64,000 nt of DNA from Mitsuokella jalaludinii DSM 13811 (GTDB lineage: Bacteria > Bacillota > Negativicutes > Selenomonadales > Selenomonadaceae): positions 1-64,000 of the forward strand of contig NZ_JNKR01000003.1 in assembly GCF_000702905.1 (NCBI RefSeq). Reading direction: 5' to 3'. The notes under the pieces are model-generated. The model did not search any database and was not told the origin of the DNA. It saw only the letters and a list, made by a program, of their open reading frames with translations. The stretch's first letter is position 1, and each line of letters opens with the position of its first letter. This document shows positions 1 through 64,000 of the stretch, piece after piece. Position numbers and translations under genes: made by a program.

Positions 1-2
1 TC

Positions 3-311
3 TCGGGGCAGCCGCATCTTTCGGTCACGCCAGATCGCGGAAAGGAATTCTCGAAACATGCTCAACTCAGCAAGGAACTGAAGCGTGTGACGTTCTACTT
101 TCCTGCTCCGCACCATCCATGGGAGCGCGGGACCAACGAGAATACCAATGGGCTTCTGCGGGAGTTCTTCCCGAAAGGCAAGGACATCACGGATACGCCA
201 GAGGATTACATCCAACGGAAGTACCATGAGTTGAACCTGCGCCCTAGGAAGTGCCTTGGCTACAAAACACCATATGAGGTCTATTTCTCAAAGGTGTTGC
301 ACTTAGCTTGA
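3..311 (+). CDS. IS30-family transposase, C-terminal part (runs in from left edge)
   Basis: The frame is open from the window edge to a TGA at 309-311. It encodes the end of a DDE-type IS30 transposase, including TPDRGKEF (second catalytic Asp region) and HPWERGTNENTNG with the downstream FFPKG, which is the catalytic Glu signature of IS30 integrase cores. A GTG at 87 could be taken for a start, but homology continues upstream of it, so the true start lies outside the window. The bases after the stop (TTGACAATTCGCC) look like the element's terminal repeat, and a truncated phzF follows at once. Whether the rest of the transposase is intact cannot be seen here. Confidence 0.85.
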   Translation, partial: SGQPHLSVTPDRGKEFSKHAQLSKELKRVTFYFPAPHHPWERGTNENTNGLLREFFPKGKDITDTPEDYIQRKYHELNLRPRKCLGYKTPYEVYFSKVLHLA

Positions 312-324
312 CAATTCGCCAACA

Positions 325-792
325 AAAGAAGCGGATCTGCTGGAAATGGAGTTTCCGGCTTATGACCTGGTGCCAGTGGAAGTGACAGACGAAATGGAAC
401 AGGCTCTTGGTTCCAGACCACTTGAAGCCTTCATGGGAAGGGATTTGCTTTGCGTGATGGAGGATGAAAAGACAGTACGAGAACTTACACCGGATCTGGA
501 AAGAGTAAAACAGATAGCTGGCTTGCTTCTTCATGTTACTGCCGCGGGAATGGATACAGATTGTGTTTCTCGCAGTTTTGCTCCGAAACTGGGTGTTGCC
601 GAAGACCCGGTTTGTGGATCGGGCCATTGTCATATCATCCCTTATTGGGCAGATTTGCTTGGTAAAGACAAGCTGATAGCATATCAGGCGTCCAAACGCG
701 GTGGGACACTTTATTGTCGGCGTGAAGGAAAAAAGATCTATATGGCTGGTAAAGCAGCGCTTTACTCGGTCGATGAATTGTTTGTAGAGTAA
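325..792 (+). pseudogene. PhzF-family isomerase, 5'-truncated by the IS30 element
   Basis: About 150 residues match the C-terminal half of PhzF/YddE-type proteins (diaminopimelate-epimerase fold): a TKEADLLEMEFP strand and the signature EDPVCGSGHC, then a QASKRGGTLYC strand. The frame continues upstream of the ATG at 346 into the IS30 terminus, so the N-terminal half, which carries the catalytic Glu of the family, has been replaced by the insertion sequence. Family members are about 260-300 residues. The fragment is AT-richer than the housekeeping genes downstream, which fits horizontal transfer and decay. The remaining protein is unlikely to be active. Confidence 0.8.
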
Positions 793-797
793 TTTCA

Positions 798-1148
798 GTG
801 TATGCTTCGATATATTCGAATCAAATATTAAAAAAAACTGAAAGTAATAACGAACCTGTGCCAGAGATTCCAGGGAATAGACCGTATAAGGAATCCAGTG
901 CAGGTCTGAGCCCAAAAGCAAATGCTTCATGCTCTGCATGTGGACTATGTGCAGATACATGTCCTGCAGGAGTGATTGACAGGAAAAATCCCAAAATGAC
1001 AGATAAAAGTAAATGTATTTCATGTATGCGGTGCGTAGCTGTCTGTCCAAAGCATGCTCGGAAGGTAAGTGGCTTCATGACGGCAGTTGCGGGAATGGCA
1101 ATTAAAAAGGCTTGTTCATTCCGAAAAGAATGTGAATTGTTCTTATAA
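798..1148 (+). pseudogene. Ferredoxin half of an EFR1-type flavodoxin-ferredoxin protein
   Basis: A GTG-started frame of 116 residues carries two classical 4Fe-4S motifs, CSACGLCADTCP and CISCMRCVAVCP, followed by a C-terminal tail of the kind found in EFR1-family flavodoxin-ferredoxin fusions. The N-terminal flavodoxin domain of that family is missing, and the frame begins in what would be the inter-domain linker, only 5 nt after the phzF stop. I therefore read it as a second beheaded gene. A free-standing two-cluster ferredoxin is the alternative, but no ribosome binding site is visible before the GTG. It is AT-rich like its neighbour. Confidence 0.6.
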
Positions 1149-1284
1149 ATCGGGATTTAACAGACAGAATTCTGGACGTAAAGGAGCTGATTATATAGTA
1201 AAAATATAAAATTAACGACATAAAATACAAAGATGATTATATTAAAATATGTTATAATTATCTATAGAGGGAGGTGAGTTCCAT

Positions 1285-1578
1285 ATGTTTGCTAAAGATG
1301 TTCTTCGCATCTTGCAGGTTTCTAGGCCGCCGCTCACGAAGTATATCAAGACAGGATTATCCGTGTCCATGTCATGCCAAACGGCCATTACGACTACAAC
1401 GAGGAAGATGTCTACAAGTTCCTCAAAAAAGATGTGAAGCGCAAAATCAAGAAGTTTCGAGGATATCGTGAGCCTGTTGCATTGCTACTCTATGAAGCTG
1501 TATTCCAATCGCAATAGGCTGCAGAAGATCAAGGAGGCGATAGAGGATGATGAAACGAGTGGAACACCATCGGCTTAA
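1285..1578 (+). pseudogene. tnpA: IS607-type serine recombinase TnpA remnant (core deleted, frameshifted)
   Basis: An ATG at 1285 behind GGGAGGTGAG begins MFAKDVLRILQVSRPPLTKY, the MerR-like N-terminal helix-turn-helix of IS607 TnpA. A 1-base deletion near 1355 shifts the frame; the continuation RVHVMPNGHYDYNEEDVYKF (from about 1362) and KRK follow in frame 3. After about 1437 the frame returns to the original one and reads EDIVSLLHCYSMKLYSNRNR and onward to a TAA at 1576-1578, which is the family C-terminus. The catalytic serine-recombinase core, about 130 residues in the family, is missing. The remnant overlaps the tnpB start by 32 nt, as in intact IS607 elements. It cannot encode an active transposase. 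Confidence 0.75.
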
Positions 1579-2803
1579 ACCCTCGTCACCGTTCTACGCC
1601 ATGCTGCGCGAATTCTGCCATCGTTCCAAGAACCTCTACAATCATGGGAACTTCCTGATCCGTCAGGCGTTCATCAAGGATAGCAAATGGCTGCGCTATG
1701 GCGAAGTCGACCGTTTGCTGAAGGGGGACGCAGACTACCCCGACTATCGGGAGATGCCGACTGCGCAGACGGCGCAGCAGACACTCCGCATTTTAGATAA
1801 GAACTGGACATCGTTCTTCGCGGCCCTCAAGGACTGGAAGGCCCATCCCGAGAAGTACAAGGGACGGCCAAAACTGCCGAAGTACAAGCCGAAGGACGGC
1901 TATTTCCCGCTGGTGCTGACGAACCAGAACTGCAAGCTCAAGGACGGAATCATCCGTTTTCCCAAGACCTTCCAAGGGTTCACGGTAAAGGCCATCTTTG
2001 TCAGTCAGCCTGATGCTGTCTTCAAACAGGCACGCATCATCCCGCATGGCGGGGAAATCGATCTGGAACTCGTCTATGAGATTCCAGAGGTCGAGGAGAA
2101 AGAGAACAATGGAAGATACGCCGCCATCGACATCGGCGTCGACAATCTCGCGGCACTGGCCTGGAACACAGGCGAGCGACCTGTCCTGCTCAAGGGGACG
2201 CCGCTCAAGTCAGTCAACCAGTACTACAACAAGCAGATGGCCAAGCGCAGGAGCATCTGTGAGCGGATGAATGGCGTCCATTCATCGAAGCGAATCGCGC
2301 GGCTCACAGCGAAGCGTAATCGCAAGGTCGAGGATTACCTGCACAAAGCGAGTCGCAAGGTCATCGACTTGTGCGCGGGGCAGGACGTGTCGGTACTGGT
2401 CATCGGCAAGAATAAGGGCTGGAAACAGGAAGCGAATCTTGGGCGCAAAGTCAACCAGAGCTTTGTGCAGCTGCCTTTCGCCCGCTTCATCCAGATGCTG
2501 CAGTACAAGGCCGAGTCAATCGGCATGAAGGTCGTGCTGACTGAGGAGAGCTATACGAGTGGCACTTCCTTCTTGGATGACGAGGCACCGATCAAAGCCT
2601 GCTATGACAAATCACGCCGGGTTCATCGCGGCCTGTTCTTGGCAAACGATGGCCAACGCATCAATGCCGATGTCAATGGTGCTTACCAGATCATGCGAAA
2701 AGTATTCCCGAATGTGAACGCAGACGGGATAGAGGGCGTAGCGTTGCGCCCAGCTGTAGTAACTCTTTCGATGAGCGCTCGCCGCGGCTCCGGCTGTGCC
2801 TGA
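1547..2803 (+). CDS. tnpB: TnpB-type RNA-guided endonuclease (IS607-associated)
   Basis: The 418-residue product has the full TnpB layout: an N-terminal helical/OB region (1-185) and a RuvC-like nuclease with motif I YAAIDIGVDNL (Asp195) and motif III INADVNGAY (Asp375). At the usual motif II position the sequence is SVLVIGKNKGWK (282-293), without the expected Glu; a conserved-looking Glu pair sits at 333-334 in VVLTEESYTSGTSF. The canonical CxxC zinc ribbon is absent. TnpB nucleases cut DNA guided by an omega RNA made from the element's right end, and they help the element persist. AAGGAGG at 1530-1536 precedes the start. The frame is intact although the partner tnpA is dead. Confidence 0.85.
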   Translation: MMKRVEHHRLKPSSPFYAMLREFCHRSKNLYNHGNFLIRQAFIKDSKWLRYGEVDRLLKGDADYPDYREMPTAQTAQQTLRILDKNWTSFFAALKDWKAHPEKYKGRPKLPKYKPKDGYFPLVLTNQNCKLKDGIIRFPKTFQGFTVKAIFVSQPDAVFKQARIIPHGGEIDLELVYEIPEVEEKENNGRYAAIDIGVDNLAALAWNTGERPVLLKGTPLKSVNQYYNKQMAKRRSICERMNGVHSSKRIARLTAKRNRKVEDYLHKASRKVIDLCAGQDVSVLVIGKNKGWKQEANLGRKVNQSFVQLPFARFIQMLQYKAESIGMKVVLTEESYTSGTSFLDDEAPIKACYDKSRRVHRGLFLANDGQRINADVNGAYQIMRKVFPNVNADGIEGVALRPAVVTLSMSARRGSGCA

Positions 2804-2876
2804 TGTGAGAAAGAGTGAACAGCGAAATTTATTAAAAATACGAATATCATTATTTGGTATTTATAATAAATATAAC
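2804..2876 (+). other. AT-rich right end of the IS607-type element, candidate omega-RNA region
   Basis: This 73-nt AT-rich stretch joins the tnpB stop to NRAMP coding sequence. In related elements the guide (omega/reRNA) scaffold overlaps the 3' end of tnpB and ends at the element boundary, so the guide here would be the first bases of NRAMP sequence. This is inferred from position only; no conserved scaffold was recognised. Confidence 0.35.
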
Positions 2877-3320
2877 GTCGGCCAGCTGATCAAGATGTAC
2901 GCATTCGCCATCGGCGACTGGTCCAAACTGCTCATTGCCGTGATCGCGTTCCTCTGCATGTTCGGCACGACGCTCACCGTTATCGATGGGTATTCCCGTG
3001 CCAATAATGAGGCGCTGCGCCTCCTGATGAAAAAGGATCAGAGCTCGGCTCGCAACCTCAATATCTGGATGACGGTCACGTCCCTTGTCGGCATTGTCAT
3101 CATTGCCGGATTCATGAGCGATGTGGCAACGCTTCTCTACTTCGCGATGATCTGCTCCTTTGTTTCGACGCCGTTCTTTGCGCTGTTGAACTTCTCCCTC
3201 GTGCGGAGCGGAGCGCATAAAGTCACGGGCGGCCTGTTCTGGCTCGGTGTCTTCGGCTTCCTGTATCTTGCAGGCTTTACCATTCTCTTCATTGTCTACG
3301 AGGCAGGACTGCTCAAATAA
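2877..3320 (+). pseudogene. NRAMP divalent-metal transporter, C-terminal fragment
   Basis: Homology starts near VGQLIKMYAFAIGDWSK and continues through CMFGTTLTVIDGYSR and four hydrophobic helices to the stop at 3318-3320. This corresponds to the last helices of an NRAMP (Mn2+/Fe2+) transporter, whose full length is about 400-440 residues. An open frame extends back to 2796, but its first ~27 codons are insertion-sequence DNA. The metal-binding helices 1 and 6 (DPGN and MPH motifs in the family) are absent, so the fragment is very unlikely to transport. A terminator follows directly. Confidence 0.75.
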
Positions 3321-3331
3321 AATGAACCGTC

Positions 3332-3364
3332 AAAGCTCCACTGCTCATGCAGCGGAGCTTTTTT
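3332..3364 (+). terminator. Rho-independent terminator after the NRAMP fragment
   Basis: AAAGCTCC-A-CTGC pairs with GCAG-C-GGAGCTTT across a TCAT loop (one A-C mismatch) and is followed by a T-run. Confidence 0.85.
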
Positions 3365-3496
3365 GATGCACATTTTTGGCGCAAGATACTCTCATTGTTT
3401 ACACCACGAGACGTTGTTGCAGGACTTTTGGCTATACATCTCGAATTTTTTGATTGTTAGAGTAGGTAGGGGTCGTTGTGTTAGGGGATGTGTTTT

Positions 3497-4276
3497 GTGA
3501 AGAATCAACAAGGTCCGATTGTTGTCCAAGGTGCGATGAGCGTGGAGACGCAGCATATCATCGACCAGATGACGGAAGTCCGGGAGGAGCCGTTTGGGCC
3601 ATTCCGGTGTGCGCGTGGAGTATTTGAAGGACATGGGCTTGTAGTCTGTGAGACGCAGTGGGGCATGGCCAATGCGTCAGCTTTGGCGGCGCTTGCCATT
3701 GCACGGTATCATCCTCAGGCAATCATCAGCCAGGGAATGGCTGGCGCCCATGATGCATCGCTGTCTGTTTACGACATCGTGCTCGGGGCGCGGACAGCAA
3801 ATTCTTCTGCCTGGCAGACGTATTATCGCGCGGCTGGCGCGGGAGTCGATTACCGCGGGCTGAAACAGCTCGGTGTCTTTGCTTGGGACAAGGATCGGAA
3901 GGAATTCCTGCAGGAGGTCTATCATGAGGGAAGCCCCACTCTGCTTGCTGCTGCCCGTCGTGCTGCTGCAAGGTACGAACATGGCAGGGTAGTCGAGGGA
4001 ACCATCACGACGTGCGACAGCTGGAACTGTGAAGTGGATCGCATCGATTTCCTGCATGGATTCTATGGCTCATTGGCAGAGGAGATGGAGGGAGATGCTG
4101 TCGCGCAGGTCTGCCAATCATTCGATGTGCCATTTCTCGATGTGCGCATCATCTCGAATAGCATCTTGTTGAACCAAGATCCATGGGATCTTGGGACTGG
4201 ACCTGTATGTCAAGAGTTTGTACTCGCGTTGCTGCGAGAATATTGGCTCGACGTGTCTTGCATTGGAGCACTTTAA
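3497..4276 (+). CDS. Nucleoside phosphorylase / MTA-SAH nucleosidase-like protein
   Basis: The 259-residue product has the nucleoside phosphorylase/Pfs fold. GPIVVQGAMSVE at the N-terminus matches the MTAN nucleotide-pocket strand, ISQGMAGAHD the central glycine loop, and EEMEGDAVAQVCQ the substrate-binding Glu-Met-Glu segment. Related enzymes hydrolyse 5'-methylthioadenosine and S-adenosylhomocysteine to adenine. The catalytic Asp of classical MTAN (R.ISD) is Asn here (RIISNS), so the substrate may differ. GTG at 3497 is preferred over ATG at 3488 because TAGGGG at 3482-3487 is then 9 nt upstream instead of touching the start codon. The acidic-protein gene follows 26 nt downstream. Confidence 0.7.
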   Translation: MKNQQGPIVVQGAMSVETQHIIDQMTEVREEPFGPFRCARGVFEGHGLVVCETQWGMANASALAALAIARYHPQAIISQGMAGAHDASLSVYDIVLGARTANSSAWQTYYRAAGAGVDYRGLKQLGVFAWDKDRKEFLQEVYHEGSPTLLAAARRAAARYEHGRVVEGTITTCDSWNCEVDRIDFLHGFYGSLAEEMEGDAVAQVCQSFDVPFLDVRIISNSILLNQDPWDLGTGPVCQEFVLALLREYWLDVSCIGAL

Positions 4277-4302
4277 GATGTTTTAGATTGGAGATGTTTT
4301 GC

Positions 4303-5088
4303 ATGGGTATGGGTACGGTATTGCTTGTTGTGCTGGTTGTCGGTGCAGCTGTATTCTTGAGGAATCGACTGCAGAGGAGCAAGGCGTCGAAGCCGGTGGA
4401 AAGTGTCTCGGCTCGTCCGGAGGAGAAGCGGGATTTGTCGGCAGCACCCATGGAGAAGAAGGTGCATCCGCAGGGGGGATCGCGGACGGCTGTGGCTGGG
4501 CCGCGTTTGACGGCGGAGCAGTGTCGGGAACTGGCGAAAATCCATCGGCAGAATATGCTGAACCGGCAGCACGACAGCCGTATGGCGGCGGCAGCGGCGG
4601 TGGCCGGTGCTGTGGCTGGCGCGGCGCTGATGCATCATCACGATGCGGAGGCGCAGCAGGCGCAACTCGACCAGATGGCTGCGGCGCAGCGCGCACAGCA
4701 GCAGTTGGATGCAGATACATACGATGCGGATGACTATGATGCAGATGATATGGATGGTTACAGTGATGTTGCAGACGACTACGATGCAGATGATCAGGCC
4801 GATGCCACTGAGGATCCCGATGACCATGATGCGGATGACGATGGCCTGAGCGACGACGGTGTCGACTGGGATGCTGACTGGTCGGTCGACGATGACAACG
4901 ATTATGGGAATGGTCAGTCGGATTACAGTGATTACGGCAATGACGACTACGGCAGCTATGGCGACTATTCCGGTTCTGACTATGATGATGACTATGGTGG
5001 CTACGGTGGAGATGACTGCAGTGGCGGCTATGATGGCGGCGATTATGGCGGTGGTGATGACTATGGCGGCGACGACGGCGGATTCTGA
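4303..5088 (+). CDS. Membrane-anchored acidic Asp/Tyr/Gly-rich protein of unknown function
   Basis: The 261-residue protein has three parts: one N-terminal transmembrane segment (about 4-20, LLVVLVVGAAVFL), a middle region with an LTAEQCRELAKIHRQNML helix, an Ala-rich hydrophobic patch and a Gln-rich helix, and from about residue 137 a low-complexity tail built on DYDADD and, near the end, GGYDGGDYGGGDD repeats. I do not recognise the family. The tail is probably disordered and could bind cations or a basic partner. The ATG at 4303 is chosen because GGAG at 4290-4293 is 9 nt upstream. A basic 53-residue protein is encoded 14 nt downstream, very likely in the same transcript. The antisense His-rich frame is a shadow of the Asp repeats. 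Confidence 0.65.
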   Translation: MGMGTVLLVVLVVGAAVFLRNRLQRSKASKPVESVSARPEEKRDLSAAPMEKKVHPQGGSRTAVAGPRLTAEQCRELAKIHRQNMLNRQHDSRMAAAAAVAGAVAGAALMHHHDAEAQQAQLDQMAAAQRAQQQLDADTYDADDYDADDMDGYSDVADDYDADDQADATEDPDDHDADDDGLSDDGVDWDADWSVDDDNDYGNGQSDYSDYGNDDYGSYGDYSGSDYDDDYGGYGGDDCSGGYDGGDYGGGDDYGGDDGGF

Positions 5089-5102
5089 TGGAGGTGAATC
5101 GC

Positions 5103-5264
5103 ATGAATAAGGGTGGGTTCAGCTGGAAGACCTTGCTCGGCATCACGAATGCGAAGCGCCAGTTTGCGCGGCAGACGGGTATCCCGACGACGAAGTCGGG
5201 CGTCGAGCGCAAGGTCGGTCGCATGGTGCTCGACTTGCTGTTTGGCAAAAAGAAGAAGGGCTGA
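5103..5264 (+). CDS. Small basic protein (53 aa), partner of the acidic protein gene
   Basis: A short frame with an excellent ribosome binding site, GGAGGTG at 5090-5096, six bases before the ATG, runs for 53 codons to TGA 5262-5264. It begins MNKGGFSWKTLLGITNAKRQ and ends LLFGKKKKG, so it is rich in Lys and Arg with a GIPTTKSG centre. I recall similar short unnamed proteins in other anaerobes, but I cannot assign a function. The 14-nt gap after the acidic protein gene suggests cotranscription and perhaps translational coupling. An acidic/basic pair hints at an electrostatic complex, which is an inference. Confidence 0.65.
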   Translation: MNKGGFSWKTLLGITNAKRQFARQTGIPTTKSGVERKVGRMVLDLLFGKKKKG

Positions 5265-5358
5265 GGCAGGATTTCGCGGCTGTCTGGCGAATGTAACTGC
5301 AATACGAAATTTACAAATTTACATCGAAGCTAAAGTTCAGTCAGAAAGAAGAATCGCT

Positions 5359-5823
5359 ATGTCAATCGAGAGAGTCCTGTCGTTTTTGGAGCAGAAGGGG
5401 ATGGCGGACCGCGTCATCACGTTTGAGGCGTCGACGGCGACGGTGGAACTGGCGGCACAGGCGCTTGGCGTGGAGCCTGGGCACATTGCCAAGACGATGT
5501 CATTCCTCGTGGACGGCGCGCCGCTGCTCGTCGTCCTCGCGGGGGATGTGCGCGTAGACAACCACCGCTTCAAGGAGGCGTTCCATAAGAAAGGGCGCAT
5601 GATCCCCTTCGACCAGGTGGAGTCATTCATCGGTCATGCGCCGGGCGGCGTCTGCCCGTTCGCAATCAAAGAGGGGGTGCCGGTCTACCTCGATGGATCG
5701 CTGCACCGCTTTGAGACGGTCTATCCCGCTGCGGGAAATGATCACAGTGCCGTGCGCCTGACACCGGAGGAGCTTTTTCGCATCATACCGGCAGAGGGAT
5801 GGGTCGATGTTGCGAAGAGATGA
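5359..5823 (+). CDS. YbaK/EbsC-family aminoacyl-tRNA deacylase
   Basis: The 154-residue product matches the YbaK/ProX fold that hydrolyses mischarged tRNA in trans (for example Cys-tRNAPro): an ASTATVELAAQALGV segment, the HIAKTMSFLVDG strand with the conserved Lys, and GHAPGGVCPFAIK with the conserved glycine-rich loop that shapes the active site. ATG 5359 gives the family's usual length. The frame is open further upstream, but that stretch overlaps the 53-residue gene and has no homology. It ends 160 nt before DAHP synthase, which has its own promoter. Confidence 0.9.
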   Translation: MSIERVLSFLEQKGMADRVITFEASTATVELAAQALGVEPGHIAKTMSFLVDGAPLLVVLAGDVRVDNHRFKEAFHKKGRMIPFDQVESFIGHAPGGVCPFAIKEGVPVYLDGSLHRFETVYPAAGNDHSAVRLTPEELFRIIPAEGWVDVAKR

Positions 5824-5939
5824 TGTTTGACGGCGAGACTTTTATGTCTGTCGAGTGGAAACGGGCGCCGTTTGCTGAAAAATGTTTCGTGAGGATGCGG
5901 ATGGATGCCGCAGATTTGCTATGGATATCTCGGAATCTA

Positions 5940-5948
5940 TGATATAAT
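5940..5948 (+). promoter_or_regulatory. Extended -10 promoter of the DAHP synthase gene
   Basis: TGATATAAT is a perfect extended -10 (TGn + TATAAT) 35 nt before the start codon. No good -35 at 17 nt is seen, consistent with an extended -10 promoter. Confidence 0.6.
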
Positions 5949-5982
5949 GGAAGGCATCACAGCTAAGAGAGGGGCAAGTTGA

Positions 5983-7017
5983 ATGGAAATGCAAATGGAA
6001 TTCATCCGTAAGTTACCGACACCGCAGGAGCTCATGGAGCAGTTTCCGATAGATGACCGTGTCAAGAAGATCAAGGTGCAGCGCGACAAGGAGATCGCGG
6101 ACATCATCACGGGCAAGGACAACCGCTTCCTGCTCGTCATCGGTCCGTGCTCGGCAGATAACGAGGAAGCTGTACTCGACTACGTGCATCGCCTCGTGCC
6201 GGTTCAGGAGCAGGTCAAAGACAAGATCTTCATCGTGCCGCGCCTTTACACGAGCAAGCCGCGCACGATTGGCATCGGCTACAAGGGCATGCTGCATCAG
6301 CCGGATCCGGAGGGCAAGGAGGACATGCTCGGCGGCATCATCGCGATCCGCGAGATGAATGCGCGCGTCGTGCGTGAGACGGGCTTCACGTGTGCAGAGG
6401 AAATCCTCTACCCAGAGATCTACCGCTACTTGTCAGACCTGCTGTCGTACGCAGCTGTCGGCGCGCGCTCCGTCGAGGATCAGTTCCACCGCATGATTGC
6501 GAGCGGCATTGGCATCCCGGTCGGCATGAAGAACCCGACGTCGGGAGATATCTCGGTCATGCTCAACTCGATTGAAGCGGCACAGCACTCGCAGGAGTTC
6601 CTGTTCCGCGGCTGGGAAGTCCGCACGCAGGGCAACCCGCTGGCGCATGCCATCCTGCGCGGCTATGTCGACAGCTTCGGCAACAGTCTGCCGAACTACC
6701 ACTACGAGAACCTGCGCTCGCTCTGCGAGGCATACCACAAGCGCAATCTCGTGAACCCGGCTGTCATTGTCGACACGAATCATGCGAACTCGGGCAAGAA
6801 GTATCTCGAGCAGATCCGCATCGCGAAGGATGTCGTCAACAGCTGCAAGATCTCGTCGGATATCCGCACGCTCGTCAAGGGCCTCATGATTGAGAGTTAC
6901 ATCGAGGACGGTGACCAGAAGATCTGCGAGGGCACGTACGGCAAGTCCATCACGGATCCGTGCCTCGGCTGGGACAAGACGCAGCAGCTCATCTTCGACC
7001 TCGCGGAGATGCTCTGA
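5983..7017 (+). CDS. aroF: 3-deoxy-7-phosphoheptulonate (DAHP) synthase, class I
   Basis: The enzyme condenses phosphoenolpyruvate and erythrose 4-phosphate, the first step of the shikimate pathway. The 344-residue product is full length for the E. coli AroF/G/H type: the N-terminal EFIRKLPTPQELM, VIGPCSADN (52-60) and KNPTSGD as PEP-binding signatures, and the metal-binding VDTNHANSGK and late DPCLGW. The N-terminal extension that carries feedback regulation in this class is present, so inhibition by an aromatic amino acid is likely, but the effector cannot be read. aroF rather than aroG or aroH is an arbitrary choice. It is monocistronic between its own promoter and a terminator. Confidence 0.93.
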   Translation: MEMQMEFIRKLPTPQELMEQFPIDDRVKKIKVQRDKEIADIITGKDNRFLLVIGPCSADNEEAVLDYVHRLVPVQEQVKDKIFIVPRLYTSKPRTIGIGYKGMLHQPDPEGKEDMLGGIIAIREMNARVVRETGFTCAEEILYPEIYRYLSDLLSYAAVGARSVEDQFHRMIASGIGIPVGMKNPTSGDISVMLNSIEAAQHSQEFLFRGWEVRTQGNPLAHAILRGYVDSFGNSLPNYHYENLRSLCEAYHKRNLVNPAVIVDTNHANSGKKYLEQIRIAKDVVNSCKISSDIRTLVKGLMIESYIEDGDQKICEGTYGKSITDPCLGWDKTQQLIFDLAEML

Positions 7018-7054
7018 TTGCGCTACTGGCCAATCAGATAACCGAATCAGAGTC

Positions 7055-7094
7055 AAAAGGAGCCTGCCACAGATTGTGTGGCAGGCTCCTTTTT
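7055..7094 (+). terminator. Bidirectional terminator between DAHP synthase and the ACT protein gene
   Basis: AAAAGGAGCCTGCCACA and TGTGGCAGGCTCCTTTTT form a 17-bp perfect stem with a 5-nt loop. The A-run and T-run serve both converging genes. Confidence 0.93.
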
Positions 7095-7112
7095 CTGAGT
7101 GCTTGAACTGAA

Positions 7113-7523
7113 TCAGAATTTGTCGACGAGCTTGTAGCCCTTGCCGCGCAGGAATGTCTCGGCCTCTGGCTCCTGCGTCTTGAAGATGACGACCGGCTGG
7201 CTGGCCTGGCGGTCATAGGAGATGTAGAGGTAGTCGAGCGAGACATTGGCCTCTTCAAGGTGTTTGAGAATCGCGTCGAGGCTGCCCGGCGTGTCGCCCA
7301 TCTCGACGGCGATGACCTTGTCGATGTGGCACTGGTAGCCGGCTTTCTTGAGCTCGGCGAGTGCGCGCTCTGGGTCCGTCAGGACGAGGCGGATGATGCC
7401 GAACTCAGCGCTGTCGCTGGCGAGCATGGAGTAGATGTTGACGTCCGCTGCTGCGAGCACAGCCGTCATCTTGCGCAGAGCGCCTTTTGTGTTTTCGGCG
7501 AATACAGAAACTTGATTGAGCAT
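7113..7523 (-). CDS. Tandem ACT-domain protein
   Basis: The 136-residue protein consists of two ACT modules (about 2-70 and 71-136) with no catalytic domain. QVSVFAENTKGALRKMTAVL and VIAVEMGDTPGSLDAILKHL are the two typical ligand-loop/helix starts. ACT modules bind amino acids; stand-alone tandem ACT proteins of this length often sit beside phenylacetate-CoA ligase genes. Here it converges on DAHP synthase, so an aromatic amino acid ligand is possible but not shown. It has its own promoter upstream. Confidence 0.88.
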   Translation of the reverse strand: MLNQVSVFAENTKGALRKMTAVLAAADVNIYSMLASDSAEFGIIRLVLTDPERALAELKKAGYQCHIDKVIAVEMGDTPGSLDAILKHLEEANVSLDYLYISYDRQASQPVVIFKTQEPEAETFLRGKGYKLVDKF

Positions 7524-7598
7524 AGAGTCGTGATCTCCTTTTGTGAATCTTGAAGTTGATGAACGATGAATATAGCGATTGCTACGATTGCTATGTCC

Positions 7599-7627
7599 AT
7601 TCTATCATAACGCCTGCCAGAACGCAA
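7599..7627 (-). promoter_or_regulatory. Promoter of the tandem ACT gene
   Basis: On the minus strand, TTGCGT (7622-7627), a 17-nt spacer and TAGAAT (7599-7604), with TGA just before the -10. Confidence 0.6.
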
Positions 7628-7678
7628 AGGCCTTGCACAGATAAGGTGTAATGTTGTTACATGAAGCTGGCTCATCAT

Positions 7679-8932
7679 TCAGGCGAGGAGGTTCAGCAGC
7701 ACGGTCACGATGGAGGAGTTGACGAAGTCGACGATCAGGGCACCGATCAGCGGGATGACGAAGAAGGCGGTCGGGGCTGGGCCGAAGCGCTCGACCATGA
7801 CGGACATGTTGGCGATGGCGTTCGGCGTGGCGCCGAGGCCGAAGCCACAGGTGCCCGCTGCCATGACGGCGGCCTCGTAGTTGCGGCCCATGACGCGGAA
7901 GATCAGGAACTTGGCGAAGAGCGCGAGGAAGAGCACCTGGCTCAGCAGCATGACCATCATCGGGATGGCGAGGTCGGAGAGCTGCCAGAGCTTGAGACTC
8001 ATGAGGGCACACGAGAGGAAGATGGTCAGGCCGAGGTTGCCGAGGACTTCGCTCTCGCGCTGGTAGATCTTGTAGGCGTGCGTGTAGTCGGAGATGTTGC
8101 GGATGATGGCGGCTACGAGCATGGAGCCGATGTAGTTCGGGAAGACGAGGCCGGCGCTGATGAAGAGCTGGCTGATGACGGTGCCGAGGCCCATGGCAAT
8201 GAGCAGGTGCGCGAGGGCGTTCATGAAGCGGTAGTTGTTGATGCTCTGCCCCGCGCGCTTCTCTTCGTCGATGGCCTTGCGCTCGCCGTGGGCGGCCTGC
8301 TCGAGCTTCTCGAGCTCGTCGCTCGTGTTGGCTGGGTCGAGGCGCTCCTCTTCGGCGACGCTCGTGAGGCCGTAGCGGCGCACGAGGAATTCGCCCATCG
8401 GGCCGCCGAGCAGGCTGCCGGAGACGAGGCCGAAGGTGGCAGCGGCAAAGGCAATCGTCGTCGCGTTGTCGAGGCCGACGCTCTCAAGGACAGGGCCGAA
8501 GGAACCGGATGTGCCGTGTCCGCCGACCATCGGGATGGAGCCCGTCGCGAGCCCCATGAGCGGGCTCAGGTCGAAGACGTGCGCCAGGGCGATGCCGATG
8601 GCGTTCTGGCACAGGATCAGGAGGGCGGTGAGCACGGCCATCTTGGCGACGAGCGAGCCGCCCTTGCGTATCAGGCTGATGCTGGCCGTGTAGCCGATGC
8701 TCGTGAAGAAGAGCATCATGAAGACGTTCTGCATGACGGTATCCTGGCGATACGTCCAGATGCCGTTGACGTAGAGGATGTCGTTGAGGATGGCGAAGAG
8801 GATGCCGCCAATGACAGGGGCCGGGATGCAGTAGCGGCGCAGGAAGGGAATCTTGAGGCGCAGGAGTACGCCGATGTAGTAGACCGCCGTGGCGGCAGCG
8901 AGTGTCTGGTAGATGTTGAGATCGATGTTCAT
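7679..8932 (-). CDS. gltS: Sodium/glutamate symporter, GltS family
   Basis: The 417-residue protein is hydrophobic throughout, with two inverted halves. It carries the family's glycine-rich re-entrant loops: GSIPMVGGHGTSGSFGPVL in the first half and GTCGFGLGATPNAIANM in the second. It imports glutamate with Na+ across the cytoplasmic membrane. A charged cytoplasmic linker of about 50 residues (near 190-240, EEERLDPANTSDELEKLEQA) separates the halves. AAGGAAG lies just upstream of the ATG. It is monocistronic, with its own promoter and an 8-bp inverted repeat upstream. Confidence 0.93.
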   Translation of the reverse strand: MNIDLNIYQTLAAATAVYYIGVLLRLKIPFLRRYCIPAPVIGGILFAILNDILYVNGIWTYRQDTVMQNVFMMLFFTSIGYTASISLIRKGGSLVAKMAVLTALLILCQNAIGIALAHVFDLSPLMGLATGSIPMVGGHGTSGSFGPVLESVGLDNATTIAFAAATFGLVSGSLLGGPMGEFLVRRYGLTSVAEEERLDPANTSDELEKLEQAAHGERKAIDEEKRAGQSINNYRFMNALAHLLIAMGLGTVISQLFISAGLVFPNYIGSMLVAAIIRNISDYTHAYKIYQRESEVLGNLGLTIFLSCALMSLKLWQLSDLAIPMMVMLLSQVLFLALFAKFLIFRVMGRNYEAAVMAAGTCGFGLGATPNAIANMSVMVERFGPAPTAFFVIPLIGALIVDFVNSSIVTVLLNLLA

Positions 8933-8991
8933 GATGGGGACTTCCTTTGCTGAGTATTCTTGCCTACGTGTAAATCTGTAACGTGGCTATT

Positions 8992-9020
8992 ATCATACCA
9001 AAAAATCATTGGAGATACAA
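8992..9020 (-). promoter_or_regulatory. gltS promoter
   Basis: Minus strand: TTGTAT (9015-9020), 17-nt spacer, TATGAT (8992-8997), with TGG before the -10. Confidence 0.65.
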
Positions 9021-9021
9021 C

Positions 9022-9047
9022 ACTTTTGTTATAGGTTGCACAAAAGT
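9022..9047. promoter_or_regulatory. Inverted repeat next to the gltS -35, candidate operator
   Basis: ACTTTTGT and ACAAAAGT form a perfect 8-bp inverted repeat with a 10-bp spacer, one base upstream of the gltS -35 box and about 40 bp from the typA -35. Confidence 0.4.
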
Positions 9048-9085
9048 ATTTTGCACGGCCGCGCGCGGCAGCCTTCGGAAATCTA

Positions 9086-9114
9086 TTGCATTACGCGGGG
9101 AAAGCATGTATAAT
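9086..9114 (+). promoter_or_regulatory. typA promoter
   Basis: TTGCAT (9086-9091), 17-nt spacer, TATAAT (9109-9114), giving a leader of about 70 nt. Confidence 0.8.
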
Positions 9115-9189
9115 AAGTGAGTAATTTTAGTTTGCAAGTGAGGATACGACAGGTATCCCTTTTCTTTTATAGGAGGCAGATTACACAGA

Positions 9190-11016
9190 ATGAGTATGAT
9201 GACTAATGATAAGCTCCGCAATATCGCGATCATTGCACACGTCGACCACGGCAAGACGACGCTGGTCGATGCCATGCTGAAGCAGAGCCATGTATTCCGC
9301 TCGAATGAGCAGGTGGCTGAACGCGTCATGGACTCGGGCGATATCGAGCGCGAGCGCGGCATCACGATTCTTTCGAAGAACACGGCCATCATGTACAACG
9401 GCATCAAGATCAACATCGTCGACACCCCGGGCCACGCTGACTTCGGCGGCGAGGTCGAGCGTGTCCTCAACATGGTCGACGGCGTTCTCCTGCTCGTCGA
9501 TGCATTCGAAGGCCCGATGCCGCAGACGAAGTACGTCCTGCGCAAGGCCCTGGAGCAGAAGCTGAAGCCGATTGTCGTCATCAACAAGATCGATAAGCCG
9601 AACCAGCGCGTGGACGATGTCTACGATGAGGTCCTCGAGCTCTTCATGGAACTCGATGCCGATGACGATCAGCTCGACTTCCCGGTCATCTACGCGACGG
9701 CTCGCGATGGTATTGCGAAGTACAGCATGGACGATGACAGCACGAACCTCGAGCCGCTGATGGAGACGATTGTCAAGGAAATCCCGGCTCCGCACGGCGA
9801 TCCGGACGGCCCGCTGCAGATGATGGTCACGACGCTCGAGGCAGATGCCTTCGTCGGCCGCGTCGCTGTCGGCCGCATCAGCCGCGGCACGGCTCGCACA
9901 AATCAGAATGTCGTGCTCATCAACGGCGATCAGGAGATCCGCGCGAAGATTGGCAAGGTCTTTGTCTATCAGGGCATGCAACGCATCGAAGTGCCGGAAG
10001 CCAAGATGGGCGAGATCGTCGCACTGACGGGTCTCGGTGATGTCAGCATCGGCTACACGGTCGCTGACGCTGAGAAGCCGGAGGCACTGCCGGCCATCCG
10101 CATCGACGAGCCGACACTCTCTATGACGTTCGGTGTCAACACGAGCCCGTTCGCCGGCCGTGAAGGCCAGTTCGTCACGAGCCGCCATCTGCGCGACCGC
10201 CTGTTCAAGGAAGTTGAGACGAACGTCGCCATGAAGGTCGAAGAGACGGATTCGCCGGATGTCTTCAAGGTATCGGGTCGCGGCGAGTTGCATCTCTCGA
10301 TCCTCATCGAGGAGATGCGCCGCGAGGGCTACGAGCTGCAGGTCGGCAAACCGGAAGTCGTCTACAAGACGATCAATGGCCAGCTCTGCGAGCCAATCGA
10401 GAACCTGACGGTCGAGGTACCGCAGGAGTACATGGGCGCTGTCATGGAAGGCCTCGGCACGCGCAAGGCTGAGCTCACGAACATGACGGAGACGGCTGGC
10501 TACATGCGCCTCGAGTTCACGATCCCGGCGCGCGGCCTCATCGGTTTCCGCTCCGAGCTCCTGACGAGCACGAAGGGCAACGGCATCATGAACCACGTCT
10601 TCCACGGCTATGCACCGTACAAGGGTGACATCCCGGGCCGTACACGCGGCTCCCTCGTCGCCTTCGAGCAGGGTGAGACGACGGGCTACGGCATCTACAC
10701 GCTGCAGGATCGCGGCACGATGTTCATCGGACCGAACGAGCAGGTCTACGAAGGCATGATTGTCGGCGAGAACTCCCGCGAGAACGATATCGACATCAAT
10801 CCGTGCAAGAAGAAGAACGTCTCCAACATGCGTACGTCTTCTTCGGATGAGGCCATCCGCCTGACGCCGCCGCGCATCCTTTCGCTCGAGCAGGCCATCG
10901 AGTACATCAACAGCGATGAGCTCGTCGAAGTCACGCCAGAGCACATCCGCCTGCGCAAGGCTATCCTCGACCGCACGATCCGCGGCCGCAACGCCAAGAA
11001 CGCGCGCAAGGGCTGA
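9190..11016 (+). CDS. typA: Ribosome-associated GTPase TypA/BipA
   Basis: TypA is a translational GTPase that helps 50S assembly and growth under stress. The 608-residue product shows G1 AHVDHGKTT (16-24), G2 ERGITI, G3 DTPGHADF and G4 NKID, then EF-G-like domains II, III and V and the TypA-specific C-terminal domain ([20 protein letters not shown]). AGGAGG lies at 9171-9176, rather far from ATG 9190; the ATG at 9196 or 9199 would be similarly plausible. It has its own sigma-A promoter and ends in a terminator. Confidence 0.97.
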
Positions 11017-11049
11017 TTCGGCACTTCGCAATAAGAATAAAAATGAGAG

Positions 11050-11087
11050 AAAACCTGTCGGAAATGAAATTTTTCGGCAGGTTTTTT
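11050..11087 (+). terminator. typA terminator
   Basis: AAACCTGTCG pairs with CGGCAGGTTT (one G-U pair) and is followed by T6. The T-run overlaps the -35 of the sepF promoter. Confidence 0.85.
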
Positions 11088-11114
11088 GCAATTTCTGTCG
11101 AAATGTGTTATCAT
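11086..11114 (+). promoter_or_regulatory. sepF promoter
   Basis: TTGCAA (11086-11091), 17-nt spacer, TATCAT (11109-11114). The -35 begins in the last bases of the typA terminator. Confidence 0.65.
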
Positions 11115-11187
11115 GTTGATAGTTAAATCCAGTTTTATACACATGTGTGTGTGGATAATATGAATTCAGGTGGAAGGACGAGATGTT

Positions 11188-11727
11188 ATGAGTGGGATGG
11201 AGACGATCAAAGGCAAGTTCCAGGGCCTCATCGATGTATTGATGCCGTGGGAAGACGTAGAGGTAGAGGATAGCAAGGAAGCTGCTGGCGAGAAGAAACA
11301 GCAGCAGGTTTCGGCTAGGCAGTCTCATGCGGCAGCACAGGAGTACAAAGTCTCGGGCGGCGACTCGATCTATGTCGAGCGCACGGAGGCACAGGAGCCT
11401 GCACCGTCTCTCCGCACCCGCGCGCGCGTGCAGCACCCGCAGCTGACGGTCCACACGACGAAGATCCCGGAGCTGCGCGTCCAGATCTACGTGCCGGAGA
11501 ACTTTGACCAGGTCACGGACATCGCGGACAATCTCAAGGCCGGCAAGGCTGCTGTTGTCAACTACGAGCGCGTTGCCGCTGAAGAGCAGCGTCGCATCTG
11601 TGACTTCGTCAACGGTGCCTGCTATATCGTCAACGGCTGCGCAAAGCGCATCTCGGAGCAGATCGTGCTCTACGCACCGGAAGGCGTCGATGTCGCAGAA
11701 GCGATGCCGGCAGAACTCAAGGACTGA
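11188..11727 (+). CDS. sepF: Cell division protein SepF
   Basis: SepF anchors and bundles FtsZ filaments at the division septum. The protein (179 residues from ATG 11188) starts with an amphipathic membrane-binding helix (METIKGKFQGLIDVLMP), then a low-complexity linker, then the conserved SepF core (about 85-165) with IADNLKAGKAAVVNYE and ICDFVNGACYIVNG. An upstream GTG at 11170 is in frame, but AAGGA at 11174-11178 fits ATG 11188 with a 9-nt spacer. It is single rather than in a ylm cluster, unlike Bacillus. Confidence 0.92.
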   Translation: MSGMETIKGKFQGLIDVLMPWEDVEVEDSKEAAGEKKQQQVSARQSHAAAQEYKVSGGDSIYVERTEAQEPAPSLRTRARVQHPQLTVHTTKIPELRVQIYVPENFDQVTDIADNLKAGKAAVVNYERVAAEEQRRICDFVNGACYIVNGCAKRISEQIVLYAPEGVDVAEAMPAELKD

Positions 11728-11758
11728 TACTTGATCCAATAGAACCACGGATTCATGC

Positions 11759-11786
11759 CAGCCTGCCTCAAGGGGCAGGCTGTTTT
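11759..11786 (+). terminator. sepF terminator
   Basis: CAGCCTGCC-tcaag-gGGCAGGCTG followed by TTTT. Confidence 0.85.
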
Positions 11787-11836
11787 ATGTTGCAGTAGAT
11801 AAAAGAGAACCAGAACACCAGAAAAGGGGAATTTTG

Positions 11837-13297
11837 ATGAACAAGAACCATGAAGGACAGAACGAGGTGCTCGAGGGCGTGCTCGCGGAGTTTGCCAAGC
11901 TGGCTGCTATCCCGCGCAAATCCGGTCACGAGCAGGCTGTCAGCGATTTCCTGAAGTCGTATCTCAGCGAGCTCGGCTTTACGGTCATGCAGGACGAGGC
12001 GAACAACATCATCGCGGACAAGAAGGCGACGGCTGGCTTCGAGAAGGCGCCGCTGACCATCCTGCAGGGCCACATGGACATGGTCTGCGTGGCGGAAGAA
12101 GGCTATGATTACGATCCGCTCAAGGATCCCATCAAGCTCGTGCGCACGGAGGAGTACCTCTCGGCTGAGGGCACGAGCCTCGGCGCGGACGATGGCATCG
12201 GCGTGGCAGAGGCCATCTACATCATGAAGACGGCGAAGGACCACGGCCCGCTGCGCCTGATCGTCACGACAGATGAGGAGCAGAGCATGAAGGGGGCCAT
12301 CCGCCTCTCGGCAGAGCATCTCAAGGATGCCTCGTTCCTCATCAACTGCGACAGCGAGAATTACGATGAGCTGACAGTCGGCAGCGCGGGCAGCGTCGAC
12401 CTCGACTTCACGCGTGCGCTAAAGCGCGTGGAGCCTGAGACGCCTTTCGCCTGGAAGATCGAGGTCAAGGGGCTGCTCGGCGGCCATTCCGGCGAGCGCA
12501 TCGGCGACGGCCGCGGCAATGCCATCCGCACGCTCGCGATGATTCTGACAGCACTGCAGGCGAAAGGCGAGGTCGAGCTCGCATCCTTTGATGGCGGCAA
12601 GGCGCGCAACGCCATCCCGAACGATGCGGCGGCCGTCTTTGTCACGGATCTCCCGAAAGAAGAGATTGAGGCGGTCATCAAAGACCAGCAGGAGCGCTTC
12701 AAGAAGATGTACGGCAATGTCGAGCCGCAGATCCTCGTGCCGCTGACGAGCGTCGAGGCGCCGCAGCAGGTCCTGACGGCGGGCGATGCAAAGCGCCTGC
12801 TGAACCTCCTGACGATCCTGCACACGGGTGTCTACGCAATGTCGACGGTCATCCCGGGGCTCGTCGAGACGAGCGCCAACCTCGGCGTCGTCAACATGAC
12901 GGCGGACGAGGTGGAAGTCCAGTTCTTCCCGCGTTCGGCCGTCGACCAGAAGCTCGACGAGTTCCGTCAGTACGCTGAGACGGTCGCAGAGCTCACGGGC
13001 TTCACGGCGCACATCGGCACGCAGTCGCCGGGCTGGAAGGAGAACAAGGATAGCCGCCTCGCCAAGATTGTGGCAGAGACGTTTGCTGAGCAGAACGGCA
13101 AGCCGATGAAGGTCGAGACGATCCACGCTGGACTCGAGTGCGGCTGGCACTTCCGCAAGAACCCGCAGCTCGACATGGTCTCGATTGGTGTGACGACGAA
13201 GGACATCCACAGCCCGAAGGAGCATCTTGTGCTCGCGACGGTCAAGCCGCAGGTCGACCTCATCGTCGAGACACTGCACAAGATTGCCGTGCTTTGA
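11837..13297 (+). CDS. pepD: Aminoacyl-histidine dipeptidase (M20 family)
   Basis: This 486-residue zinc dipeptidase of the PepD (beta-Ala-His dipeptidase) type cleaves dipeptides in the cytosol. Metal and catalytic residues are visible: GHMDMVC (His79, Asp81), SLGADDGIG (Asp118), TTDEEQSMKGA (Glu147/148), a Cys/Asp region INCDSEN, and a late His in TKDIHSPKEHL. The lid domain lies between. ATG 11837 is preferred to the adjacent TTG 11834 because AGGGGAA ends about 6 nt upstream. It is monocistronic, with terminators on both sides. Confidence 0.93.
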   Translation: MNKNHEGQNEVLEGVLAEFAKLAAIPRKSGHEQAVSDFLKSYLSELGFTVMQDEANNIIADKKATAGFEKAPLTILQGHMDMVCVAEEGYDYDPLKDPIKLVRTEEYLSAEGTSLGADDGIGVAEAIYIMKTAKDHGPLRLIVTTDEEQSMKGAIRLSAEHLKDASFLINCDSENYDELTVGSAGSVDLDFTRALKRVEPETPFAWKIEVKGLLGGHSGERIGDGRGNAIRTLAMILTALQAKGEVELASFDGGKARNAIPNDAAAVFVTDLPKEEIEAVIKDQQERFKKMYGNVEPQILVPLTSVEAPQQVLTAGDAKRLLNLLTILHTGVYAMSTVIPGLVETSANLGVVNMTADEVEVQFFPRSAVDQKLDEFRQYAETVAELTGFTAHIGTQSPGWKENKDSRLAKIVAETFAEQNGKPMKVETIHAGLECGWHFRKNPQLDMVSIGVTTKDIHSPKEHLVLATVKPQVDLIVETLHKIAVL

Positions 13298-13353
13298 GCC
13301 GGTATCTGCCAGCGCTGTGAGACAGATCTGACAGAGATAGACCACATATAGTT

Positions 13354-13392
13354 GATGCCGCATGGGGAAAGCTCCTCCGTGCGGCATCTTTG
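13354..13392 (+). terminator. pepD terminator
   Basis: GATGCCGCA pairs with TGCGGCATC around a GC-rich loop that itself can fold (GGGG/CTCC), followed by a short T-run. Confidence 0.7.
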
Positions 13393-13420
13393 TATTGCCG
13401 TTCCTCTATGGCCTGTGTCA

Positions 13421-13449
13421 TGGACAAGCGAGCCCATTTTTGATACAAT
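13421..13449 (+). promoter_or_regulatory. Promoter of the miaB-mutS-mutL operon
   Basis: TGGACA (13421-13426), 17-nt spacer, TACAAT (13444-13449). Confidence 0.7.
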
Positions 13450-13499
13450 AAAGCATTGATTATGAGATAGACAGCAAAGAAAAGGACGGAAAAGAACGT

Positions 13500-14831
13500 A
13501 TGAACATGATAGATGGCAAGCTGCACCGCTATGCGTACCTCCTGGTCTATGGATGCCAGATGAACCAGAGCGATGCAGAGCGCATGATGGGACAGCTCCG
13601 CACGATCGGCTATGAGCGGACGGAGTCGATGGAGGAGGCTGACCTCATCCTCATCAACACGTGCTGCGTGCGCGAGACGGCGGAGGACCGCGTCTACGGC
13701 AAGATCGGTGAGATCAAGCGCCTCAAGCGCGAGCGCCCGGAGCTGATTTTCGGCATCACGGGCTGCATGGCGCAGAAGGAGGGCGATGCGCTCATCAAGC
13801 GCGCACCGCACATCAACTTCGTGCTCGGCACCAACAAGGTCCACGAGCTCACACGCGTCGTGCAGGAGATCCAGGCGGAGCGCGGCCACGTCGTCGATGT
13901 CCAGCTCGGCGAGACGGAACTGCCGGACGATGTGCCGGTCGCACGTGCGGGCAGCCTCTCGGCCTGGGTGCCGATCATGTACGGCTGCAACAACTTCTGC
14001 ACGTACTGCATCGTGCCGTACGTGCGCGGCCGCGAGCGCAGCCGCCTGCCGGAGGACATCGTGCGCGAGGTCGAGGAAGCCGTGAAGAACGGCTATGAGG
14101 AAGTCACGCTGCTCGGCCAGAATGTCAACTCCTATGGCAAGGACCACAAGCTTGCGGACTTCGCGGATCTTCTGAAGATGGTCGATGAAGTGCCGGGCAT
14201 CCGCCGCGTGCGCTTCATGACGTCGCATCCGAAGGACCTCTCCGACAAGGTCATCGCAGCCATACGCGACGGCGAGCATCTCTGTGAGCACATCCACCTG
14301 CCGGTCCAGTACGGCAGCAACCGCATCCTCAAGGCGATGAACCGCGTCTACACGGTGGAGTCGTACCGCGACCTCGTGCGCCGCATCCGCGCGGCCATCC
14401 CTGAGGTGAGCCTGACGACGGATCTCATCGTCGGCTTCCCGGGCGAGACAGACGAGGACTTCCAGCAGATGCTCGACTTCCTGCGCGAGATCCGCTACGA
14501 TTCGGCCTACACCTTCATCTACTCGAAGCGGTCGGGCACTCCCGCGGCGACGATGGAGAACCAGGTCGAGGAGTCGGTCAAGAAGGAGCGTTTGAATGCG
14601 CTCATGGCCGTGCAGAACGAGATCAGCCTCGCCATCAACGAGAAACTGCTCGGCAGGACACTGGAGGTCATGGTCGAAGGCCCAAGCAAGAACGATGCAT
14701 CCGTCTGGATGGGCCGCACGCGCACCAACAAGATTGTCTTGTTCGCGCATGCGGGCGAGAAGCCGGGCGACTTCATCGACGTTCGCATCACGCACCCGCA
14801 GACCTGGGTCCTCAAGGGCGAGCGCGTATAG
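13500..14831 (+). CDS. miaB: tRNA-2-methylthio-N6-dimethylallyladenosine synthase MiaB
   Basis: MiaB is a radical SAM methylthiotransferase that adds the ms2 group to i6A37 of tRNAs reading UNN codons. The 443-residue product has the N-terminal UPF0004 cluster cysteines (Cys19 in YGCQMNQSD, Cys55 or 56 in NTCCVRET, Cys89 in GCMAQKEG), the radical SAM motif CNNFCTYC (Cys163, 167, 170) and a C-terminal TRAM domain (about 375-440). It is the first gene before mutS-mutL; miaA, which makes its substrate and is a common neighbour in Firmicutes, is not in the window. Confidence 0.96.
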   Translation: MNMIDGKLHRYAYLLVYGCQMNQSDAERMMGQLRTIGYERTESMEEADLILINTCCVRETAEDRVYGKIGEIKRLKRERPELIFGITGCMAQKEGDALIKRAPHINFVLGTNKVHELTRVVQEIQAERGHVVDVQLGETELPDDVPVARAGSLSAWVPIMYGCNNFCTYCIVPYVRGRERSRLPEDIVREVEEAVKNGYEEVTLLGQNVNSYGKDHKLADFADLLKMVDEVPGIRRVRFMTSHPKDLSDKVIAAIRDGEHLCEHIHLPVQYGSNRILKAMNRVYTVESYRDLVRRIRAAIPEVSLTTDLIVGFPGETDEDFQQMLDFLREIRYDSAYTFIYSKRSGTPAATMENQVEESVKKERLNALMAVQNEISLAINEKLLGRTLEVMVEGPSKNDASVWMGRTRTNKIVLFAHAGEKPGDFIDVRITHPQTWVLKGERV

Positions 14832-14853
14832 TAAAACGATAAGAGAAATGACA

Positions 14854-14884
14854 GGCGTGCTGGCATCGTGTCAGCACGTCTTTT
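14854..14884 (+). terminator. Weak hairpin/terminator between miaB and mutS
   Basis: GCGTGCTG pairs with CAGCACGT around GCATCGTGT and is followed by only TTTT. It is probably an attenuating hairpin that lowers readthrough into mutS. Confidence 0.55.
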
Positions 14885-14905
14885 ATCCAGGAGGTGTACG
14901 TATCG

Positions 14906-17503
14906 ATGGAAATGACGCCGATGATGCAGCAGTATCTCGCGACAAAGGAACAGAATCCGGGCGCGATCCTGTTTTTCCGCTTAGGCGATTTTTATGAGAT
15001 GTTCTTTGAAGATGCCAAGCTCGTCTCGAAGGAGCTTGGCCTGACGCTGACGAGCCGCAGCAAAGGACAGGATGCGCCGATGTGCGGCGTGCCGTATCAT
15101 GCAGCCGAGACGTATGTCAACAAGCTCGTCAAGCGCGGCTACAAGGTGGCCATCGCCGAGCAGATCGGCGACCCGAAGGCGAAGGGCCTGACGAAGCGCG
15201 AGGTCATCAAGGTCGTGACGCCGGGCACGATCCTCTCGGAGTCGGCCCTGCAGGCGACGCAGAACAACTACATCGCGCTCATCTATGAAGCGGGCGAGAA
15301 GATCGTGCTCGCCGGTGCCGACATCTCGACGGGCGAGTGCTTCTACGGCATCTACGAGGGCGGCAACCGCCTGCAGATGCTCCTCGATGAACTCTACCGC
15401 CTGATGATGCCGGAGCTCCTCGTTGTCGGCGAGCCGTCATTTGCAGATGCGCTCAAGGAGTTCGCTGCTCTGCGCCTGCCGCACTGTTCGTTCACGCCGA
15501 TTGCGGAGATCTCGCACAACGTCGAGGACCGCATCGTCGAGCACTTCGAGGCGGCGCAGCGACCGGCGCAGGAAGAGGCGCAGGAGGCAGTGGCGACGCT
15601 GCTCGACTACCTGCACGAGACGGTCCGCACAGACCTCACGCAGCTCAACCAGCTGGCGTACCTCGATGCCTCGGAGAATCTCGTCGTCGACACGTACACG
15701 CTGCGCAATCTCGAGATCACGCGCAACCTGCGCGACGGCGGCAAGAAGAACACGCTCTTAGACGTCCTCGACTTCACGGAGACGGCGATGGGTAGCCGCC
15801 TCCTGAAGAAGTGGCTCGAGTACCCGCTTTTGAGCATCGCGGGCATCACGCAGCGCCTCGATGCCGTCGAGGAACTCGTCCGTGATTTCTCGCTGCGCGG
15901 CGGCGTGCGCGACGGCTGCCGCGAGATCCACGACTTCGAGCGCCTCCTGACGCGCATCGAGGTCGGCACGGCCAATGCGCGCGACCTCATCGCGCTCAAG
16001 GTCTCTCTGCGCTGTCTGCCAGGGATCCGCGAGAAGCTGAAGGGGGCAAAGTCTTCGATGCTCAAGCAGGCCGAGGCGAAGGTGGAGACCTTCGATGATC
16101 TCGTCGACCTCTTGGAGCGCGCGATTGTCGAGGACCCGGGCATCAGCCTGCGCGAGGGCGGCATCATCAAGACGGGCTACAACGAGGAGCTCGACGAGTA
16201 CCGCCGCATCTCGCACGACAGCAAGGCGATGCTGCAGGAGATTGAGGAGCGCGAGAAGGAGCAGACGGGCATCAAGGCGCTGAAGATCGGCTACAACAAG
16301 GTCTTCGGCTACTACATCGAGGTGCGCCACAGCGGTGCGGACCGCGTGCCGGACCGCTACATCCGCAAGCAGACGCTCGCGAATGCTGAGCGCTACATCA
16401 CGGAGGAGCTCAAGGAATTCGAGACGAAGATCCTCGGCGCGCAGGAGAAGATCGTCCACATCGAGTACAATCTCTTCACCGATGTGCGCGAAGAAGTCAA
16501 GGCGCACCTGACGGAGATCCAGCAGACGGCGCATGAGATCGCGCTCGTCGATGTGCTCGCGAGCCTCGCGGAGGCGGCCAGCACCTACAACTACGTGCGC
16601 CCCTCGATGCGGACGGACGGCGTCATCGACATCAAGGACGGCCGCCATCCGCTCGTCGAGCGCATCCTGACGCGCGACCTCTTCGTGCCGAACGACGCGC
16701 ATCTCGACCACAAGGACTGCGAGATCATGCTGATCACGGGACCGAACATGGCGGGTAAGTCGACGTACATGCGCCAGGTGGCTCTCTTGACGCTCATGGC
16801 GCAGATCGGCAGCTTCATCCCCGCGCGCGAGGCCGCCATCTCGCCGGTCGACCGCATCTTCACGCGCATTGGCGCGAGCGACGACCTCGTCAGCGGTCAG
16901 AGCACCTTCATGGTCGAGATGAATGAAGTCGCGCAGATCCTCAAGTACGCGACGAAGGACAGCCTTGTCATCCTCGATGAGATTGGCCGCGGCACGAGCA
17001 CGTTCGACGGCATGAGCATCGCGCGCGCCGTCATCGAGCACATCGAGAAGAAGGTCCACGCCAAGACGCTCTTCGCGACGCACTATCACGAGCTCACGGA
17101 CCTCGAGGATGATAAGATCAAGAATTTCTGCGTGGCCGTCAAGGAGCGCGGCAACCAGGTCGCCTTCCTGCGGCGTATCGTGCGCGGTGCGGCCGACAAG
17201 TCGTACGGCATCCATGTCGCGCGGCTCGCGGGCCTGCCGAAGTCGGTCACGAGCCGCGCCGAGGAGATTCTCGCGATGCTCGAGGCGGAGGCGCCGGACG
17301 CAACGGCCGCTGCCAGAGCGGAGCAGGCGGAAGGCCGTGCGGCAAAGGCCGAGCCTGCTGCACAGGATATGGGCTCTCTCTTTGCCTCGAGCCTCAGCGA
17401 CACCTTGCTCGCGCTCGATGTCATGACGATGACGCCGCTCGAGGCGATGAATGAGCTCTACCGCCTGCAGGAGCAGGCCAAGAGGGAGGCTGGTAAAGCA
17501 TGA
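14906..17503 (+). CDS. mutS: DNA mismatch repair protein MutS
   Basis: MutS recognises mismatches and recruits MutL. The 865-residue product contains the N-terminal mismatch-binding domain with RLGDFYEMFFEDA (the Phe-x-Glu wedge), the core/lever/clamp region, and the C-terminal ABC ATPase with Walker A GPNMAGKST (about 612-620), Walker B VILDEIGRGTSTFDG and the ATHYHELTDL switch. ATG 14906 is chosen over the in-frame codons upstream because CAGGAGGTG lies about 10 nt before it. Its TGA overlaps the mutL ATG by 4 nt. Confidence 0.97.
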   Translation: MEMTPMMQQYLATKEQNPGAILFFRLGDFYEMFFEDAKLVSKELGLTLTSRSKGQDAPMCGVPYHAAETYVNKLVKRGYKVAIAEQIGDPKAKGLTKREVIKVVTPGTILSESALQATQNNYIALIYEAGEKIVLAGADISTGECFYGIYEGGNRLQMLLDELYRLMMPELLVVGEPSFADALKEFAALRLPHCSFTPIAEISHNVEDRIVEHFEAAQRPAQEEAQEAVATLLDYLHETVRTDLTQLNQLAYLDASENLVVDTYTLRNLEITRNLRDGGKKNTLLDVLDFTETAMGSRLLKKWLEYPLLSIAGITQRLDAVEELVRDFSLRGGVRDGCREIHDFERLLTRIEVGTANARDLIALKVSLRCLPGIREKLKGAKSSMLKQAEAKVETFDDLVDLLERAIVEDPGISLREGGIIKTGYNEELDEYRRISHDSKAMLQEIEEREKEQTGIKALKIGYNKVFGYYIEVRHSGADRVPDRYIRKQTLANAERYITEELKEFETKILGAQEKIVHIEYNLFTDVREEVKAHLTEIQQTAHEIALVDVLASLAEAASTYNYVRPSMRTDGVIDIKDGRHPLVERILTRDLFVPNDAHLDHKDCEIMLITGPNMAGKSTYMRQVALLTLMAQIGSFIPAREAAISPVDRIFTRIGASDDLVSGQSTFMVEMNEVAQILKYATKDSLVILDEIGRGTSTFDGMSIARAVIEHIEKKVHAKTLFATHYHELTDLEDDKIKNFCVAVKERGNQVAFLRRIVRGAADKSYGIHVARLAGLPKSVTSRAEEILAMLEAEAPDATAAARAEQAEGRAAKAEPAAQDMGSLFASSLSDTLLALDVMTMTPLEAMNELYRLQEQAKREAGKA

Positions 17504-19470
17504 CGATGATCCATGTACTTGACGACAATACCATCAACAAGATTGCGGCTGGCGAAGTCGTGGAGCGGCCGGCGTCTGTCATCAAGGAGCTCGTCGAGAA
17601 TGCGATGGATGCGGGCGCGACTCGCATCGAAGTCGAGATCATGGCGGGCGGTACGAGCTTCATGCGCGTGACGGACAACGGCCGGGGCATGAGTGCGGAG
17701 GACGCGCACCTCGCGATCCTGCGCCATGCGACGAGCAAGATCCGCGAAGTCGGTGACCTCAATACCGTCGGTACGCTGGGCTTCCGCGGCGAGGCCCTGC
17801 CGACGATCGCGTCCGTCTCGCGCTTCACGCTCTTGACGCGCCGCGAGGGTGACGACCTCGGCACGCGCGTGACCATCACGGGCGGCAAGGAGCCGGACTT
17901 CATCGAGGCGGGCTGCAATATCGGCACGACGGTCAAGGTAGAGGACCTCTTCTTCAATACGCCGGCGCGCAAGAAATTCCTCAAGACGAATCACACGGAG
18001 GGCTCGCGCATCAACGATTTCATCGTCAAGCTCGCGCTCTCGCGTCCCGACATCGAGTTCCACTTCATCAACAACAACAAGATGTCCGTCGTGACGCCTG
18101 GCACGGGCAACCTCTACGACACGATACAGGCCATCTATGGCGGAAAGACAGCTGACTCTCTCCTGGGGCTCACGCTTGAGGACGAGGACATCAAGATCTC
18201 CGGCTACATCACAAAGCCGTCGATGCTCAAGAGCAGCCGCGCCTGGCAGACGTACATCGTCAATTCGCGCATCATCCAGAACCGCGCAATCGCCAAGGCC
18301 ATCGACAATGCCTACAAGTCTCTGATCCCGAAGAGCGGCTTCCCACTGGCGGTCCTCTGCATTGAGGTGCCGCAACGCACGATCGATGTCAACGTGCACC
18401 CGCAGAAGAGTGAGCTCAAATTCGAGGACGAGAGCCGCGTCTTCAAGGCCGTCTACAAGGCCGTGCTCGACGCCATCCGCCCGGCAGGGCGGGGCCTTGG
18501 CGAAGTGGCTGCCGTCGTGGAGAAGCCGGAGCAGCACGTGACGATGGAGCCCATGCAGTTCGTGCCGGCGACAGAGCCGCTCGCTGAGCCCATCATCCCG
18601 CAGTGGCCGCAGGCTGAGGCGCGCCCTGCAGGGCAGCCAGCGGTGCAGCGAGCTCAGCCCAAAACAATCTATGAGGCCGTGCATCGCACGGCGCCCATCT
18701 CTGCTCGTACTATGGCGGGCTTCTCGGCCGCGCAGCAAAGCCTGCGCGAGGAGCGCGGGGCGGCAGCGATGCCTGACTCAAGCGTTCTTGATCACCCGGG
18801 CATGGTGGCGGAATCGTCGGCCCCGGCCATGAAGTCCGGTGTCGACGCAGAGGCTTCGCCATGCCAGGAAGGGGAGGTCCTCCAGTACGATGGCTCGGTC
18901 GTGCCAATCGGCCAGGTTGACCTGACCTACATCATCGCGCAGGACGCCAAGGGGCTCTACATCGTCGACCAGCACGCGGCGCACGAGCGCATCCTGTTCG
19001 ACAAGTTCTCGGCGATGGCGGGCGACATCCCGTCGCAGCAGTTGCTTGTCCACCAGATCTTGAGCTTTGACCGCAAGGAGGCGGAGCTCGTTGCGTCGCA
19101 TCAGGAGCTCTTTGCATCGCTCGGCTTCCATATGGAGATGAGCGGCAATCAGGAATTCCGCCTCATCGAGGTGCCCGCCGATGTGCCCGTCAGTGAGGCA
19201 GAGGATATCATCCGCGAGATCCTGACGAATCTCATGGACATGCACGAGACGACGGCGAAGGAAATCCGCCAGGCCTGCCTCGCGACGACGGCCTGCCGTG
19301 CGGCCATCAAGGCCGGCGAGGAATTGAGCTTCCGCCAGATGCAGATCATCCTCGATGCGCTCGCGCACACGGCGTTCCCCTACACCTGCCCGCACGGCCG
19401 CCCGACCATCCTGAAGTTCAGCAGTGAAGAGCTGGCCAAGATGTTCAAGCGCACGGGCTTTGGCTTTTGA
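17500..19470 (+). CDS. mutL: DNA mismatch repair protein MutL (endonuclease type)
   Basis: The 656-residue product has a GHKL ATPase N-terminal half (NKIAAGEVVERPASV, ELVENAMDAGAT, DNGRGM, GFRGEALPTI) and a C-terminal dimerisation/endonuclease half joined by a variable linker (about 330-470). The metal motif reads DQHAAHERILFD (490-501), so the last acidic residue is Asp501 where DQHA(X)2E(X)4E has Glu. The other endonuclease motifs ACRAAIKAGEE, CPHGRPT and FKRTGFGF are present. It nicks the strand marked for repair. ATGA overlap with mutS indicates coupled translation. Confidence 0.96.
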   Translation: MTMIHVLDDNTINKIAAGEVVERPASVIKELVENAMDAGATRIEVEIMAGGTSFMRVTDNGRGMSAEDAHLAILRHATSKIREVGDLNTVGTLGFRGEALPTIASVSRFTLLTRREGDDLGTRVTITGGKEPDFIEAGCNIGTTVKVEDLFFNTPARKKFLKTNHTEGSRINDFIVKLALSRPDIEFHFINNNKMSVVTPGTGNLYDTIQAIYGGKTADSLLGLTLEDEDIKISGYITKPSMLKSSRAWQTYIVNSRIIQNRAIAKAIDNAYKSLIPKSGFPLAVLCIEVPQRTIDVNVHPQKSELKFEDESRVFKAVYKAVLDAIRPAGRGLGEVAAVVEKPEQHVTMEPMQFVPATEPLAEPIIPQWPQAEARPAGQPAVQRAQPKTIYEAVHRTAPISARTMAGFSAAQQSLREERGAAAMPDSSVLDHPGMVAESSAPAMKSGVDAEASPCQEGEVLQYDGSVVPIGQVDLTYIIAQDAKGLYIVDQHAAHERILFDKFSAMAGDIPSQQLLVHQILSFDRKEAELVASHQELFASLGFHMEMSGNQEFRLIEVPADVPVSEAEDIIREILTNLMDMHETTAKEIRQACLATTACRAAIKAGEELSFRQMQIILDALAHTAFPYTCPHGRPTILKFSSEELAKMFKRTGFGF

Positions 19471-19495
19471 GTTTATATATTTGGAGGATGATACG

Positions 19496-20287
19496 ATGGT
19501 TCAGGCAATCGCAACGACGGGCCGCAAGTGCACGGATGATGCCGTCTCCCTGGCAAAATGGGCGGCGGAGCACGCGAAGATCCCCTATGTGCCGCGCGCG
19601 AATCTCTCGGGCCAAGCCCTGCGCGAGCGCTACGGGGTCGACTTCATCCTGATCGCGAAGCAGGGGCTGCTGACGCTCTCGACACCGGCAGGCGATCTCT
19701 TCTTCCACCCGAATATGGCGCATCTGCGCCTCAAGAACCTGCGCTTCGGCAGCGCGGGCACGGGCGACCGCATGGTCGAGGCCATGGGCCTTTCGCACGG
19801 CATGAGCGTGCTCGACTGCACGCTCGGCTTCGGCGCCGATGCAATCGTCGCGAGCTTTGCCGTGGGCCCGGAGGGAAAGGTCACGGGCATCGAGTCGCAG
19901 CCGCTCATCGAGACGGTCGTCGGCTACGGCCTCGCGCACTTCAAGGCGGAGAACTGGCCGATACAGGAGGCCATGCGCGGCATCGAGACGGTCTGCGCAG
20001 ATGCCTTCTCGTACCTGAAGCAGCAGGAGGATGACTCGGTCGACGTCGTCTACTTCGATCCGATGTTCCGGCATCCGCTGCTCGAGAGCCGCAGTCTCTC
20101 GCCGCTGCGCACGGTGGCCAACCACGCACCCGTCTCGCCGGCGATGATCGAGGAGGCCTGCCGTGTCGCAAGGCGCCGTGTCGTCTTCAAGGAGAACGCG
20201 CGCAGCCTGGAGTTCGAGCGGCTCGGCTTCACGCAGATCATGGGCGGCCGCTACAGCAAGGTCCACTACGGCGTGCGCATCCTCTGA
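19496..20287 (+). CDS. Class I SAM-dependent methyltransferase, RsmJ-like
   Basis: The 263-residue protein has motif I VLDCTLGFGADAIVAS and a DPMF motif (VVYFDPMFRHP) in place of the amino-methyltransferase DPPY; the order and motifs resemble RsmJ/YhiQ (16S rRNA m2G1516) but similarity is partial, so rRNA or tRNA guanine methylation is only a guess. The first ~70 residues (TTGRKCTDDAVSLAKWAAE, then a RYGVDFILIAKQG strand) form the substrate domain of this family. GGAGG at 19483-19487 sits 8 nt before ATG 19496. It is the last gene of the miaB-mutS-mutL operon. Confidence 0.8.
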   Translation: MVQAIATTGRKCTDDAVSLAKWAAEHAKIPYVPRANLSGQALRERYGVDFILIAKQGLLTLSTPAGDLFFHPNMAHLRLKNLRFGSAGTGDRMVEAMGLSHGMSVLDCTLGFGADAIVASFAVGPEGKVTGIESQPLIETVVGYGLAHFKAENWPIQEAMRGIETVCADAFSYLKQQEDDSVDVVYFDPMFRHPLLESRSLSPLRTVANHAPVSPAMIEEACRVARRRVVFKENARSLEFERLGFTQIMGGRYSKVHYGVRIL

Positions 20288-20325
20288 GCATCCTTCTGAG
20301 GATGTTTCCCGATACACTTTTTTGA

Positions 20326-20352
20326 GGCACTTCCTGCGGGAAGTGTCTTTTT
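20326..20352 (+). terminator. Terminator of the mutS-mutL operon
   Basis: GGCACTTCC-tgcg-GGAAGTGTC followed by T5; a strong 9-bp stem with one G-U pair. Confidence 0.85.
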
Positions 20353-20355
20353 ACA

Positions 20356-20384
20356 TTGATTTATGTGCTTCTTGATGATACAAT
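20356..20384 (+). promoter_or_regulatory. Promoter of the RNase J gene
   Basis: TTGATT (20356-20361), 17-nt spacer, TACAAT (20379-20384), about 260 nt before the start codon. Confidence 0.65.
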
Positions 20385-20391
20385 AAAAAAG

Positions 20392-20641
20392 AATGATTTG
20401 ATCGGATAAAAACTTCATACTACCATTCCTGCGCGACGTTCATCATGACAGATGCCTTGCATCGTTCGAGGCAGCACGGATTTCTTGTCATGTTCAGGGG
20501 AGCGTCCCCTTAGCGCGTCATAAGAGTTGGAATGAGACGATAGGGGATTTCTATCCAGCAACTATACACGACGTATATCAAAATAAAGATGTATCATAAA
20601 TTTGGCATTTGCATTCTGCTATGAGATGCAGCAAACACTTT
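20392..20641 (+). ncRNA. Long structured 5' leader of the RNase J mRNA
   Basis: About 250 nt lie between the putative transcription start and the ribosome binding site, with no convincing gene. Readable hairpins: CATGACA/TGTCATG (20444-20450 with 20486-20492) enclosing TGCCT/AGGCA; AGGGGA-gcg-TCCCCT (20496-20510); GATAG/CTATC (about 20539-20555); TATAC/GTATA (about 20562-20576). A 22-codon frame (ATG 20446) has no ribosome binding site. Long leaders of RNase genes are often autoregulatory targets (inference); no known riboswitch class was recognised. Confidence 0.45.
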
Positions 20642-20654
20642 GGAGGTGTACTTT

Positions 20655-22319
20655 TTGGCTAAAGGAGCACAGAAATTACAGATCATCCCTCTCGGAGGCC
20701 TGGGGGAGATCGGCAAGAATATGACAGTCATCCGCGTGGATGACGAGATTCTCGTCATTGATTCGGGCCTGATGTTCCCGGATGAGGACATGCTCGGCAT
20801 CGACCTCGTCATCCCGGACATCAGCTACCTCATCGAGAACAAGGATAAGATCAAGGCCATCGTGCTGACGCACGGCCACGAGGATCACATCGGCGCACTG
20901 CCGTACGTCCTCAAGAAAATCAATGTGCCGGTCTACGGCACGCGCCTGACGCTCGGCATCCTCGAGGGCCGCCTCAAGGAGAACGGCGTTGACTCGAGCA
21001 ACCTGCACTCGGTCATGCAGGGCGACATCATCAATGTCGGCTGCTTCAGTGTCGGCTTCATCCGCGTCAATCACTCGATCCCTGACGCCGTCGGCCTCTC
21101 CATCAAGACGCCGGTCGGCATGATCGTGCACACGGGCGACTTCAAGCTCGACTACACGCCGATTGACGGCAAGATGACGGACTTCCGCCGCTTCTCCGAC
21201 CTCGGCAACCGCGGTGTCCTCGTGCTCATGGCGGATTCGACGAATTCGGAGCGCGAGGGCCATACGCCGTCGGAGCGCACGGTCGGTGCGGCATTTGACC
21301 GCGCTTTCCACAATGCGCGCGGTCGCATCATCGTCGCGACGTTCTCGTCGAACGTCCACCGCATCCAGCAGGTCATCGACACGGCTGTGCGCTACAAGCG
21401 CCACGTCGCCGTGCTCGGCCGCAGCATGGTCAACGTCGTCAACATCTCACTCGAGCTCGGCTACATCACGGCGCCTGAAGGCACGATTGTCGATATCGAC
21501 GAGATCCACAACTACCGCATGGAGCAGATGGTCATCATCACGACGGGCAGCCAGGGCGAGCCGATGTCGGCTCTGACGCGCATGTCGATGTCCGACCACC
21601 GCAAGGTCGGCATCGTGCCGGGCGACACGGTCATCATCTCGGCTACGCCGATTCCGGGCAACGAGAAGCTCGTTTCGAAGACGATCGACAACCTCATGAA
21701 GCTCGGCGCCAACGTCATCTACGGCCGCAATCAGGGCATCCACGTCTCGGGCCATGCGAGCCGCGAGGAGCTCAAGCTCATGCACAATCTCGTGCGCCCG
21801 AAGTTCTTCATCCCGGTCCACGGCGAGTACCATCACCTCGTGCAGCACGCCCGCCTCGCGCGCGAGCTCGGCATGCCGAAGGAGAATATCTTCATCAGCG
21901 AGAACGGTCAGATCCTGGAGTTCACGCGCGATAAGGGCCAGGTGGCCGGCAAGGTCACGGCTGGCATGGTCATGGTCGATGGCCTCGGCGTCGGCGATGT
22001 CGGCAACATCGTGCTGCGCGACCGCCGCCAGCTCTCGCAGGACGGCATCCTGATCGTCGTCGTCACGATGAACAAGCAGACGCACCGCGTCGTCGCAGGG
22101 CCGGACATCGTCTCGCGCGGCTTTGTCTATGTGCGCGAGTCTGAAGCGCTGATGGACGAGGCCACGGCACGCGTGCAGCAGGCACTCGACCGCTGCGAGG
22201 ACGAGAAGGTCAAGGAGTGGGCCGCCATCAAGTCGAATGTGCGCGATGCGCTGGGCCGCTACCTCTTCGAGAAGACGCGCCGCCGCCCGATGATCCTGCC
22301 AATCATCATGGAAGTCTGA
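20655..22319 (+). CDS. rnj: Ribonuclease J
   Basis: RNase J is the dual endo/5'-3' exonuclease of mRNA decay and rRNA maturation in Firmicutes. The 554-residue product has the metallo-beta-lactamase signature LTHGHEDHIGALPY (about 72-85), a beta-CASP domain with TFSSNVHRIQQV and GRSMVNVV, HVSGHASREEL and PVHGEYHHL, and the C-terminal dimerisation domain. The start is the TTG at 20655, six bases after GGAGGTG; the protein then begins AKGAQKLQIIPLGGLGEIG. Only one rnj gene lies in the window, so J1 versus J2 cannot be decided. A long structured leader precedes it. Confidence 0.95.
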   Translation: MAKGAQKLQIIPLGGLGEIGKNMTVIRVDDEILVIDSGLMFPDEDMLGIDLVIPDISYLIENKDKIKAIVLTHGHEDHIGALPYVLKKINVPVYGTRLTLGILEGRLKENGVDSSNLHSVMQGDIINVGCFSVGFIRVNHSIPDAVGLSIKTPVGMIVHTGDFKLDYTPIDGKMTDFRRFSDLGNRGVLVLMADSTNSEREGHTPSERTVGAAFDRAFHNARGRIIVATFSSNVHRIQQVIDTAVRYKRHVAVLGRSMVNVVNISLELGYITAPEGTIVDIDEIHNYRMEQMVIITTGSQGEPMSALTRMSMSDHRKVGIVPGDTVIISATPIPGNEKLVSKTIDNLMKLGANVIYGRNQGIHVSGHASREELKLMHNLVRPKFFIPVHGEYHHLVQHARLARELGMPKENIFISENGQILEFTRDKGQVAGKVTAGMVMVDGLGVGDVGNIVLRDRRQLSQDGILIVVVTMNKQTHRVVAGPDIVSRGFVYVRESEALMDEATARVQQALDRCEDEKVKEWAAIKSNVRDALGRYLFEKTRRRPMILPIIMEV

Positions 22320-22346
22320 GCGTACCATCGTACCATATGGAATCTG

Positions 22347-22371
22347 AGCCGGAGCTGCGTCTCCGGCTTTT
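22347..22371 (+). terminator. rnj terminator
   Basis: AGCCGGAG-ctgcgt-CTCCGGCT followed by TTT; an 8-bp perfect GC-rich stem. Confidence 0.85.
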
Positions 22372-22428
22372 CTGCTGATTGTATCACATAGACCGTATCA
22401 CAAGAGGAAAACGGGAAGGAGTGAAAGC

Positions 22429-25400
22429 ATGCCGTTTACCCACCTCCATGTCCACACGGAATACAGCCTGCTCGACGGTGCGAGCCGCATCAAGGAGCTC
22501 ATCAAGACGACGAAAGAGCTCGGCATGGACAGCATCGCCATCACCGACCACGGCGCCATGTACGGCGTCATCGACTTCTACAAGGAAGCCAAGAAGCAGG
22601 GCGTGAAGCCCATCATCGGCTGCGAGGTCTACGTAGCCCCGGGCGCGCGCCAGGAACACCGCGAGGTCAATGGTGTGCGCTATTACCACCTGATCCTGCT
22701 CGCGGAGAACCAGACGGGCTACCGCAATCTCGTTAAGCTCGTCTCGCTGGCCAACATCGAGGGCATGTACTACAAGCCGCGCGTCGACAAGGATCTCCTG
22801 CGCCAGTACCATGAGGGCATCATCTGCCTGTCGGCCTGCATCGCCGGTGAGATCCCGCGCGCCATCCTGCAGGACAACCTCGAGCATGCCGATGCGCTCG
22901 TGCGCGAGTACCTCGAGATCTTCGGCCGCGAGAACTTCTTCCTCGAGATCCAGAACCACGGCCTGCCGGAGGAGCGCAAGGCAAACGCCGCACTCGTCGA
23001 GCTTGCGAAGAAGTACGATGTCGGGCTCGTCGCGACGAACGACCTGCATTACGTGCACCGCGAGGACAGCGAGTTCCACGACATCCTGCTCTGCATCCAG
23101 ATGAACAAGACGTTCGACGACCCCGACCGCATGCGCTTCCCGAGCGACGACTACTATCTGAAATCGCCGGAGGAGATGGCGGCGCTCTTCCCGGACCTTC
23201 CGGAGGCCATCGCCAACACCGAGAAGATTGCCGCGCGCTGTGAGGTCGACTTCACCTTCGGCCAGCTGCAGTTGCCGTACTACCCAATCCCCGCGCCGTA
23301 TGCCGACGATGAAGCGTATCTGCGCCACCTCTGTGAGGAGAACTTGCCGCGCCGCTATGGGGCGGTCACGGAAAGGATCCGTGAGCGCCTCGAGTACGAG
23401 CTCGGCATCATCCACCGCATGGGCTACGACAGCTACTTCCTCATTGTCTGGGACTTCATCAACTACTCGCGCGAGCACGGCATCGGCGTCGGTCCGGGGC
23501 GCGGTTCGGCCGCAGGCAGCATCGTCGCCTACCTGCTCGGCATCACGGACCTCGACCCGCTGCAGTACGACCTGCTCTTTGAGCGCTTCCTGAATCCGGA
23601 GCGCGTGACGATGCCGGATATCGATGTCGACTTCGACTACATCCAGCGCGGCAAGGTCATCGACTACGTCAAGGAGCGCTACGGCTACGATCACGTCGCG
23701 CAGATTGTCACCTTCGGCACGATGGCGGCGAAGGGCGCTATCCGCGATGTCGGGCGCGTGCTCAACCTGCCGTACGCCGAGGTCGCAGAGATCGCGAAGC
23801 TTGTGCCGAACGAGCTCAAGATCACGCTCGACAAGGCGATGCAGGAGTCAGCCGACTTCCGCAAAGCGTACGAGAGTAGCGAGGACATCCGCCGCCTCAT
23901 CGACCTGGCGCGCAAGATTGAGGGCCTGCCGCGTCACTCATCGACGCATGCCGCCGGTGTCGTGATTGCGCGCCACCCGCTGACGGACTACGTGCCGGTC
24001 TCCATCTCGGAGGGCACGCTCGTCACGGAGTACGACAAGGACCACGTCGAGGAGCTCGGCCTCCTCAAGATGGACTTCCTCGGCCTGCGCACGCTGACGG
24101 TCATCAGCGATACGATCGCGAACATCGAGAAGAGCCGCCACGAGACGGTCGACATCGAGAAGATCCCATTGACGGACGAGCTGACCTCGAAAATGCTCTG
24201 CGAGGGTAAGACGGGGGCGGTGTTCCAGATGGAGTCGGCCGGCATGACGCAGCTCGTGCGCGATCTCGCACCGGAGAACTTCGCCGACCTCATCCCGCTC
24301 GTCGCCCTCTACCGCCCGGGCCCGCTCGGCAGCGGCATGGTCGAGGATTTCATCAAGGGACGCCACGGGGAAAAGGAAGTCACCTACATGCACCCACTCT
24401 TAGAGCCCATCCTCAAGGAGACGTTCGGTGTCGTGCTCTACCAGGAGCAGGTCATGCAGATCGTGCAGGTGCTCGCGGGCTTCACGCTCGGCCAGGCAGA
24501 CCTCCTGCGCCGCGCGATGGGCAAGAAGAAGCACGAGATCCTGATGGCGCAGAAAGAGAACTTCCTCGCCGGCTGCGAGAAGAACCACATCGAGGCAGGG
24601 CTTGCCAACACGATCTTCGATCTCTTGACGCACTTTGCCGACTACGGCTTCAATAAGTCGCACAGTGCGGCGTATGCGCTCGTCGCCTGGCAGACGGCTT
24701 ATCTCAAGGCGCACTACCCGGCAGAGTTCATGGCGGCGATGCTCACGAGCATCATGGACACGCCGAAGGTTGCGACGTACATCGAGCTCTGCCGCCGCAT
24801 GGGCATCAAGATCCTGCCGCCGGACATCAATGCGAGCTCTGCGTACTTCAGCGTCGACGGGGCAGCCATTCGCTTTGGCCTCGCTGCCGTGCGCAATGTC
24901 GGCGAGACGGCCATCGAGAACGTCGCGCGCATCCGCGAGGACGGCGGCCCGTTCAGCTCGCTCTCCGACTTCTGCCGCCGCGTCGACATGCGCGTTGTCA
25001 ACCGCCGCGTCATCGAGAGTCTCATCAAGTGCGGCGCGTTCGACTCGTTCGGCGCGAAGCGCAGCCAGCTCCTGGCCATCTTGCCGCAGACTGTCATGGA
25101 AGCAGCCCAGCAGCAGAAGGACGCGGTGAGCGGCCAGATGGGACTGTTCTCCGACGAGACGATCGAGGAGACAGGCATGCTGCAGCTGCCGGACATCGAT
25201 GAGGTGCCGAAGGCGGAGCTGCTGAACTGGGAGAAGGAGGCGACGGGCTTCTACATCACGGGCCATCCCTTGGACCAGTACGCCGCGAAGCTTGAGAATC
25301 TGCCGCACATCGGCAGCCTGCAGCCGGATGCCGTGCGCGACAAACAGGTCGTGCGCATCGGCGGCATGCTGACGGAGGCGAAGCGCATCACGACGAAGAA

Positions 25401-25815
25401 GGGGGACACAATGTGCTTTGCGACGGTCGAGGATTTTACCGACTCCGTCGAAGTCACCGTCTTCCCGCGCACGTTCTACCAGAACATGAACCTGCTCGTG
25501 CCAGATACGCCTGTCGTCGTGCAGGGCCGCATCGACATGACGGACGAGTCGGTCAAGATCATCGCTGATTCTGTCTGGGCGCTCAAGGACTACCGCTTTG
25601 CCTATTACATCGAGCTGCCACCGGGCGGCCTTCCGGAGACGAAGCGTGAGGAGATGAAGCAACTCATCGTTGCGCACCACGGCGCATACGCGACATTCTT
25701 CCACTCGGGCGGCCACTGGCAGAAGGCCCGCGAGAATTTCTGGCTCGATGACGCGGCGGAGACATTCCAGCGGCTCGAGTCCATCGTCGGTGCGAGCAAA
25801 GTCCGGAAGCGCTGA
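22429..25815 (+). CDS. dnaE: DNA polymerase III alpha subunit DnaE
   Basis: The 1128-residue product is a full-length DnaE-type replicative polymerase. The N-terminal PHP domain begins FTHLHVHTEYSLLDG; the polymerase palm has PGRGSAAGSIVAY and the catalytic DIDVDFDY (Asp397, 399, 401); the finger and tandem helix-hairpin-helix regions follow (FNKSHSAAYALVAWQ); an OB fold (VVRIGGMLTEAKRI) is near the C-terminus. Firmicutes of this type usually also carry PolC elsewhere, in which case DnaE would act in lagging-strand priming. GGAAGGAG precedes the ATG. It is flanked by the rnj terminator and the dacF promoter. Confidence 0.97.
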   Translation: MPFTHLHVHTEYSLLDGASRIKELIKTTKELGMDSIAITDHGAMYGVIDFYKEAKKQGVKPIIGCEVYVAPGARQEHREVNGVRYYHLILLAENQTGYRNLVKLVSLANIEGMYYKPRVDKDLLRQYHEGIICLSACIAGEIPRAILQDNLEHADALVREYLEIFGRENFFLEIQNHGLPEERKANAALVELAKKYDVGLVATNDLHYVHREDSEFHDILLCIQMNKTFDDPDRMRFPSDDYYLKSPEEMAALFPDLPEAIANTEKIAARCEVDFTFGQLQLPYYPIPAPYADDEAYLRHLCEENLPRRYGAVTERIRERLEYELGIIHRMGYDSYFLIVWDFINYSREHGIGVGPGRGSAAGSIVAYLLGITDLDPLQYDLLFERFLNPERVTMPDIDVDFDYIQRGKVIDYVKERYGYDHVAQIVTFGTMAAKGAIRDVGRVLNLPYAEVAEIAKLVPNELKITLDKAMQESADFRKAYESSEDIRRLIDLARKIEGLPRHSSTHAAGVVIARHPLTDYVPVSISEGTLVTEYDKDHVEELGLLKMDFLGLRTLTVISDTIANIEKSRHETVDIEKIPLTDELTSKMLCEGKTGAVFQMESAGMTQLVRDLAPENFADLIPLVALYRPGPLGSGMVEDFIKGRHGEKEVTYMHPLLEPILKETFGVVLYQEQVMQIVQVLAGFTLGQADLLRRAMGKKKHEILMAQKENFLAGCEKNHIEAGLANTIFDLLTHFADYGFNKSHSAAYALVAWQTAYLKAHYPAEFMAAMLTSIMDTPKVATYIELCRRMGIKILPPDINASSAYFSVDGAAIRFGLAAVRNVGETAIENVARIREDGGPFSSLSDFCRRVDMRVVNRRVIESLIKCGAFDSFGAKRSQLLAILPQTVMEAAQQQKDAVSGQMGLFSDETIEETGMLQLPDIDEVPKAELLNWEKEATGFYITGHPLDQYAAKLENLPHIGSLQPDAVRDKQVVRIGGMLTEAKRITTKKGDTMCFATVEDFTDSVEVTVFPRTFYQNMNLLVPDTPVVVQGRIDMTDESVKIIADSVWALKDYRFAYYIELPPGGLPETKREEMKQLIVAHHGAYATFFHSGGHWQKARENFWLDDAAETFQRLESIVGASKVRKR

Positions 25816-25825
25816 GCGCGCCTTG

Positions 25826-25854
25826 TTGCGGGAAGCGGAAATGGATGATAGAAT
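25826..25854 (+). promoter_or_regulatory. dacF-operon promoter
   Basis: TTGCGG (25826-25831), 17-nt spacer, TAGAAT (25849-25854). Confidence 0.6.
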
Positions 25855-25884
25855 AAGGATGATTTGTCCTTCTCTTGAGGGAAA

Positions 25885-27123
25885 ATGAGGGAACATAAGG
25901 AGTTTGAAACGATATTGAAACAGAGGACTATCGGCCGTCTCCTGCTCGCGGGCGGGCTTGCGCTGGCACTCATCGTGCCGCAGCTCACCGCCACGCCTGC
26001 TCAGGCAGAGGCTGTCTATGATATCAAAGAGATGCCGCGCCCGGATATCCCGGGGCTCGTCATCAGCCCCGATGACCCGCTGCAGAACCTGACGGCGCGC
26101 TCGGCCGTCGTCATCGACGCCGCGTCGGGCCAGGTGATCTACGAGCGCAACAAGGACGAGCGCCGCTTCCCGGCGAGCACGACGAAGATCATGACGCTCA
26201 TCCTGGCGCTCGAGCACTCGAACATGGATGACATGGTGACCGTCAGCAGCAATGCGGCCGGCACGGAGGGCTCCACGCTCTGGCTCGAAGCGGGCGAGAA
26301 GATCCGCATGGGCGACCTGCTCTACGGCATGATGATGCACTCCGGCAACGATGCGACCGTCGCTGTCGCCGAGCACATCGCGGGCTCTGTCGACAAGTTC
26401 GCCGTGATGATGACGGAGAAGGCGCACGAGATTGGCGCCGTCAACACGAACTTTGCCAATGCCAATGGCCTGCCGCGCGACGACCACTACACGACGGCCT
26501 ACGACCTCGCGAAGATCACGGCTTACGGCTACCGCGTGCCGGGTTTCGAGAAAATCGTCAGTACGAAGGAGATCGACTTCGACTGGGTCAAGGACTCGTC
26601 GCATCACCTGCGCAACGAGAACCAGATGCTCTGGCTCTACCGCGGTGCGAACGGCGTCAAGACGGGCTACACGGATGCCGCCGGCCGCTGCCTCGTCTCG
26701 GGCGCGAAGAAGGACGGCCTGCAGCTCGTCGCCGTCGTGCTCGACTCGGTCTACATGTGGAACGACTCTATCAAGCTGCTCGACTACGGCTTCGCGCATG
26801 TGGAGCCGGATACGATCGTCCATGAGGGCGATGTAGCGGGCTATGCAAGTGTCGCGGGCGGCACGGGCCGCAAGCTGCCACTCATGGCCGCTGAGACGCT
26901 GACGCTTGCCAAGCTCAAGGGCGAGGGCGAAGCCTACAAGACGCGCATCGAGGCCGATGGCCTGCGCGCCCCCATCAAGGAAGGCGATACCGTCGGACGT
27001 CTCGTCGTGGAACTCGACGGCAAGGAAGTCGCTTCGACCGATCTGCTCGCCGGAGCGGACGTCACGCGCCGCTCGTTCTTCCTGACCGTCTGGAACTTCC
27101 TGCGGTCACTGGTGAAAGGATGA
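25885..27123 (+). CDS. dacF: D-alanyl-D-alanine carboxypeptidase (penicillin-binding protein, S11)
   Basis: This exported enzyme trims the terminal D-Ala of peptidoglycan pentapeptides. The 412-residue precursor has a signal peptide (LLLAGGLALALIVP, cleavage likely after AQA at about 41), the three S11 motifs S98-T-T-K101, S153-G-N155 and K259-T-G261, a C-terminal beta-sandwich domain and a short amphipathic membrane anchor (VWNFLRSLVKG). ATG 25885 has GAGGG very close; an in-frame TTG about 10 codons later is better placed behind AAGGAG, so the true start may be there. The stop overlaps the frame of rluB, the next gene of a long operon. Confidence 0.93.
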   Translation: MREHKEFETILKQRTIGRLLLAGGLALALIVPQLTATPAQAEAVYDIKEMPRPDIPGLVISPDDPLQNLTARSAVVIDAASGQVIYERNKDERRFPASTTKIMTLILALEHSNMDDMVTVSSNAAGTEGSTLWLEAGEKIRMGDLLYGMMMHSGNDATVAVAEHIAGSVDKFAVMMTEKAHEIGAVNTNFANANGLPRDDHYTTAYDLAKITAYGYRVPGFEKIVSTKEIDFDWVKDSSHHLRNENQMLWLYRGANGVKTGYTDAAGRCLVSGAKKDGLQLVAVVLDSVYMWNDSIKLLDYGFAHVEPDTIVHEGDVAGYASVAGGTGRKLPLMAAETLTLAKLKGEGEAYKTRIEADGLRAPIKEGDTVGRLVVELDGKEVASTDLLAGADVTRRSFFLTVWNFLRSLVKG

Positions 27124-27128
27124 TGGCG

Positions 27129-27878
27129 ATGGCAGAAGAACGCTTGCAGAAGATCATCAGCCAGGCCGGCATCGCCTCAAGGCGCGCGGCGGAGAAGATG
27201 ATCTTGGAGGGCCGCGTCAGAGTTGACGGCAAAGTCGTGCGCGAGCTCGGCACGAAGGTCGATTCCGCAGCACATGCCATCACGGTCGATGGCAGGGCAA
27301 TCGGCGGGGTGGAGCATCATGTCTACCTGCTCTTGAACAAGCCGAAGGGCTATCTCTCGACGGCGAAGGATGACCGCGGCCGCCGCACGGTGCTCGACCT
27401 CCTGCCGGAAGTGAAGGAGCGCGTCTACCCGGTCGGCCGCCTCGACAACAACACGGAAGGGCTCTTGCTCATCACGAATGACGGCACCTTGATGAACGGC
27501 CTCCTGCATCCGCGCTTTGAGGTCGAGAAGACGTACCATGCGGGCGTGACTGGGCAGCTGACGGAGGAAAAGCTTCAGATGCTCCGGGATGGACTGCTGC
27601 TCGAGGACGGTATGACGGCTCCAGCGAAGGTCAGCCTGCTCCCTGAGCGCGAGCTCAGTGAGCGCGAGCGCGGTTTCACGCGCGTGTCTATCGCGATACA
27701 CGAGGGGCGCAATCGCCAGGTCCGCCGCATGTTCGCAGCCGTCGGCTGTGATGTCAAGGCCTTAAAGCGCGTGCGCTTTGCCGACCTGACGCTGAAGGGC
27801 GTCGCGCGCGGCCATCACCGCACCCTGACGCAGGAAGAAGTCAGCAGGCTCTACAGATTGGCGGGGTTAACGAGATGA
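27129..27878 (+). CDS. rluB: RsuA/RluB-type rRNA pseudouridine synthase
   Basis: The 249-residue product has an N-terminal S4 RNA-binding domain (RLQKIISQAGIASRR) and the catalytic GRLDNNTEGLLL loop with Asp106, the nucleophile of the RsuA/RluB/RluE/RluF family. By length and Firmicutes context it most likely modifies 23S rRNA (RluB, U2605). In-frame ATGs at 27120 and 27123 overlap the dacF stop; ATG 27129 is preferred because AAAGGA is 8 nt upstream. It ends in an ATGA overlap with the next gene. Confidence 0.9.
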   Translation: MAEERLQKIISQAGIASRRAAEKMILEGRVRVDGKVVRELGTKVDSAAHAITVDGRAIGGVEHHVYLLLNKPKGYLSTAKDDRGRRTVLDLLPEVKERVYPVGRLDNNTEGLLLITNDGTLMNGLLHPRFEVEKTYHAGVTGQLTEEKLQMLRDGLLLEDGMTAPAKVSLLPERELSERERGFTRVSIAIHEGRNRQVRRMFAAVGCDVKALKRVRFADLTLKGVARGHHRTLTQEEVSRLYRLAGLTR

Positions 27879-29119
27879 AACAGATTCTAGTCATAGGAGC
27901 CGGCCCAGCCGGCATGATGGCCGCCATCCGCGCGGCCGAGAACGGTGCGGCGGTCACTCTGCTCGAGAAGATGAAGCGGCCTGGCCGCAAGATGATGATC
28001 ACGGGCAAGGGGCGCTGCAACATCACGAATGCCGCCGATGTGCCAGAGATCATCCGCAACATCCACGGCAACGGCGCCTTCCTCAACAGCTCGATGCGCG
28101 CCTTCGATAATCAGGATGTCATGGAGTTCTTCCGGCAGCAGGGCGTGCCCGTGAAGGTCGAGCGCGGTAATCGCGTCTTCCCCGTCAGCGACAAAGCACA
28201 GGACGTCGTCGACGCGATGGTGCATCGGCTGCATGAGCTCGGCGTCCGCATCGAGCTCGAGATGCCCGTCGCGGACATCCTGTTGCAGGAGGGGCGCGTG
28301 GCGGGCGTGCGCACGAAGTCGGGCGCGCACTACAAGGCCGATGCCGTGATCCTTGCGGTGGGCGGTGCCTCGTATCCGGGCACGGGCTCGACGGGCGATG
28401 GCTACGAGATGGCAAGGAAGCTCGGCCACACGGTCGTGCCGCTGCGCCCGTCGCTCGTGCCGCTCGAGACAGAAGAAGAGTGGGTCAAAGATGTCCAGGG
28501 CCTATCGCTTCGCAATGTCCGCGCGACACTTCTCGCTGGCGGCGAGAAAGTGCAGGAGATGTTCGGCGAGATGATGTTCACGCACTTCGGTGTGACGGGC
28601 CCCATCATCCTCTCGATGAGCCGCAGGGCGGCCAAGTGCCTTGCCGAGGGGAAGTTCGTCGAGCTCGAGCTCAACCTCAAGCCGGCGCTGACGCCGGAGA
28701 AGCTCGATGCGCGCATCCAGCGCGACTTCGGGCAGCACATCCGCAAGTCGCTGAAGAACGGTCTCTTGGACCTCCTGCCGCATAAGCTCATCGAGCCGGT
28801 GCTTGACTGCGCCTACCTCGACCCGGAAAAGCCGGTCCACCAGGTCACGGCGGAGGAGCGCCACCGCCTCGCGGAGACGCTGCAGCACTTGACGCTGACC
28901 ATCACGAAGACGCGGCCGCTCGCTGAGGCCATCGTGACGGCTGGCGGCGTTTCCGTGCGGGAGATCAATCCGAAGACGATGGAGTCGAAGCTCGTGCCGG
29001 GCCTCTACTTCGCCGGCGAGGTCGTCGATGTCGATGCCTACACGGGCGGCTACAACCTGCAGGCGGCCTTCTCCATGGGCAATGCGGCCGGCTGCTGGAG
29101 TGTCTGGAACGACGATTGA
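27875..29119 (+). CDS. HI0933/YhiN-family flavoprotein (NAD(P)/FAD-dependent oxidoreductase)
   Basis: The 414-residue protein begins with a Rossmann dinucleotide motif GAGPAGMMAAIRAAENG and continues with the family signature GRKMMITGKGRCNITNA, VKVERGNRVFP, AVGGASYPGTGSTGDGY and the C-terminal FAGEVVDVDAYTGGYNLQ that closes the FAD site. The family is widespread and mostly uncharacterised; BaiN of gut clostridia was assigned a bile-acid reductase role, but no such pathway is visible here. ATGA overlap with rluB places it in the dacF-rluB-aroA-cmk-plsC chain. Confidence 0.9.
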   Translation: MKQILVIGAGPAGMMAAIRAAENGAAVTLLEKMKRPGRKMMITGKGRCNITNAADVPEIIRNIHGNGAFLNSSMRAFDNQDVMEFFRQQGVPVKVERGNRVFPVSDKAQDVVDAMVHRLHELGVRIELEMPVADILLQEGRVAGVRTKSGAHYKADAVILAVGGASYPGTGSTGDGYEMARKLGHTVVPLRPSLVPLETEEEWVKDVQGLSLRNVRATLLAGGEKVQEMFGEMMFTHFGVTGPIILSMSRRAAKCLAEGKFVELELNLKPALTPEKLDARIQRDFGQHIRKSLKNGLLDLLPHKLIEPVLDCAYLDPEKPVHQVTAEERHRLAETLQHLTLTITKTRPLAEAIVTAGGVSVREINPKTMESKLVPGLYFAGEVVDVDAYTGGYNLQAAFSMGNAAGCWSVWNDD

Positions 29120-29163
29120 TGCGCTATTGAAGTATGATTGATGAATGGAGTGGAGGAACCTCT

Positions 29164-30468
29164 ATGGAAAACACGAAGACGATTGCAAAGGCAAGGCAGG
29201 GGTTGCGCGGCACGATCGAGATCCCCGGCGACAAGTCCATCTCGCACCGCAGTGTCATGTTCTCGGCGCTCGGCTCGACGCCCGTGCACATCACGAACTT
29301 CCTGCACGCGCAGGACTGCCTCTCGACGGCGGCCTGCATGAAGGCGCTGGGCGCCTCTGTCGAGTTCGAGTCGGAGACGTCTCTTGTGGTCTGCGGCCAC
29401 GGCCTGCACGGCCTCCGCGAAGCTTCCACAATCATCGATGCGGGCAACTCGGGCACGACACTGCGCCTCATGATGGGCATCCTTGCGCCGCAGCCGTTCT
29501 TGACGACCTTCACGGGCGATGCCTCGCTGCACAAGCGCCCGATGGGCCGCGTCATCAAGCCGCTCTCGGCGATGGGCGCAAAGATCTACGGCCGCGAGAA
29601 GAACACGAAGCTGCCCATCACGATCGTGCCGGCTGAAGGGAAGTTGCATGGCATGCTCTACGAGAGCCCTGTCGCGAGCGCACAGGTCAAGTCGGCCATC
29701 CTGCTTTCCGGCATGTACGCGGACAGTCCGACGACTGTCGTCGAGCCCTTCACCTCGCGCGACCACACGGAGCGCATGCTCGAGGCCTTCGGCGTCGAGA
29801 CGAAGAAGGATGGCACGGCTGTGACGATTGAGCCCGTCGAATCGTTCCATGCGCCGTCATCCATCGAGGTCCCGGGCGACATCAGCTCGGCGGCCTACTG
29901 GCTCGTCGCGGGATCCGTCGTGCCGGGAAGCCACCTGCTCCTCAAGAACGTCGGCGTCAATCCGACGCGCACGGGCATCCTCGATGTCCTCGAGGCGATG
30001 GGCGCCAAGATTACGCTGGAGAACGAGCGCGTGAGCGGCGGCGAGGCGGCAGCTGACATTCGCGTCGAGGCGGCGAAGCTCCATGGCACATCGTTCGGCG
30101 CCGAGATCATGCCGCGCCTCATCGATGAGATCCCGGTCCTCGCAGTGGCCGCGCTCTTTGCAGAGGGCGACACGGTCATCACGGGGGCCGGTGAGCTCCG
30201 CGTCAAGGAGACGGACCGCCTGCAGGCTGTCACGGACGAGTTCAACAAGCTCGCGCCGGGTGCTGTCGAGGCGAGCAAAGATGGTCTCGTCATCCACGGC
30301 GGAACGAAGGTGCGGGCGGCAACCTGCTTCTCGTACGATGACCATCGCATGGCGATGTCGCTTGCTATCCTCGGCGCGGCCGGAGAGGGCGCCGAGATCG
30401 AGCGCCCCGAGTGCGTGACGATCTCGTACCCGGCCTTCTACGATACGCTGGCCCGCCTGCAGGCATGA
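29164..30468 (+). CDS. aroA: 3-phosphoshikimate 1-carboxyvinyltransferase (EPSP synthase)
   Basis: EPSP synthase transfers the enolpyruvyl group of PEP to shikimate 3-phosphate. The 434-residue product shows IPGDKSISHRSVM, DAGNSGTTLRLMMG, RPMGRVI, LRVKETDRL and FSYDDHRMAMS, all active-site segments. The residue after GNSGT is Thr and the loop reads as the common bacterial form. ATG 29164 is used because GGAGG lies 7 nt before it; an in-frame ATG at 29134 has none. With aroF it is one of the two shikimate-pathway genes in this window. Confidence 0.97.
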   Translation: MENTKTIAKARQGLRGTIEIPGDKSISHRSVMFSALGSTPVHITNFLHAQDCLSTAACMKALGASVEFESETSLVVCGHGLHGLREASTIIDAGNSGTTLRLMMGILAPQPFLTTFTGDASLHKRPMGRVIKPLSAMGAKIYGREKNTKLPITIVPAEGKLHGMLYESPVASAQVKSAILLSGMYADSPTTVVEPFTSRDHTERMLEAFGVETKKDGTAVTIEPVESFHAPSSIEVPGDISSAAYWLVAGSVVPGSHLLLKNVGVNPTRTGILDVLEAMGAKITLENERVSGGEAAADIRVEAAKLHGTSFGAEIMPRLIDEIPVLAVAALFAEGDTVITGAGELRVKETDRLQAVTDEFNKLAPGAVEASKDGLVIHGGTKVRAATCFSYDDHRMAMSLAILGAAGEGAEIERPECVTISYPAFYDTLARLQA

Positions 30469-30505
30469 GTGCAGTACATATCAATTTGATTTGGGGGAAT
30501 CTGTC

Positions 30506-31162
30506 TTGAAGAAACTCGTAGTAGCAATCGACGGGCCGGCGGGCGCCGGCAAGAGCACGGTCGCACAGCTCGCAGCCAAGGAACTGGGTTATACCTACAT
30601 TGACACGGGGGCCATGTACCGCGCCGTGGCTTGGAAGGTCCTGCAGCAGGGCGGTGAGGTCACGGATGAGAAGATCCTCGCTGTCGTCCCCGACATCGAC
30701 GTGGACCTCTCGTATGAGAACGGCAAGACGACGGTGCGCGTCGACGGCCAGGACGTCACGAGTGAGATCCGCACGCCGGAGGTCAGCCACATTGTCTCGA
30801 AGGTAGCTGCGCTCGGCCCCGTGCGCGAGAAGATGGTCGACCTGCAGCGCAAGATGGCAGAGCGCGGCGGCGTGCTCATGGACGGCCGCGACATCGCGAC
30901 GAATGTGCTGCCGGGCGCTGATGTCAAGATCTACCTGACGGCCTCTATCGCGGAGCGCGCAAACCGCCGCTACAAGGAATTGCGAGAGAAAGGTCTCGCT
31001 GTTGACCTCGCGGATATCGAGCACGACATCGCCGCGCGCGATAAGGCCGACATGGAGCGCGAGATTTCGCCGCTCGTCCAGGCAGATGATGCGACGCTCC
31101 TCGATACGACGGGCATGACGATCCCGGAGGTCGTCGCGCGCATCATCGGAATGTGCAGGTGA
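30506..31162 (+). CDS. cmk: Cytidylate kinase
   Basis: CMP/dCMP kinase for pyrimidine nucleotide supply. The 218-residue product has the P-loop IDGPAGAGKST (8-18), the IDTGAMYRA CMP-binding segment, MDGRDIATNVLPGAD, and the SIAERANRRYKEL lid. Start TTG 30506 is preferred to the TTG at 30491, as the GGGGG run at 30493-30497 then sits about 8 nt upstream. In many Firmicutes cmk, plsC and ispH-rpsA are neighbours, as here. The gap to plsC is 4 nt. Confidence 0.95.
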   Translation: MKKLVVAIDGPAGAGKSTVAQLAAKELGYTYIDTGAMYRAVAWKVLQQGGEVTDEKILAVVPDIDVDLSYENGKTTVRVDGQDVTSEIRTPEVSHIVSKVAALGPVREKMVDLQRKMAERGGVLMDGRDIATNVLPGADVKIYLTASIAERANRRYKELREKGLAVDLADIEHDIAARDKADMEREISPLVQADDATLLDTTGMTIPEVVARIIGMCR

Positions 31163-31166
31163 TACG

Positions 31167-31772
31167 ATGCTTTACACGACACTCCGCATCATCTTTGCCG
31201 TCATCTTTCAACTGCTGTTCCGCGCCAAGACGTACGGCAAGGAGAACCTGCCCGCAGAAGGGCCCGTCATCCTCGCAGCCAACCACATGAGCAACTGGGA
31301 CCCGCCGCTCCTCGCGACGTTCCTGCCGCGCCCCGTCTCGTACATGGCGAAAATCGAGCTCTTCGAGCACCCGATCTTCGGCGCGGCCATTCGCCGCTGC
31401 CATGCCTTCCCCGTGAAGCGCGGCGCGGCAGACCGCGGCGCCATCAAGGCGGCCGTCAATGTGCTCAGGCAGGGCCGTGTGCTCGGCCTCTTCCCAGAGG
31501 GCACGCGCAGCAAGGACGGGAAACTCCACAAGGCCGAGGCCGGCGTCGGCCTGCTCGCCGCGATGAGCGGTGCTCCTGTCGTGCCGGCCTGTATCGTCGG
31601 TACGGACCGCATCATGCAGAAAGGCGGCTTCCTGCCAAAGCTCTCCATCATGTACGGCGAGCCGATGCATTTCACGGGCGATAAACGCGACAAGGAGCAG
31701 CTTGAGGCCTTTTCGCAAGAAATCATGGCTCATATCGCGGTCATGCGCGAAGAAATTGAAAAAATTTCCTAA
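31167..31772 (+). CDS. plsC: 1-acyl-sn-glycerol-3-phosphate acyltransferase
   Basis: PlsC makes phosphatidic acid at the membrane. The 201-residue protein has an N-terminal hydrophobic segment (TLRIIFAVIFQLLF), the catalytic NHMSNWD (His40, Asp45) and the glycerophosphate-binding FPEGTRS (109-115). It starts 4 nt after cmk and is last in the long dacF-to-plsC chain. ispH downstream has its own promoter. Confidence 0.93.
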   Translation: MLYTTLRIIFAVIFQLLFRAKTYGKENLPAEGPVILAANHMSNWDPPLLATFLPRPVSYMAKIELFEHPIFGAAIRRCHAFPVKRGAADRGAIKAAVNVLRQGRVLGLFPEGTRSKDGKLHKAEAGVGLLAAMSGAPVVPACIVGTDRIMQKGGFLPKLSIMYGEPMHFTGDKRDKEQLEAFSQEIMAHIAVMREEIEKIS

Positions 31773-31778
31773 AACCAT

Positions 31779-31807
31779 TTGCCTGACGCCCCCATGCATG
31801 ATATACT
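31779..31807 (+). promoter_or_regulatory. ispH-rpsA promoter
   Basis: TTGCCT (31779-31784), 17-nt spacer, TATACT (31802-31807), right after the plsC stop. Confidence 0.7.
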
Positions 31808-31873
31808 AGGCTATAGATTGTAAAAAAGCCTTCTGGGCGTCTTTGCAATAATATGATTTATGGTGGTAGATGT

Positions 31874-32701
31874 ATGGAAGTCATCTTAGCAGATTATCTT
31901 GGCTTTTGCTATGGCGTCAAGCGCGCCATCAAGATTGCCAGGGAGAATGCTTCTGCTGACGGGACTGCCTGTACGCTCGGACCCATCATCCACAATCCGC
32001 AGATGGTCGACAGGTTGCGCCGCGAGGGCGTCGGCTCGGTAGACAGTCTCGAGGAGATGGAGAAGGGGACCGTCATCATCCGCTCGCACGGCGTGGGCCC
32101 CGCGGTCTACGACGAGGCGAAGGCCCGCGGACTCGAGCTCGTGGACGCGACATGCCCGCATGTCAAGAAAGCGCAGCTCTCGGCCAAGGAGCTCGTGGAT
32201 GAAGGGTACAGTGTGGTCATCATCGGAGAGAAGAACCATCCGGAGGTCAAGAGCATCTTCGAGTGGTCATCCGGAAGAGCACAGATCATCGAGACCGAGG
32301 AAGAAGCCGATGGGATAGAGCCCTGCGGCAAGCTCGGCATCGTATGCCAGACGACGTTTTCTGGAGCGCGCTTCCGTCAGATTGTCATGCGCCTTCTTGA
32401 GAAGTCCAGGGACATCAAGATCCTGCGAACCATCTGTACGGCGACAGACCAGCGACAGGCCGCTGCCATAGATCTTGCCAGCAAGGTTGACCTCATGCTG
32501 GTCATCGGCGGCAAGAACAGTGCCAACACGACAAGGCTCGCACAGCTTTGTTCCGAGAAGTGCCTGACTTACCACATCGAGACTGCAGCGGAGCTGCACG
32601 ACGAGTGGTTTGACAAAATAAAGAAAATTGGTATTACAGCTGGTGCTTCTACACCGGACTGGATTATCAAGGAGGTATATAAAAAGTGTCAGAACAGATG
32701 A
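31874..32701 (+). CDS. ispH: 4-hydroxy-3-methylbut-2-enyl diphosphate reductase IspH
   Basis: IspH is the last enzyme of the MEP pathway, making IPP and DMAPP with a 4Fe-4S cluster. The 275-residue product has the three cluster cysteines Cys12 (LGFCYGV), Cys94 (DATCPHV) and Cys188 (RTICTATDQRQ), and the substrate-binding IIGEKNHPEV and GGKNSANTTRL. ATG 31874 gives the family length; the frame opens earlier at 31853. The coding end overlaps the S1 gene by 16 nt. In some Clostridia IspH and S1 are one fused protein; here they are two overlapping genes. Confidence 0.95.
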   Translation: MEVILADYLGFCYGVKRAIKIARENASADGTACTLGPIIHNPQMVDRLRREGVGSVDSLEEMEKGTVIIRSHGVGPAVYDEAKARGLELVDATCPHVKKAQLSAKELVDEGYSVVIIGEKNHPEVKSIFEWSSGRAQIIETEEEADGIEPCGKLGIVCQTTFSGARFRQIVMRLLEKSRDIKILRTICTATDQRQAAAIDLASKVDLMLVIGGKNSANTTRLAQLCSEKCLTYHIETAAELHDEWFDKIKKIGITAGASTPDWIIKEVYKKCQNR

Positions 32702-33747
32702 ACATGGAAGAGTTATTAGCACAGGAGTCCCTGCCGGATATCCAGGAGCGCACCACTGTAAAAGGTAAGGTCATCCAGGTAAACCGCGACGAGGCTTATG
32801 TCGATATCGGATACAAGCAGGAGATCGCAATCCCGAAGCGCGAGCTGGCTTACCCGGCTCCGGAGTCCGCTGAGGACGTCGTCAAAGTCGGCGATGTCAT
32901 CGATGTCTATGTCGTTTCCCTCGGTGGCGACAACGGCGGCATCCTCTCCAAGGTAAAGGCTGACCGCATGGTCGCTTGGACGGAGATGGAGAAGAAGAAG
33001 GAAGCTGGCGAGACGGTCCAGGCGAACATCACGCAGGTCGTCAAGGGCGGCCTCGTGGCATCCGTCGATGGCCTGCGCGGCTTCATCCCGGCATCCCAGA
33101 TGGAACTCCACTTTGTCAAGGACCTCTCCATCTATGTCGGCCAGACGGTCGAGGCGGAGATCATCGAGATCGATGTCCACAAGCAGCGTCTCGTCCTCTC
33201 CCGTCGTGCTCTCCTCGAGGCTGAGCGCGAGAAGAAGGAAGCGGAAGTATTCTCCACGCTCGAGGCTGGCCAGACGGTACGCGGCACGGTCAAGCGCCTC
33301 GTCGACTACGGTGCATTCATCGATATCGGCGGCGTAGACGGCCTTGCACACATCTCCGACCTCGCTTGGCACCGCGTCAAGCATCCGTCGGATGTCCTCG
33401 AAGTCGGCCAGGAGCTCGACGTCTATGTCAAGAGCGTTGATCCGGAGAGCAAGCGCATCTCCCTGTCCGTCAAGGACACGATGCGTGATCCGTGGTACGA
33501 CTCCGCTGAGAAGTACAGCGAAGGCCAGATCATCGAAGGCAAAGTCATCAAGCTGACGGACTTCGGTGCATTCATGGAGATCGAGCCGGGCTTCGATGGC
33601 CTGATCCCGATGGGCGAGCTCGCAGACAAGCGCATCGAGCGCGCCGATGAAGCCGTTCATGTCGGCGACATCGTCCGCGTCAAGATCCTCCGCATCGACA
33701 CGAAGCGCAAGCGCATCTCGCTGTCCATCACGAAGGCTCGCGACTGA
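32686..33747 (+). CDS. rpsA: 30S ribosomal protein S1-like protein (four S1 domains)
   Basis: The 353-residue protein has four S1 OB-fold RNA-binding repeats starting near residues 20, 105, 190 and 280 (GKVIQVNRDEAYVDIGYKQE; VKGGLVASVDGLRGFIP; RLVDYGAFIDIGGVDGLAHI; KLTDFGAFMEIEPGFDGLIP). This is the short Firmicutes form, not the six-domain enterobacterial S1; its role in translation initiation may be weaker. The GTG start at 32686 is supported by AAGGAGGT 8 nt upstream, inside ispH, which implies translational coupling. Codon usage is strongly biased, fitting high expression. Confidence 0.92.
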   Translation: MSEQMNMEELLAQESLPDIQERTTVKGKVIQVNRDEAYVDIGYKQEIAIPKRELAYPAPESAEDVVKVGDVIDVYVVSLGGDNGGILSKVKADRMVAWTEMEKKKEAGETVQANITQVVKGGLVASVDGLRGFIPASQMELHFVKDLSIYVGQTVEAEIIEIDVHKQRLVLSRRALLEAEREKKEAEVFSTLEAGQTVRGTVKRLVDYGAFIDIGGVDGLAHISDLAWHRVKHPSDVLEVGQELDVYVKSVDPESKRISLSVKDTMRDPWYDSAEKYSEGQIIEGKVIKLTDFGAFMEIEPGFDGLIPMGELADKRIERADEAVHVGDIVRVKILRIDTKRKRISLSITKARD

Positions 33748-33787
33748 GCGATTGGGACTTGCGTCTAAAATAAGATAAGACATTCTG

Positions 33788-33820
33788 AGGAGTGATGATT
33801 TATGCATCACTCCTTTGTTT
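33788..33820 (+). terminator. rpsA terminator
   Basis: AGGAGTGATG and CATCACTCCT form a 10-bp stem followed by TTGTTT. Confidence 0.8.
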
Positions 33821-33841
33821 GTAGTGCAAGAGAGTAAGAAT

Positions 33842-35251
33842 ATGAGCAAATATTATCCAGGTATCATCCTGCGCGTCTATCCGGGCAGCCTCGCAGAAGA
33901 GCTCGAACTCGTGCCGGGCGACAAGATTCTCGAGATCAACGGGCAGGGACTGCGCGACATCATCGATCTGAGCTTCGCGATGGCGGACGAGGAGATCGAC
34001 ATGCTCGTCGAGCATGCAGATGGTGAGCAGGAGATGATCTCATTCGAGAAGGAAATCGACGAAGAGCTCGGTGTCGAGTTCGAGTCGGCCGTCTTTGACG
34101 GCATCCGCAACTGCGCGAATCACTGCTACTTCTGCTTCGTCGATATGATCGCGCCGAACATGCGCCAGAGCCTCTCCATCAAGGATGACGACTACCGCCT
34201 GTCGTTCCTCTACGGCAACTTCGTCACGATGACGAACATGGGGCCGAATGACTTCCGGCGCATCAAGCAGTTCCATCTCTCGCCGCTCTTTGTCTCCGTG
34301 CAGTGCATGAACCCCGAATTGCGCGCGCAGATGCTGCGCTGCCCCGGTGCGGCGAAGATCGCGGAGCAACTCGACCATCTCGAGGAGGCGGGGGCCGACT
34401 ACCATACGCAGGTCGTGCTCTGCGCTGGCCTCAATGACGGCGCAGAGCTCGAGCGCACGATACGCGAGGTTGTCGCGCGCCGCCCGCACGCGCTGTCGCT
34501 GGCCATCGTCCCCGTTGGCATCACGAAGTACCGTACAGATCCCTTCCCCTTGCACCAGTTCGATGCAGAGGGAGCGGCGCGCGTCATCGACGAAGTCGAG
34601 AAGTGGCAGAAGAAGATCCAGCAGGAGGAGGGGCGCACCTTCATCTACCTCGGCGATGAGTTCTACTTCCTCGCGGGCCGCCCTGTGCCGCCGACTTCGT
34701 TCTACGACGGCTTCCCACAGCTCGACAACGGCATCGGACTCACGCGCAACTTCATCAACGACTGGGATAAGGAGTCCAATGCGCACGAGGAAATCGCATC
34801 GTATGAAGAGCCTGTCTATCTCGATGTCGTCACGGGCACGGCCGTCGCGCCTGTCATGCAGGAGCTCGCGAAGAAGGCGGAAGATGCGCATGCAAATCTT
34901 CATGTGCGCATTGTGCCGGTCAAGAACGAGCACTTCGGCACGACAGTTAACGTCTCTGGCCTCTTGACAGCGCATGACATCATGGCGGCCCTGAAGCGCC
35001 TCGATGGTCCGCGCGCGGGCATCCTGATCCCTGAGCCCGCCCTGCGCTCGGGCGAGGACATCTTCCTCGACGACGTGAGCCTCTCATCCATGCGCGAGGC
35101 GTTCCCCGAAAGCCGCATCGAGCCCGTGCAGACGGGCGCGGATTATTACCGCGCCCTGATGGACTGGCCGCACTACGCGAAGCGCCGTGCGGGTGAGACG
35201 GCCTATATGTGGCAGAGCAACGCGGGCTACACCAAGAATATCCAGTATTGA
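33842..35251 (+). CDS. PDZ + radical SAM + DUF512 protein
   Basis: The 469-residue protein has an N-terminal PDZ-like domain (IILRVYPGSLAEELELVPGD) and a radical-SAM-like cluster motif CANHCYFCF (Cys91, 95, 98), then a DUF512 domain ending with LLTAHDIMAALK and LDDVSLSSM. This family is conserved next to der in many Firmicutes and Negativicutes, and a link to ribosome or membrane assembly has been proposed only from that context. Function unknown. ATG 33842 has a weak AGAGAG upstream. It precedes der by 36 nt, probably in one operon. Confidence 0.88.
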   Translation: MSKYYPGIILRVYPGSLAEELELVPGDKILEINGQGLRDIIDLSFAMADEEIDMLVEHADGEQEMISFEKEIDEELGVEFESAVFDGIRNCANHCYFCFVDMIAPNMRQSLSIKDDDYRLSFLYGNFVTMTNMGPNDFRRIKQFHLSPLFVSVQCMNPELRAQMLRCPGAAKIAEQLDHLEEAGADYHTQVVLCAGLNDGAELERTIREVVARRPHALSLAIVPVGITKYRTDPFPLHQFDAEGAARVIDEVEKWQKKIQQEEGRTFIYLGDEFYFLAGRPVPPTSFYDGFPQLDNGIGLTRNFINDWDKESNAHEEIASYEEPVYLDVVTGTAVAPVMQELAKKAEDAHANLHVRIVPVKNEHFGTTVNVSGLLTAHDIMAALKRLDGPRAGILIPEPALRSGEDIFLDDVSLSSMREAFPESRIEPVQTGADYYRALMDWPHYAKRRAGETAYMWQSNAGYTKNIQY

Positions 35252-35287
35252 TTCATATTTTTATTTTATAGAGAAAGAGGGATGAAT

Positions 35288-36619
35288 ATGAGCAAACCAA
35301 TCGTGGCGATTGTCGGCCGCCCGAACGTCGGCAAGTCCACGCTCTTCAATCAGATCGGCAAGAAGCGCGTCTCCATCGTCGACGACATGCCGGGCGTCAC
35401 GCGCGACCGCATCTATCTCGACGCGGAGTGGCTCAACCAGCACTTCACGATGATCGACACCGGCGGCATCGAGTTCGATGAGAGCAACCACATCCTCAAG
35501 TCGATGCGCCAGCAGGCACAGCTGGCCATGGAGGAGGCCGACGTCATCCTGTTCCTCGTCGACGGCCGCTCCGGCCTGACGACGGCAGATGAAGAGGTCG
35601 CGCGCCTGCTGCGCAGCACGAAGAAGCCGGTCATCCTCGCGGTCAATAAGATTGACAGCCCGCAGCGCGCGATGGACGTCTACGAGTTCTACAATCTGGG
35701 CCTCGGCGATCCGATCCCCATCTCGGCATCGAATGCGATGAATCTCGGCGATCTGCTCGACGCAATCGTCGCGGCCTTCCCGAAGAAGGTCGAGGAGAGC
35801 AAGGATGAGGATGAGATCCGCATCGCCGTCATCGGCCGCCCGAATGTCGGCAAATCCTCCATCGTCAACGCGATCCTCGGCGAGGACCGCGTCATCGTCA
35901 GCGACGTGCCGGGCACGACGCGTGACGCCATCGACACGCACTTCACGAAGGACGGCATGAAGTTCACGCTGATCGACACGGCAGGCATGCGCCGCCGCGG
36001 CAAGATCGAGGAGGCCGTCGAGCGCTACAGTGTCATGCGCTCGCTGCGCGCCATCGACCGCGCCGATGTCGTGCTCATGATGATCAACGCCTTCGAGGGC
36101 ATCACGGAGCAGGACAAGAAGATCGCGGGCTATGCACACGAGTCGGGCAAGGGCGTCGTCATCGTCGTCAACAAGTGGGATATCTACCCGGATAAGGACG
36201 ATAAGTCGACGCTGCGCTTCACCGAGGAACTGCGCGACAAGCTCGGCTTCCTGCAGTACGCGCCGGTGCTCTATACCTCGGCTCTGACGGGCCAGCGCGT
36301 CGCGCGCGTGACGGACCTCGTGCGCTACGTGGCCGAGCAGCAGGCGATGCGCATCAAGACGAGCGTCCTCAACGAGCTCATCCGCGATGCCGTTTCCATC
36401 AACCCGCCGCCGATGCACCGCGGCCGCCAGCTCAAGATTCTCTTCATGACGCAGACGGACATCTGCCCCCCGAAGTTCATTATCTTCGTCAACGATCCGG
36501 AGCTCATGCACTTCTCGTATCTGCGCTTCATCGAGAACCGTCTGCGCGAGCAGTTCGGCTTTGAGGGTACGCCGCTGCGCCTCATCGTGCGCGCGCGCAA
36601 AGAGGAGGAGGATTACTGA
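35288..36619 (+). CDS. der: Ribosome-assembly GTPase Der (EngA)
   Basis: Der has two tandem GTPase domains and a C-terminal KH-like domain and is needed for 50S maturation. The 443-residue product shows GRPNVGKST and DTGGIE in domain 1, GRPNVGKSS, DTAGMRRRGK and NKWD in domain 2, and KILFMTQTDICPPKFIIFVN in the KH-like part. ATG 35288 is preferred over 35282 because AGAGGG then lies 6 nt upstream. Its stop overlaps the plsY start (TGATG). Confidence 0.97.
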   Translation: MSKPIVAIVGRPNVGKSTLFNQIGKKRVSIVDDMPGVTRDRIYLDAEWLNQHFTMIDTGGIEFDESNHILKSMRQQAQLAMEEADVILFLVDGRSGLTTADEEVARLLRSTKKPVILAVNKIDSPQRAMDVYEFYNLGLGDPIPISASNAMNLGDLLDAIVAAFPKKVEESKDEDEIRIAVIGRPNVGKSSIVNAILGEDRVIVSDVPGTTRDAIDTHFTKDGMKFTLIDTAGMRRRGKIEEAVERYSVMRSLRAIDRADVVLMMINAFEGITEQDKKIAGYAHESGKGVVIVVNKWDIYPDKDDKSTLRFTEELRDKLGFLQYAPVLYTSALTGQRVARVTDLVRYVAEQQAMRIKTSVLNELIRDAVSINPPPMHRGRQLKILFMTQTDICPPKFIIFVNDPELMHFSYLRFIENRLREQFGFEGTPLRLIVRARKEEEDY

Positions 36620-37218
36620 TGGCATCGGTCCTCCTCGTCTGCCTCGCGAGCTACCTTTTGGGCTCCATCCCGAACGGCCTCGTCTTCGGCAAGCTCATCT
36701 GGCACGTCGACCTGCGCGAGCACGGCAGCCACAACATCGGGGCGACGAATGCCTGGCGCACGCTCGGCAAGGGGCCGGGCTTCCTGATCTTCCTGCTCGA
36801 CTTCCTCAAGGGCGCCCTTAGCGTCGGAATAGCGGAAGTGTTTGCGCCTCTGCCGCTCGTCATGGTCATCGCAGGCATCCTGGCCATCGTCGGCCACTCG
36901 TGCTCGCTCTTCCTGCACTTCAAGGGCGGCAAGGGCGTGGCGACGGGCCTCGGCGTCATCGCGATGCTCATGCCGCTGCCGAGCCTCATCGTCTTCCTCG
37001 TCTGGCTCGCCATCGTCATGGTCACGAAGTACGTCTCGCTCGGCTCGTGCATCGCGGCGGCACTCGTGCCGATCCTCTCGTATGCCTGGGGCTATCCGGG
37101 TGTCTACACGGCCTTCGGCGTGCTCGCAGCGGCCTTCATCATCATCCGCCACAAGGCCAATATCGTCCGCTTGATGAATGGCACCGAGAACAAGATCCAC
37201 GCCGGTCACCGCGACTGA
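36619..37218 (+). CDS. plsY: Glycerol-3-phosphate acyltransferase PlsY
   Basis: PlsY transfers the acyl group of acyl-phosphate to glycerol 3-phosphate, the first step of phospholipid synthesis. The 199-residue membrane protein has about five hydrophobic segments and three conserved motifs: YLLGSIPNGLVFGKL, HGSHNIGATNAWR, and HFKGGKGVATGLG. It overlaps der by one base and is followed by a terminator. plsC, the next enzyme of the pathway, is 5 kb upstream. Confidence 0.96.
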   Translation: MASVLLVCLASYLLGSIPNGLVFGKLIWHVDLREHGSHNIGATNAWRTLGKGPGFLIFLLDFLKGALSVGIAEVFAPLPLVMVIAGILAIVGHSCSLFLHFKGGKGVATGLGVIAMLMPLPSLIVFLVWLAIVMVTKYVSLGSCIAAALVPILSYAWGYPGVYTAFGVLAAAFIIIRHKANIVRLMNGTENKIHAGHRD

Positions 37219-37264
37219 CCTGAAAAGTGTCATGTGACCGTATCTAGTTTTGCTACAGATGTTT

Positions 37265-37292
37265 ACAGCCTGCGCATGCAGGCTGTTTTTTT
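37265..37292 (+). terminator. der-plsY terminator
   Basis: ACAGCCTGC-gcat-GCAGGCTGT followed by T7. Confidence 0.92.
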
Positions 37293-37363
37293 GCACAAAA
37301 TGGTGAGAAAGTTAACATTTTGTGAAATCCATCCATATGATTTGGACAAATCCGGAAATTTCA

Positions 37364-37393
37364 TTGGCATTTGTGCACATCTTATGGTATACT
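37364..37393 (+). promoter_or_regulatory. Promoter of the UPF0735-hom-thrB operon
   Basis: TTGGCA (37364-37369), 18-nt spacer, TATACT (37388-37393), with TGG as an extended -10. Confidence 0.7.
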
Positions 37394-37434
37394 ATCCTTT
37401 GTCAAAAGAATAGTATCCATTGGAGGCGTAATAT

Positions 37435-37881
37435 ATGAACAAGGAGAAAAGCGGATTCTTCCTCGTCCGCGAGGAGATCCTGCCAGAGGCAATCAAGAAG
37501 ACCATCCGTGTCAAAGAGATGCTCAAGCGTGGCGATGCGCGCACGATCAACGAGGCCGTCGAGAAGATGGAACTCTCGCGCAGTGCCTACTACAAGTACA
37601 AGGACTATGTTTTCCCGTTCTACGAGGCGAGTCGCAACAAGATCGTCACGCTGACGCTGCTCCTTGAGCACAAGAAGGGCGTCCTCTCGAGCGTGCTCAA
37701 CACGATCTCGGCAGACTCGGGCAGTGTCATGACGATCAACCAGGGCATCCCGCTGCAGGGTGTCGCCAATGCCACAGTCTCCATTGAGACGGCCAACCTC
37801 TCGGTCGATCTCGAAGCTCTGCTTGATAAGCTCCGTATGGTCGATGGCGTCAAGCGCCTCGAAGTCCTCGGACAGTCGTAA
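37435..37881 (+). CDS. UPF0735 ACT-domain protein (PheB/ThrR-like)
   Basis: The 148-residue protein has an N-terminal helix-turn-helix-like region (INEAVEKMELSRSAYYKYKDYVFPF) and a C-terminal ACT domain (about 70-148, TLTLLLEHKKGVLSSVLNTI). Members of this family sit directly before hom and thrB in many Firmicutes and have been proposed to act as threonine-pathway regulators. Here hom starts 18 nt later, so amino-acid-sensing control of this operon is a reasonable inference. Confidence 0.9.
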   Translation: MNKEKSGFFLVREEILPEAIKKTIRVKEMLKRGDARTINEAVEKMELSRSAYYKYKDYVFPFYEASRNKIVTLTLLLEHKKGVLSSVLNTISADSGSVMTINQGIPLQGVANATVSIETANLSVDLEALLDKLRMVDGVKRLEVLGQS

Positions 37882-37899
37882 GGAAAGAAGGTGTGTCGG

Positions 37900-39201
37900 A
37901 TGGAAAAAGTCATTAAAATCGGTTTGCTCGGGTCCGGTACGGTGGGCTCTGGTGTTATCCAGGTGCTCGAGATGAATCGGCCGCAGATTACGGAACGCGT
38001 CGGCACACCGATCGAGATCAAGACGGTGCTCGTGCGCGATGTCAAGAAGCCGCGCCCGCAGCTCGGGCATCTGCATCTCACAGACAAGATCGAGGATATC
38101 CTCGAGGATCCGGAGATCGATGTCGTCGTGGAGCTCATGGGCGGCATCCACCCCGCGCGTGAGTACATGCTGCGCGCGATGGAGGCAGGCAAGAGTGTCG
38201 TGACGGCCAACAAGGATGTCGTCGCACAGTTCGGCAAGGACATGTTCGCGATGGCAGAGGAAAAAGACGTCGACTTCCGCTTCGAGGCGAGCGTCGGCGG
38301 CGGCATCCCCATCATCACGCCGCTCAAGCAATGCCTGACGGCCAACCGCATCACGGAGATTCTCGGCATCGTCAACGGCACGACGAACTACATGCTGACA
38401 AAGATGACGGAGTGCGGTGCCGACTATGACACCGTCCTCAAGGAGGCACAGGCCAAGGGTTACGCCGAGGCGAACCCGTCAGCAGACGTCGACGGACTCG
38501 ACGCGGCGCGCAAGGCGGCCATCCTCTCGTCGCTGGCGTTCAACACGCGCGTGCAGCTCGAGGATGTCTCGGTCGAGGGCATCACGAAGATCACGCCGGA
38601 CGACATCGAGTACGCGAAGGACCTCGGCTATGTCATCAAGCTGCTGGCTGTCGGCAAGGATTCCGATGAGAACGGCGTCGATGTGCGCGTCCATCCGGTC
38701 TTCCTGCCGAAGACGCATCCACTGGCTTCGGTCAACGGCGTCTACAATGCCATCTTCGTGCGCGGCAACGCCATCGGCGAGGCGATGTTCTACGGCCAGG
38801 GCGCCGGCTCGCTGCCGACGGCCTCCGCTGTCATCTCCGACATCATCGACGTCGCGCGCGACATCCTCAACCGCACCTTCGGCCATGTTCGCTGCACGTG
38901 CTATGAGCAGAAGAAGCTCTGCCCGCTCGAGGCGACTTCTTCTTCCTACTACGTGCGCCTGCTCGTCGACGATAAGCCGGGCGTGCTCGGTGCCATCGCG
39001 ACGGCTTTCGGCGATGCCGGCGTGAGCCTCAAGTCGGTCATCCAGACGCGCCGCAATGTCGTTGACCACGCGGAGATCGTCGCCATCACGCATCTCGTCG
39101 AGCACGAGCGCATCGAGAAGGCGCTGAAGACCCTGCGCGAGCTGCCTGTCGTCGATGAGGTCCGCAATGTGATCCGTGTCGAGAATGAAGAACGGGGGTA
39201 A
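37900..39201 (+). CDS. hom: Homoserine dehydrogenase
   Basis: Reduces aspartate semialdehyde to homoserine. The 433-residue product has the Rossmann motif GLLGSGTVGSGV, VVTANKDVVA, the active-site segment GIVNGTTNYMLTKM and KGYAEANPSADVDGLDAARK (catalytic Lys/Asp region), and a C-terminal ACT domain (about 350-433, RLLVDDKPGVLGAIATAF) for threonine feedback. AGAAGG lies 8-9 nt before ATG 37900. The aspartate kinase feeding this pathway is lysC at 57374. Confidence 0.96.
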   Translation: MEKVIKIGLLGSGTVGSGVIQVLEMNRPQITERVGTPIEIKTVLVRDVKKPRPQLGHLHLTDKIEDILEDPEIDVVVELMGGIHPAREYMLRAMEAGKSVVTANKDVVAQFGKDMFAMAEEKDVDFRFEASVGGGIPIITPLKQCLTANRITEILGIVNGTTNYMLTKMTECGADYDTVLKEAQAKGYAEANPSADVDGLDAARKAAILSSLAFNTRVQLEDVSVEGITKITPDDIEYAKDLGYVIKLLAVGKDSDENGVDVRVHPVFLPKTHPLASVNGVYNAIFVRGNAIGEAMFYGQGAGSLPTASAVISDIIDVARDILNRTFGHVRCTCYEQKKLCPLEATSSSYYVRLLVDDKPGVLGAIATAFGDAGVSLKSVIQTRRNVVDHAEIVAITHLVEHERIEKALKTLRELPVVDEVRNVIRVENEERG

Positions 39202-39205
39202 GAGT

Positions 39206-40132
39206 ATGGCAGAGAAATGTGTCCGCGTCCGTGTCCCTGGTACGAGCGCCAACTGCGGCCCAGGCTTTGACTGCCTCGGCCTCGCCTGCACGGTCTACAA
39301 TGACCTGGAGCTGCGCCTGACGCGCGAGCCGGGCCTGTCCATCACGATGACGGGCGAGGGGGCGACGAACATCCCGTGCGACAATCGCAACATCGTCTGG
39401 CGGTCGGCGCAGTACCTCTTAGAGAAGGCCGGCAAGGACAAGGAATACCGCGGCGCCGTCATCCACATGGAGAACCGCGTGCCGCTCTCGCGCGGCCTCG
39501 GCAGCTCGGCGACGGCCATCGTCGCCGGATTGACGGCGGCGAATGCCCTGATCGGCAATCCCTTCAACCGCCGCGAGATCCTGCAGTTCGCGACGAACAT
39601 CGAGGGTCATCCCGACAATGTGGCACCGGCCATTTTCGGCGGTTTTACCGTCAATGCGGTCACGAACGGCCGCGTCGACTGCTTCAGCTTCCTGCCGCGT
39701 TTCCGCATGAAGTTCGTCGTCGCTGTGCCGAATTTCCCGCTCTCAACGCGCATGGCCCGCAAGGTCCTGCCGACGGAAGTGCCGATGAAGGACGCCATCT
39801 TCAATATCGGCCGCGCCTCGATGCTTGTCGCCGCCCTGACGCGCGGCAATGAGCGCTACTTGCGGCTTGGCCTCGACGATGCCCTGCATCAGCCGTACCG
39901 CGCGGAGCTCATCCCGGGCATGTACGATGTCTTCAAGGCCGCGCGCCGAGCGGGCGCTGCCGGCGCGACGCTCAGCGGTGCCGGCCCGTGCCTCATCGCC
40001 TACGTGCTGGAGCGCCGCCATGCGGAGGAAGCTGTCGGCAAGGCCATGCTCGAGGCATTCCGCAAGCATGACGTCGATGCGCGCATCCTGACGCTCGACC
40101 TCGACACGCACGGTGCACAGATCCTGAAGTGA
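39206..40132 (+). CDS. thrB: Homoserine kinase
   Basis: A GHMP kinase that phosphorylates homoserine on the way to threonine. The 308-residue product has the substrate motif VPGTSANCGPGFDCLGLA, the ATP-binding loop PLSRGLGSSATAIVAG and the C-terminal AGATLSGAGPCLIAYV. ATG 39206 with GGGGGT 6 nt upstream is preferred over an earlier in-frame ATG at 39176 that overlaps hom. thrC is not in the window. Confidence 0.96.
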   Translation: MAEKCVRVRVPGTSANCGPGFDCLGLACTVYNDLELRLTREPGLSITMTGEGATNIPCDNRNIVWRSAQYLLEKAGKDKEYRGAVIHMENRVPLSRGLGSSATAIVAGLTAANALIGNPFNRREILQFATNIEGHPDNVAPAIFGGFTVNAVTNGRVDCFSFLPRFRMKFVVAVPNFPLSTRMARKVLPTEVPMKDAIFNIGRASMLVAALTRGNERYLRLGLDDALHQPYRAELIPGMYDVFKAARRAGAAGATLSGAGPCLIAYVLERRHAEEAVGKAMLEAFRKHDVDARILTLDLDTHGAQILK

Positions 40133-40142
40133 GGATAAGTGT

Positions 40143-41390
40143 ATGACGGAAGAGGCATTTGCAGAGCTCCTGCGCGCAAATGGTGCGCGCGTCTTCATCG
40201 TCGGCGGCTGGGTGCGCGACGCTCTGCGCCACGTGCGGCCGCACGACAAGGACTACATGGTATCGGGCATTGCTGAGGCAGACTTCCAGCAGCTCTTCCC
40301 AGCGGCGCAGAAAGTCGGCCACGGGTTCCCGGTCTACCTCGTCTCCATCGACGGCTCTCTCTCGGAGGTCGCCTTCGCGCGCAAGGAGAAGAAGGAGGGG
40401 CGGGGCTACCGCGGCTTCCGCGTCTCGTACGACCCATCGGTCACGGTGGAGGAGGACCTCTACAGACGGGACACGACGATGAACAGCATGGCGCTGGAGC
40501 TCCCGGGAAAGCAGCTCATTGACCCGTACCACGGTGCCCAGGATGTGGCGGACAAGGTCATCCGCGCCGTCTCGCATCACTTCACCGAAGATCCTGTGCG
40601 CGCCCTGCGCGCAGCGCGCCAGGCAGCGGAGTTCGGCTTCTCCATCACGGAGGAGACAATCCGTTACATGAACGCCTGCCGCGCAGAGCTCCAGCATGAG
40701 CCGCAGGAGCGCATCGTCGCTGAATTGCGGCGCGCCCTGCAGTCGCCGAGGCCTTCGGTATTCTTCCGCGCGCTCGAGCAGGCGGATATCCTCGCCGTGA
40801 CCTTTCCTGAACTCTCGCTGCTCATCGGCAAGACGCAGCCGCCCGAGTACCATCCCGAGGGTGATGCCTGGCAGCACACGATGCAGGTCGTCGACCGTGC
40901 TGCCGAGAGGACGCCAAATGTCGCCGCGCGCTTTGCCGCGCTCGTCCACGACATCGGCAAGGGCACGACGCCAAAGGAGATGGAGCCACATCACTATGGG
41001 CACGAACTGCGCGGGCTCGAACAGCTTGCCTCGTGGAACCGGCGCGTGACGCTGCCGAAGGACTGGTTGCGCGCGGGCCGCTTCCTCATTGAGCAGCACA
41101 TGCGGGCGCCTCTTTTAGAGCGTCCCGGCAAGATTGCCGCACTGCTGCTGCTCGTCGACAAGCAGCGGCCTGTCCTTAGCCTTGCGGACTTCAACGCGGT
41201 CATCGAAGCCGATCATCAGAGCCTGCCCGACTACCTCGTGTACGGCGAGGCGCTGCTCGCAGCCATGCATGGCGTCAGCGGCAAGGATGCACCAAGTGGC
41301 CTTGCGGGCCGTGCCGTCGGACAGTGGCTCGCCGAGCGTCAGACTGCCGTTCTTGTGAAGGCACTCGCGGCTGTGCGTGCCCGGGCATGA
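40143..41390 (+). CDS. cca: CCA-adding tRNA nucleotidyltransferase with HD domain
   Basis: Class II nucleotidyltransferase that builds or repairs the tRNA 3' CCA end. The 415-residue product has GGWVRDALR, the metal-binding HDKDYMV (DxD), the RRDTTMNSMAL flexible loop and the template EDPVRALRAARQAAEFGF, followed by an HD phosphohydrolase domain (DAWQHTMQVV, ALVHDIGKG), as in E. coli Cca. It could be a CC- or A-only enzyme; the complete domain set favours full CCA addition. It starts 10 nt after thrB and ends at a strong terminator. Confidence 0.9.
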   Translation: MTEEAFAELLRANGARVFIVGGWVRDALRHVRPHDKDYMVSGIAEADFQQLFPAAQKVGHGFPVYLVSIDGSLSEVAFARKEKKEGRGYRGFRVSYDPSVTVEEDLYRRDTTMNSMALELPGKQLIDPYHGAQDVADKVIRAVSHHFTEDPVRALRAARQAAEFGFSITEETIRYMNACRAELQHEPQERIVAELRRALQSPRPSVFFRALEQADILAVTFPELSLLIGKTQPPEYHPEGDAWQHTMQVVDRAAERTPNVAARFAALVHDIGKGTTPKEMEPHHYGHELRGLEQLASWNRRVTLPKDWLRAGRFLIEQHMRAPLLERPGKIAALLLLVDKQRPVLSLADFNAVIEADHQSLPDYLVYGEALLAAMHGVSGKDAPSGLAGRAVGQWLAERQTAVLVKALAAVRARA

Positions 41391-41403
41391 TATTGCAAGC
41401 AAA

Positions 41404-41445
41404 GAAGAAATCTTCCTGCTCAAGGCAGGAAGATTTCTTTTTTTC
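41404..41445 (+). terminator. cca terminator
   Basis: AGAAATCTTCCTGC and GCAGGAAGATTTCT form a 14-bp perfect stem followed by T7. Confidence 0.93.
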
Positions 41446-41505
41446 GCGAATCTATTATAAGTAGACGAACAATTAAAAGAAAATCCTGCGCAAGGGGGAA
41501 TCTGT

Positions 41506-42030
41506 ATGGCAATCATCATGCCCTATAAATCCGCCGCTCCGAAGATTGACGAGAGCGTATACTTGGCACCGACAGCCGTCGTTACCGGCGATGTCACGAT
41601 TGAGGAGGGCACGAGCATCTGGTTCGGCGCCGTCGTCCGCGGTGACTTCCAGCCCATCAAGATCGGCAAGAACACGAACATCCAGGAGAATGCGACCATA
41701 CACGTGATGCACGATCATCCGACGACGATTGGCGAGGGTGTCAGCATCGGGCACAATGCCGTCATCCACAGCAAGAGCATCGGCGACCACACGCTCATCG
41801 GCATGGGCTCCATCATCATGGGGGATACGGTCATCGGCGAGAACGTCGTCATCGGTGCCGGCACGATGATCGAGCAGGGTCGCAAGATCCCGTCGAACTC
41901 CCTGGTCTACGGGAATCCGGCGCAGATCATCCGCGGCCTGCGCGATGATGAGATCGAGGCACTGAAGGAATCTTCGCTGCGCTACCGCAAGGTGGCCGAG
42001 CACTACAAGGAAGCAGCAGAACGTCTCTAA
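41506..42030 (+). CDS. Gamma-carbonic-anhydrase-like protein (left-handed beta-helix)
   Basis: The 174-residue protein is built of hexapeptide repeats (for example VTGDVTIEEG, IWFGAVVRGD). The three zinc-binding histidines of gamma-CAs are present (His66 in TIHVMHD, His83 and His88 in GHNAVIH), with the conserved Arg and Asp in VVRGD. Many YrdA/PaaY-type proteins of this length have weak or no CO2 hydratase activity, so the substrate is uncertain. It stands between a terminator and ndk (48 nt). Confidence 0.9.
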   Translation: MAIIMPYKSAAPKIDESVYLAPTAVVTGDVTIEEGTSIWFGAVVRGDFQPIKIGKNTNIQENATIHVMHDHPTTIGEGVSIGHNAVIHSKSIGDHTLIGMGSIIMGDTVIGENVVIGAGTMIEQGRKIPSNSLVYGNPAQIIRGLRDDEIEALKESSLRYRKVAEHYKEAAERL

Positions 42031-42078
42031 AGCAGCTGCTGCAATCCGTCAATATCAGGAATAAGGGGATCATCAGAA

Positions 42079-42522
42079 ATGGAAAAGACACTTGTACTAA
42101 TCAAACCAGACGCATTCGCAAGACATCATGCAGGCGATATCATTAAACGATATGAGAGTGAGGGCTTCCGCATCCTGGCCATGAAGCTGCTGAAGATGGA
42201 TGAGCGCCTGGCGTCCATCCACTATGCCGAGCATATCGGCCGTCCGTACTACAAGGACCTCGTTGGCTTCATGACATCGGGCCCGCTCATCGCGATGGTC
42301 CTCGAGGGCGAAGACGCGATTGCCCGCGTGCGCAAGATCAACGGCAAGACGAACCCGAAGGATGCCGAGGAAGGCACCATCCGCAAGGAATTCGCGACTT
42401 CTGGCCGCCGCAATGCCGTGCACGCCTCGGACAGCCCGGAGAGTGCGGCGCGCGAGATCGCGATCTTCTTCAATCAGACGGAAATCTACGATGGCACCTA
42501 CCATGTGGAAGCCGATGATTGA
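42079..42522 (+). CDS. ndk: Nucleoside diphosphate kinase
   Basis: Equilibrates nucleoside di- and triphosphates. The 147-residue product has LVLIKPDAF, the nucleotide-binding FMTSGPLIAMVLEG and the phospho-histidine His115 in RNAVHASDS. The N-terminus lacks the usual Arg-Asn pair seen in some orthologues, but all catalytic segments are intact. AAGGGG lies upstream of ATG 42079. Confidence 0.96.
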   Translation: MEKTLVLIKPDAFARHHAGDIIKRYESEGFRILAMKLLKMDERLASIHYAEHIGRPYYKDLVGFMTSGPLIAMVLEGEDAIARVRKINGKTNPKDAEEGTIRKEFATSGRRNAVHASDSPESAAREIAIFFNQTEIYDGTYHVEADD

Positions 42523-42558
42523 TAGATTGATCAATAATCAGTGCTAGGAGGGATTATC

Positions 42559-43068
42559 ATGTCAATCACGACAAAGACAGGAGATAACGGCGAGACGAGC
42601 CTCTTGACAGGCGAGCGCGTCAAGAAGAGCGGTCTGCGCGTCGATACGTACGGCACGCTCGATGAAGTTGATTCGGCACTGGGCTTGGCACGCGCCTTTT
42701 CCGACAAGGACGATGTCGCCGAGCGCATCCTGAAGCTCCAGCGCAAGCTGCCCGCGCTCATGGCCGACTTTGCGAGCTGCGGCACGGAATCGCGCATCAC
42801 GATGGAAGATGTCCGCGAGATCGAATCCTGGTGCGACGATGTGGAGTCGGACCTTCCCGAGGAGCACGCCTTCATCATCCCGGGCGGCTCGCAGAGCGGC
42901 GCCATGCTGGACCTCGCGCGCACGACGGCCCGTCGCGCTGAGCGCTGTGCTTGCCGTCTGGCCGAGGCAGAAGAAGTCGCTGCAAGCGACCGCATCTACC
43001 TCAACCGCCTCTCGGATTACTGCTACCTGCTCATGCGCCTCGAAGAGGACATCTACGAGGACGACTGA
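42559..43068 (+). CDS. Cob(I)yrinic acid a,c-diamide/cob(I)alamin adenosyltransferase, PduO type
   Basis: Transfers adenosyl from ATP to cob(I)alamin. The 169-residue product matches PduO-type enzymes: TKTGDNGETSLLTGERV at the N-terminus (ATP site), DTYGTLDEVDSALGLA, and the C-terminal RTTARRAERC and LNRLSDYCYLLMR helices. CTAGGAGGGA precedes ATG 42559. Adenosyl-B12 dependence is consistent with a B12-binding radical SAM protein elsewhere in the window, though no B12 operon is seen here. Confidence 0.92.
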   Translation: MSITTKTGDNGETSLLTGERVKKSGLRVDTYGTLDEVDSALGLARAFSDKDDVAERILKLQRKLPALMADFASCGTESRITMEDVREIESWCDDVESDLPEEHAFIIPGGSQSGAMLDLARTTARRAERCACRLAEAEEVAASDRIYLNRLSDYCYLLMRLEEDIYEDD

Positions 43069-43087
43069 GCCTTCGAAGAAGAACCTG

Positions 43088-43137
43088 TGTCCCTGCCGAC
43101 AACGGACAATCGTCCATTGTCGGCAGGGACATTTTTG
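43088..43137 (+). terminator. Terminator after the adenosyltransferase gene
   Basis: TGTCCCTGCCGACAA pairs with TTGTCGGCAGGGACA (15 bp) and continues past a C-A mismatch with GGAC-aatc-GTCC, followed by T5. Confidence 0.93.
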
Positions 43138-43238
43138 CATGAGGACTCATGATTTCTTTTTTATCAGGCAGGAAAATTCTGACTTCTAGCGAATATAGAA
43201 CACATAAGCAAAAATAGGAAGCACTAGGAGGGATTGCG

Positions 43239-45299
43239 ATGAAATCTTACAAGAGTTCCAACCTGCGCAACGTTGCCGTCATCGGCCATGGCAAGACGGG
43301 CAAGACGAGCCTGCTCGATGCCTGCCTGTTCAATGCGGGTGCTGTCAAGCGCCTCGGCAGTGTGGAAGAGCACACGAGTGTGCTCGACTGCGAGCCGGAG
43401 GAAGAGAGCCGCGGCATGACGATCAACCTGAAGCTTGCCGCCTGCGAATGGCGTGACTATAAGATCAATTTCATCGATACGCCGGGCTATCCGGACTTCG
43501 TCGGCGAAGTCAAGGGCGCGCTGACGGCAGCGGACAGTGCCCTCATCGTGATCTCGGCCCCGTCTGGCATCGAGGTCGAGACGGAGAAGGCATGGCGCTA
43601 TGCCGAGGAAGCGGAGCTGCCGCGCGCGTTCTTCATCAACAAGATGGACCGCGAGCACGCCGACTTCCAGCAAGTCGTCGAAGAGCTGCGCGTGCGCTTT
43701 GGCGCGGGTGTCGTGCCCGTGCAGTTGCCGATTGGCCAGGAAGCGGCCTTCCAGGGTGTCGTCGACCTCTTGGCCCTGCACATGAAGATCGTCACGCATG
43801 ACGAGGAAGACCTCATCGCCGACATCCCGGAATACATCCAGGGCGACGTCGAGGAGGCGCGCCAGAAGCTCATCGAGTCTGTCGCGGAGTTCAACAACGA
43901 ATTGCTCGAGAAGTACATCGAAGGTACGGAGATCACGGAGGTCGAAGTGGCGGCCGCTCTGATTGAGGGCATCCAGGCCGGCAAGATCTTCCCGGTCTTC
44001 TGCGGCTCGGCGAAGCAGAATATCGGCGTCAAGAAGCTCATGAACGGCATCGTCGAGTACCTGCCGACGCCGTACTTCCACGTCGCCATCGGCATGGATC
44101 CGCAGGACGGGGACCTCAAGGAGCGTCATACGGAGGATGCGTTCTCGGCACAGGTATTCAAGACGGTTGTCGACCCGTTCGTCGGCCGCATGAGTTACCT
44201 GCGCATCTTCTCTGGCACGATGAAGGGCGATGCCACTTACATGCATCCCAACAAGGAGAATGCGGAGCGCGTCGGTACGATCTTCTCCTTGCAGGGCAAG
44301 CGCCAGGAGCATCTGAATGCTGCGGAGGCCGGCGATATCGTCGCGACGACGAAGCTGCAGTCGGTCAGGACGGGCGATACGCTCTGCGATAGCGCCGACC
44401 CCATCGTCTACGAGGAGATCGCCTACCCGGCCCCGATGCTCGCGATGGCAGCTTCCGCCCACAAGAAGGGCGAGGAGGACAAGGTTTTCGGCGCGCTTGC
44501 CAAGCAGCAGGATGAAGACCCGACCATCGTCGTGGAGAAGAATCCGGAGACGCATGAGACAATCCTGCGCGGCATCGGCGAGGTTCACCTCGAGGTCCTG
44601 CGCGACAAGCTTCAGCGCAAGTTCGGCGTCGAGCTCGAACTGCATGAGCCGCGCGTCGCATACCGCGAGACAATCCGCAAGAGCGTCAAGGTGCAGGGCA
44701 AGCACAAGAAGCAGAGCGGCGGCCACGGCCAGTACGGCGATGTCTGGCTGGAGATCAGCCCGCAGGAGGCCGGCGCCGGCAATGCATTCACCGAGACAAT
44801 CTTCGGTGGCAGTGTGCCGCGCCAGTACATCCCGGCCGTTGAGAAGGGCACGGCCGAGACGCTCTCTGGCGGCGTGCTGGCGGGCTACCCTGTCGTCGAT
44901 GTCAAGGTCAACCTCTACGACGGCTCGTACCACACGGTCGACTCCTCGGAGGCAGCCTTCAAGACAGCGACGGCCCTCGCCATCCGCAAGGGCGTCATGG
45001 AGGCGAGCCCTATCCTGCTCGAGCCAATCGATGACATCCGCATCACCGCGCCGGAGTATTACATGGGCGATGTCATGGGACGCCTGAATTCCAAACGTGC
45101 GCGCATCCTCGGCATCGAGGGCAAGGGCAAGGACATGAGCGAGATCCATGCCGAGATCCCTGAGTCGCAGCTCTACCGTTTCGCGACGGAGCTTCGCTCC
45201 CTGACCCAGGGCCGCGGTAGCTACACGCTCGCCTTCGCCCGCTACGAGCCAGTCCCCGAGAAAAACGCAGAGGAGATCATCCGCGCCGCAAAGGACTGA
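43239..45299 (+). CDS. Elongation factor G paralogue (EF-G-like GTPase)
   Basis: The 686-residue product has all five EF-G domains: G1 GHGKTGKTS (16-24), G2 ESRGMTI, G3 DTPGYPDF, G4 NKMD, and domain IV KSVKVQGKHKKQSGGHGQYG. The P-loop lacks the DAGKT form of canonical FusA, and the protein lines up better with the EF-G-II/EF-G-like subfamily that many Firmicutes carry beside FusA. Its role (back-up translocation, recycling or stress) is unknown. AGGAGGG lies 6 nt before ATG 43239. It is immediately upstream of the histidine kinase operon but separated by a terminator. Confidence 0.9.
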   Translation: MKSYKSSNLRNVAVIGHGKTGKTSLLDACLFNAGAVKRLGSVEEHTSVLDCEPEEESRGMTINLKLAACEWRDYKINFIDTPGYPDFVGEVKGALTAADSALIVISAPSGIEVETEKAWRYAEEAELPRAFFINKMDREHADFQQVVEELRVRFGAGVVPVQLPIGQEAAFQGVVDLLALHMKIVTHDEEDLIADIPEYIQGDVEEARQKLIESVAEFNNELLEKYIEGTEITEVEVAAALIEGIQAGKIFPVFCGSAKQNIGVKKLMNGIVEYLPTPYFHVAIGMDPQDGDLKERHTEDAFSAQVFKTVVDPFVGRMSYLRIFSGTMKGDATYMHPNKENAERVGTIFSLQGKRQEHLNAAEAGDIVATTKLQSVRTGDTLCDSADPIVYEEIAYPAPMLAMAASAHKKGEEDKVFGALAKQQDEDPTIVVEKNPETHETILRGIGEVHLEVLRDKLQRKFGVELELHEPRVAYRETIRKSVKVQGKHKKQSGGHGQYGDVWLEISPQEAGAGNAFTETIFGGSVPRQYIPAVEKGTAETLSGGVLAGYPVVDVKVNLYDGSYHTVDSSEAAFKTATALAIRKGVMEASPILLEPIDDIRITAPEYYMGDVMGRLNSKRARILGIEGKGKDMSEIHAEIPESQLYRFATELRSLTQGRGSYTLAFARYEPVPEKNAEEIIRAAKD

Positions 45300-45339
45300 G
45301 GCACCATGCAGCATGATGTGGTAGAATAGGATAGAGGGG

Positions 45340-45384
45340 AGCGCCCCGCTGACATGGGGAATCCATGCCAGTGGGGCGTTTCTA
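45340..45384 (+). terminator. Terminator between the EF-G paralogue and the histidine kinase gene
   Basis: GCGCCCCGCTGACATGG pairs with CCATGCCAGTGGGGCGT (one G-U, one mismatch) and is followed by TTTCT. TGTGGTAGAAT just upstream (45318-45328) resembles an extended -10, so the hairpin could alternatively attenuate a leader of the kinase gene. Confidence 0.7.
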
Positions 45385-45436
45385 TTGTAAGAATAAGTGA
45401 TATTCTGTATATCATATAGAGAAGGGATGTGTTGTA

Positions 45437-47278
45437 TTGGCCATTCGCATTCGCAGTTTGGACATCATCAAAGATATCATTCAGGCCTGGTGCCAGAGCA
45501 GGCTCTGGCAGCTCTGGACCATCGTGTCGGTCGCGCTCGTCACTATCGTTGCCTATGCGGCTAACGAGAATCAGGAAATCCCCTATGTGCAGTACGTCCT
45601 ACTCGTCGTGTTCTGGGCGTACCCTGTCGGGATGTTCCGGAGCATCCGCCGGCTGAGCTTTTCGGTGAAGATGACGGCGTTCCTGCTCGCTTTCCTACTC
45701 GCAGGGGCGACCTGGTACTTCTTCAGTTTCACGACGTTCTACAACGGCGCGAAGTTCTCGAAAGCAGAGGAGGGGCTCGTCCTCTACAACAGCGTACAGA
45801 GCATCCTCTCGATGGATGCGCCGCAGGCTGAGAAAGACAAGTGCATCGACGACCTGCTGCGCCATCAGATCTGGCAGCTCGGGGACGGCAAGATTGCGAG
45901 CCGCGTGGGCATCACCATCCTGAAGAACGGCAAGGCCTACAAGAGCTGCCCCATCACGGAGGACTACACGCGCTATTATCACGTCGAGCGCATCCCGTAC
46001 CTTGTGCGCTTCCGCGAGAAGTACCCGGGTGGCTACCCCGACGACGATGACAGCAAGTTTGTGCCGTTTGATGATTTCACAATCGGTTCCAACACATATT
46101 CCTTCTCGTACTCGTATGCGAACCGCCCGTATTGGAGCGATGGCTTCAGCCGGGCCATCCTCTTCTCCATCAACGACTGGAAGTCAGATACGAGCTTCAT
46201 CCGCAAGAAGAACTACCAGCGCTCGTACGACTTTGCCATCTACTTCTACTGCTTCTTCACCGCGCTGATCTTTCTGTTCTACTACGGCGAGAAGCAGAAT
46301 AAAGATAAGGCGGAGCTTGAACGACGGAGAAAGGAACTTGAACACAAAAATCAGGAGCTTAAGGAATCCAATAATAAATTGGAACGTTATAAGCTCGTCC
46401 ACAACCAACTGGAGAAGGGCATCATCAAGACGACGCGGTACGACCCGGCGCAGACACTCCAGAACATGGAATTCTCCTGGCGTGATTTTGTGGAGCAGGA
46501 GCTCCACAGCGGCGGCCACAGTCTGCGCAATGAAGTGACGGGCCGCAAGGCATCGCAGGAGGAGACGGTGGCTTTCGAGAACCACCTCTACGAGGCCTTC
46601 ATCCATCCGGCTGTCGAGCGCATCATCAAGCAGCTCTACGCGACGTCCGACATCATCACGACAGAGCCAGCGGTCTACGATACGGCAGAGCTGACGGAAT
46701 TGCTCATTGCGCACTTCCAGAAGGACTGCCTGTCCGATGACCTCTCGCGCGAGCGCCTGACGATCACCTATGCGCGCGAGAACCTCGCTGGCCATCATGT
46801 CAACCTCAATGCGTGCCGCATCGAGAGCATCCTCGACAACCTCTCGTACAACACGGGGCAGGAGCTCGACCGTGTTCTCGAAGCGCTCGATGACTGCGAT
46901 GACTTCGAGGGATATGATGCCTTCCACGCCGATGTGCAGCTGCAGTTCGCCGTGGTGTCGAAGGATGGGGCGGACTGGTACCGCATCCGCTATCGTGACA
47001 ATGTCGCGGGCTTCCCCGCCACCATCGTCAACAAGATCTACCATGAACCGGTGCCGAGCTCGAAGGAAGAGGGACGCAAGGGCGAGGGAACGATGTACAT
47101 CTCGCTGTTCGTCGACCTTCTCAATGGTCAGATAGAGGCCTACAACAGGGAATGGCCCGAGCGCCCGAGCGGCTCGGACCGCAAATATGCCGTGACCGAT
47201 ATCTACATCCCGCTCTGCCAGGCAGATGAAGCAGGACATGCAAGTCGTAAATCGTCTAAGACTTCTGCAGCAGTGTGA
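45437..47278 (+). CDS. Membrane sensor histidine kinase (divergent)
   Basis: The 613-residue protein has three N-terminal hydrophobic helices (about 26-42, 50-66, 78-98), an extracytoplasmic region of about 160 residues with no recognised family, a further helix (264-284), a charged coiled coil (286-330), and a cytoplasmic kinase region. H-box candidate His361 (GGHSLRNEV), N-box ILDNLSYNT (Asn468, Asn472), G1-like DNVAGFP (521-527) and G2-like GEGTMYISL (550-558) are all present but divergent. It should autophosphorylate and pass phosphate to the receiver protein encoded 14 nt downstream. The start is a TTG 10 nt after GAAGGG. Confidence 0.75.
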   Translation: MAIRIRSLDIIKDIIQAWCQSRLWQLWTIVSVALVTIVAYAANENQEIPYVQYVLLVVFWAYPVGMFRSIRRLSFSVKMTAFLLAFLLAGATWYFFSFTTFYNGAKFSKAEEGLVLYNSVQSILSMDAPQAEKDKCIDDLLRHQIWQLGDGKIASRVGITILKNGKAYKSCPITEDYTRYYHVERIPYLVRFREKYPGGYPDDDDSKFVPFDDFTIGSNTYSFSYSYANRPYWSDGFSRAILFSINDWKSDTSFIRKKNYQRSYDFAIYFYCFFTALIFLFYYGEKQNKDKAELERRRKELEHKNQELKESNNKLERYKLVHNQLEKGIIKTTRYDPAQTLQNMEFSWRDFVEQELHSGGHSLRNEVTGRKASQEETVAFENHLYEAFIHPAVERIIKQLYATSDIITTEPAVYDTAELTELLIAHFQKDCLSDDLSRERLTITYARENLAGHHVNLNACRIESILDNLSYNTGQELDRVLEALDDCDDFEGYDAFHADVQLQFAVVSKDGADWYRIRYRDNVAGFPATIVNKIYHEPVPSSKEEGRKGEGTMYISLFVDLLNGQIEAYNREWPERPSGSDRKYAVTDIYIPLCQADEAGHASRKSSKTSAAV

Positions 47279-47292
47279 TAAGGAGGAATTTT

Positions 47293-48282
47293 ATGCTGAT
47301 CATCATCGTAGACGATGAAAAGGAGCTCCACGAGAGCATGAAGCACATCATCGTAAAGAGATACCCCGAGGTGACCTTTGAGGATTACTACAGCCCGCGT
47401 GTCTTTTTAGACCGCCTGCGCAAGCGGCGCATCGCGCACACGGTTGGCGAGATTGCGCTGATCATCCTCGACAACCTATTCCAAGCAGGGCCGGGCGGCG
47501 AGACAGGCATCCAAGCACTGCCACGGATCCGCAAGCAGGCACCACAGACGCCCATCCTCTTCCTGACGGCGAATGACAATGCGGAGGAACTCGAGTCCAT
47601 CACGCAGTATGACATGGTCCATTACCAGCACAAGCCGATGGAAGAGACGCAGTTCTACTTCAAGCTCAAGGAAATCCTGCGGGAGCGGTCGAAGACGCAG
47701 CTACTCGGTGTCAAGGAAGAGGAGATTCGCAACCTGCGCCATTCGCTGCAGAGCGAGAAGGACGACGATGTCAAGGCGCAGAAACTCTACGAAGCCTATG
47801 CGCCGGCAACGGAGCAAGCTGTTGCTTCGGCCGATGTCCACGAAGATTTAACGACGCTGGAGCGCACGCTCAAGGCGGACTATGAGAATCTCGACGCCAA
47901 GGCTATCAAGTTTCTGGCATCGGCAGATGTCCTTTTTCGCCACATCACGGACAAGGAGATGGACTATTCGCCCGTGGCCATCGGCTACGCGAAGGGCGTG
48001 GAGTACATCATGCTGAAGCTCTTCCGTCACAAGGGCCTTGTCGACAAGCAGACGAAAGTTATGATGGGCGAGATGGTCACACATGTTTACCGCGACAAGA
48101 ACAGCTGGCCGCAGGGGTTCGTCAGGCTGATCTCTTCGGTCAAGGAAAAGCGCAACAGTGTGGCGCATACGAACGGCATCAGCCGCCAGGAGGTGGAATT
48201 CCTTCGCAAGCTGCTGTTTGAGACGCCATTAGGGGAGTATCGCAATCTGCTCGCCTACTTCTCGGAGGCGATGATCGCTTGA
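47293..48282 (+). CDS. Response regulator: receiver domain fused to a HEPN-like domain
   Basis: The 329-residue protein starts with a complete receiver domain: acidic pair Asp7-Asp8, phospho-acceptor Asp60 (LIILDN), Thr92 (LTAND) and Lys114 (HKP). After a charged helical linker (120-200) there is no helix-turn-helix. Instead a helical domain (about 200-329) contains DYSPVAIGYAKGVEYIMLKLF and then KRNSVAHT, i.e. R287-N288-x3-H292. RNxxxH in this helical setting is the hallmark of HEPN domains, many of which are ribonucleases of defence and stress systems. AAGGAGG lies 6-7 nt before ATG 47293. It is cotranscribed with the kinase. The HEPN call is motif-based, and a non-catalytic HEPN is possible. 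Confidence 0.7.
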   Translation: MLIIIVDDEKELHESMKHIIVKRYPEVTFEDYYSPRVFLDRLRKRRIAHTVGEIALIILDNLFQAGPGGETGIQALPRIRKQAPQTPILFLTANDNAEELESITQYDMVHYQHKPMEETQFYFKLKEILRERSKTQLLGVKEEEIRNLRHSLQSEKDDDVKAQKLYEAYAPATEQAVASADVHEDLTTLERTLKADYENLDAKAIKFLASADVLFRHITDKEMDYSPVAIGYAKGVEYIMLKLFRHKGLVDKQTKVMMGEMVTHVYRDKNSWPQGFVRLISSVKEKRNSVAHTNGISRQEVEFLRKLLFETPLGEYRNLLAYFSEAMIA

Positions 48283-48304
48283 GAGACTTGTCAAGCAAAA
48301 GTAC

Positions 48305-48333
48305 TTGCAGGGGTCCGTCATTTGTGGTAGAAT
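48305..48333 (+). promoter_or_regulatory. rpmB promoter
   Basis: TTGCAG (48305-48310), 17-nt spacer, TAGAAT (48328-48333), with TGG before the -10. Confidence 0.75.
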
Positions 48334-48388
48334 ACTTATATTGTGTTTGGGGGTCATCATGCCCCTGAGTATGAAGGAGGTGTAACAC

Positions 48389-48580
48389 ATGGCAAATGTT
48401 TGCGAGTTTTGTGCAAAAGGCGAGCTGTCCGGCAACAACGTCAGCCACTCCCACCTGAAGACGAAACGTTCCTGGAAGCCGAACATCCAGCGTGTCCGCG
48501 CTGTTGTTGACGGTGAGGTCAAACGTGTCAACGTCTGCACGCGCTGCCTGCGTTCTGGCAAGGTCCAGCGTGCCCTTTGA
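48389..48580 (+). CDS. rpmB: 50S ribosomal protein L28
   Basis: The 63-residue protein is complete and matches bacterial L28: VSHSHLKTKRSWKPNIQ is the rRNA-binding core. It is the zinc-binding C+ form, with CEFC at the N-terminus and CTRC near the C-terminus. AAGGAGGTG lies just upstream. It has its own promoter and a 16-bp terminator, so it is a single-gene unit. Confidence 0.97.
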   Translation: MANVCEFCAKGELSGNNVSHSHLKTKRSWKPNIQRVRAVVDGEVKRVNVCTRCLRSGKVQRAL

Positions 48581-48610
48581 TTTGCGCATAATATCAAAGC
48601 TGATATATCA

Positions 48611-48653
48611 TAAATAGAGCAGATAAGAGAGAATCTTATCTGCTCTATTTATT
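48611..48653 (+). terminator. rpmB terminator
   Basis: AAATAGAGCAGATAAG and CTTATCTGCTCTATTT form a 16-bp perfect stem with a 7-nt loop and a T-rich tail. Confidence 0.9.
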
Positions 48654-48659
48654 TGCGTT

Positions 48660-48945
48660 CGAGAAGGCAAGGCGTCAAAAAGAGGGTATCTAACGCTTCA
48701 CACAGCAGGCTGAAGTTGCGCTTATAGATACCCTCTTTTTGACTTACGTTAGTGAGAGGCAAGGCAAGGCGAGGCGTCAAAAAACAGGTGTCCAACGCTC
48801 CGCGCGGCAGGCCGAAGCTTCGCTTATGGACACCTGTTTTTTGACTTATGTGAGTGCAAGGTGAGGCGCCGAAAGCCATTATCCAACGCTCCGCGCAGCA
48901 GGCTGAAGCTTCGCTTATGGATAATGGCTTTTGGCTTAGGGAATC
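48660..48945. repeat. Array of three long hairpins with a conserved loop and variable stems
   Basis: The 380-nt gap between the convergent genes rpmB and pepF holds three tandem hairpins. Arms: 48674-48692 with 48725-48743 (19 bp, perfect); 48776-48794 with 48827-48845 (19 bp, perfect); 48868-48885 with 48918-48935 (18 bp, one G-U). Each encloses a loop of exactly 32 nt that begins ACGCT and ends GCTTA and is nearly identical between copies 2 and 3. The inner parts of the stems differ completely between copies (GAGGGTATCTA, ACAGGTGTCCA, GCCATTATCCA) yet each pairs with its own second arm. Links of 32 and 22 nt share AGTG and AAGGC/GAGGC motifs. No gene is seen. Confidence 0.9.
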
Positions 48946-48960
48946 GCAGATGAGATGAGG

Positions 48961-50757
48961 TTATTCGGTCAGCGTTTCGAGTTCGTTGAGGCAGTCGGTG
49001 AATTTCTGGAAGGTGATCTGGAAGGGCTCGGGGGTGGTCATGTCGACGCCCGCACGCTGGAGAAGGGTGATGGAATAGTTGCTGCCGCCGCTGGCGAGGT
49101 AGTGGAGATAGGCTTTCTGGGCGGGCTCGCCTTTTGTGCGCAGGTTGTGGGAGAGGGTCATGGCGGCAGCGTAGCCTGTTGCGTACTGGTAGACGTAGAA
49201 GGGGCGGTAGAAGTGGGGGATGCGGCTCCATTCGGCGGCGAGCTCGGTATCGAGGACGACGTCTTCGCCGTAGTAGGTGCGGTTGAGCTTCATCCAGATG
49301 GATTCGAGTTTGTCGGCGGTCAGGGCCTCGCCTTTCTCGACGGCGGCGTGTGTCAGGAGTTCGAACTCAGCGAAGAGCATCTGGCGGAAGACTGTCGTGC
49401 GGATCTGCTCGAGGTAGAGGTTGAGATAGTAGAGGCGCTCGCGCCCTTTTGCATGCTGGAGCATGTACTCGAGCAGCAGGTTCTCGTTCGTCGTGGAGGC
49501 GACTTCGGCGCAGAAGATGGTGTATTCGGAGTTGACGAAGTCCTGCTCCTGGCTGCTGTACCAGCTGTGCATGGAGTGGCCCATCTCGTGGGCGAGGGTG
49601 CTCATGGATTCGTAGGTGTCGTTCCAGCTCATGAGCACGAAGGGATGGACGCCGTAGACGCCCCAGGAGTAGGCGCCGCTGCGCTTGCCCTGGTTCTCGC
49701 AGCGGTCGACCCAGCCTGACTCGAGGCCCTGGAAGAGGTCATGCTCATAGGTGCTGCCGAGCGGCGCGAGGGCTTCTTTGAGGATGGCTGTGGCTTGCTC
49801 GTAAGTGTAGGCGGCAGCTGGCTTTTCAATGACGGGCACGTAGAGGTCGTACATGTGGACCTTATCGAGCTTGAGCAGGCGCTTCTTGACCGCCATGTAG
49901 CGGTGGAGCGCGGGAAGGGCGGCGTGTGTCGCTTCGATGGCGCTGTCGTAGACGGAGAGCGGGATGTTGCTGACATCGAGCGCCGCTGCGCGCATCGTCT
50001 CGTAGTGGCGCATGGAGGCCGTGAACTGGCTGCTCTTGACGGAGGCGCTGTAGAGCGAGGCGAAGGTGTTGCGGAAGGCGTGGTACGTCTGGAAAAGCTT
50101 CGTGAACGCATCCTGGCGGACTTCTCGCTTCTCGCTGCGCAGGAAGTTCATATAGCGGCTCTCGGAGAGCGGCGTGAGCCTGCCGTCCTCTGAGAGTGTG
50201 TCAGGGAATTTGAGGTCGGCATTGGCCATGACGGTGTAGGTGTTGCGCGGAGCGCTGCGGAGCTCACCCGTGCGCGCGAGGAAGGCTTCCTGCTCCGGCG
50301 TCAGGATGTGCGCTTTCATGCGCAGCAGCTCCTGCAGGCGGAAACGGTATTTCGCAAGGCCGGGCAGGGCATCGGGCAGGCTCTTGAGCGTTTCCTCTGG
50401 CAGGGCCAGCAGCTCCGGTTCGATGAAGGCCGTCGCGGCGCCGGTCTGGTCGAGCAGCGGCATGACGCTTGCGGCATCGGCCTGATACTGTTGGTTGCCC
50501 GTGTCGGTGTCAGCCATCATGCGCGCCCAGGCAAAGACGGAAGAGAGCGTGATCTCCATCTCGTCCTGCTTCGTCAGGCAGTTGAGCAGCTGCTGCGGGT
50601 CCTTCAGCCTTCCGCGGAACGACTGGATATCATCGAGTTGTCCCGGTATGCTGTCGCGTGCGTCCTGCCAGTCTTCTCGTGTCGCATAGATGTCGGACAG
50701 ATGCCATTTCTCTGTGGCAGGGCAGTCTTTTCGTGCGGGAATCGTCTTATTTGTCAT
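48961..50757 (-). CDS. pepF: Oligoendopeptidase F (M3B metallopeptidase)
   Basis: The 598-residue product is a full-length zinc oligopeptidase of the M3 family, with the HExxH motif in TLAHEMGHSMHSW (about residue 384) and the downstream Glu in STTNENLLLEYML. It degrades short peptides in the cytosol. An in-frame ATG at 50766 touches the AGGAAAGG ribosome binding site, so ATG 50757 with a 9-nt spacer is preferred. It is transcribed divergently from the DUF4080 gene and converges on rpmB. Confidence 0.95.
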   Translation of the reverse strand: MTNKTIPARKDCPATEKWHLSDIYATREDWQDARDSIPGQLDDIQSFRGRLKDPQQLLNCLTKQDEMEITLSSVFAWARMMADTDTGNQQYQADAASVMPLLDQTGAATAFIEPELLALPEETLKSLPDALPGLAKYRFRLQELLRMKAHILTPEQEAFLARTGELRSAPRNTYTVMANADLKFPDTLSEDGRLTPLSESRYMNFLRSEKREVRQDAFTKLFQTYHAFRNTFASLYSASVKSSQFTASMRHYETMRAAALDVSNIPLSVYDSAIEATHAALPALHRYMAVKKRLLKLDKVHMYDLYVPVIEKPAAAYTYEQATAILKEALAPLGSTYEHDLFQGLESGWVDRCENQGKRSGAYSWGVYGVHPFVLMSWNDTYESMSTLAHEMGHSMHSWYSSQEQDFVNSEYTIFCAEVASTTNENLLLEYMLQHAKGRERLYYLNLYLEQIRTTVFRQMLFAEFELLTHAAVEKGEALTADKLESIWMKLNRTYYGEDVVLDTELAAEWSRIPHFYRPFYVYQYATGYAAAMTLSHNLRTKGEPAQKAYLHYLASGGSNYSITLLQRAGVDMTTPEPFQITFQKFTDCLNELETLTE

Positions 50758-50815
50758 ATCGGTCATCCTTTCCTGGTTTGTTCATGTTTTCCTTGCGGGT
50801 GATGCTGCTGTCCCT

Positions 50816-50821
50816 ATTATA
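50816..50821 (-). promoter_or_regulatory. pepF promoter (-10)
   Basis: Minus strand TGC-TATAAT, a perfect extended -10. A possible -35 (ATGACA) lies 19 nt upstream. Confidence 0.6.
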
Positions 50822-50847
50822 GCATAGCCGGGCATGATTCTGTCATT

Positions 50848-50876
50848 TTGCGGATTTTTGGGGCGCATGCTACAAT
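50848..50876 (+). promoter_or_regulatory. Promoter of the DUF4080 radical SAM gene
   Basis: TTGCGG (50848-50853), 17-nt spacer, TACAAT (50871-50876). Confidence 0.65.
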
Positions 50877-50888
50877 AGGGGACATAGA

Positions 50889-52700
50889 ATGAGAAGAAGG
50901 GGAGCGTTGGATATCGTGAAAAACGGAGAGTGGAAAGAACGGGGACAGGAGGGCATCCTTTGGCTGGCAATCAACGCGAAGTACTCGCATACATCGCTGG
51001 CCGTGCGCTACCTGCGCGAATGCGTGCCAGGCTCGGAGATCTTGGAGCTCACGATCAACCATCAGCTGCTCGCGGCGCTCGGGGAGATCTATGAGCGGCG
51101 GCCGCGTGTCTTGGGCATTGCCTGCTACATCTGGAATATCGAGATGGTCAAGGACTTGCTGCGGCTCCTGCCGGCGGCGCTGCCCGATACCATCATCGTC
51201 TGCGGCGGCCCGGAGGTCTCATACGATACGGCAGCGTTTTTCAGGGAGTTCCCGATGGTCGACTTTGTCGTGCGCGGCGAGGGGGAGGAAGCTGTCGTGC
51301 AGCTCATTGAGCGGCTGCGCGCGGTGAAGCTCGATAAGGCGCGGGCTGCTGAGGTCAGCCGTCTGGTGAGTCTGCCGGGCGTCGCCATGCGTCGGGAGGA
51401 CGGCAGCATCGACGAGAGCACGGCTGTGACCGTAGCGGATTTCTCACAGGTGCCCTTTGCTTACCGCGAGGCGGAGATGGAGCCCATCAAGGAACGCATT
51501 CTCTATTATGAGACATCGCGTGGCTGTCCGTTCTCCTGTGCTTACTGCCTGTCGTGTGCGACGGCCGGAGTGCGCTTTTTGCCGCTCGCGCGCGTCTTTG
51601 GCGAGCTCGATTTCTTCGTGCGCCACGACGTGCGTCAGGTCAAGTTTGTCGACCGGACGTTCAATGCCAAGAAGTCGCATTTCCTGCCCATCCTGCAGTA
51701 CATCCTGGCCCTTCCTCAGACGGTGCGCACGAACTTTCACTTCGAGGTGGCCATCGATTACCTCGATGAAGACGTCCTAGAGACGCTGGCGCAGATGCCG
51801 CGCGGCCGCGTCCAGCTCGAGATCGGCATCCAGTCGACGAATGAGAAGACATTGCAGGCTGTCTCGCGCTGCAATCACTGGGAACAGATTGCCGCGCACA
51901 TCCGGCGCATCCTCTCGTTCCACAACATGCACCTGCATGTCGACCTCATCATCGGCCTGCCGGGCGAGGGCATGGATTCGTTCGCGCGGTCGTTCAACGA
52001 TGTCTACGAGCTGCACGCCGACATGCTGCAGCTCGGCTTCCTGAAGTTCCTCAAGGGCGCTTCGATGATGCAGCTCGTCGAGCCATACCGCTATGCGTAC
52101 ATGGCCATGGCACCGTACGAAGTGCTTCGGTCCGACGCCCTGACGTACGGAGAGATCCGCTGGTTCCACAGCTTCGAGGACGTCTTTGAGACGTACTACA
52201 ATGCGGGCCGCTGCCGCCATACGGCCGACTTCTTGATAAAGGCGCAGGAGCACGGTGATGCCTTTGCGTTCTGGAAGCGCTTTACCGACTGGTGGGAGAA
52301 TCATGGCTATCATAAGGTTGGCCATGCGACAAAAGACCTCTACGGCTTATTGCGCGATTTTGCAGGGGATGCGTATGGCACGGCGGCAGTTCTTCTCGAC
52401 AACCTGCTGCGCTTTGATGCCCTGATGGCCGACGGCGGCCGCATCCGTCCCGTTTATCTCGACTGGGATATGGAAAAGCATCAAGATAAGACGGCACCCT
52501 TCTGGCGCAGCGAGAGGCCGCGCGCCTATCTGCCCGGCTTCGTCTTCGAGAACTGGCGTGCCGTGCGCGGCCGCTACCATATCGAGTTCTTTGCCTGCGA
52601 TGTGCGAAAGGCTGCCGAAGGCATTGCCGAGCCGCGCGAGACGGTGTTGCTCTTCGACTTCACAGGCCCTGATGTGACATGCCAGGAAATCGTGCTATAA
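50889..52700 (+). CDS. B12-binding-domain radical SAM protein (DUF4080)
   Basis: The 603-residue protein has an N-terminal B12-binding-like Rossmann domain (about 20-150; GIACYIWNIE, IIVCGGPEVSYD, VVRGEGEEAVVQL), a radical SAM barrel with CPFSCAYC (Cys213, 217, 220) and the downstream DLIIGLPGEG strand, and a C-terminal DUF4080 region (from about 400). The classical cobalamin-binding DxHxxG is not visible. The family's reaction is unknown; methylation or fused-ring chemistry is typical of B12-radical SAM proteins. The start is uncertain: ATG 50889 lacks a clear ribosome binding site, and in-frame TTG/GTG codons follow GGGGAG. Confidence 0.87.
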   Translation: MRRRGALDIVKNGEWKERGQEGILWLAINAKYSHTSLAVRYLRECVPGSEILELTINHQLLAALGEIYERRPRVLGIACYIWNIEMVKDLLRLLPAALPDTIIVCGGPEVSYDTAAFFREFPMVDFVVRGEGEEAVVQLIERLRAVKLDKARAAEVSRLVSLPGVAMRREDGSIDESTAVTVADFSQVPFAYREAEMEPIKERILYYETSRGCPFSCAYCLSCATAGVRFLPLARVFGELDFFVRHDVRQVKFVDRTFNAKKSHFLPILQYILALPQTVRTNFHFEVAIDYLDEDVLETLAQMPRGRVQLEIGIQSTNEKTLQAVSRCNHWEQIAAHIRRILSFHNMHLHVDLIIGLPGEGMDSFARSFNDVYELHADMLQLGFLKFLKGASMMQLVEPYRYAYMAMAPYEVLRSDALTYGEIRWFHSFEDVFETYYNAGRCRHTADFLIKAQEHGDAFAFWKRFTDWWENHGYHKVGHATKDLYGLLRDFAGDAYGTAAVLLDNLLRFDALMADGGRIRPVYLDWDMEKHQDKTAPFWRSERPRAYLPGFVFENWRAVRGRYHIEFFACDVRKAAEGIAEPRETVLLFDFTGPDVTCQEIVL

Positions 52701-52728
52701 TAGCTTTATCGTGCTATAATAGCTTTAT
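52674..52728 (+). promoter_or_regulatory. Tandemly duplicated -10 region before the HAD gene
   Basis: CGTGCTATAATAGCTTTAT occurs twice back to back (52691-52709 and 52710-52728). Each copy holds an extended -10 TGC-TATAAT; the first also contains the TAA stop of the DUF4080 gene. GTGACA at 52674-52679 is a fair -35 for the first copy (16-nt spacer). Confidence 0.6.
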
Positions 52729-52787
52729 TGATGAAAATAAGAGCGCAGCTGCAAGTGCCGCGCTGTAGAAATGAGGATGTGTGAACA

Positions 52788-53552
52788 ATGAAATTAGCTG
52801 CAACTGATTTTGACGGGACGTTCGCGCCACACCGCCAGCCCGTCCCCGCGTCAAATATCGAAGCCGTCGCCAAGTGGCAGGCTGCTGGCAATAAATTCGG
52901 CATCTGCACGGGCAGGGGGCTGAGTCTCATCGAGTTCGAGCTGCGCAAGTACCCGGCGCTCCATCCCGACTACCTCGTCTGCAACAACGGTGCCGTCATC
53001 GTCAACGACAAGAGGGAGTTCCTGTCCAGCCTGTGTTTCGCGGAGACGCTCGTCAAGGGCATGCTCCGTCTGCCACTCATCCGCCAGACCAAGAACCCGA
53101 TGCGATTGCTGACCGAGACGGATATGTATCTGCTCGATACCGGCTCGTCCATCGAGTTCGGCCTGGTCATCCCGATGGAGACGCTGACGTTTGAGCGCGC
53201 AGCGTCGATGGAGAAGGTCGTCCAGCTCAGCATGCGCTGCGGATCGGTGGAGGAGGCGGAAGCCGTGACGGCAGAAGTCGCGAAAGCCTTCCCAGAGGTC
53301 ATCGGCAACATCAACCGCAACTACATTGACTTCAATCTCAAGGACGCCAACAAGCGCGACGGCCTGCGCCGCTTGCTGAAAGTGAGCGGCTGGCAGCCAG
53401 AAGAGACGCTCTTCATCGGCGACGACCAGAACGATCTGCCGGCGGTCAAATACTTTCACGGCTGCACCGTTGAAACGGCAGAGCCTTTCATGAAAGAAGC
53501 CGCTGTAGCTGTCTATCCTAGTGTAGGAGATATGCTGCTGGCCCATCTTTGA
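52788..53552 (+). CDS. HAD-superfamily hydrolase, Cof type (IIB)
   Basis: The 254-residue product has the HAD motif I TDFDGTFAP (Asp7, Asp9), a type IIB cap in the middle, motif III Lys in KDANKRDGL and motif IV FIGDDQNDLPAV. Cof-type phosphatases act on sugar phosphates, nucleotides or PLP; the substrate here is unknown. It has its own duplicated -10 promoter and converges on the aldolase gene with a shared terminator. Confidence 0.9.
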   Translation: MKLAATDFDGTFAPHRQPVPASNIEAVAKWQAAGNKFGICTGRGLSLIEFELRKYPALHPDYLVCNNGAVIVNDKREFLSSLCFAETLVKGMLRLPLIRQTKNPMRLLTETDMYLLDTGSSIEFGLVIPMETLTFERAASMEKVVQLSMRCGSVEEAEAVTAEVAKAFPEVIGNINRNYIDFNLKDANKRDGLRRLLKVSGWQPEETLFIGDDQNDLPAVKYFHGCTVETAEPFMKEAAVAVYPSVGDMLLAHL

Positions 53553-53584
53553 TAACGGAGGGGCAGAAGTTGAACACCCGTCAA

Positions 53585-53609
53585 GCTCAGGCGGGAGGGA
53601 TGCCTGAGC
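53585..53609 (+). other. Hairpin without T-run downstream of the HAD gene
   Basis: GCTCAGGC and GCCTGAGC form an 8-bp stem. No T-run follows, so it is probably an mRNA 3'-end stabiliser or part of the terminator region. Confidence 0.4.
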
Positions 53610-53640
53610 GCCTCTTACGCCAAGATGTCTGCAATAAAAT

Positions 53641-53672
53641 AAAAAAGACTGTGCTGAAACACAGTCTTTTTT
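53641..53672. terminator. Bidirectional terminator between the HAD and aldolase genes
   Basis: AAAAAAGACTGTG and CACAGTCTTTTTT form a 13-bp perfect stem with a 6-nt loop. Confidence 0.93.
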
Positions 53673-53696
53673 GTTGCCATTTGGTGAATCCTAGGA

Positions 53697-54695
53697 TTAC
53701 TTGTTGGCGTTAACGAGCTCCATGACACCAGCAGCGCTGCCCTCAGAACCGAGAACCTCTTTGATCTTGTGCTCAACGAGTTCCTTGATGTAGGAGCGGC
53801 CGTCAGCGCAGTACTGACGCGGGTCGAAGTGCTCCGGATGAGCGAAGAAGTGCTCGCGGATACCAGCCGTCATAGCGAGGCGCAGGTCGGAGTCGATGTT
53901 GATCTTGCAGACAGCGGATTTAGCAGCCTTGCGGAGCTGATCTTCCGGGATGCCTACAGCGTCATCGAGCTTGCCGCCGTTCTCGTTGATGATCTTGACG
54001 TACTTCGGGATGACGGAGGAAGCACCGTGCAGGACGATCGGGAACTCAGGGATCTTCTTCTCGATCTCAGCGAGGATGTCGAAGCGGAGCTCAGGCGGTA
54101 CGAGAACGCCGTCAGCATTGCGCGTGCACTGCTCCGGTTTGAACTTGAATGCGCCATGGCTCGTGCCGATTGCGATAGCGAGGGAGTCAACGCCCGTCTC
54201 ACGAACGAATTCCTCAACCTCTTCCGGCTGCGTGTAAGCTGCCTCGTGAGCAGCGACCTTTACATCATCTTCGATGCCGGCGAGTTTGCCGAGCTCAGCT
54301 TCGACAACGACGCCATGCTCATGTGCATAAGCAACGACTTCCTGCGTGCGCTTGATGTTCTCTTTGAACTCGTACTTGGAGCCATCGAACATTACGGACG
54401 TGAAGCCATCATCGATGCAGGCCTTGCAGGTCTCGAAATCCGGACCATGATCGAGGTGCAGAGCGATAGGAATATCGTTGACCTCGAGGGCTGCCTCGAC
54501 GAGGTGACGGAGATACGGGCCCTTAGCGTACTTGCGTGCGCCAGCGGAAGCCTGGAGGATAACCGGGGAATTCAGCTCTGCAGCTGCTTCCGTGATACCC
54601 TGTACAATCTCCATGTTGTTGATGTTGAAAGCACCGATAGCGAAGCCGCCTTCGTAAGCTTTCTTGAACATTTCTTTCGTTCCAACTAATGGCAT
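53697..54695 (-). CDS. fba: Fructose-bisphosphate aldolase, class II
   Basis: Zinc aldolase of glycolysis and gluconeogenesis. The 332-residue product has the catalytic/zinc segment ALHLDHGPDFETC, VEAELGKLAGIED, AIGTSHGAFKF (zinc His) and VLHGASSVIPKYV, then KINIDSDLR. Length and motifs fit the Firmicutes/GatY-type class II enzyme rather than tagatose-specific forms. A clear ribosome binding site (AGGGGG) lies upstream of the ATG. It is monocistronic. Confidence 0.95.
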   Translation of the reverse strand: MPLVGTKEMFKKAYEGGFAIGAFNINNMEIVQGITEAAAELNSPVILQASAGARKYAKGPYLRHLVEAALEVNDIPIALHLDHGPDFETCKACIDDGFTSVMFDGSKYEFKENIKRTQEVVAYAHEHGVVVEAELGKLAGIEDDVKVAAHEAAYTQPEEVEEFVRETGVDSLAIAIGTSHGAFKFKPEQCTRNADGVLVPPELRFDILAEIEKKIPEFPIVLHGASSVIPKYVKIINENGGKLDDAVGIPEDQLRKAAKSAVCKINIDSDLRLAMTAGIREHFFAHPEHFDPRQYCADGRSYIKELVEHKIKEVLGSEGSAAGVMELVNANK

Positions 54696-54744
54696 TTTTC
54701 ATTACCCCCTAATGAAATCATGTTCACTTATACGAACTGACTTC

Positions 54745-54750
54745 ATTATA
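54745..54750 (-). promoter_or_regulatory. fba promoter (-10)
   Basis: Minus strand TGC-TATAAT, an extended -10 about 50 nt before the start codon; no strong -35. Confidence 0.6.
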
Positions 54751-54828
54751 GCATAGAACAGGCCCTTGGTGTATAGGCGAAAGTCAATTTTTATGAAAAT
54801 ATCGTCATTCGCGCGTAAATAATAGGAA

Positions 54829-55728
54829 TTATCGTTTCGGATGATGGAAATCCGAGACAATCTGTTCCATATCGGACGGCAGGGGGGAGCGGACATCGAT
54901 CATCTCGTTTGTCAGTGGATGGCGGAAGTGGAGCCGCGCGGCGTGCAAGGCCTGCCTCTTTATGCGCGTGAGGCTGCCGCCGTAGAGGTCGTCGCCGAGG
55001 AGCGGATGGCCGAGGTGCGCGAGGTGGACGCGGATCTGATGCGTGCGGCCCGTGTCAAGCATGAGGTGGACGAGCGAGAGATGCCCGTCTGTCTGCACGG
55101 TGTCGTAATGCGTGCGGGCGGCCTGTCCGTCGGGCGAGACTTTGCGCAGGATGATGCTCGGCAGCGCGCGGGCAATCGGCGCGTCGATGAGCCCCTCAGG
55201 CGGTGTGAGCTCGCCCTCAATCAATGCGAGGTACTCGCGGTGGAAGAGCTTGCCTTCGCCGCGGCGCGGCGTCAGCTTGTACTGAACCTGCGGGACCTTG
55301 GCGATGAGGACGAGGCCGGATGTGTTGCGGTCGAGCCGGTGCACGGGATGGTAGGCGTGGTGCTCGCCGTGCGCTCTGTACCAATATAATACAGCGTTGC
55401 CGAGCGTGCCATGCGCCTCTTTTGTCGTCGGGTGAACGAGCTGCCCCGCCGGCTTGTTGACGACCATCAGGTAGTCGTCCTCGTAGCGGATGTCGAGCGG
55501 CAGGTCTTCTGGCTCGATGTCCGACGGCCGCACGATGTCAAACGTTATGATATCGCCCGACCTGACTTCGGTGCGGGCGGCATTGCAGAGGATGCCATTC
55601 ACACGGAAGGTGCCGGAGTGCTTGATGCGCTTCCACTGGGTGGAGGATATGCCTTCTTTCTGCGTCAGAAAAGCCTTGACGGGCATTCTCGTCAAGGCTT
55701 CTGGCAGTTCGACGCGGATCTGCGTCAT
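54829..55728 (-). CDS. RluA-family pseudouridine synthase
   Basis: The 299-residue product has an N-terminal S4-like domain (TQKEGISSTQWKRIKHSGT) and the RluA/RluC/RluD catalytic signature VHRLDRNTSGLVLIAK with its Asp, then GRTHQIRVHLAHLGHPLLGDDLYGG. It isomerises uridine in 23S rRNA or tRNA; which sites is not clear. The frame is open far upstream, but that part lies inside the uracil permease gene. The ATG at 55728 overlaps the permease stop (ATGA), so the two are cotranscribed and coupled. Confidence 0.92.
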   Translation of the reverse strand: MTQIRVELPEALTRMPVKAFLTQKEGISSTQWKRIKHSGTFRVNGILCNAARTEVRSGDIITFDIVRPSDIEPEDLPLDIRYEDDYLMVVNKPAGQLVHPTTKEAHGTLGNAVLYWYRAHGEHHAYHPVHRLDRNTSGLVLIAKVPQVQYKLTPRRGEGKLFHREYLALIEGELTPPEGLIDAPIARALPSIILRKVSPDGQAARTHYDTVQTDGHLSLVHLMLDTGRTHQIRVHLAHLGHPLLGDDLYGGSLTRIKRQALHAARLHFRHPLTNEMIDVRSPLPSDMEQIVSDFHHPKR

Positions 55729-57014
55729 TCTTTTGTCGTGTCCTTCGAAGAGGCCTGGCCGGTGAGCGGCGCCTTGTCGCCGCGTGCGATGGCGATGAGC
55801 CGGAAGGCGAGGGAGAGGATGATGGCGACGACCGTGGCGAGCGACATGCCCTTGAAGCTCACGGTGCCGATCGTCAGGCTGGCCGTCGAGACGCCGATGC
55901 CCATGACGATGGACGTCAAGAGGAGGTTCATCGGGTTGTTGTAGTCGACCTTGGCCTCGACGAGGATGCGGATGCCCGAGGCGGCGATGACGCCGAAGAG
56001 CAGCATGGAGACGCCGCCCATGACAGGCGTCGGGATGCTCTGGATGAGCGCAGCGAGCTTGCCGAGGCACGAGAGCAGGATGGCGAAGACGGCCGCGCCG
56101 CCAATGACCCAGGTCGAGAAGACCTTCGTGATGGCGAGGACGCCGATGTTCTCGCCGTACGTCGTGTTCGGCGTCGAGCCGAAGAAGCCCGAGATGATGG
56201 TCGAGAGGCCGTTGCCGAAGATGGAGCGGTCGAGACCGGGATCCTTCGTGAGGTCGTGGCCGACGATGTTGCCCGTGACGATCAGGTGGCCGATGTGCTC
56301 GACGATGACGACGAGCGAGGCGGGCAGGATGATGAGGATGGCGCCGAGGTCGAACTTCGGCGTGTAGAACGTCGGCAGGGCGAACCAAGGCGCGCTCTCG
56401 ACAAGCGTCCAGTCGACGATGCCGCAGATGGCCGCGATGATGTAGCCACTGACGACGCCGATGAGGATCGGGATGATGGAGAGGAAGCCCTTGAAGGCGA
56501 CGGAGGCGAAGATGGTGATGGCCAGCGTCGCGAGCGAGACGAACATCGCCGTGCTGTCCGCCTTGTCGCCCGTGAGGCCGGCCATGCCCGCGGCTGTCGG
56601 CATGAGCTCGAGGCCGATGACGGCGACGATGGCACCCATCGAGGCGGGCGGGAAGATCACATCGATCCAGCCCGTGCCGACGGCGCGCACGAGCAGGCCG
56701 ACGAGGCAGAAGACGATGCCGACGCAGATGAAGCCGCCGAGGGCTGCCTCATAGCTGTACTGCGCGAGCACGAGGAAGACAGGCGAGAGGAAGGCAAAGC
56801 TCGAGCCGAGGTAGGCCGGGATCTTCCCCTTGCAGAGCACGAGGTAGAGGATCGTGCCGATGCCGTTGAACAGGAGGACCGTGGCCGGGTTGATCTTGAA
56901 GAGGATCGGTACGAGCACGGTGGAGCCGAACATCGCGAAGAGATGCTGCAGCGAGAGTGGGATCGTCTCGAGAAGCGGCAGCTTCTCTTCGACACCAATG
57001 GGACGTTTTTGCAA
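55725..57014 (-). CDS. uraA: Uracil/xanthine permease, NCS2 family
   Basis: The 429-residue membrane protein matches the NCS2 nucleobase:H+ symporters: LQHLFAMFGSTVLVP at the N-terminus (TM1), the substrate-binding FPPASMGAIVAVIGLEL, and GNGLSTIISGFFGSTPNTTYGENIGVLA, typical of UraA-like uracil permeases. The start is a TTG 7-8 nt after AAAGGAGTG. PyrR- or riboswitch-type control was looked for and not recognised. It is transcribed divergently from lysC. Confidence 0.93.
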   Translation of the reverse strand: MQKRPIGVEEKLPLLETIPLSLQHLFAMFGSTVLVPILFKINPATVLLFNGIGTILYLVLCKGKIPAYLGSSFAFLSPVFLVLAQYSYEAALGGFICVGIVFCLVGLLVRAVGTGWIDVIFPPASMGAIVAVIGLELMPTAAGMAGLTGDKADSTAMFVSLATLAITIFASVAFKGFLSIIPILIGVVSGYIIAAICGIVDWTLVESAPWFALPTFYTPKFDLGAILIILPASLVVIVEHIGHLIVTGNIVGHDLTKDPGLDRSIFGNGLSTIISGFFGSTPNTTYGENIGVLAITKVFSTWVIGGAAVFAILLSCLGKLAALIQSIPTPVMGGVSMLLFGVIAASGIRILVEAKVDYNNPMNLLLTSIVMGIGVSTASLTIGTVSFKGMSLATVVAIILSLAFRLIAIARGDKAPLTGQASSKDTTKE

Positions 57015-57103
57015 GATGAGACACTCCTTTCGATTACTATGACTGCTCTTGCGCGTCTAGTCTTATGGATCAATTCATTCCGTATCCAATTTATCATAGG
57101 ATG

Positions 57104-57115
57104 GGACAGCTGTCC
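57104..57115. promoter_or_regulatory. 12-bp palindrome in the uraA-lysC divergent gap, candidate operator
   Basis: GGACAGCTGTCC is a perfect palindrome about 90 bp upstream of uraA, in the 360-nt region between the divergent genes. The rest of this region holds the lysC promoter and otherwise nothing recognisable. Confidence 0.35.
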
Positions 57116-57258
57116 ACTTTTCTTGTTTTCCCTTGAAAAAGCGGAAAATCTTATCATTTACAGGATAATATCTTCTGTTTTTTGCTGAGAATGTAACATG
57201 ATGACTTTCATATGTGCTTCCCTAGAAAACATTTTTACGCAAAAATCGTGAAAGACGG

Positions 57259-57287
57259 TAGACAGGCCGCTGAAATTCTTGTATAAT
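57259..57287 (+). promoter_or_regulatory. lysC promoter
   Basis: TAGACA (57259-57264), 17-nt spacer, TATAAT (57282-57287). The leader is only about 80 nt, too short for a lysine riboswitch. Confidence 0.75.
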
Positions 57288-57373
57288 ATGTCTCGATTAA
57301 ACACTTTAACAAACAAAACGCCTGCGCTGTCCGTTTATGGCGGATGTGCCGGCAGATGTTTAGGGGGAGAAAC

Positions 57374-58606
57374 ATGGCGCTTATTGTAAAGAAATTCGGT
57401 GGCAGCTCGGTCGCTACCACAGAGAAAATCATGAATGTAGCGAAGAGAGTGCTCAGCGAGAAGCAGCCGGGCGACCAGATTGTCATGGTCGTATCTGCGA
57501 TGGGCGACACGACGGATGATCTCATCACCCTGGCCAATGGCATCACGAAGGACCCGTACCAGTACGCGCGAGAGATGGACATGCTGCTGACGACGGGTGA
57601 GCAGGTTTCCATCGCGCTGCTCGCGATGGCCTTCAAGTCGCTCGGCCAGCCGGCCATTTCCCTGACGGGGCCGATGGCGGGCATGCGCACGGACTCTGTG
57701 CACACGAAGGGCCGCATCAAGGACATCCAGCCGAAGCGCGTCCATGAGGAACTCGACAAGGGCAACATCGTCGTCGTCGCTGGTTTCCAGGGCTCGGACG
57801 AGATCGGCGATTTCGTGACGCTCGGCCGCGGTGGCTCGGACACGTCGGCTGTCGCACTGGCCGGTGCACTCAAGGCCGACAGCTGCGAGATCTACACGGA
57901 CGTCGACGGCGTCTACTCGGCTGACCCTCGCATCGTCAAGAATGCGCGCAAGATGAAGGAGATCACGTATTACGAGATGCTCGAGATGGCGCGCCTCGGC
58001 GCCGGCGTCATGCAGCCGCGTTCCGTCGAGATGGGCAAGTATTTCAACATCCCGATTCACGTTCGTTCGACGTTCACGAACAAACCGGGCACGATCATTA
58101 GGGAGGATTATACAATGGAAGATAAGGATTTTGTGATCCGCGGTGTCGCACACGATGAGAAGGTAGCAAAGATTGCCGTCCTGGGCATCCCGAACACGCC
58201 GGGCATCGCCCATGAGATTTTCTCGGCTCTCGCTGAGGCCAACATCGATGTCGACATGATCGTGCAGAGCATCCGCAACATCGAGAAGAATGTCACGGAC
58301 ATGGTCTTCACGGTGGCGACGGATGACCTGGCGCAGGCCAAGAAGGTCGTCGACAAGGTTGCCGATAAGCTCAACGCCATCGCCGTCCTCATCGAGGAGG
58401 ATGTCGCGAAAGTCTCGATTGTCGGCGCCGGCATGCTCGGCAACCCGGGCATCGCAGCGCGCATGTTCGGCGCTCTGTCGAAGGCCCAGATCAACATCGA
58501 TATCATCAGCACGTCGGAGATCAGCATTTCCTGCCTCGTCAAGGGCTCGCAGCTCAAGGATGCAGTCAATGCAATCCACGACGAGTTCTTCCCGGCTAAG
58601 GCATAA
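57374..58606 (+). CDS. lysC: Aspartate kinase (alpha subunit; contains an internal beta start)
   Basis: First step of the aspartate family pathway. The 410-residue product has the kinase motifs IVKKFGGSSVATTEKI, VVAGFQG and GRGGSDTSAVALAGAL, ending with two ACT domains (about 265-410) for lysine/threonine feedback. AGGGGGAG precedes ATG 57374. An internal in-frame ATG at 58115 behind GGGAGG would make a 163-residue regulatory subunit, matching the alpha/beta arrangement of Bacillus aspartokinase II. Products feed hom and thrB at 37900-40132. Confidence 0.96.
   Translation: MALIVKKFGGSSVATTEKIMNVAKRVLSEKQPGDQIVMVVSAMGDTTDDLITLANGITKDPYQYAREMDMLLTTGEQVSIALLAMAFKSLGQPAISLTGPMAGMRTDSVHTKGRIKDIQPKRVHEELDKGNIVVVAGFQGSDEIGDFVTLGRGGSDTSAVALAGALKADSCEIYTDVDGVYSADPRIVKNARKMKEITYYEMLEMARLGAGVMQPRSVEMGKYFNIPIHVRSTFTNKPGTIIREDYTMEDKDFVIRGVAHDEKVAKIAVLGIPNTPGIAHEIFSALAEANIDVDMIVQSIRNIEKNVTDMVFTVATDDLAQAKKVVDKVADKLNAIAVLIEEDVAKVSIVGAGMLGNPGIAARMFGALSKAQINIDIISTSEISISCLVKGSQLKDAVNAIHDEFFPAKA
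58115..58606 (+). CDS. lysC: Internal in-frame beta subunit of aspartate kinase
   Basis: Inside lysC, GGGAGG (58101-58106) lies 8 nt before ATG 58115, which is in the lysC frame. Translation from it gives 163 residues (MEDKDFVIRGVAHDEKVAK onward), i.e. the two ACT domains alone. Bacillus subtilis LysC (408/163 residues) uses exactly such an internal start to make its beta subunit, so the same is inferred here. Confidence 0.7.
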   Translation: MEDKDFVIRGVAHDEKVAKIAVLGIPNTPGIAHEIFSALAEANIDVDMIVQSIRNIEKNVTDMVFTVATDDLAQAKKVVDKVADKLNAIAVLIEEDVAKVSIVGAGMLGNPGIAARMFGALSKAQINIDIISTSEISISCLVKGSQLKDAVNAIHDEFFPAKA

Positions 58607-58610
58607 ACAT

Positions 58611-58642
58611 GAGGGAGCCGCTCTTTCGGGGGTGGCTCTTTC
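58611..58642 (+). terminator. lysC terminator
   Basis: GAGCCGC pairs with GTGGCTC (one G-U) around TCTTTCGGGG and is followed by TTTCTT. Confidence 0.6.
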
Positions 58643-58747
58643 TTGTTGACCGCGCGCTGAGATCTTCCGATGCGCGGGGGAATCGAGATGCTGAGAAATA
58701 TTGTATACGTTTTTTCGGTATATGGACATATGGGTGGAAAACGTTTA

Positions 58748-58756
58748 TGATATACT
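58748..58756 (+). promoter_or_regulatory. Aminotransferase promoter (extended -10)
   Basis: TGA-TATACT, 41 nt before the start codon; no matching -35 at 17 nt. Confidence 0.5.
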
Positions 58757-58796
58757 CATTATATGGATATTGGTTTGTATGGAAGGAAGTTATTTT

Positions 58797-60041
58797 ATGA
58801 TGACGAGTATGGCGGCTTCGCATGCAGCGAGCAAGAGATTGAAGGATGCGATTTTTGGTGCGAGCGCAGCATGCCGCGAGGCAGCAGAGAAGTATGGCGC
58901 CGACAAGGTCACGAATGCGACGATGGGCGTCATGATGGACGAGGACGGCAAGTTCGCGAGCATCCCGACGATGGAGCGCGTCTTCCGCTCGCTGTCCATC
59001 GAGGATTACGCGCGCTATGCGCCAATCCCGGGGCTTCCTGAGTACCTCGACGCTGTCATTGACCTGACGTTTGCTGACCAGAAGCCGGAGGGCTACTTCG
59101 GTGCCATCGCGACGGCGGGCGGCACGGGTGCCATCCATCACGCTGTGGCTAACTATGCGGAGCGTGGCGATGAAGTCTTGACGGCCGACTGGTTCTGGGG
59201 CACCTACAACGTCATCTGCAACGAGTGCGGCTCGCATCTGACGAACTACAAGCTCTTCGATGCGGACAACAATTTCAACATCGAGGACTTCACGGCGAAG
59301 GTCGACGCGATCATGGCGAAGCAGGACAGCCTGCTGACGATCATCAACACGCCGGCCCATAACCCGACGGGCTTCAGCCTGACGGAGGAGGACTGGGACA
59401 ATGTCCTCGACCTCACGAAGAAGTATGCAGCTAAGGGCAAGAAGATGAGCATCCTCGTCGACATCGCCTACATCGATTTCGCCGGCGAGAAGAACGAGAC
59501 GCGCCGCTTCATGAAGAAGTTCGGCAATCTGCCGAGCAACATTCTCGTCATGTTCGCCTTCTCGATGTCGAAGGGCTACACGGCTTACGGCCAGCGCACG
59601 GGTGCACTCGTCGCCGTCTCCTCGAGCCAGGAAGTCATCACGGAGTTCAAGGAAGTCAACAAGTACACGAGCCGCGCGACGTGGTCGAACATCAACCGTG
59701 GCGCGATGACGCTGCTCGCCCGCATCCAGCAGGACAAGAGCGCGCTCGCACAGTTCGAGAAAGAGCGCGATGATTACTACAAGATGATCCAGCATCGCGG
59801 CAACCTCTTCATGGAAGAGGCGAAGGCATGCGGCCTCAATGCCCTTCCGTACAAGGGCGGCTTCTTCCTCGCCGTGCCGGCGAAGGACCCGCAGGCCGTC
59901 TGCGACAAGTTGCACGATGACCTGATCTTCGCAGTACCGCTGAAGCTCGGCGTCCGCATCGCCGCCTGCTCCGTCTCGGCCGAGAAGATGAAGGGCATCG
60001 CTCCGAAGGTCCTCAAGGCTCTGCAGGCCGTCGAAGGCTAA
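58797..60041 (+). CDS. Class I/II PLP-dependent aminotransferase
   Basis: The 414-residue product is an aspartate-aminotransferase-fold enzyme. It has the Asn-Pro-Thr-Gly substrate loop (NTPAHNPTGFSL), Asp in VDIAYIDF and the PLP Lys in FSMSKGYTAYGQR. The motifs resemble AspC/TyrB-type enzymes (subgroup I with aromatic or dicarboxylic substrates), but the exact amino acid cannot be told. The frame opens upstream at 58701, yet GGAAGGAAG at 58780-58788 fits ATG 58797. It stands next to lysC, which may favour an aspartate-family role. Confidence 0.88.
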   Translation: MMTSMAASHAASKRLKDAIFGASAACREAAEKYGADKVTNATMGVMMDEDGKFASIPTMERVFRSLSIEDYARYAPIPGLPEYLDAVIDLTFADQKPEGYFGAIATAGGTGAIHHAVANYAERGDEVLTADWFWGTYNVICNECGSHLTNYKLFDADNNFNIEDFTAKVDAIMAKQDSLLTIINTPAHNPTGFSLTEEDWDNVLDLTKKYAAKGKKMSILVDIAYIDFAGEKNETRRFMKKFGNLPSNILVMFAFSMSKGYTAYGQRTGALVAVSSSQEVITEFKEVNKYTSRATWSNINRGAMTLLARIQQDKSALAQFEKERDDYYKMIQHRGNLFMEEAKACGLNALPYKGGFFLAVPAKDPQAVCDKLHDDLIFAVPLKLGVRIAACSVSAEKMKGIAPKVLKALQAVEG

Positions 60042-60057
60042 TTTTCCCGATACGACC

Positions 60058-60102
60058 GAAAGGCCCGCATCCGCTTTTTGCGGCGGATGTCGGGCCTTTT
60101 TT
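60058..60102 (+). terminator. Aminotransferase terminator
   Basis: AAGGCCCGCATCCGC pairs with GCGGATGTCGGGCCTT (one mismatch) and is followed by T4-6. Confidence 0.9.
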
Positions 60103-60136
60103 CGCGCGCTTTTTTGTATGCGCTGAAATTTTTTTA

Positions 60137-60165
60137 TTGATGTGTGCCGTGATTGATGTTATAGT
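60137..60165 (+). promoter_or_regulatory. Promoter of the DUF47-pit operon
   Basis: TTGATG (60137-60142), 17-nt spacer, TATAGT (60160-60165). Two copies of TTGTTAA, 10 bp apart (60170-60176 and 60180-60186), overlap the expected start site and may be an operator. Confidence 0.55.
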
Positions 60166-60246
60166 TTAATTGTTAAGGTTTGTTAACACTGCACTACAAT
60201 GCAATAGGTTCGTTTTCGTTCATGATCTAGGAGGACGCAGAAGAAG

Positions 60247-60873
60247 ATGTTTAAGTTCAAGCAGAAGGACAGCGAGTTCTTTGACTTGTTCGTAGAAAGC
60301 GCCCAGTATTTCTACCAGGGTGCACTCATGATGGACGAAGTCATGCTGGATTACAGCAAGGCCGCTGACAAGGTGAAGGAAGTTGTTGACCTCGAGCACG
60401 CAGCCGATGCCGTAAACGATAAGATCATCGATAAGCTGAATCTGACCTTCATCACGCCGATTGACCGCGAGGATATCTACGCGCTGGCCAATGGCCTCGA
60501 TGATGGTGTGGACAATCTGCAGGGGACCTTGCAGCGCATCGTGATGTACCGGACGGGCAAGGCGATGAGCGGCGCGGTCACGCTGACGAAGCTGCTTATC
60601 GAGAGCACCGAGGAGATTATCCGTGCGTTCTCGCTCTTGAAGAACATCCGCAAGAATCAGGCGCAGATCCTCGAGGCAACCCACAAGATTGGCCGCCTCG
60701 AGAGCGAGGGTGACCGCGTCTATCGCCATGAAGTCGCCTACCTCTTCGACAAAGAGAAAGATCCGATCGAGCTCATCAAGTGGAAGGACATCCTCGAGAA
60801 CCTCGAGAACACGCTCGACCACTGCGAGAAGATTGCAGATATGCTCCGAGGAGTGGTAATGAAGTATGCCTGA
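60247..60873 (+). CDS. DUF47 (PhoU-like) phosphate-transport accessory protein
   Basis: The 208-residue all-helical protein belongs to the DUF47/PhoU-like family (FFDLFVESAQYFYQGALMM; VDLEHAADAVNDKIIDKL; FITPIDREDIYALANGLDD). These proteins bind metal clusters through repeated E/DxxxD motifs and regulate the Pit transporter encoded next to them. AGGAGG sits 12 nt before ATG 60247, slightly long. It overlaps pit by 8 nt. Confidence 0.93.
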   Translation: MFKFKQKDSEFFDLFVESAQYFYQGALMMDEVMLDYSKAADKVKEVVDLEHAADAVNDKIIDKLNLTFITPIDREDIYALANGLDDGVDNLQGTLQRIVMYRTGKAMSGAVTLTKLLIESTEEIIRAFSLLKNIRKNQAQILEATHKIGRLESEGDRVYRHEVAYLFDKEKDPIELIKWKDILENLENTLDHCEKIADMLRGVVMKYA

Positions 60874-61864
60874 ACTCCAGCTCTTGATCTTTACAGTCAT
60901 CGGGCTCGCACTGCTGTTTGACTTCATCAATGGCTTCCACGATACAGCCAATGCCATTGCAACGTCCGTCTCCACGCGAGCTCTCCATCCGAGCCACGCC
61001 ATCATCATGGCGGCGTTCCTCAACTTTCTCGGTGCCATGTACAGCACGGGCGTCGCGAAGACCATCGGCGCGGACATCGTCAAGTCGGCCCAGCATGTCG
61101 ACGAACACGTGATCATCGCGGCGCTCATCGGCGCGGTCGTCTGGAACCTCATTACCTGGTGGTTCGCTGTGCCGTCGAGCTCGTCGCATGCGCTCGTCGG
61201 CGGTGTCATCGGTGCGGTGCTCGTCTCCGTCGGCTCGGACGGCCTGAACTTCTACGGCATCGGCAAGATCGTGCTCTCGCTGATCGCCTCGCCGATCATC
61301 GCCATCGTGACGGGCTGTCTCGTCATGACCGTGCTCTTCCGCATCTTCGGGCGCTTCAGCCCGTCGGCCATCAACGGCAAATTCAAGAAGATGCAGATCC
61401 TCTCGGCTGCGATGATGGCCTTCTCGCACGGCTCGAACGATGCGCAGAAGTCGATGGGTATCATCACGCTGGCCCTGCTCTCGGGCGGCTACATCGACGT
61501 CTTCGAGGTTCCGACGTACGTCAAGGTCCTCGCGGCGACGGCGATGGCCTGCGGCACGGCCGTCGGCGGCTGGCGCATCATCAAGACGATCGGCGGCAAG
61601 ATCTTCAAGCTCGAGCCGATTTCGGGCTTCGCTGCTGACCTCAACTCATCGATGGTCATCTTCTCGGCAACGCTCTTGCACCTGCCTGTCTCGACGACGC
61701 ACGTCGTCTCGGGCTCCATCATGGGCGTCGGCACGGCCAAGCGCGTCAATGCCGTCCGCTGGGGCGTCGCACAGCAGATGGTCACGGCCTGGGTGCTGAC
61801 AATCCCGTGCACGGCCGTGATGGGCGCCGTTGCCTACCAGTTCGTACTTTGGATCTTCAAATGA
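60866..61864 (+). CDS. pit: Inorganic phosphate transporter, Pit family
   Basis: The 332-residue membrane protein has the two inverted PHO-4 repeats, each with the family signature: FDFINGFHDTANAIATSVSTRAL near the N-terminus and AFSHGSNDAQKSMGII in the second half, plus VPSSSSHALVGG and VSTTHVVSGSIMGVG. It takes up phosphate with H+ or as a metal complex. Overlap with the DUF47 gene indicates coupled expression. Confidence 0.95.
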   Translation: MPELQLLIFTVIGLALLFDFINGFHDTANAIATSVSTRALHPSHAIIMAAFLNFLGAMYSTGVAKTIGADIVKSAQHVDEHVIIAALIGAVVWNLITWWFAVPSSSSHALVGGVIGAVLVSVGSDGLNFYGIGKIVLSLIASPIIAIVTGCLVMTVLFRIFGRFSPSAINGKFKKMQILSAAMMAFSHGSNDAQKSMGIITLALLSGGYIDVFEVPTYVKVLAATAMACGTAVGGWRIIKTIGGKIFKLEPISGFAADLNSSMVIFSATLLHLPVSTTHVVSGSIMGVGTAKRVNAVRWGVAQQMVTAWVLTIPCTAVMGAVAYQFVLWIFK

Positions 61865-61905
61865 GAAATATGAAACCACGTTCCCGATGTTTGGACTGAC
61901 ATTTG

Positions 61906-61951
61906 AACCGGAACATGTGCTACAATAAGAGTAACACATGTTCCGGTTTTT
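61906..61951 (+). terminator. pit terminator with a promoter -10 in its loop
   Basis: AACCGGAACATGTG and CACATGTTCCGGTT form a 14-bp perfect stem followed by TTT. The 15-nt loop contains TACAAT (61921-61926) preceded by TGC, an extended -10 for the downstream kinase gene. Confidence 0.85.
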
Positions 61952-61984
61952 GTTTCAGAAAGGGTTCAAGAAGGGGGCATTGAC

Positions 61985-63652
61985 ATGTTTGTCACGATAC
62001 GGAAAGAGAGGAATATCCTGCCGGAAGTCATGCCGCGCGACCTCGCAGCGGATTACCAGCAGGAATACGCGAGCCGCATTGTTGCCGTCAAGCTCGACAA
62101 CACGCTGCACGACCTGCAGACGCCGGTGGGCAAGTCGCGTTCTGTCGAATTTGTCGAGCTCGAGAGCGAAGAGGGCTGGATCATCTACCGGCGTACGGTC
62201 GAGTTCCTGTTGATCATGGCCGTGCATGAGCTCTATCCAGAGGCGGAAGTCGCGGCGATGTTCCGCGCCAACAACGGCCTTTACTGCGAGATCAGCGTGC
62301 CGGGGAAGCCGCTGACGCCAGAGATGGTCACGGCAATCGAGCGAGAGATGCGCGTCATCGTTCAGGAAAACCGCCCCATCGTCAAGGAGGTCTTCAGCCG
62401 CGACGAAGCGGTCAAGCTCTTCAAGGAGACGAAGCAGGTCGAGAAGGCCAATCTCATCGCTTCGCTCAAGCTGCCGAACGTCAGCATCTACCGCTGCGGC
62501 GGATACTGCGACTACCTCTACGGTGCGATGATCGGCTCGACGGGCCATCTTGGCAAGTTTGCGCTTGATATTTTTGAGTCCGGCGTCCTCCTGCGCACGC
62601 CAGACCTCAAGAGCCGCGGCAGCGTGCCGAAAACCATGCCGCAGCCAAAGCTCTCGGAGGTCTTGACCGAGGCGAAGAACTGGGCCGACATCCTGCGCTG
62701 CCGCTATGTCACAGACCTCAACCGGGCCATCCGCACGGGCCGCATCAGCGAGGTCATCCGCGTCTCGGAGGCCCTGCAGGAGAAGCACATCGCCGAGATT
62801 GCCGACTACATCGCCAAGCACTGCCGGAAGCTGCGCCTGATCCTCATCGCGGGGCCTTCCTCGTCGGGCAAGACGTCCTTCGCGCAGCGTCTGCGCGTGC
62901 AGATGCAGGTCATGGGGTTGCGGCCCGTATCCATCTCGCTCGACAATTACTTTGTCAACCGCGAGGAGACGCCGAAGACACCAGCAGGGGCCTACGATTA
63001 CGAGTGCCTGGAGGCGCTCGACGTCGGCCTCTTCAACAAGGACATGCTCGCACTGCTCAAGGGGGAGAGCGTCGTGCTGCCGCGTTACAACTTCAAGACG
63101 GGTGAACGCGAGTGGGAGGGGCAGGAGCCGCTGACACTCGAGAAGAGCCAGCCCATCATCGTCGAGGGCATTCACGGCCTCAACGAGAAGCTCACGGCGG
63201 CCATCCCGCGTGACTACAAGTTCAAGATCTACGTCAGCGCGCTGACGCAGCTCAACATCGATGCCCATAACCGCATTCCGACGACAGATGCGCGCCTCAT
63301 CCGCCGCCTCGTGCGCGACTACCAGTTCCGCGGCGCGAGCGCGCTGAAGACCCTCAAGCAGTGGCCGGATGTGCGCCAGGGGGAGGAGAAGTACATCTTC
63401 CCGTATCAGGAAGAGGCGGACGTCATGTTCAACTCCGCGATGATCTATGAGCTTGCAGCGCTGCGCCGCTACGCCGTGCCGATGCTCGAGGCCGTGACGC
63501 CGGATGTGCCGGAGTACACGAAGGCAAGGCGCCTGCTCGACTTCTGCCAGTACTTCCTCGATTTGCCCGATGAGGACGATGTGCCGAATAACTCCATCCT
63601 GCGCGAGTTCATCGGCAAGTCTGTGTTCTTCAAGGGAGAAGATCAGGTGTGA
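61985..63652 (+). CDS. TGS/ThrRS-like domain fused to uridine kinase
   Basis: The 555-residue protein joins an N-terminal region related to the threonyl-tRNA synthetase TGS and editing domains (residues 1-270; FVELESEEGWIIYRRTVEF, AMFRANNGLYCEI, YRCGGYCDYL) to a C-terminal uridine-kinase/phosphoribulokinase domain with P-loop IAGPSSSGKTSFAQRL (about 287-302), SLDNYFVNREETP and VEGIHGLNEKL. Such fusions are common in anaerobes but their true substrate is not established. AAGGGGGC precedes ATG 61985. It is monocistronic, with its promoter in the pit terminator loop. Confidence 0.9.
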   Translation: MFVTIRKERNILPEVMPRDLAADYQQEYASRIVAVKLDNTLHDLQTPVGKSRSVEFVELESEEGWIIYRRTVEFLLIMAVHELYPEAEVAAMFRANNGLYCEISVPGKPLTPEMVTAIEREMRVIVQENRPIVKEVFSRDEAVKLFKETKQVEKANLIASLKLPNVSIYRCGGYCDYLYGAMIGSTGHLGKFALDIFESGVLLRTPDLKSRGSVPKTMPQPKLSEVLTEAKNWADILRCRYVTDLNRAIRTGRISEVIRVSEALQEKHIAEIADYIAKHCRKLRLILIAGPSSSGKTSFAQRLRVQMQVMGLRPVSISLDNYFVNREETPKTPAGAYDYECLEALDVGLFNKDMLALLKGESVVLPRYNFKTGEREWEGQEPLTLEKSQPIIVEGIHGLNEKLTAAIPRDYKFKIYVSALTQLNIDAHNRIPTTDARLIRRLVRDYQFRGASALKTLKQWPDVRQGEEKYIFPYQEEADVMFNSAMIYELAALRRYAVPMLEAVTPDVPEYTKARRLLDFCQYFLDLPDEDDVPNNSILREFIGKSVFFKGEDQV

Positions 63653-63659
63653 ATGACAA

Positions 63660-63692
63660 GAAAGCTGCCCATTGTTCTGGGCAGCTTTTTGT
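63660..63692. terminator. Terminator between the kinase and symporter genes
   Basis: AAAGCTGCCCA and TGGGCAGCTTT form an 11-bp stem followed by T5; A- and T-runs allow use in both directions. Confidence 0.9.
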
Positions 63693-63721
63693 TATCTGAT
63701 ATTTGATGTTGGGGGAGGGGA

Positions 63722-64000
63722 TTATTTGATCTTGTCTACGCCCCAGGCGTGGATGCCGTGCTCGTCGCCGAGGATGGCGGGGTCGAAGGCCGGTTCCTCG
63801 TGGCCTTCTTTCTTCTGCTTGACATAGTCGAACAGGGCGATGCGCGCGTACTTGGAGAGGCGGATGACAGCGTAGAGGTTGGTCAGGCACAGGAAGCCCA
63901 TGAAGAGGTCGGCGAGGTTCCAGACGAGGGAGAGCTCAGCCAGGCAGCCGAAGAAGACCATGATCACGACACCTGCGCGGAAGACGAGCAGGTATTTCCT
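63722..64000 (-). CDS. Alanine/glycine:cation symporter (AGCS), C-terminal part
   Basis: The minus-strand frame runs from the window's right edge to its stop at 63722-63724. About 92 residues (ending DEHGIHAWGVDKIK) include two hydrophobic helices with WNLADLFMGFLCLTNLYAVIRLS, typical of the last segments of AGCS sodium:alanine symporters, and a cytoplasmic tail with EGHEEPAFDP. The start and most of the protein lie beyond the window. Confidence 0.82.
   Translation of the reverse strand, partial: RKYLLVFRAGVVIMVFFGCLAELSLVWNLADLFMGFLCLTNLYAVIRLSKYARIALFDYVKQKKEGHEEPAFDPAILGDEHGIHAWGVDKIK

Follow-up and report, generated by a model that had tools for sequence, protein, structure and literature searches.

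A two-gene cassette in Mitsuokella jalaludinii encoding a putative membrane histidine kinase and a response regulator with a predicted HEPN-type output domain

Introduction

The targets of response regulators are mostly transcription, second messengers or protein partners, and in the Detocs system the effector carries a receiver domain. Detocs wires two-component signalling to a toxic effector in a three-gene system, and its best-described effector is an ATP-cleaving PNP enzyme (PMC11249213, cited here, like the other PMC-numbered papers, from an excerpt). In the Schlafen-kinase fusions an RNase domain is joined to two-component machinery in a defence setting, while PorX is a response regulator whose PglZ phosphodiesterase output cleaves cyclic and linear oligonucleotides (PMC12839542). 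The ANTAR response regulators have an RNA-level output as well (PMC3369931), namely RNA binding for antitermination by another domain, with no cleavage.

The window, a stretch of 64,000 nucleotides from M. jalaludinii DSM 13811 that was analysed as a whole, holds a gene pair for a putative membrane histidine kinase and a response regulator with a HEPN-like output domain (Table 1). Detocs, the Schlafen-kinase fusions and PorX are nearest to this pair in working principle, and the HEPN RNases are nearest by fold. Unlike Detocs, the pair combines a membrane kinase with a HEPN-type output; membership of Detocs was rejected, as only two genes lie between an EF-G paralogue and rpmB. In the Schlafen-kinase fusions, by contrast, the RNase is on the kinase and not on the receiver, and Schlafen is not HEPN (PMC12839542). 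PglZ differs in fold from the HEPN-type output, and the PorX model matched the window regulator at residues 54-207 only (5.3e-6, 25.5 bits vs a cut-off of 300). The HEPN RNases (HepT/MntA, RnlA/LsoA, Csm6, Swt1-like and RiboL-PSP-HEPN) share with the regulator the predicted fold, the R-N-x3-H motif at a helix end and a conserved acidic residue upstream of it, but the window output domain lies under every curated cut-off. A toxin-antitoxin system of the MNT-HEPN type was rejected, since no nucleotidyltransferase is a neighbour; the regulator gene is flanked by the kinase gene and rpmB, with the EF-G paralogue next.

No description of a receiver-HEPN regulator was found in searches of open-licence papers, a scope outside which two surveys of response-regulator output domains lie; this agrees with the original prediction, which knew of no such output class. 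The excerpt of the 2013 HEPN survey mentions a receiver only as replacing a HEPN domain, not as fused to one (PMC3710099). A receiver-HEPN fusion is likewise absent from the excerpts of papers on receivers, HEPN domains, RNase-kinase fusion or enzymatic outputs (PMC8195603, PMC7159879, PMC12839542, PMC5847659).

Table 1. Features of the cassette, with positions in the window; the cassette boundaries are good to a few bases.
Feature	Position	Strand	Basis
Two-gene cassette (kinase, regulator, about 59 bases upstream of the kinase)	45378..48287	+	blastn, DNA alignment with L064
Membrane histidine kinase (putative), 613 aa, TTG start	45437..47278	+	pattern and eye; sub-cut-off HATPase_c
Shine-Dalgarno AAGGAGG of the regulator gene	47280..47286	+	just 3' of the kinase stop codon
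Response regulator with HEPN-type output (predicted), 329 aa	47293..48282	+	ORF call, Pfam, AlphaFold2
Receiver domain, residues 1-125	47293..47667	+	Pfam PF00072, VIA-align
D60, predicted phospho-acceptor	47470..47472	+	identical in Veillonella homologue
Long helical linker, residues 118-179	47644..47829	+	predicted model; pLDDT <50 at 134-155
HEPN-type output domain as modelled, residues 183-329	47839..48279	+	AlphaFold2, VIA-align
D224-Y-S-P...K234-x2-E237 stretch	47962..48003	+	alignment of 13 modules
R287-N-S-V-A-H292, predicted HEPN active-site motif, helix end	48151..48168	+	sequence, model, alignment

Results and Discussion

The Regulator Joins a Receiver to a Predicted HEPN-Like Domain

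The regulator frame begins with an ATG, 14 bases beyond the kinase stop codon (47276-47278), and is closed by a stop codon at 48280-48282. Pfam Response_reg was found on residues 3-121 (E 1.1e-10, 42.1 bits vs a cut-off of 30.2), and the receiver was aligned with the PmrA receiver 7m0s by VIA-align with a Z of 16.6. The acidic pair D7/D8, D60, T92 and K114 are all present, and no DNA-binding family reached its Pfam cut-off in this protein. The original prediction of a complete receiver domain in a protein lacking a DNA-binding domain is thus borne out by Pfam, and the residue numbers that it gave (D7, D8, D60, T92, K114, R287, N288 and H292) are all correct by translation.

Since the VIA-align list of the full-length model was filled by receivers, the output domain was modelled alone; the full-length model, with a pTM of 0.49, was left unused for the domain arrangement. 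With the window sequence and, as the sole other row, the Veillonella sequence described below, AlphaFold2 predicted a helical bundle for residues 183-329 (mean pLDDT 87.3, pTM 0.85). R287, N288 and H292 are residues 105, 106 and 110 of the modelled domain, in which helix 94-110 ends at H110 (H292) and the next helix covers 116-127. This agrees with the position described for HEPN enzymes, whose motif lies at the end of helix 3 in a helical bundle (PMC3710099).

The best VIA-align match of the modelled domain was the HEPN protein 2hsb (rmsd 3.0, 116 residues aligned) with a Z of 12.7, a value within the range of unrelated helical bundles, which can reach Z 13. Among the best 50 rows, HEPN was named in the titles of 11 of the first 27. 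These 27 rows also included MntA-HepT, RnlA, LsoA and Csm6, which we take to be HEPN proteins, as well as two proteins titled uncharacterised at ranks 2 and 3, and the earliest row judged plainly different was DrrA at rank 28 (Z 8.3). Foldseek gave no match at an E-value of 0.001 or better for this model; its best match was an uncharacterised protein at 0.27, and HEPN proteins were mixed in its list with clamp-loader subunits and metavinculin. No significant match was obtained with sequence profiles against solved structures, where HepS, matched weakly (E 0.31), was aligned on its RNKYAH. Judged from the predicted structure, the output domain almost certainly has a HEPN-like fold, as had been proposed from the sequence.

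At the level of Pfam, the window module alone matched best DUF5824 (0.057) and then HEPN_Swt1 (0.087), both below threshold, and the Veillonella regulator matched HEPN_RiboL-PSP at E 0.002 (18.5 bits vs a gathering score of 28.4). Sub-threshold matches among nine modules were to HEPN_RiboL-PSP (best 0.00013, two modules), DUF4145 (0.0012, three modules), HEPN_Swt1 (0.021, three modules) and HEPN_Cthe2314 (0.043, one module), with comparable sub-threshold scores to families of unknown function in the same nine. DUF4145 is presumably a HEPN family. These sequence matches weakly support the HEPN reading of the domain. None of the curated Pfam HEPN models passed its cut-off on the window or Veillonella regulator, so the domain was assigned to the HEPN superfamily by fold and motif, and to no named Pfam family.

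The Motif Is Kept in Modules Behind Various N-Terminal Parts

The HEPN superfamily is marked by an Rx4-6H motif in which the R is followed immediately by a polar residue, in most cases N, D or H, and by a second conserved acidic residue, typically in Ex3[KR] (PMC3710099). R287-x4-H292 fits the former, while in the window protein K242 follows E237 with four residues between, compared to three in Ex3[KR]. Thirteen modules were aligned, these being the distinct ones left after the removal of L046 (see below) and of repeats: L032 and L033 duplicate the window and L004, L039 and L048 both stand for one Veillonella place, and L067-L070 duplicate earlier places (L numbers denote loci). R and H stood at the aligned position in all 13 modules, a count that is partly circular as most modules were found with a profile that spans the motif (roughly positions 146-151 of 186). 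The position of N288 held N in 12 of 13 and K in L043, where the module frame has 115 aa and is perhaps broken; D224 and E237 were found in every module and K234 in 12. Three profile matches ended well short of the motif, namely L036 (41-101), L045 (55-109) and L046 (44-113), and L036 and L045 carry RN-x2-AH downstream. L046, which has no motif and looked by eye like an unrelated sigma-factor-like ORF, was rejected as a module carrier and dropped from the counts. In the family search with the regulator, the window, L003 and L004 were kept, and the other matched ranges were receiver or linker only, most of the excluded ORFs being judged by the matched range alone.

The conservation of R287 and H292, on which the HEPN assignment had been made to depend, therefore holds in the sole other receiver-HEPN protein found and across the 13 modules, with the circularity described above. 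A chance occurrence of the RNxxxH motif was rejected on the same alignment, subject to the same partial circularity.

By eye, the module lies behind a receiver in the window and in Veillonella, behind glycine-rich membrane segments and a coiled coil in L003, L034, L036 and L040, behind a zinc-ribbon-like part and a membrane segment in L004, behind a membrane segment and a coiled coil in L035, behind TPR-like repeats in L041, and behind other sequences in L042-L045. L041 is visible for the last 662 of its 863 codons, and a receiver further upstream is possible there. This reuse behind several N-terminal parts suggests that more such systems await recognition. The proteins of L003, L034, L036 and L040 resemble the window regulator in the same C-terminal HEPN-type module but differ in that no receiver is seen, and they match the PADLOC candidate PDC-M09A in the N-terminal part, outside the module. 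They are encoded at 1498-3315, 283-2052, 1060-3099 and 1489-3231 of their loci, respectively, with lengths of 580-679 aa. A dynamin-like GTPase ORF, recognised by eye, lies downstream of the module protein in L034, and in L042 a coiled-coil module protein (frame starting at 1276) lies between ORFs that by eye resemble a type I restriction-modification locus.

The sharing of one module by so many membrane, coiled-coil or repeat proteins is adaptor-like, not every HEPN domain is a nuclease, and the HEPN domain could be non-catalytic, with the phosphorylated regulator binding RNA or a partner protein and so regulating expression or another process. A role of this kind is assumed for the HEPN domains of MtlR type and for those associated with NTases, and MtlR structures were among the weaker fold matches of the output domain (Z 6.5 and 6.3). 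Some HEPN families do lack the active-site motif, but those families have lost or altered Rx4-6H (PMC3710099), whereas here every one of the 13 modules has R and H and 12 of them have N, so that a pure binding role appears improbable to us; catalysis by the HEPN domain is the preferred reading.

A Second Kinase-Regulator Pair Is Found in Veillonella

The window kinase has hydrophobic segments near residues 23-41, 73-91 and 263-281 and also a coiled coil; the hydrophobicity scan is rough, and the segment at 263-281 was uncalled in the Veillonella kinase. Its signatures are H361 in HSLRN, an N-box, D521-N-V-A-G-F and G549-E-G.

A second pair of kinase and receiver-HEPN regulator, in the same order, is present in Veillonella sp. 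3891 (genome G357, locus L048, NZ_RQVE01000011.1), where the two ORFs overlap by four bases. The two kinases align over 578 positions with 24% identity (E 4e-35), the N-terminal membrane/sensor region included, and the regulators have 25% identity (E 1e-28). D7, D8, D60, T92, K114, R287, N288 and H292 are all identical in the Veillonella regulator, whose receiver reached 44.4 bits in Pfam (cut-off 30.2). The H, N, G1 and G2 boxes were recognised by pattern and eye in both kinases, and HATPase_c matched below its cut-off of 26.4 bits, weakly in the window kinase (E 0.0074, 17.2 bits) and just under the cut-off in that of Veillonella (E 2.3e-5, 25.2 bits). The regulator had been predicted to be paired with a membrane histidine kinase, and its place beside this putative kinase is conserved in Veillonella as well.

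The sub-cut-off HATPase matches and the G1 box of the window kinase, D-N-V-A-G-F rather than DxGxG, would also fit a degenerate pair in which the kinase or the regulator is inactive and the genes are drifting. This is very improbable, given that both frames are intact, that the ribosome site is strong and that members of two bacterial families, with 24-25% identity between them, have both retained the signature residues.

The Veillonella receiver gave a weak PADLOC match to PDC-M60B (0.00065), which was put down to the receiver fold. Upstream of the Veillonella pair, at L047 8548-11147, there are two DprA-like genes with a small ORF between them. Their distances from the kinase are about 0.4 and 2 kb. 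They match DNA_processg_A (7.9e-36 and 6.1e-40) and PADLOC ShosA (7.6e-48 and 1.9e-51), and they may be ordinary competence genes.

A Phosphorylation-Controlled RNase Is the Favoured Mechanism

Computation gives a receiver, a predicted fold of HEPN type, conserved residues and a conserved gene pair with a sporadic, inserted distribution; kinase activity, phosphotransfer, RNA cleavage, the direction of control, the signal and the purpose are what we infer. It is somewhat probable that the pair consists of a membrane kinase and a phosphorylation-controlled HEPN-type RNase. As a rule, HEPN RNases are active as dimers in which two RxxxxH motifs are paired, and phosphorylation commonly makes receivers dimerise. 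Taken together, these two properties make phosphorylation-driven pairing of the HEPN domains through the linker the simplest mechanism. A signal at or outside the membrane would lead to autophosphorylation of the kinase, probably on H361, and the phosphoryl group would pass to D60 of the receiver. The change, relayed through the helical linker, would bring two HEPN domains into, or out of, a paired arrangement, in which the R287/H292 motifs would form a metal-independent RNase site. Cleavage of RNA could then slow or stop the cell in a stress or anti-phage response. The sign may also be the opposite one, with phosphorylation as the off switch.

If this reading is true, an RNA-cutting regulator joins phosphorelay signalling to HEPN toxins and defence nucleases, and surveys of two-component systems gain a new output class. 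It would also be an externally gated RNase whose state could be set by mutations at D60, R287 and H292. We tentatively put forward that this could be the first two-component system with direct RNA cleavage as output, in which an envelope sensor switches on a HEPN RNase via aspartate phosphorylation. It would be a minimal, self-contained two-gene cassette and part of a modular family of signal-gated RNases, the gating parts being the receiver, glycine-rich membrane segments, a zinc ribbon and TPR-like repeats.

The Pair Is a Sporadic Insert

In the nearest sister genome (G040), the EF-G paralogue, 96% identical to that of the window, is followed directly by rpmB. The cassette of about 2.9 kb is missing from this junction, and the kinase-regulator pair was not found elsewhere in the G040 genome. 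This difference may have arisen by gain of the cassette in this genome or by its loss from G040. In genomes G041 and G001 only the EF-G end of the corresponding region was aligned, so that their junctions are uninformative. The insert contains the two genes and about 59 bases, and nothing else. The two genes of the pair have GC3 values of 0.78 and 0.77; two neighbouring genes have 0.84 and 0.83, and another has 0.78. Base composition says little about the origin of the cassette.

The module search in the class gave matches in 8 of 380 genomes, of which two were receiver fusions, and the same two genomes were the only ones of 379 to match the kinase alignment at E 1e-6 or better. The other 188 of the 189 family genomes had neither the kinase nor a full-length regulator; the order-level search covered 189 genomes, the same as the family set. 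In a sample of the phylum the module was matched in 8 of 398 genomes, where the window was the sole visible receiver fusion, the start of L041 being out of view. In two further classes, of 113 and 10 genomes, the only matches were in G601 and G585, both already known. The contig scans relied on few short peptide patterns. With the window protein no relatives were found, an absence that is weak for this reason, and with the two-sequence alignment six loci were found, namely Veillonella and five receiver-only loci (L049-L053). These five hold receiver proteins with kinase-type ends, in which no R[NDH]x3H is present.

Among plasmids, the window regulator matched one record, in the receiver part only, in an NtrC-type-looking ORF, and neither the kinase nor the output domain had a match. 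The Veillonella regulator matched 153 plasmid records, none covering 80% of the query, and the best 20 of the 153 covered at most 63%. The output domain had no match in phages, nor did the module or kinase alignment match any of the viral contigs. Over all searches, only two receiver-HEPN pairs were found.

The sporadic, inserted occurrence, the ShosA-matching DprA-like genes in Veillonella and the PDC-M09A matches of four module carriers suggest defence or dormancy as the purpose of the pair. This is weakened by the ordinary neighbours and by PADLOC, in which no match of the window pair was better than E 0.71, and we regard such a purpose as quite possible. The same two observations would suit an envelope-stress two-component system in which RNA is cleaved (or bound) for physiological regulation rather than for defence or dormancy; it overlaps the favoured explanation in mechanism and differs in purpose. 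The conservation of the membrane sensor region in two hosts that are distant from each other also speaks for it, but occurrence in 2 of 380 class genomes and absence from the nearest sister genome fit an accessory system and not a housekeeping one, and we consider this purpose unlikely.

The pair had been placed between an EF-G paralogue and rpmB, and it lies there as stated, the former recognised by its Pfam EF-G domains (43239-45299) and the latter by eye (48389-48580). The EF-G paralogue is 40-41% identical to a second EF-G-like protein in four related genomes. On the 3' side of rpmB, at 48610-48960, there are several copies of a stem-loop-like repeat with arms such as AAAAAGAGGGTATC ... 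GATACCCTCTTTTT and GGCAAGGCGTC-like borders, and the sister genome has similar repeats in this position.
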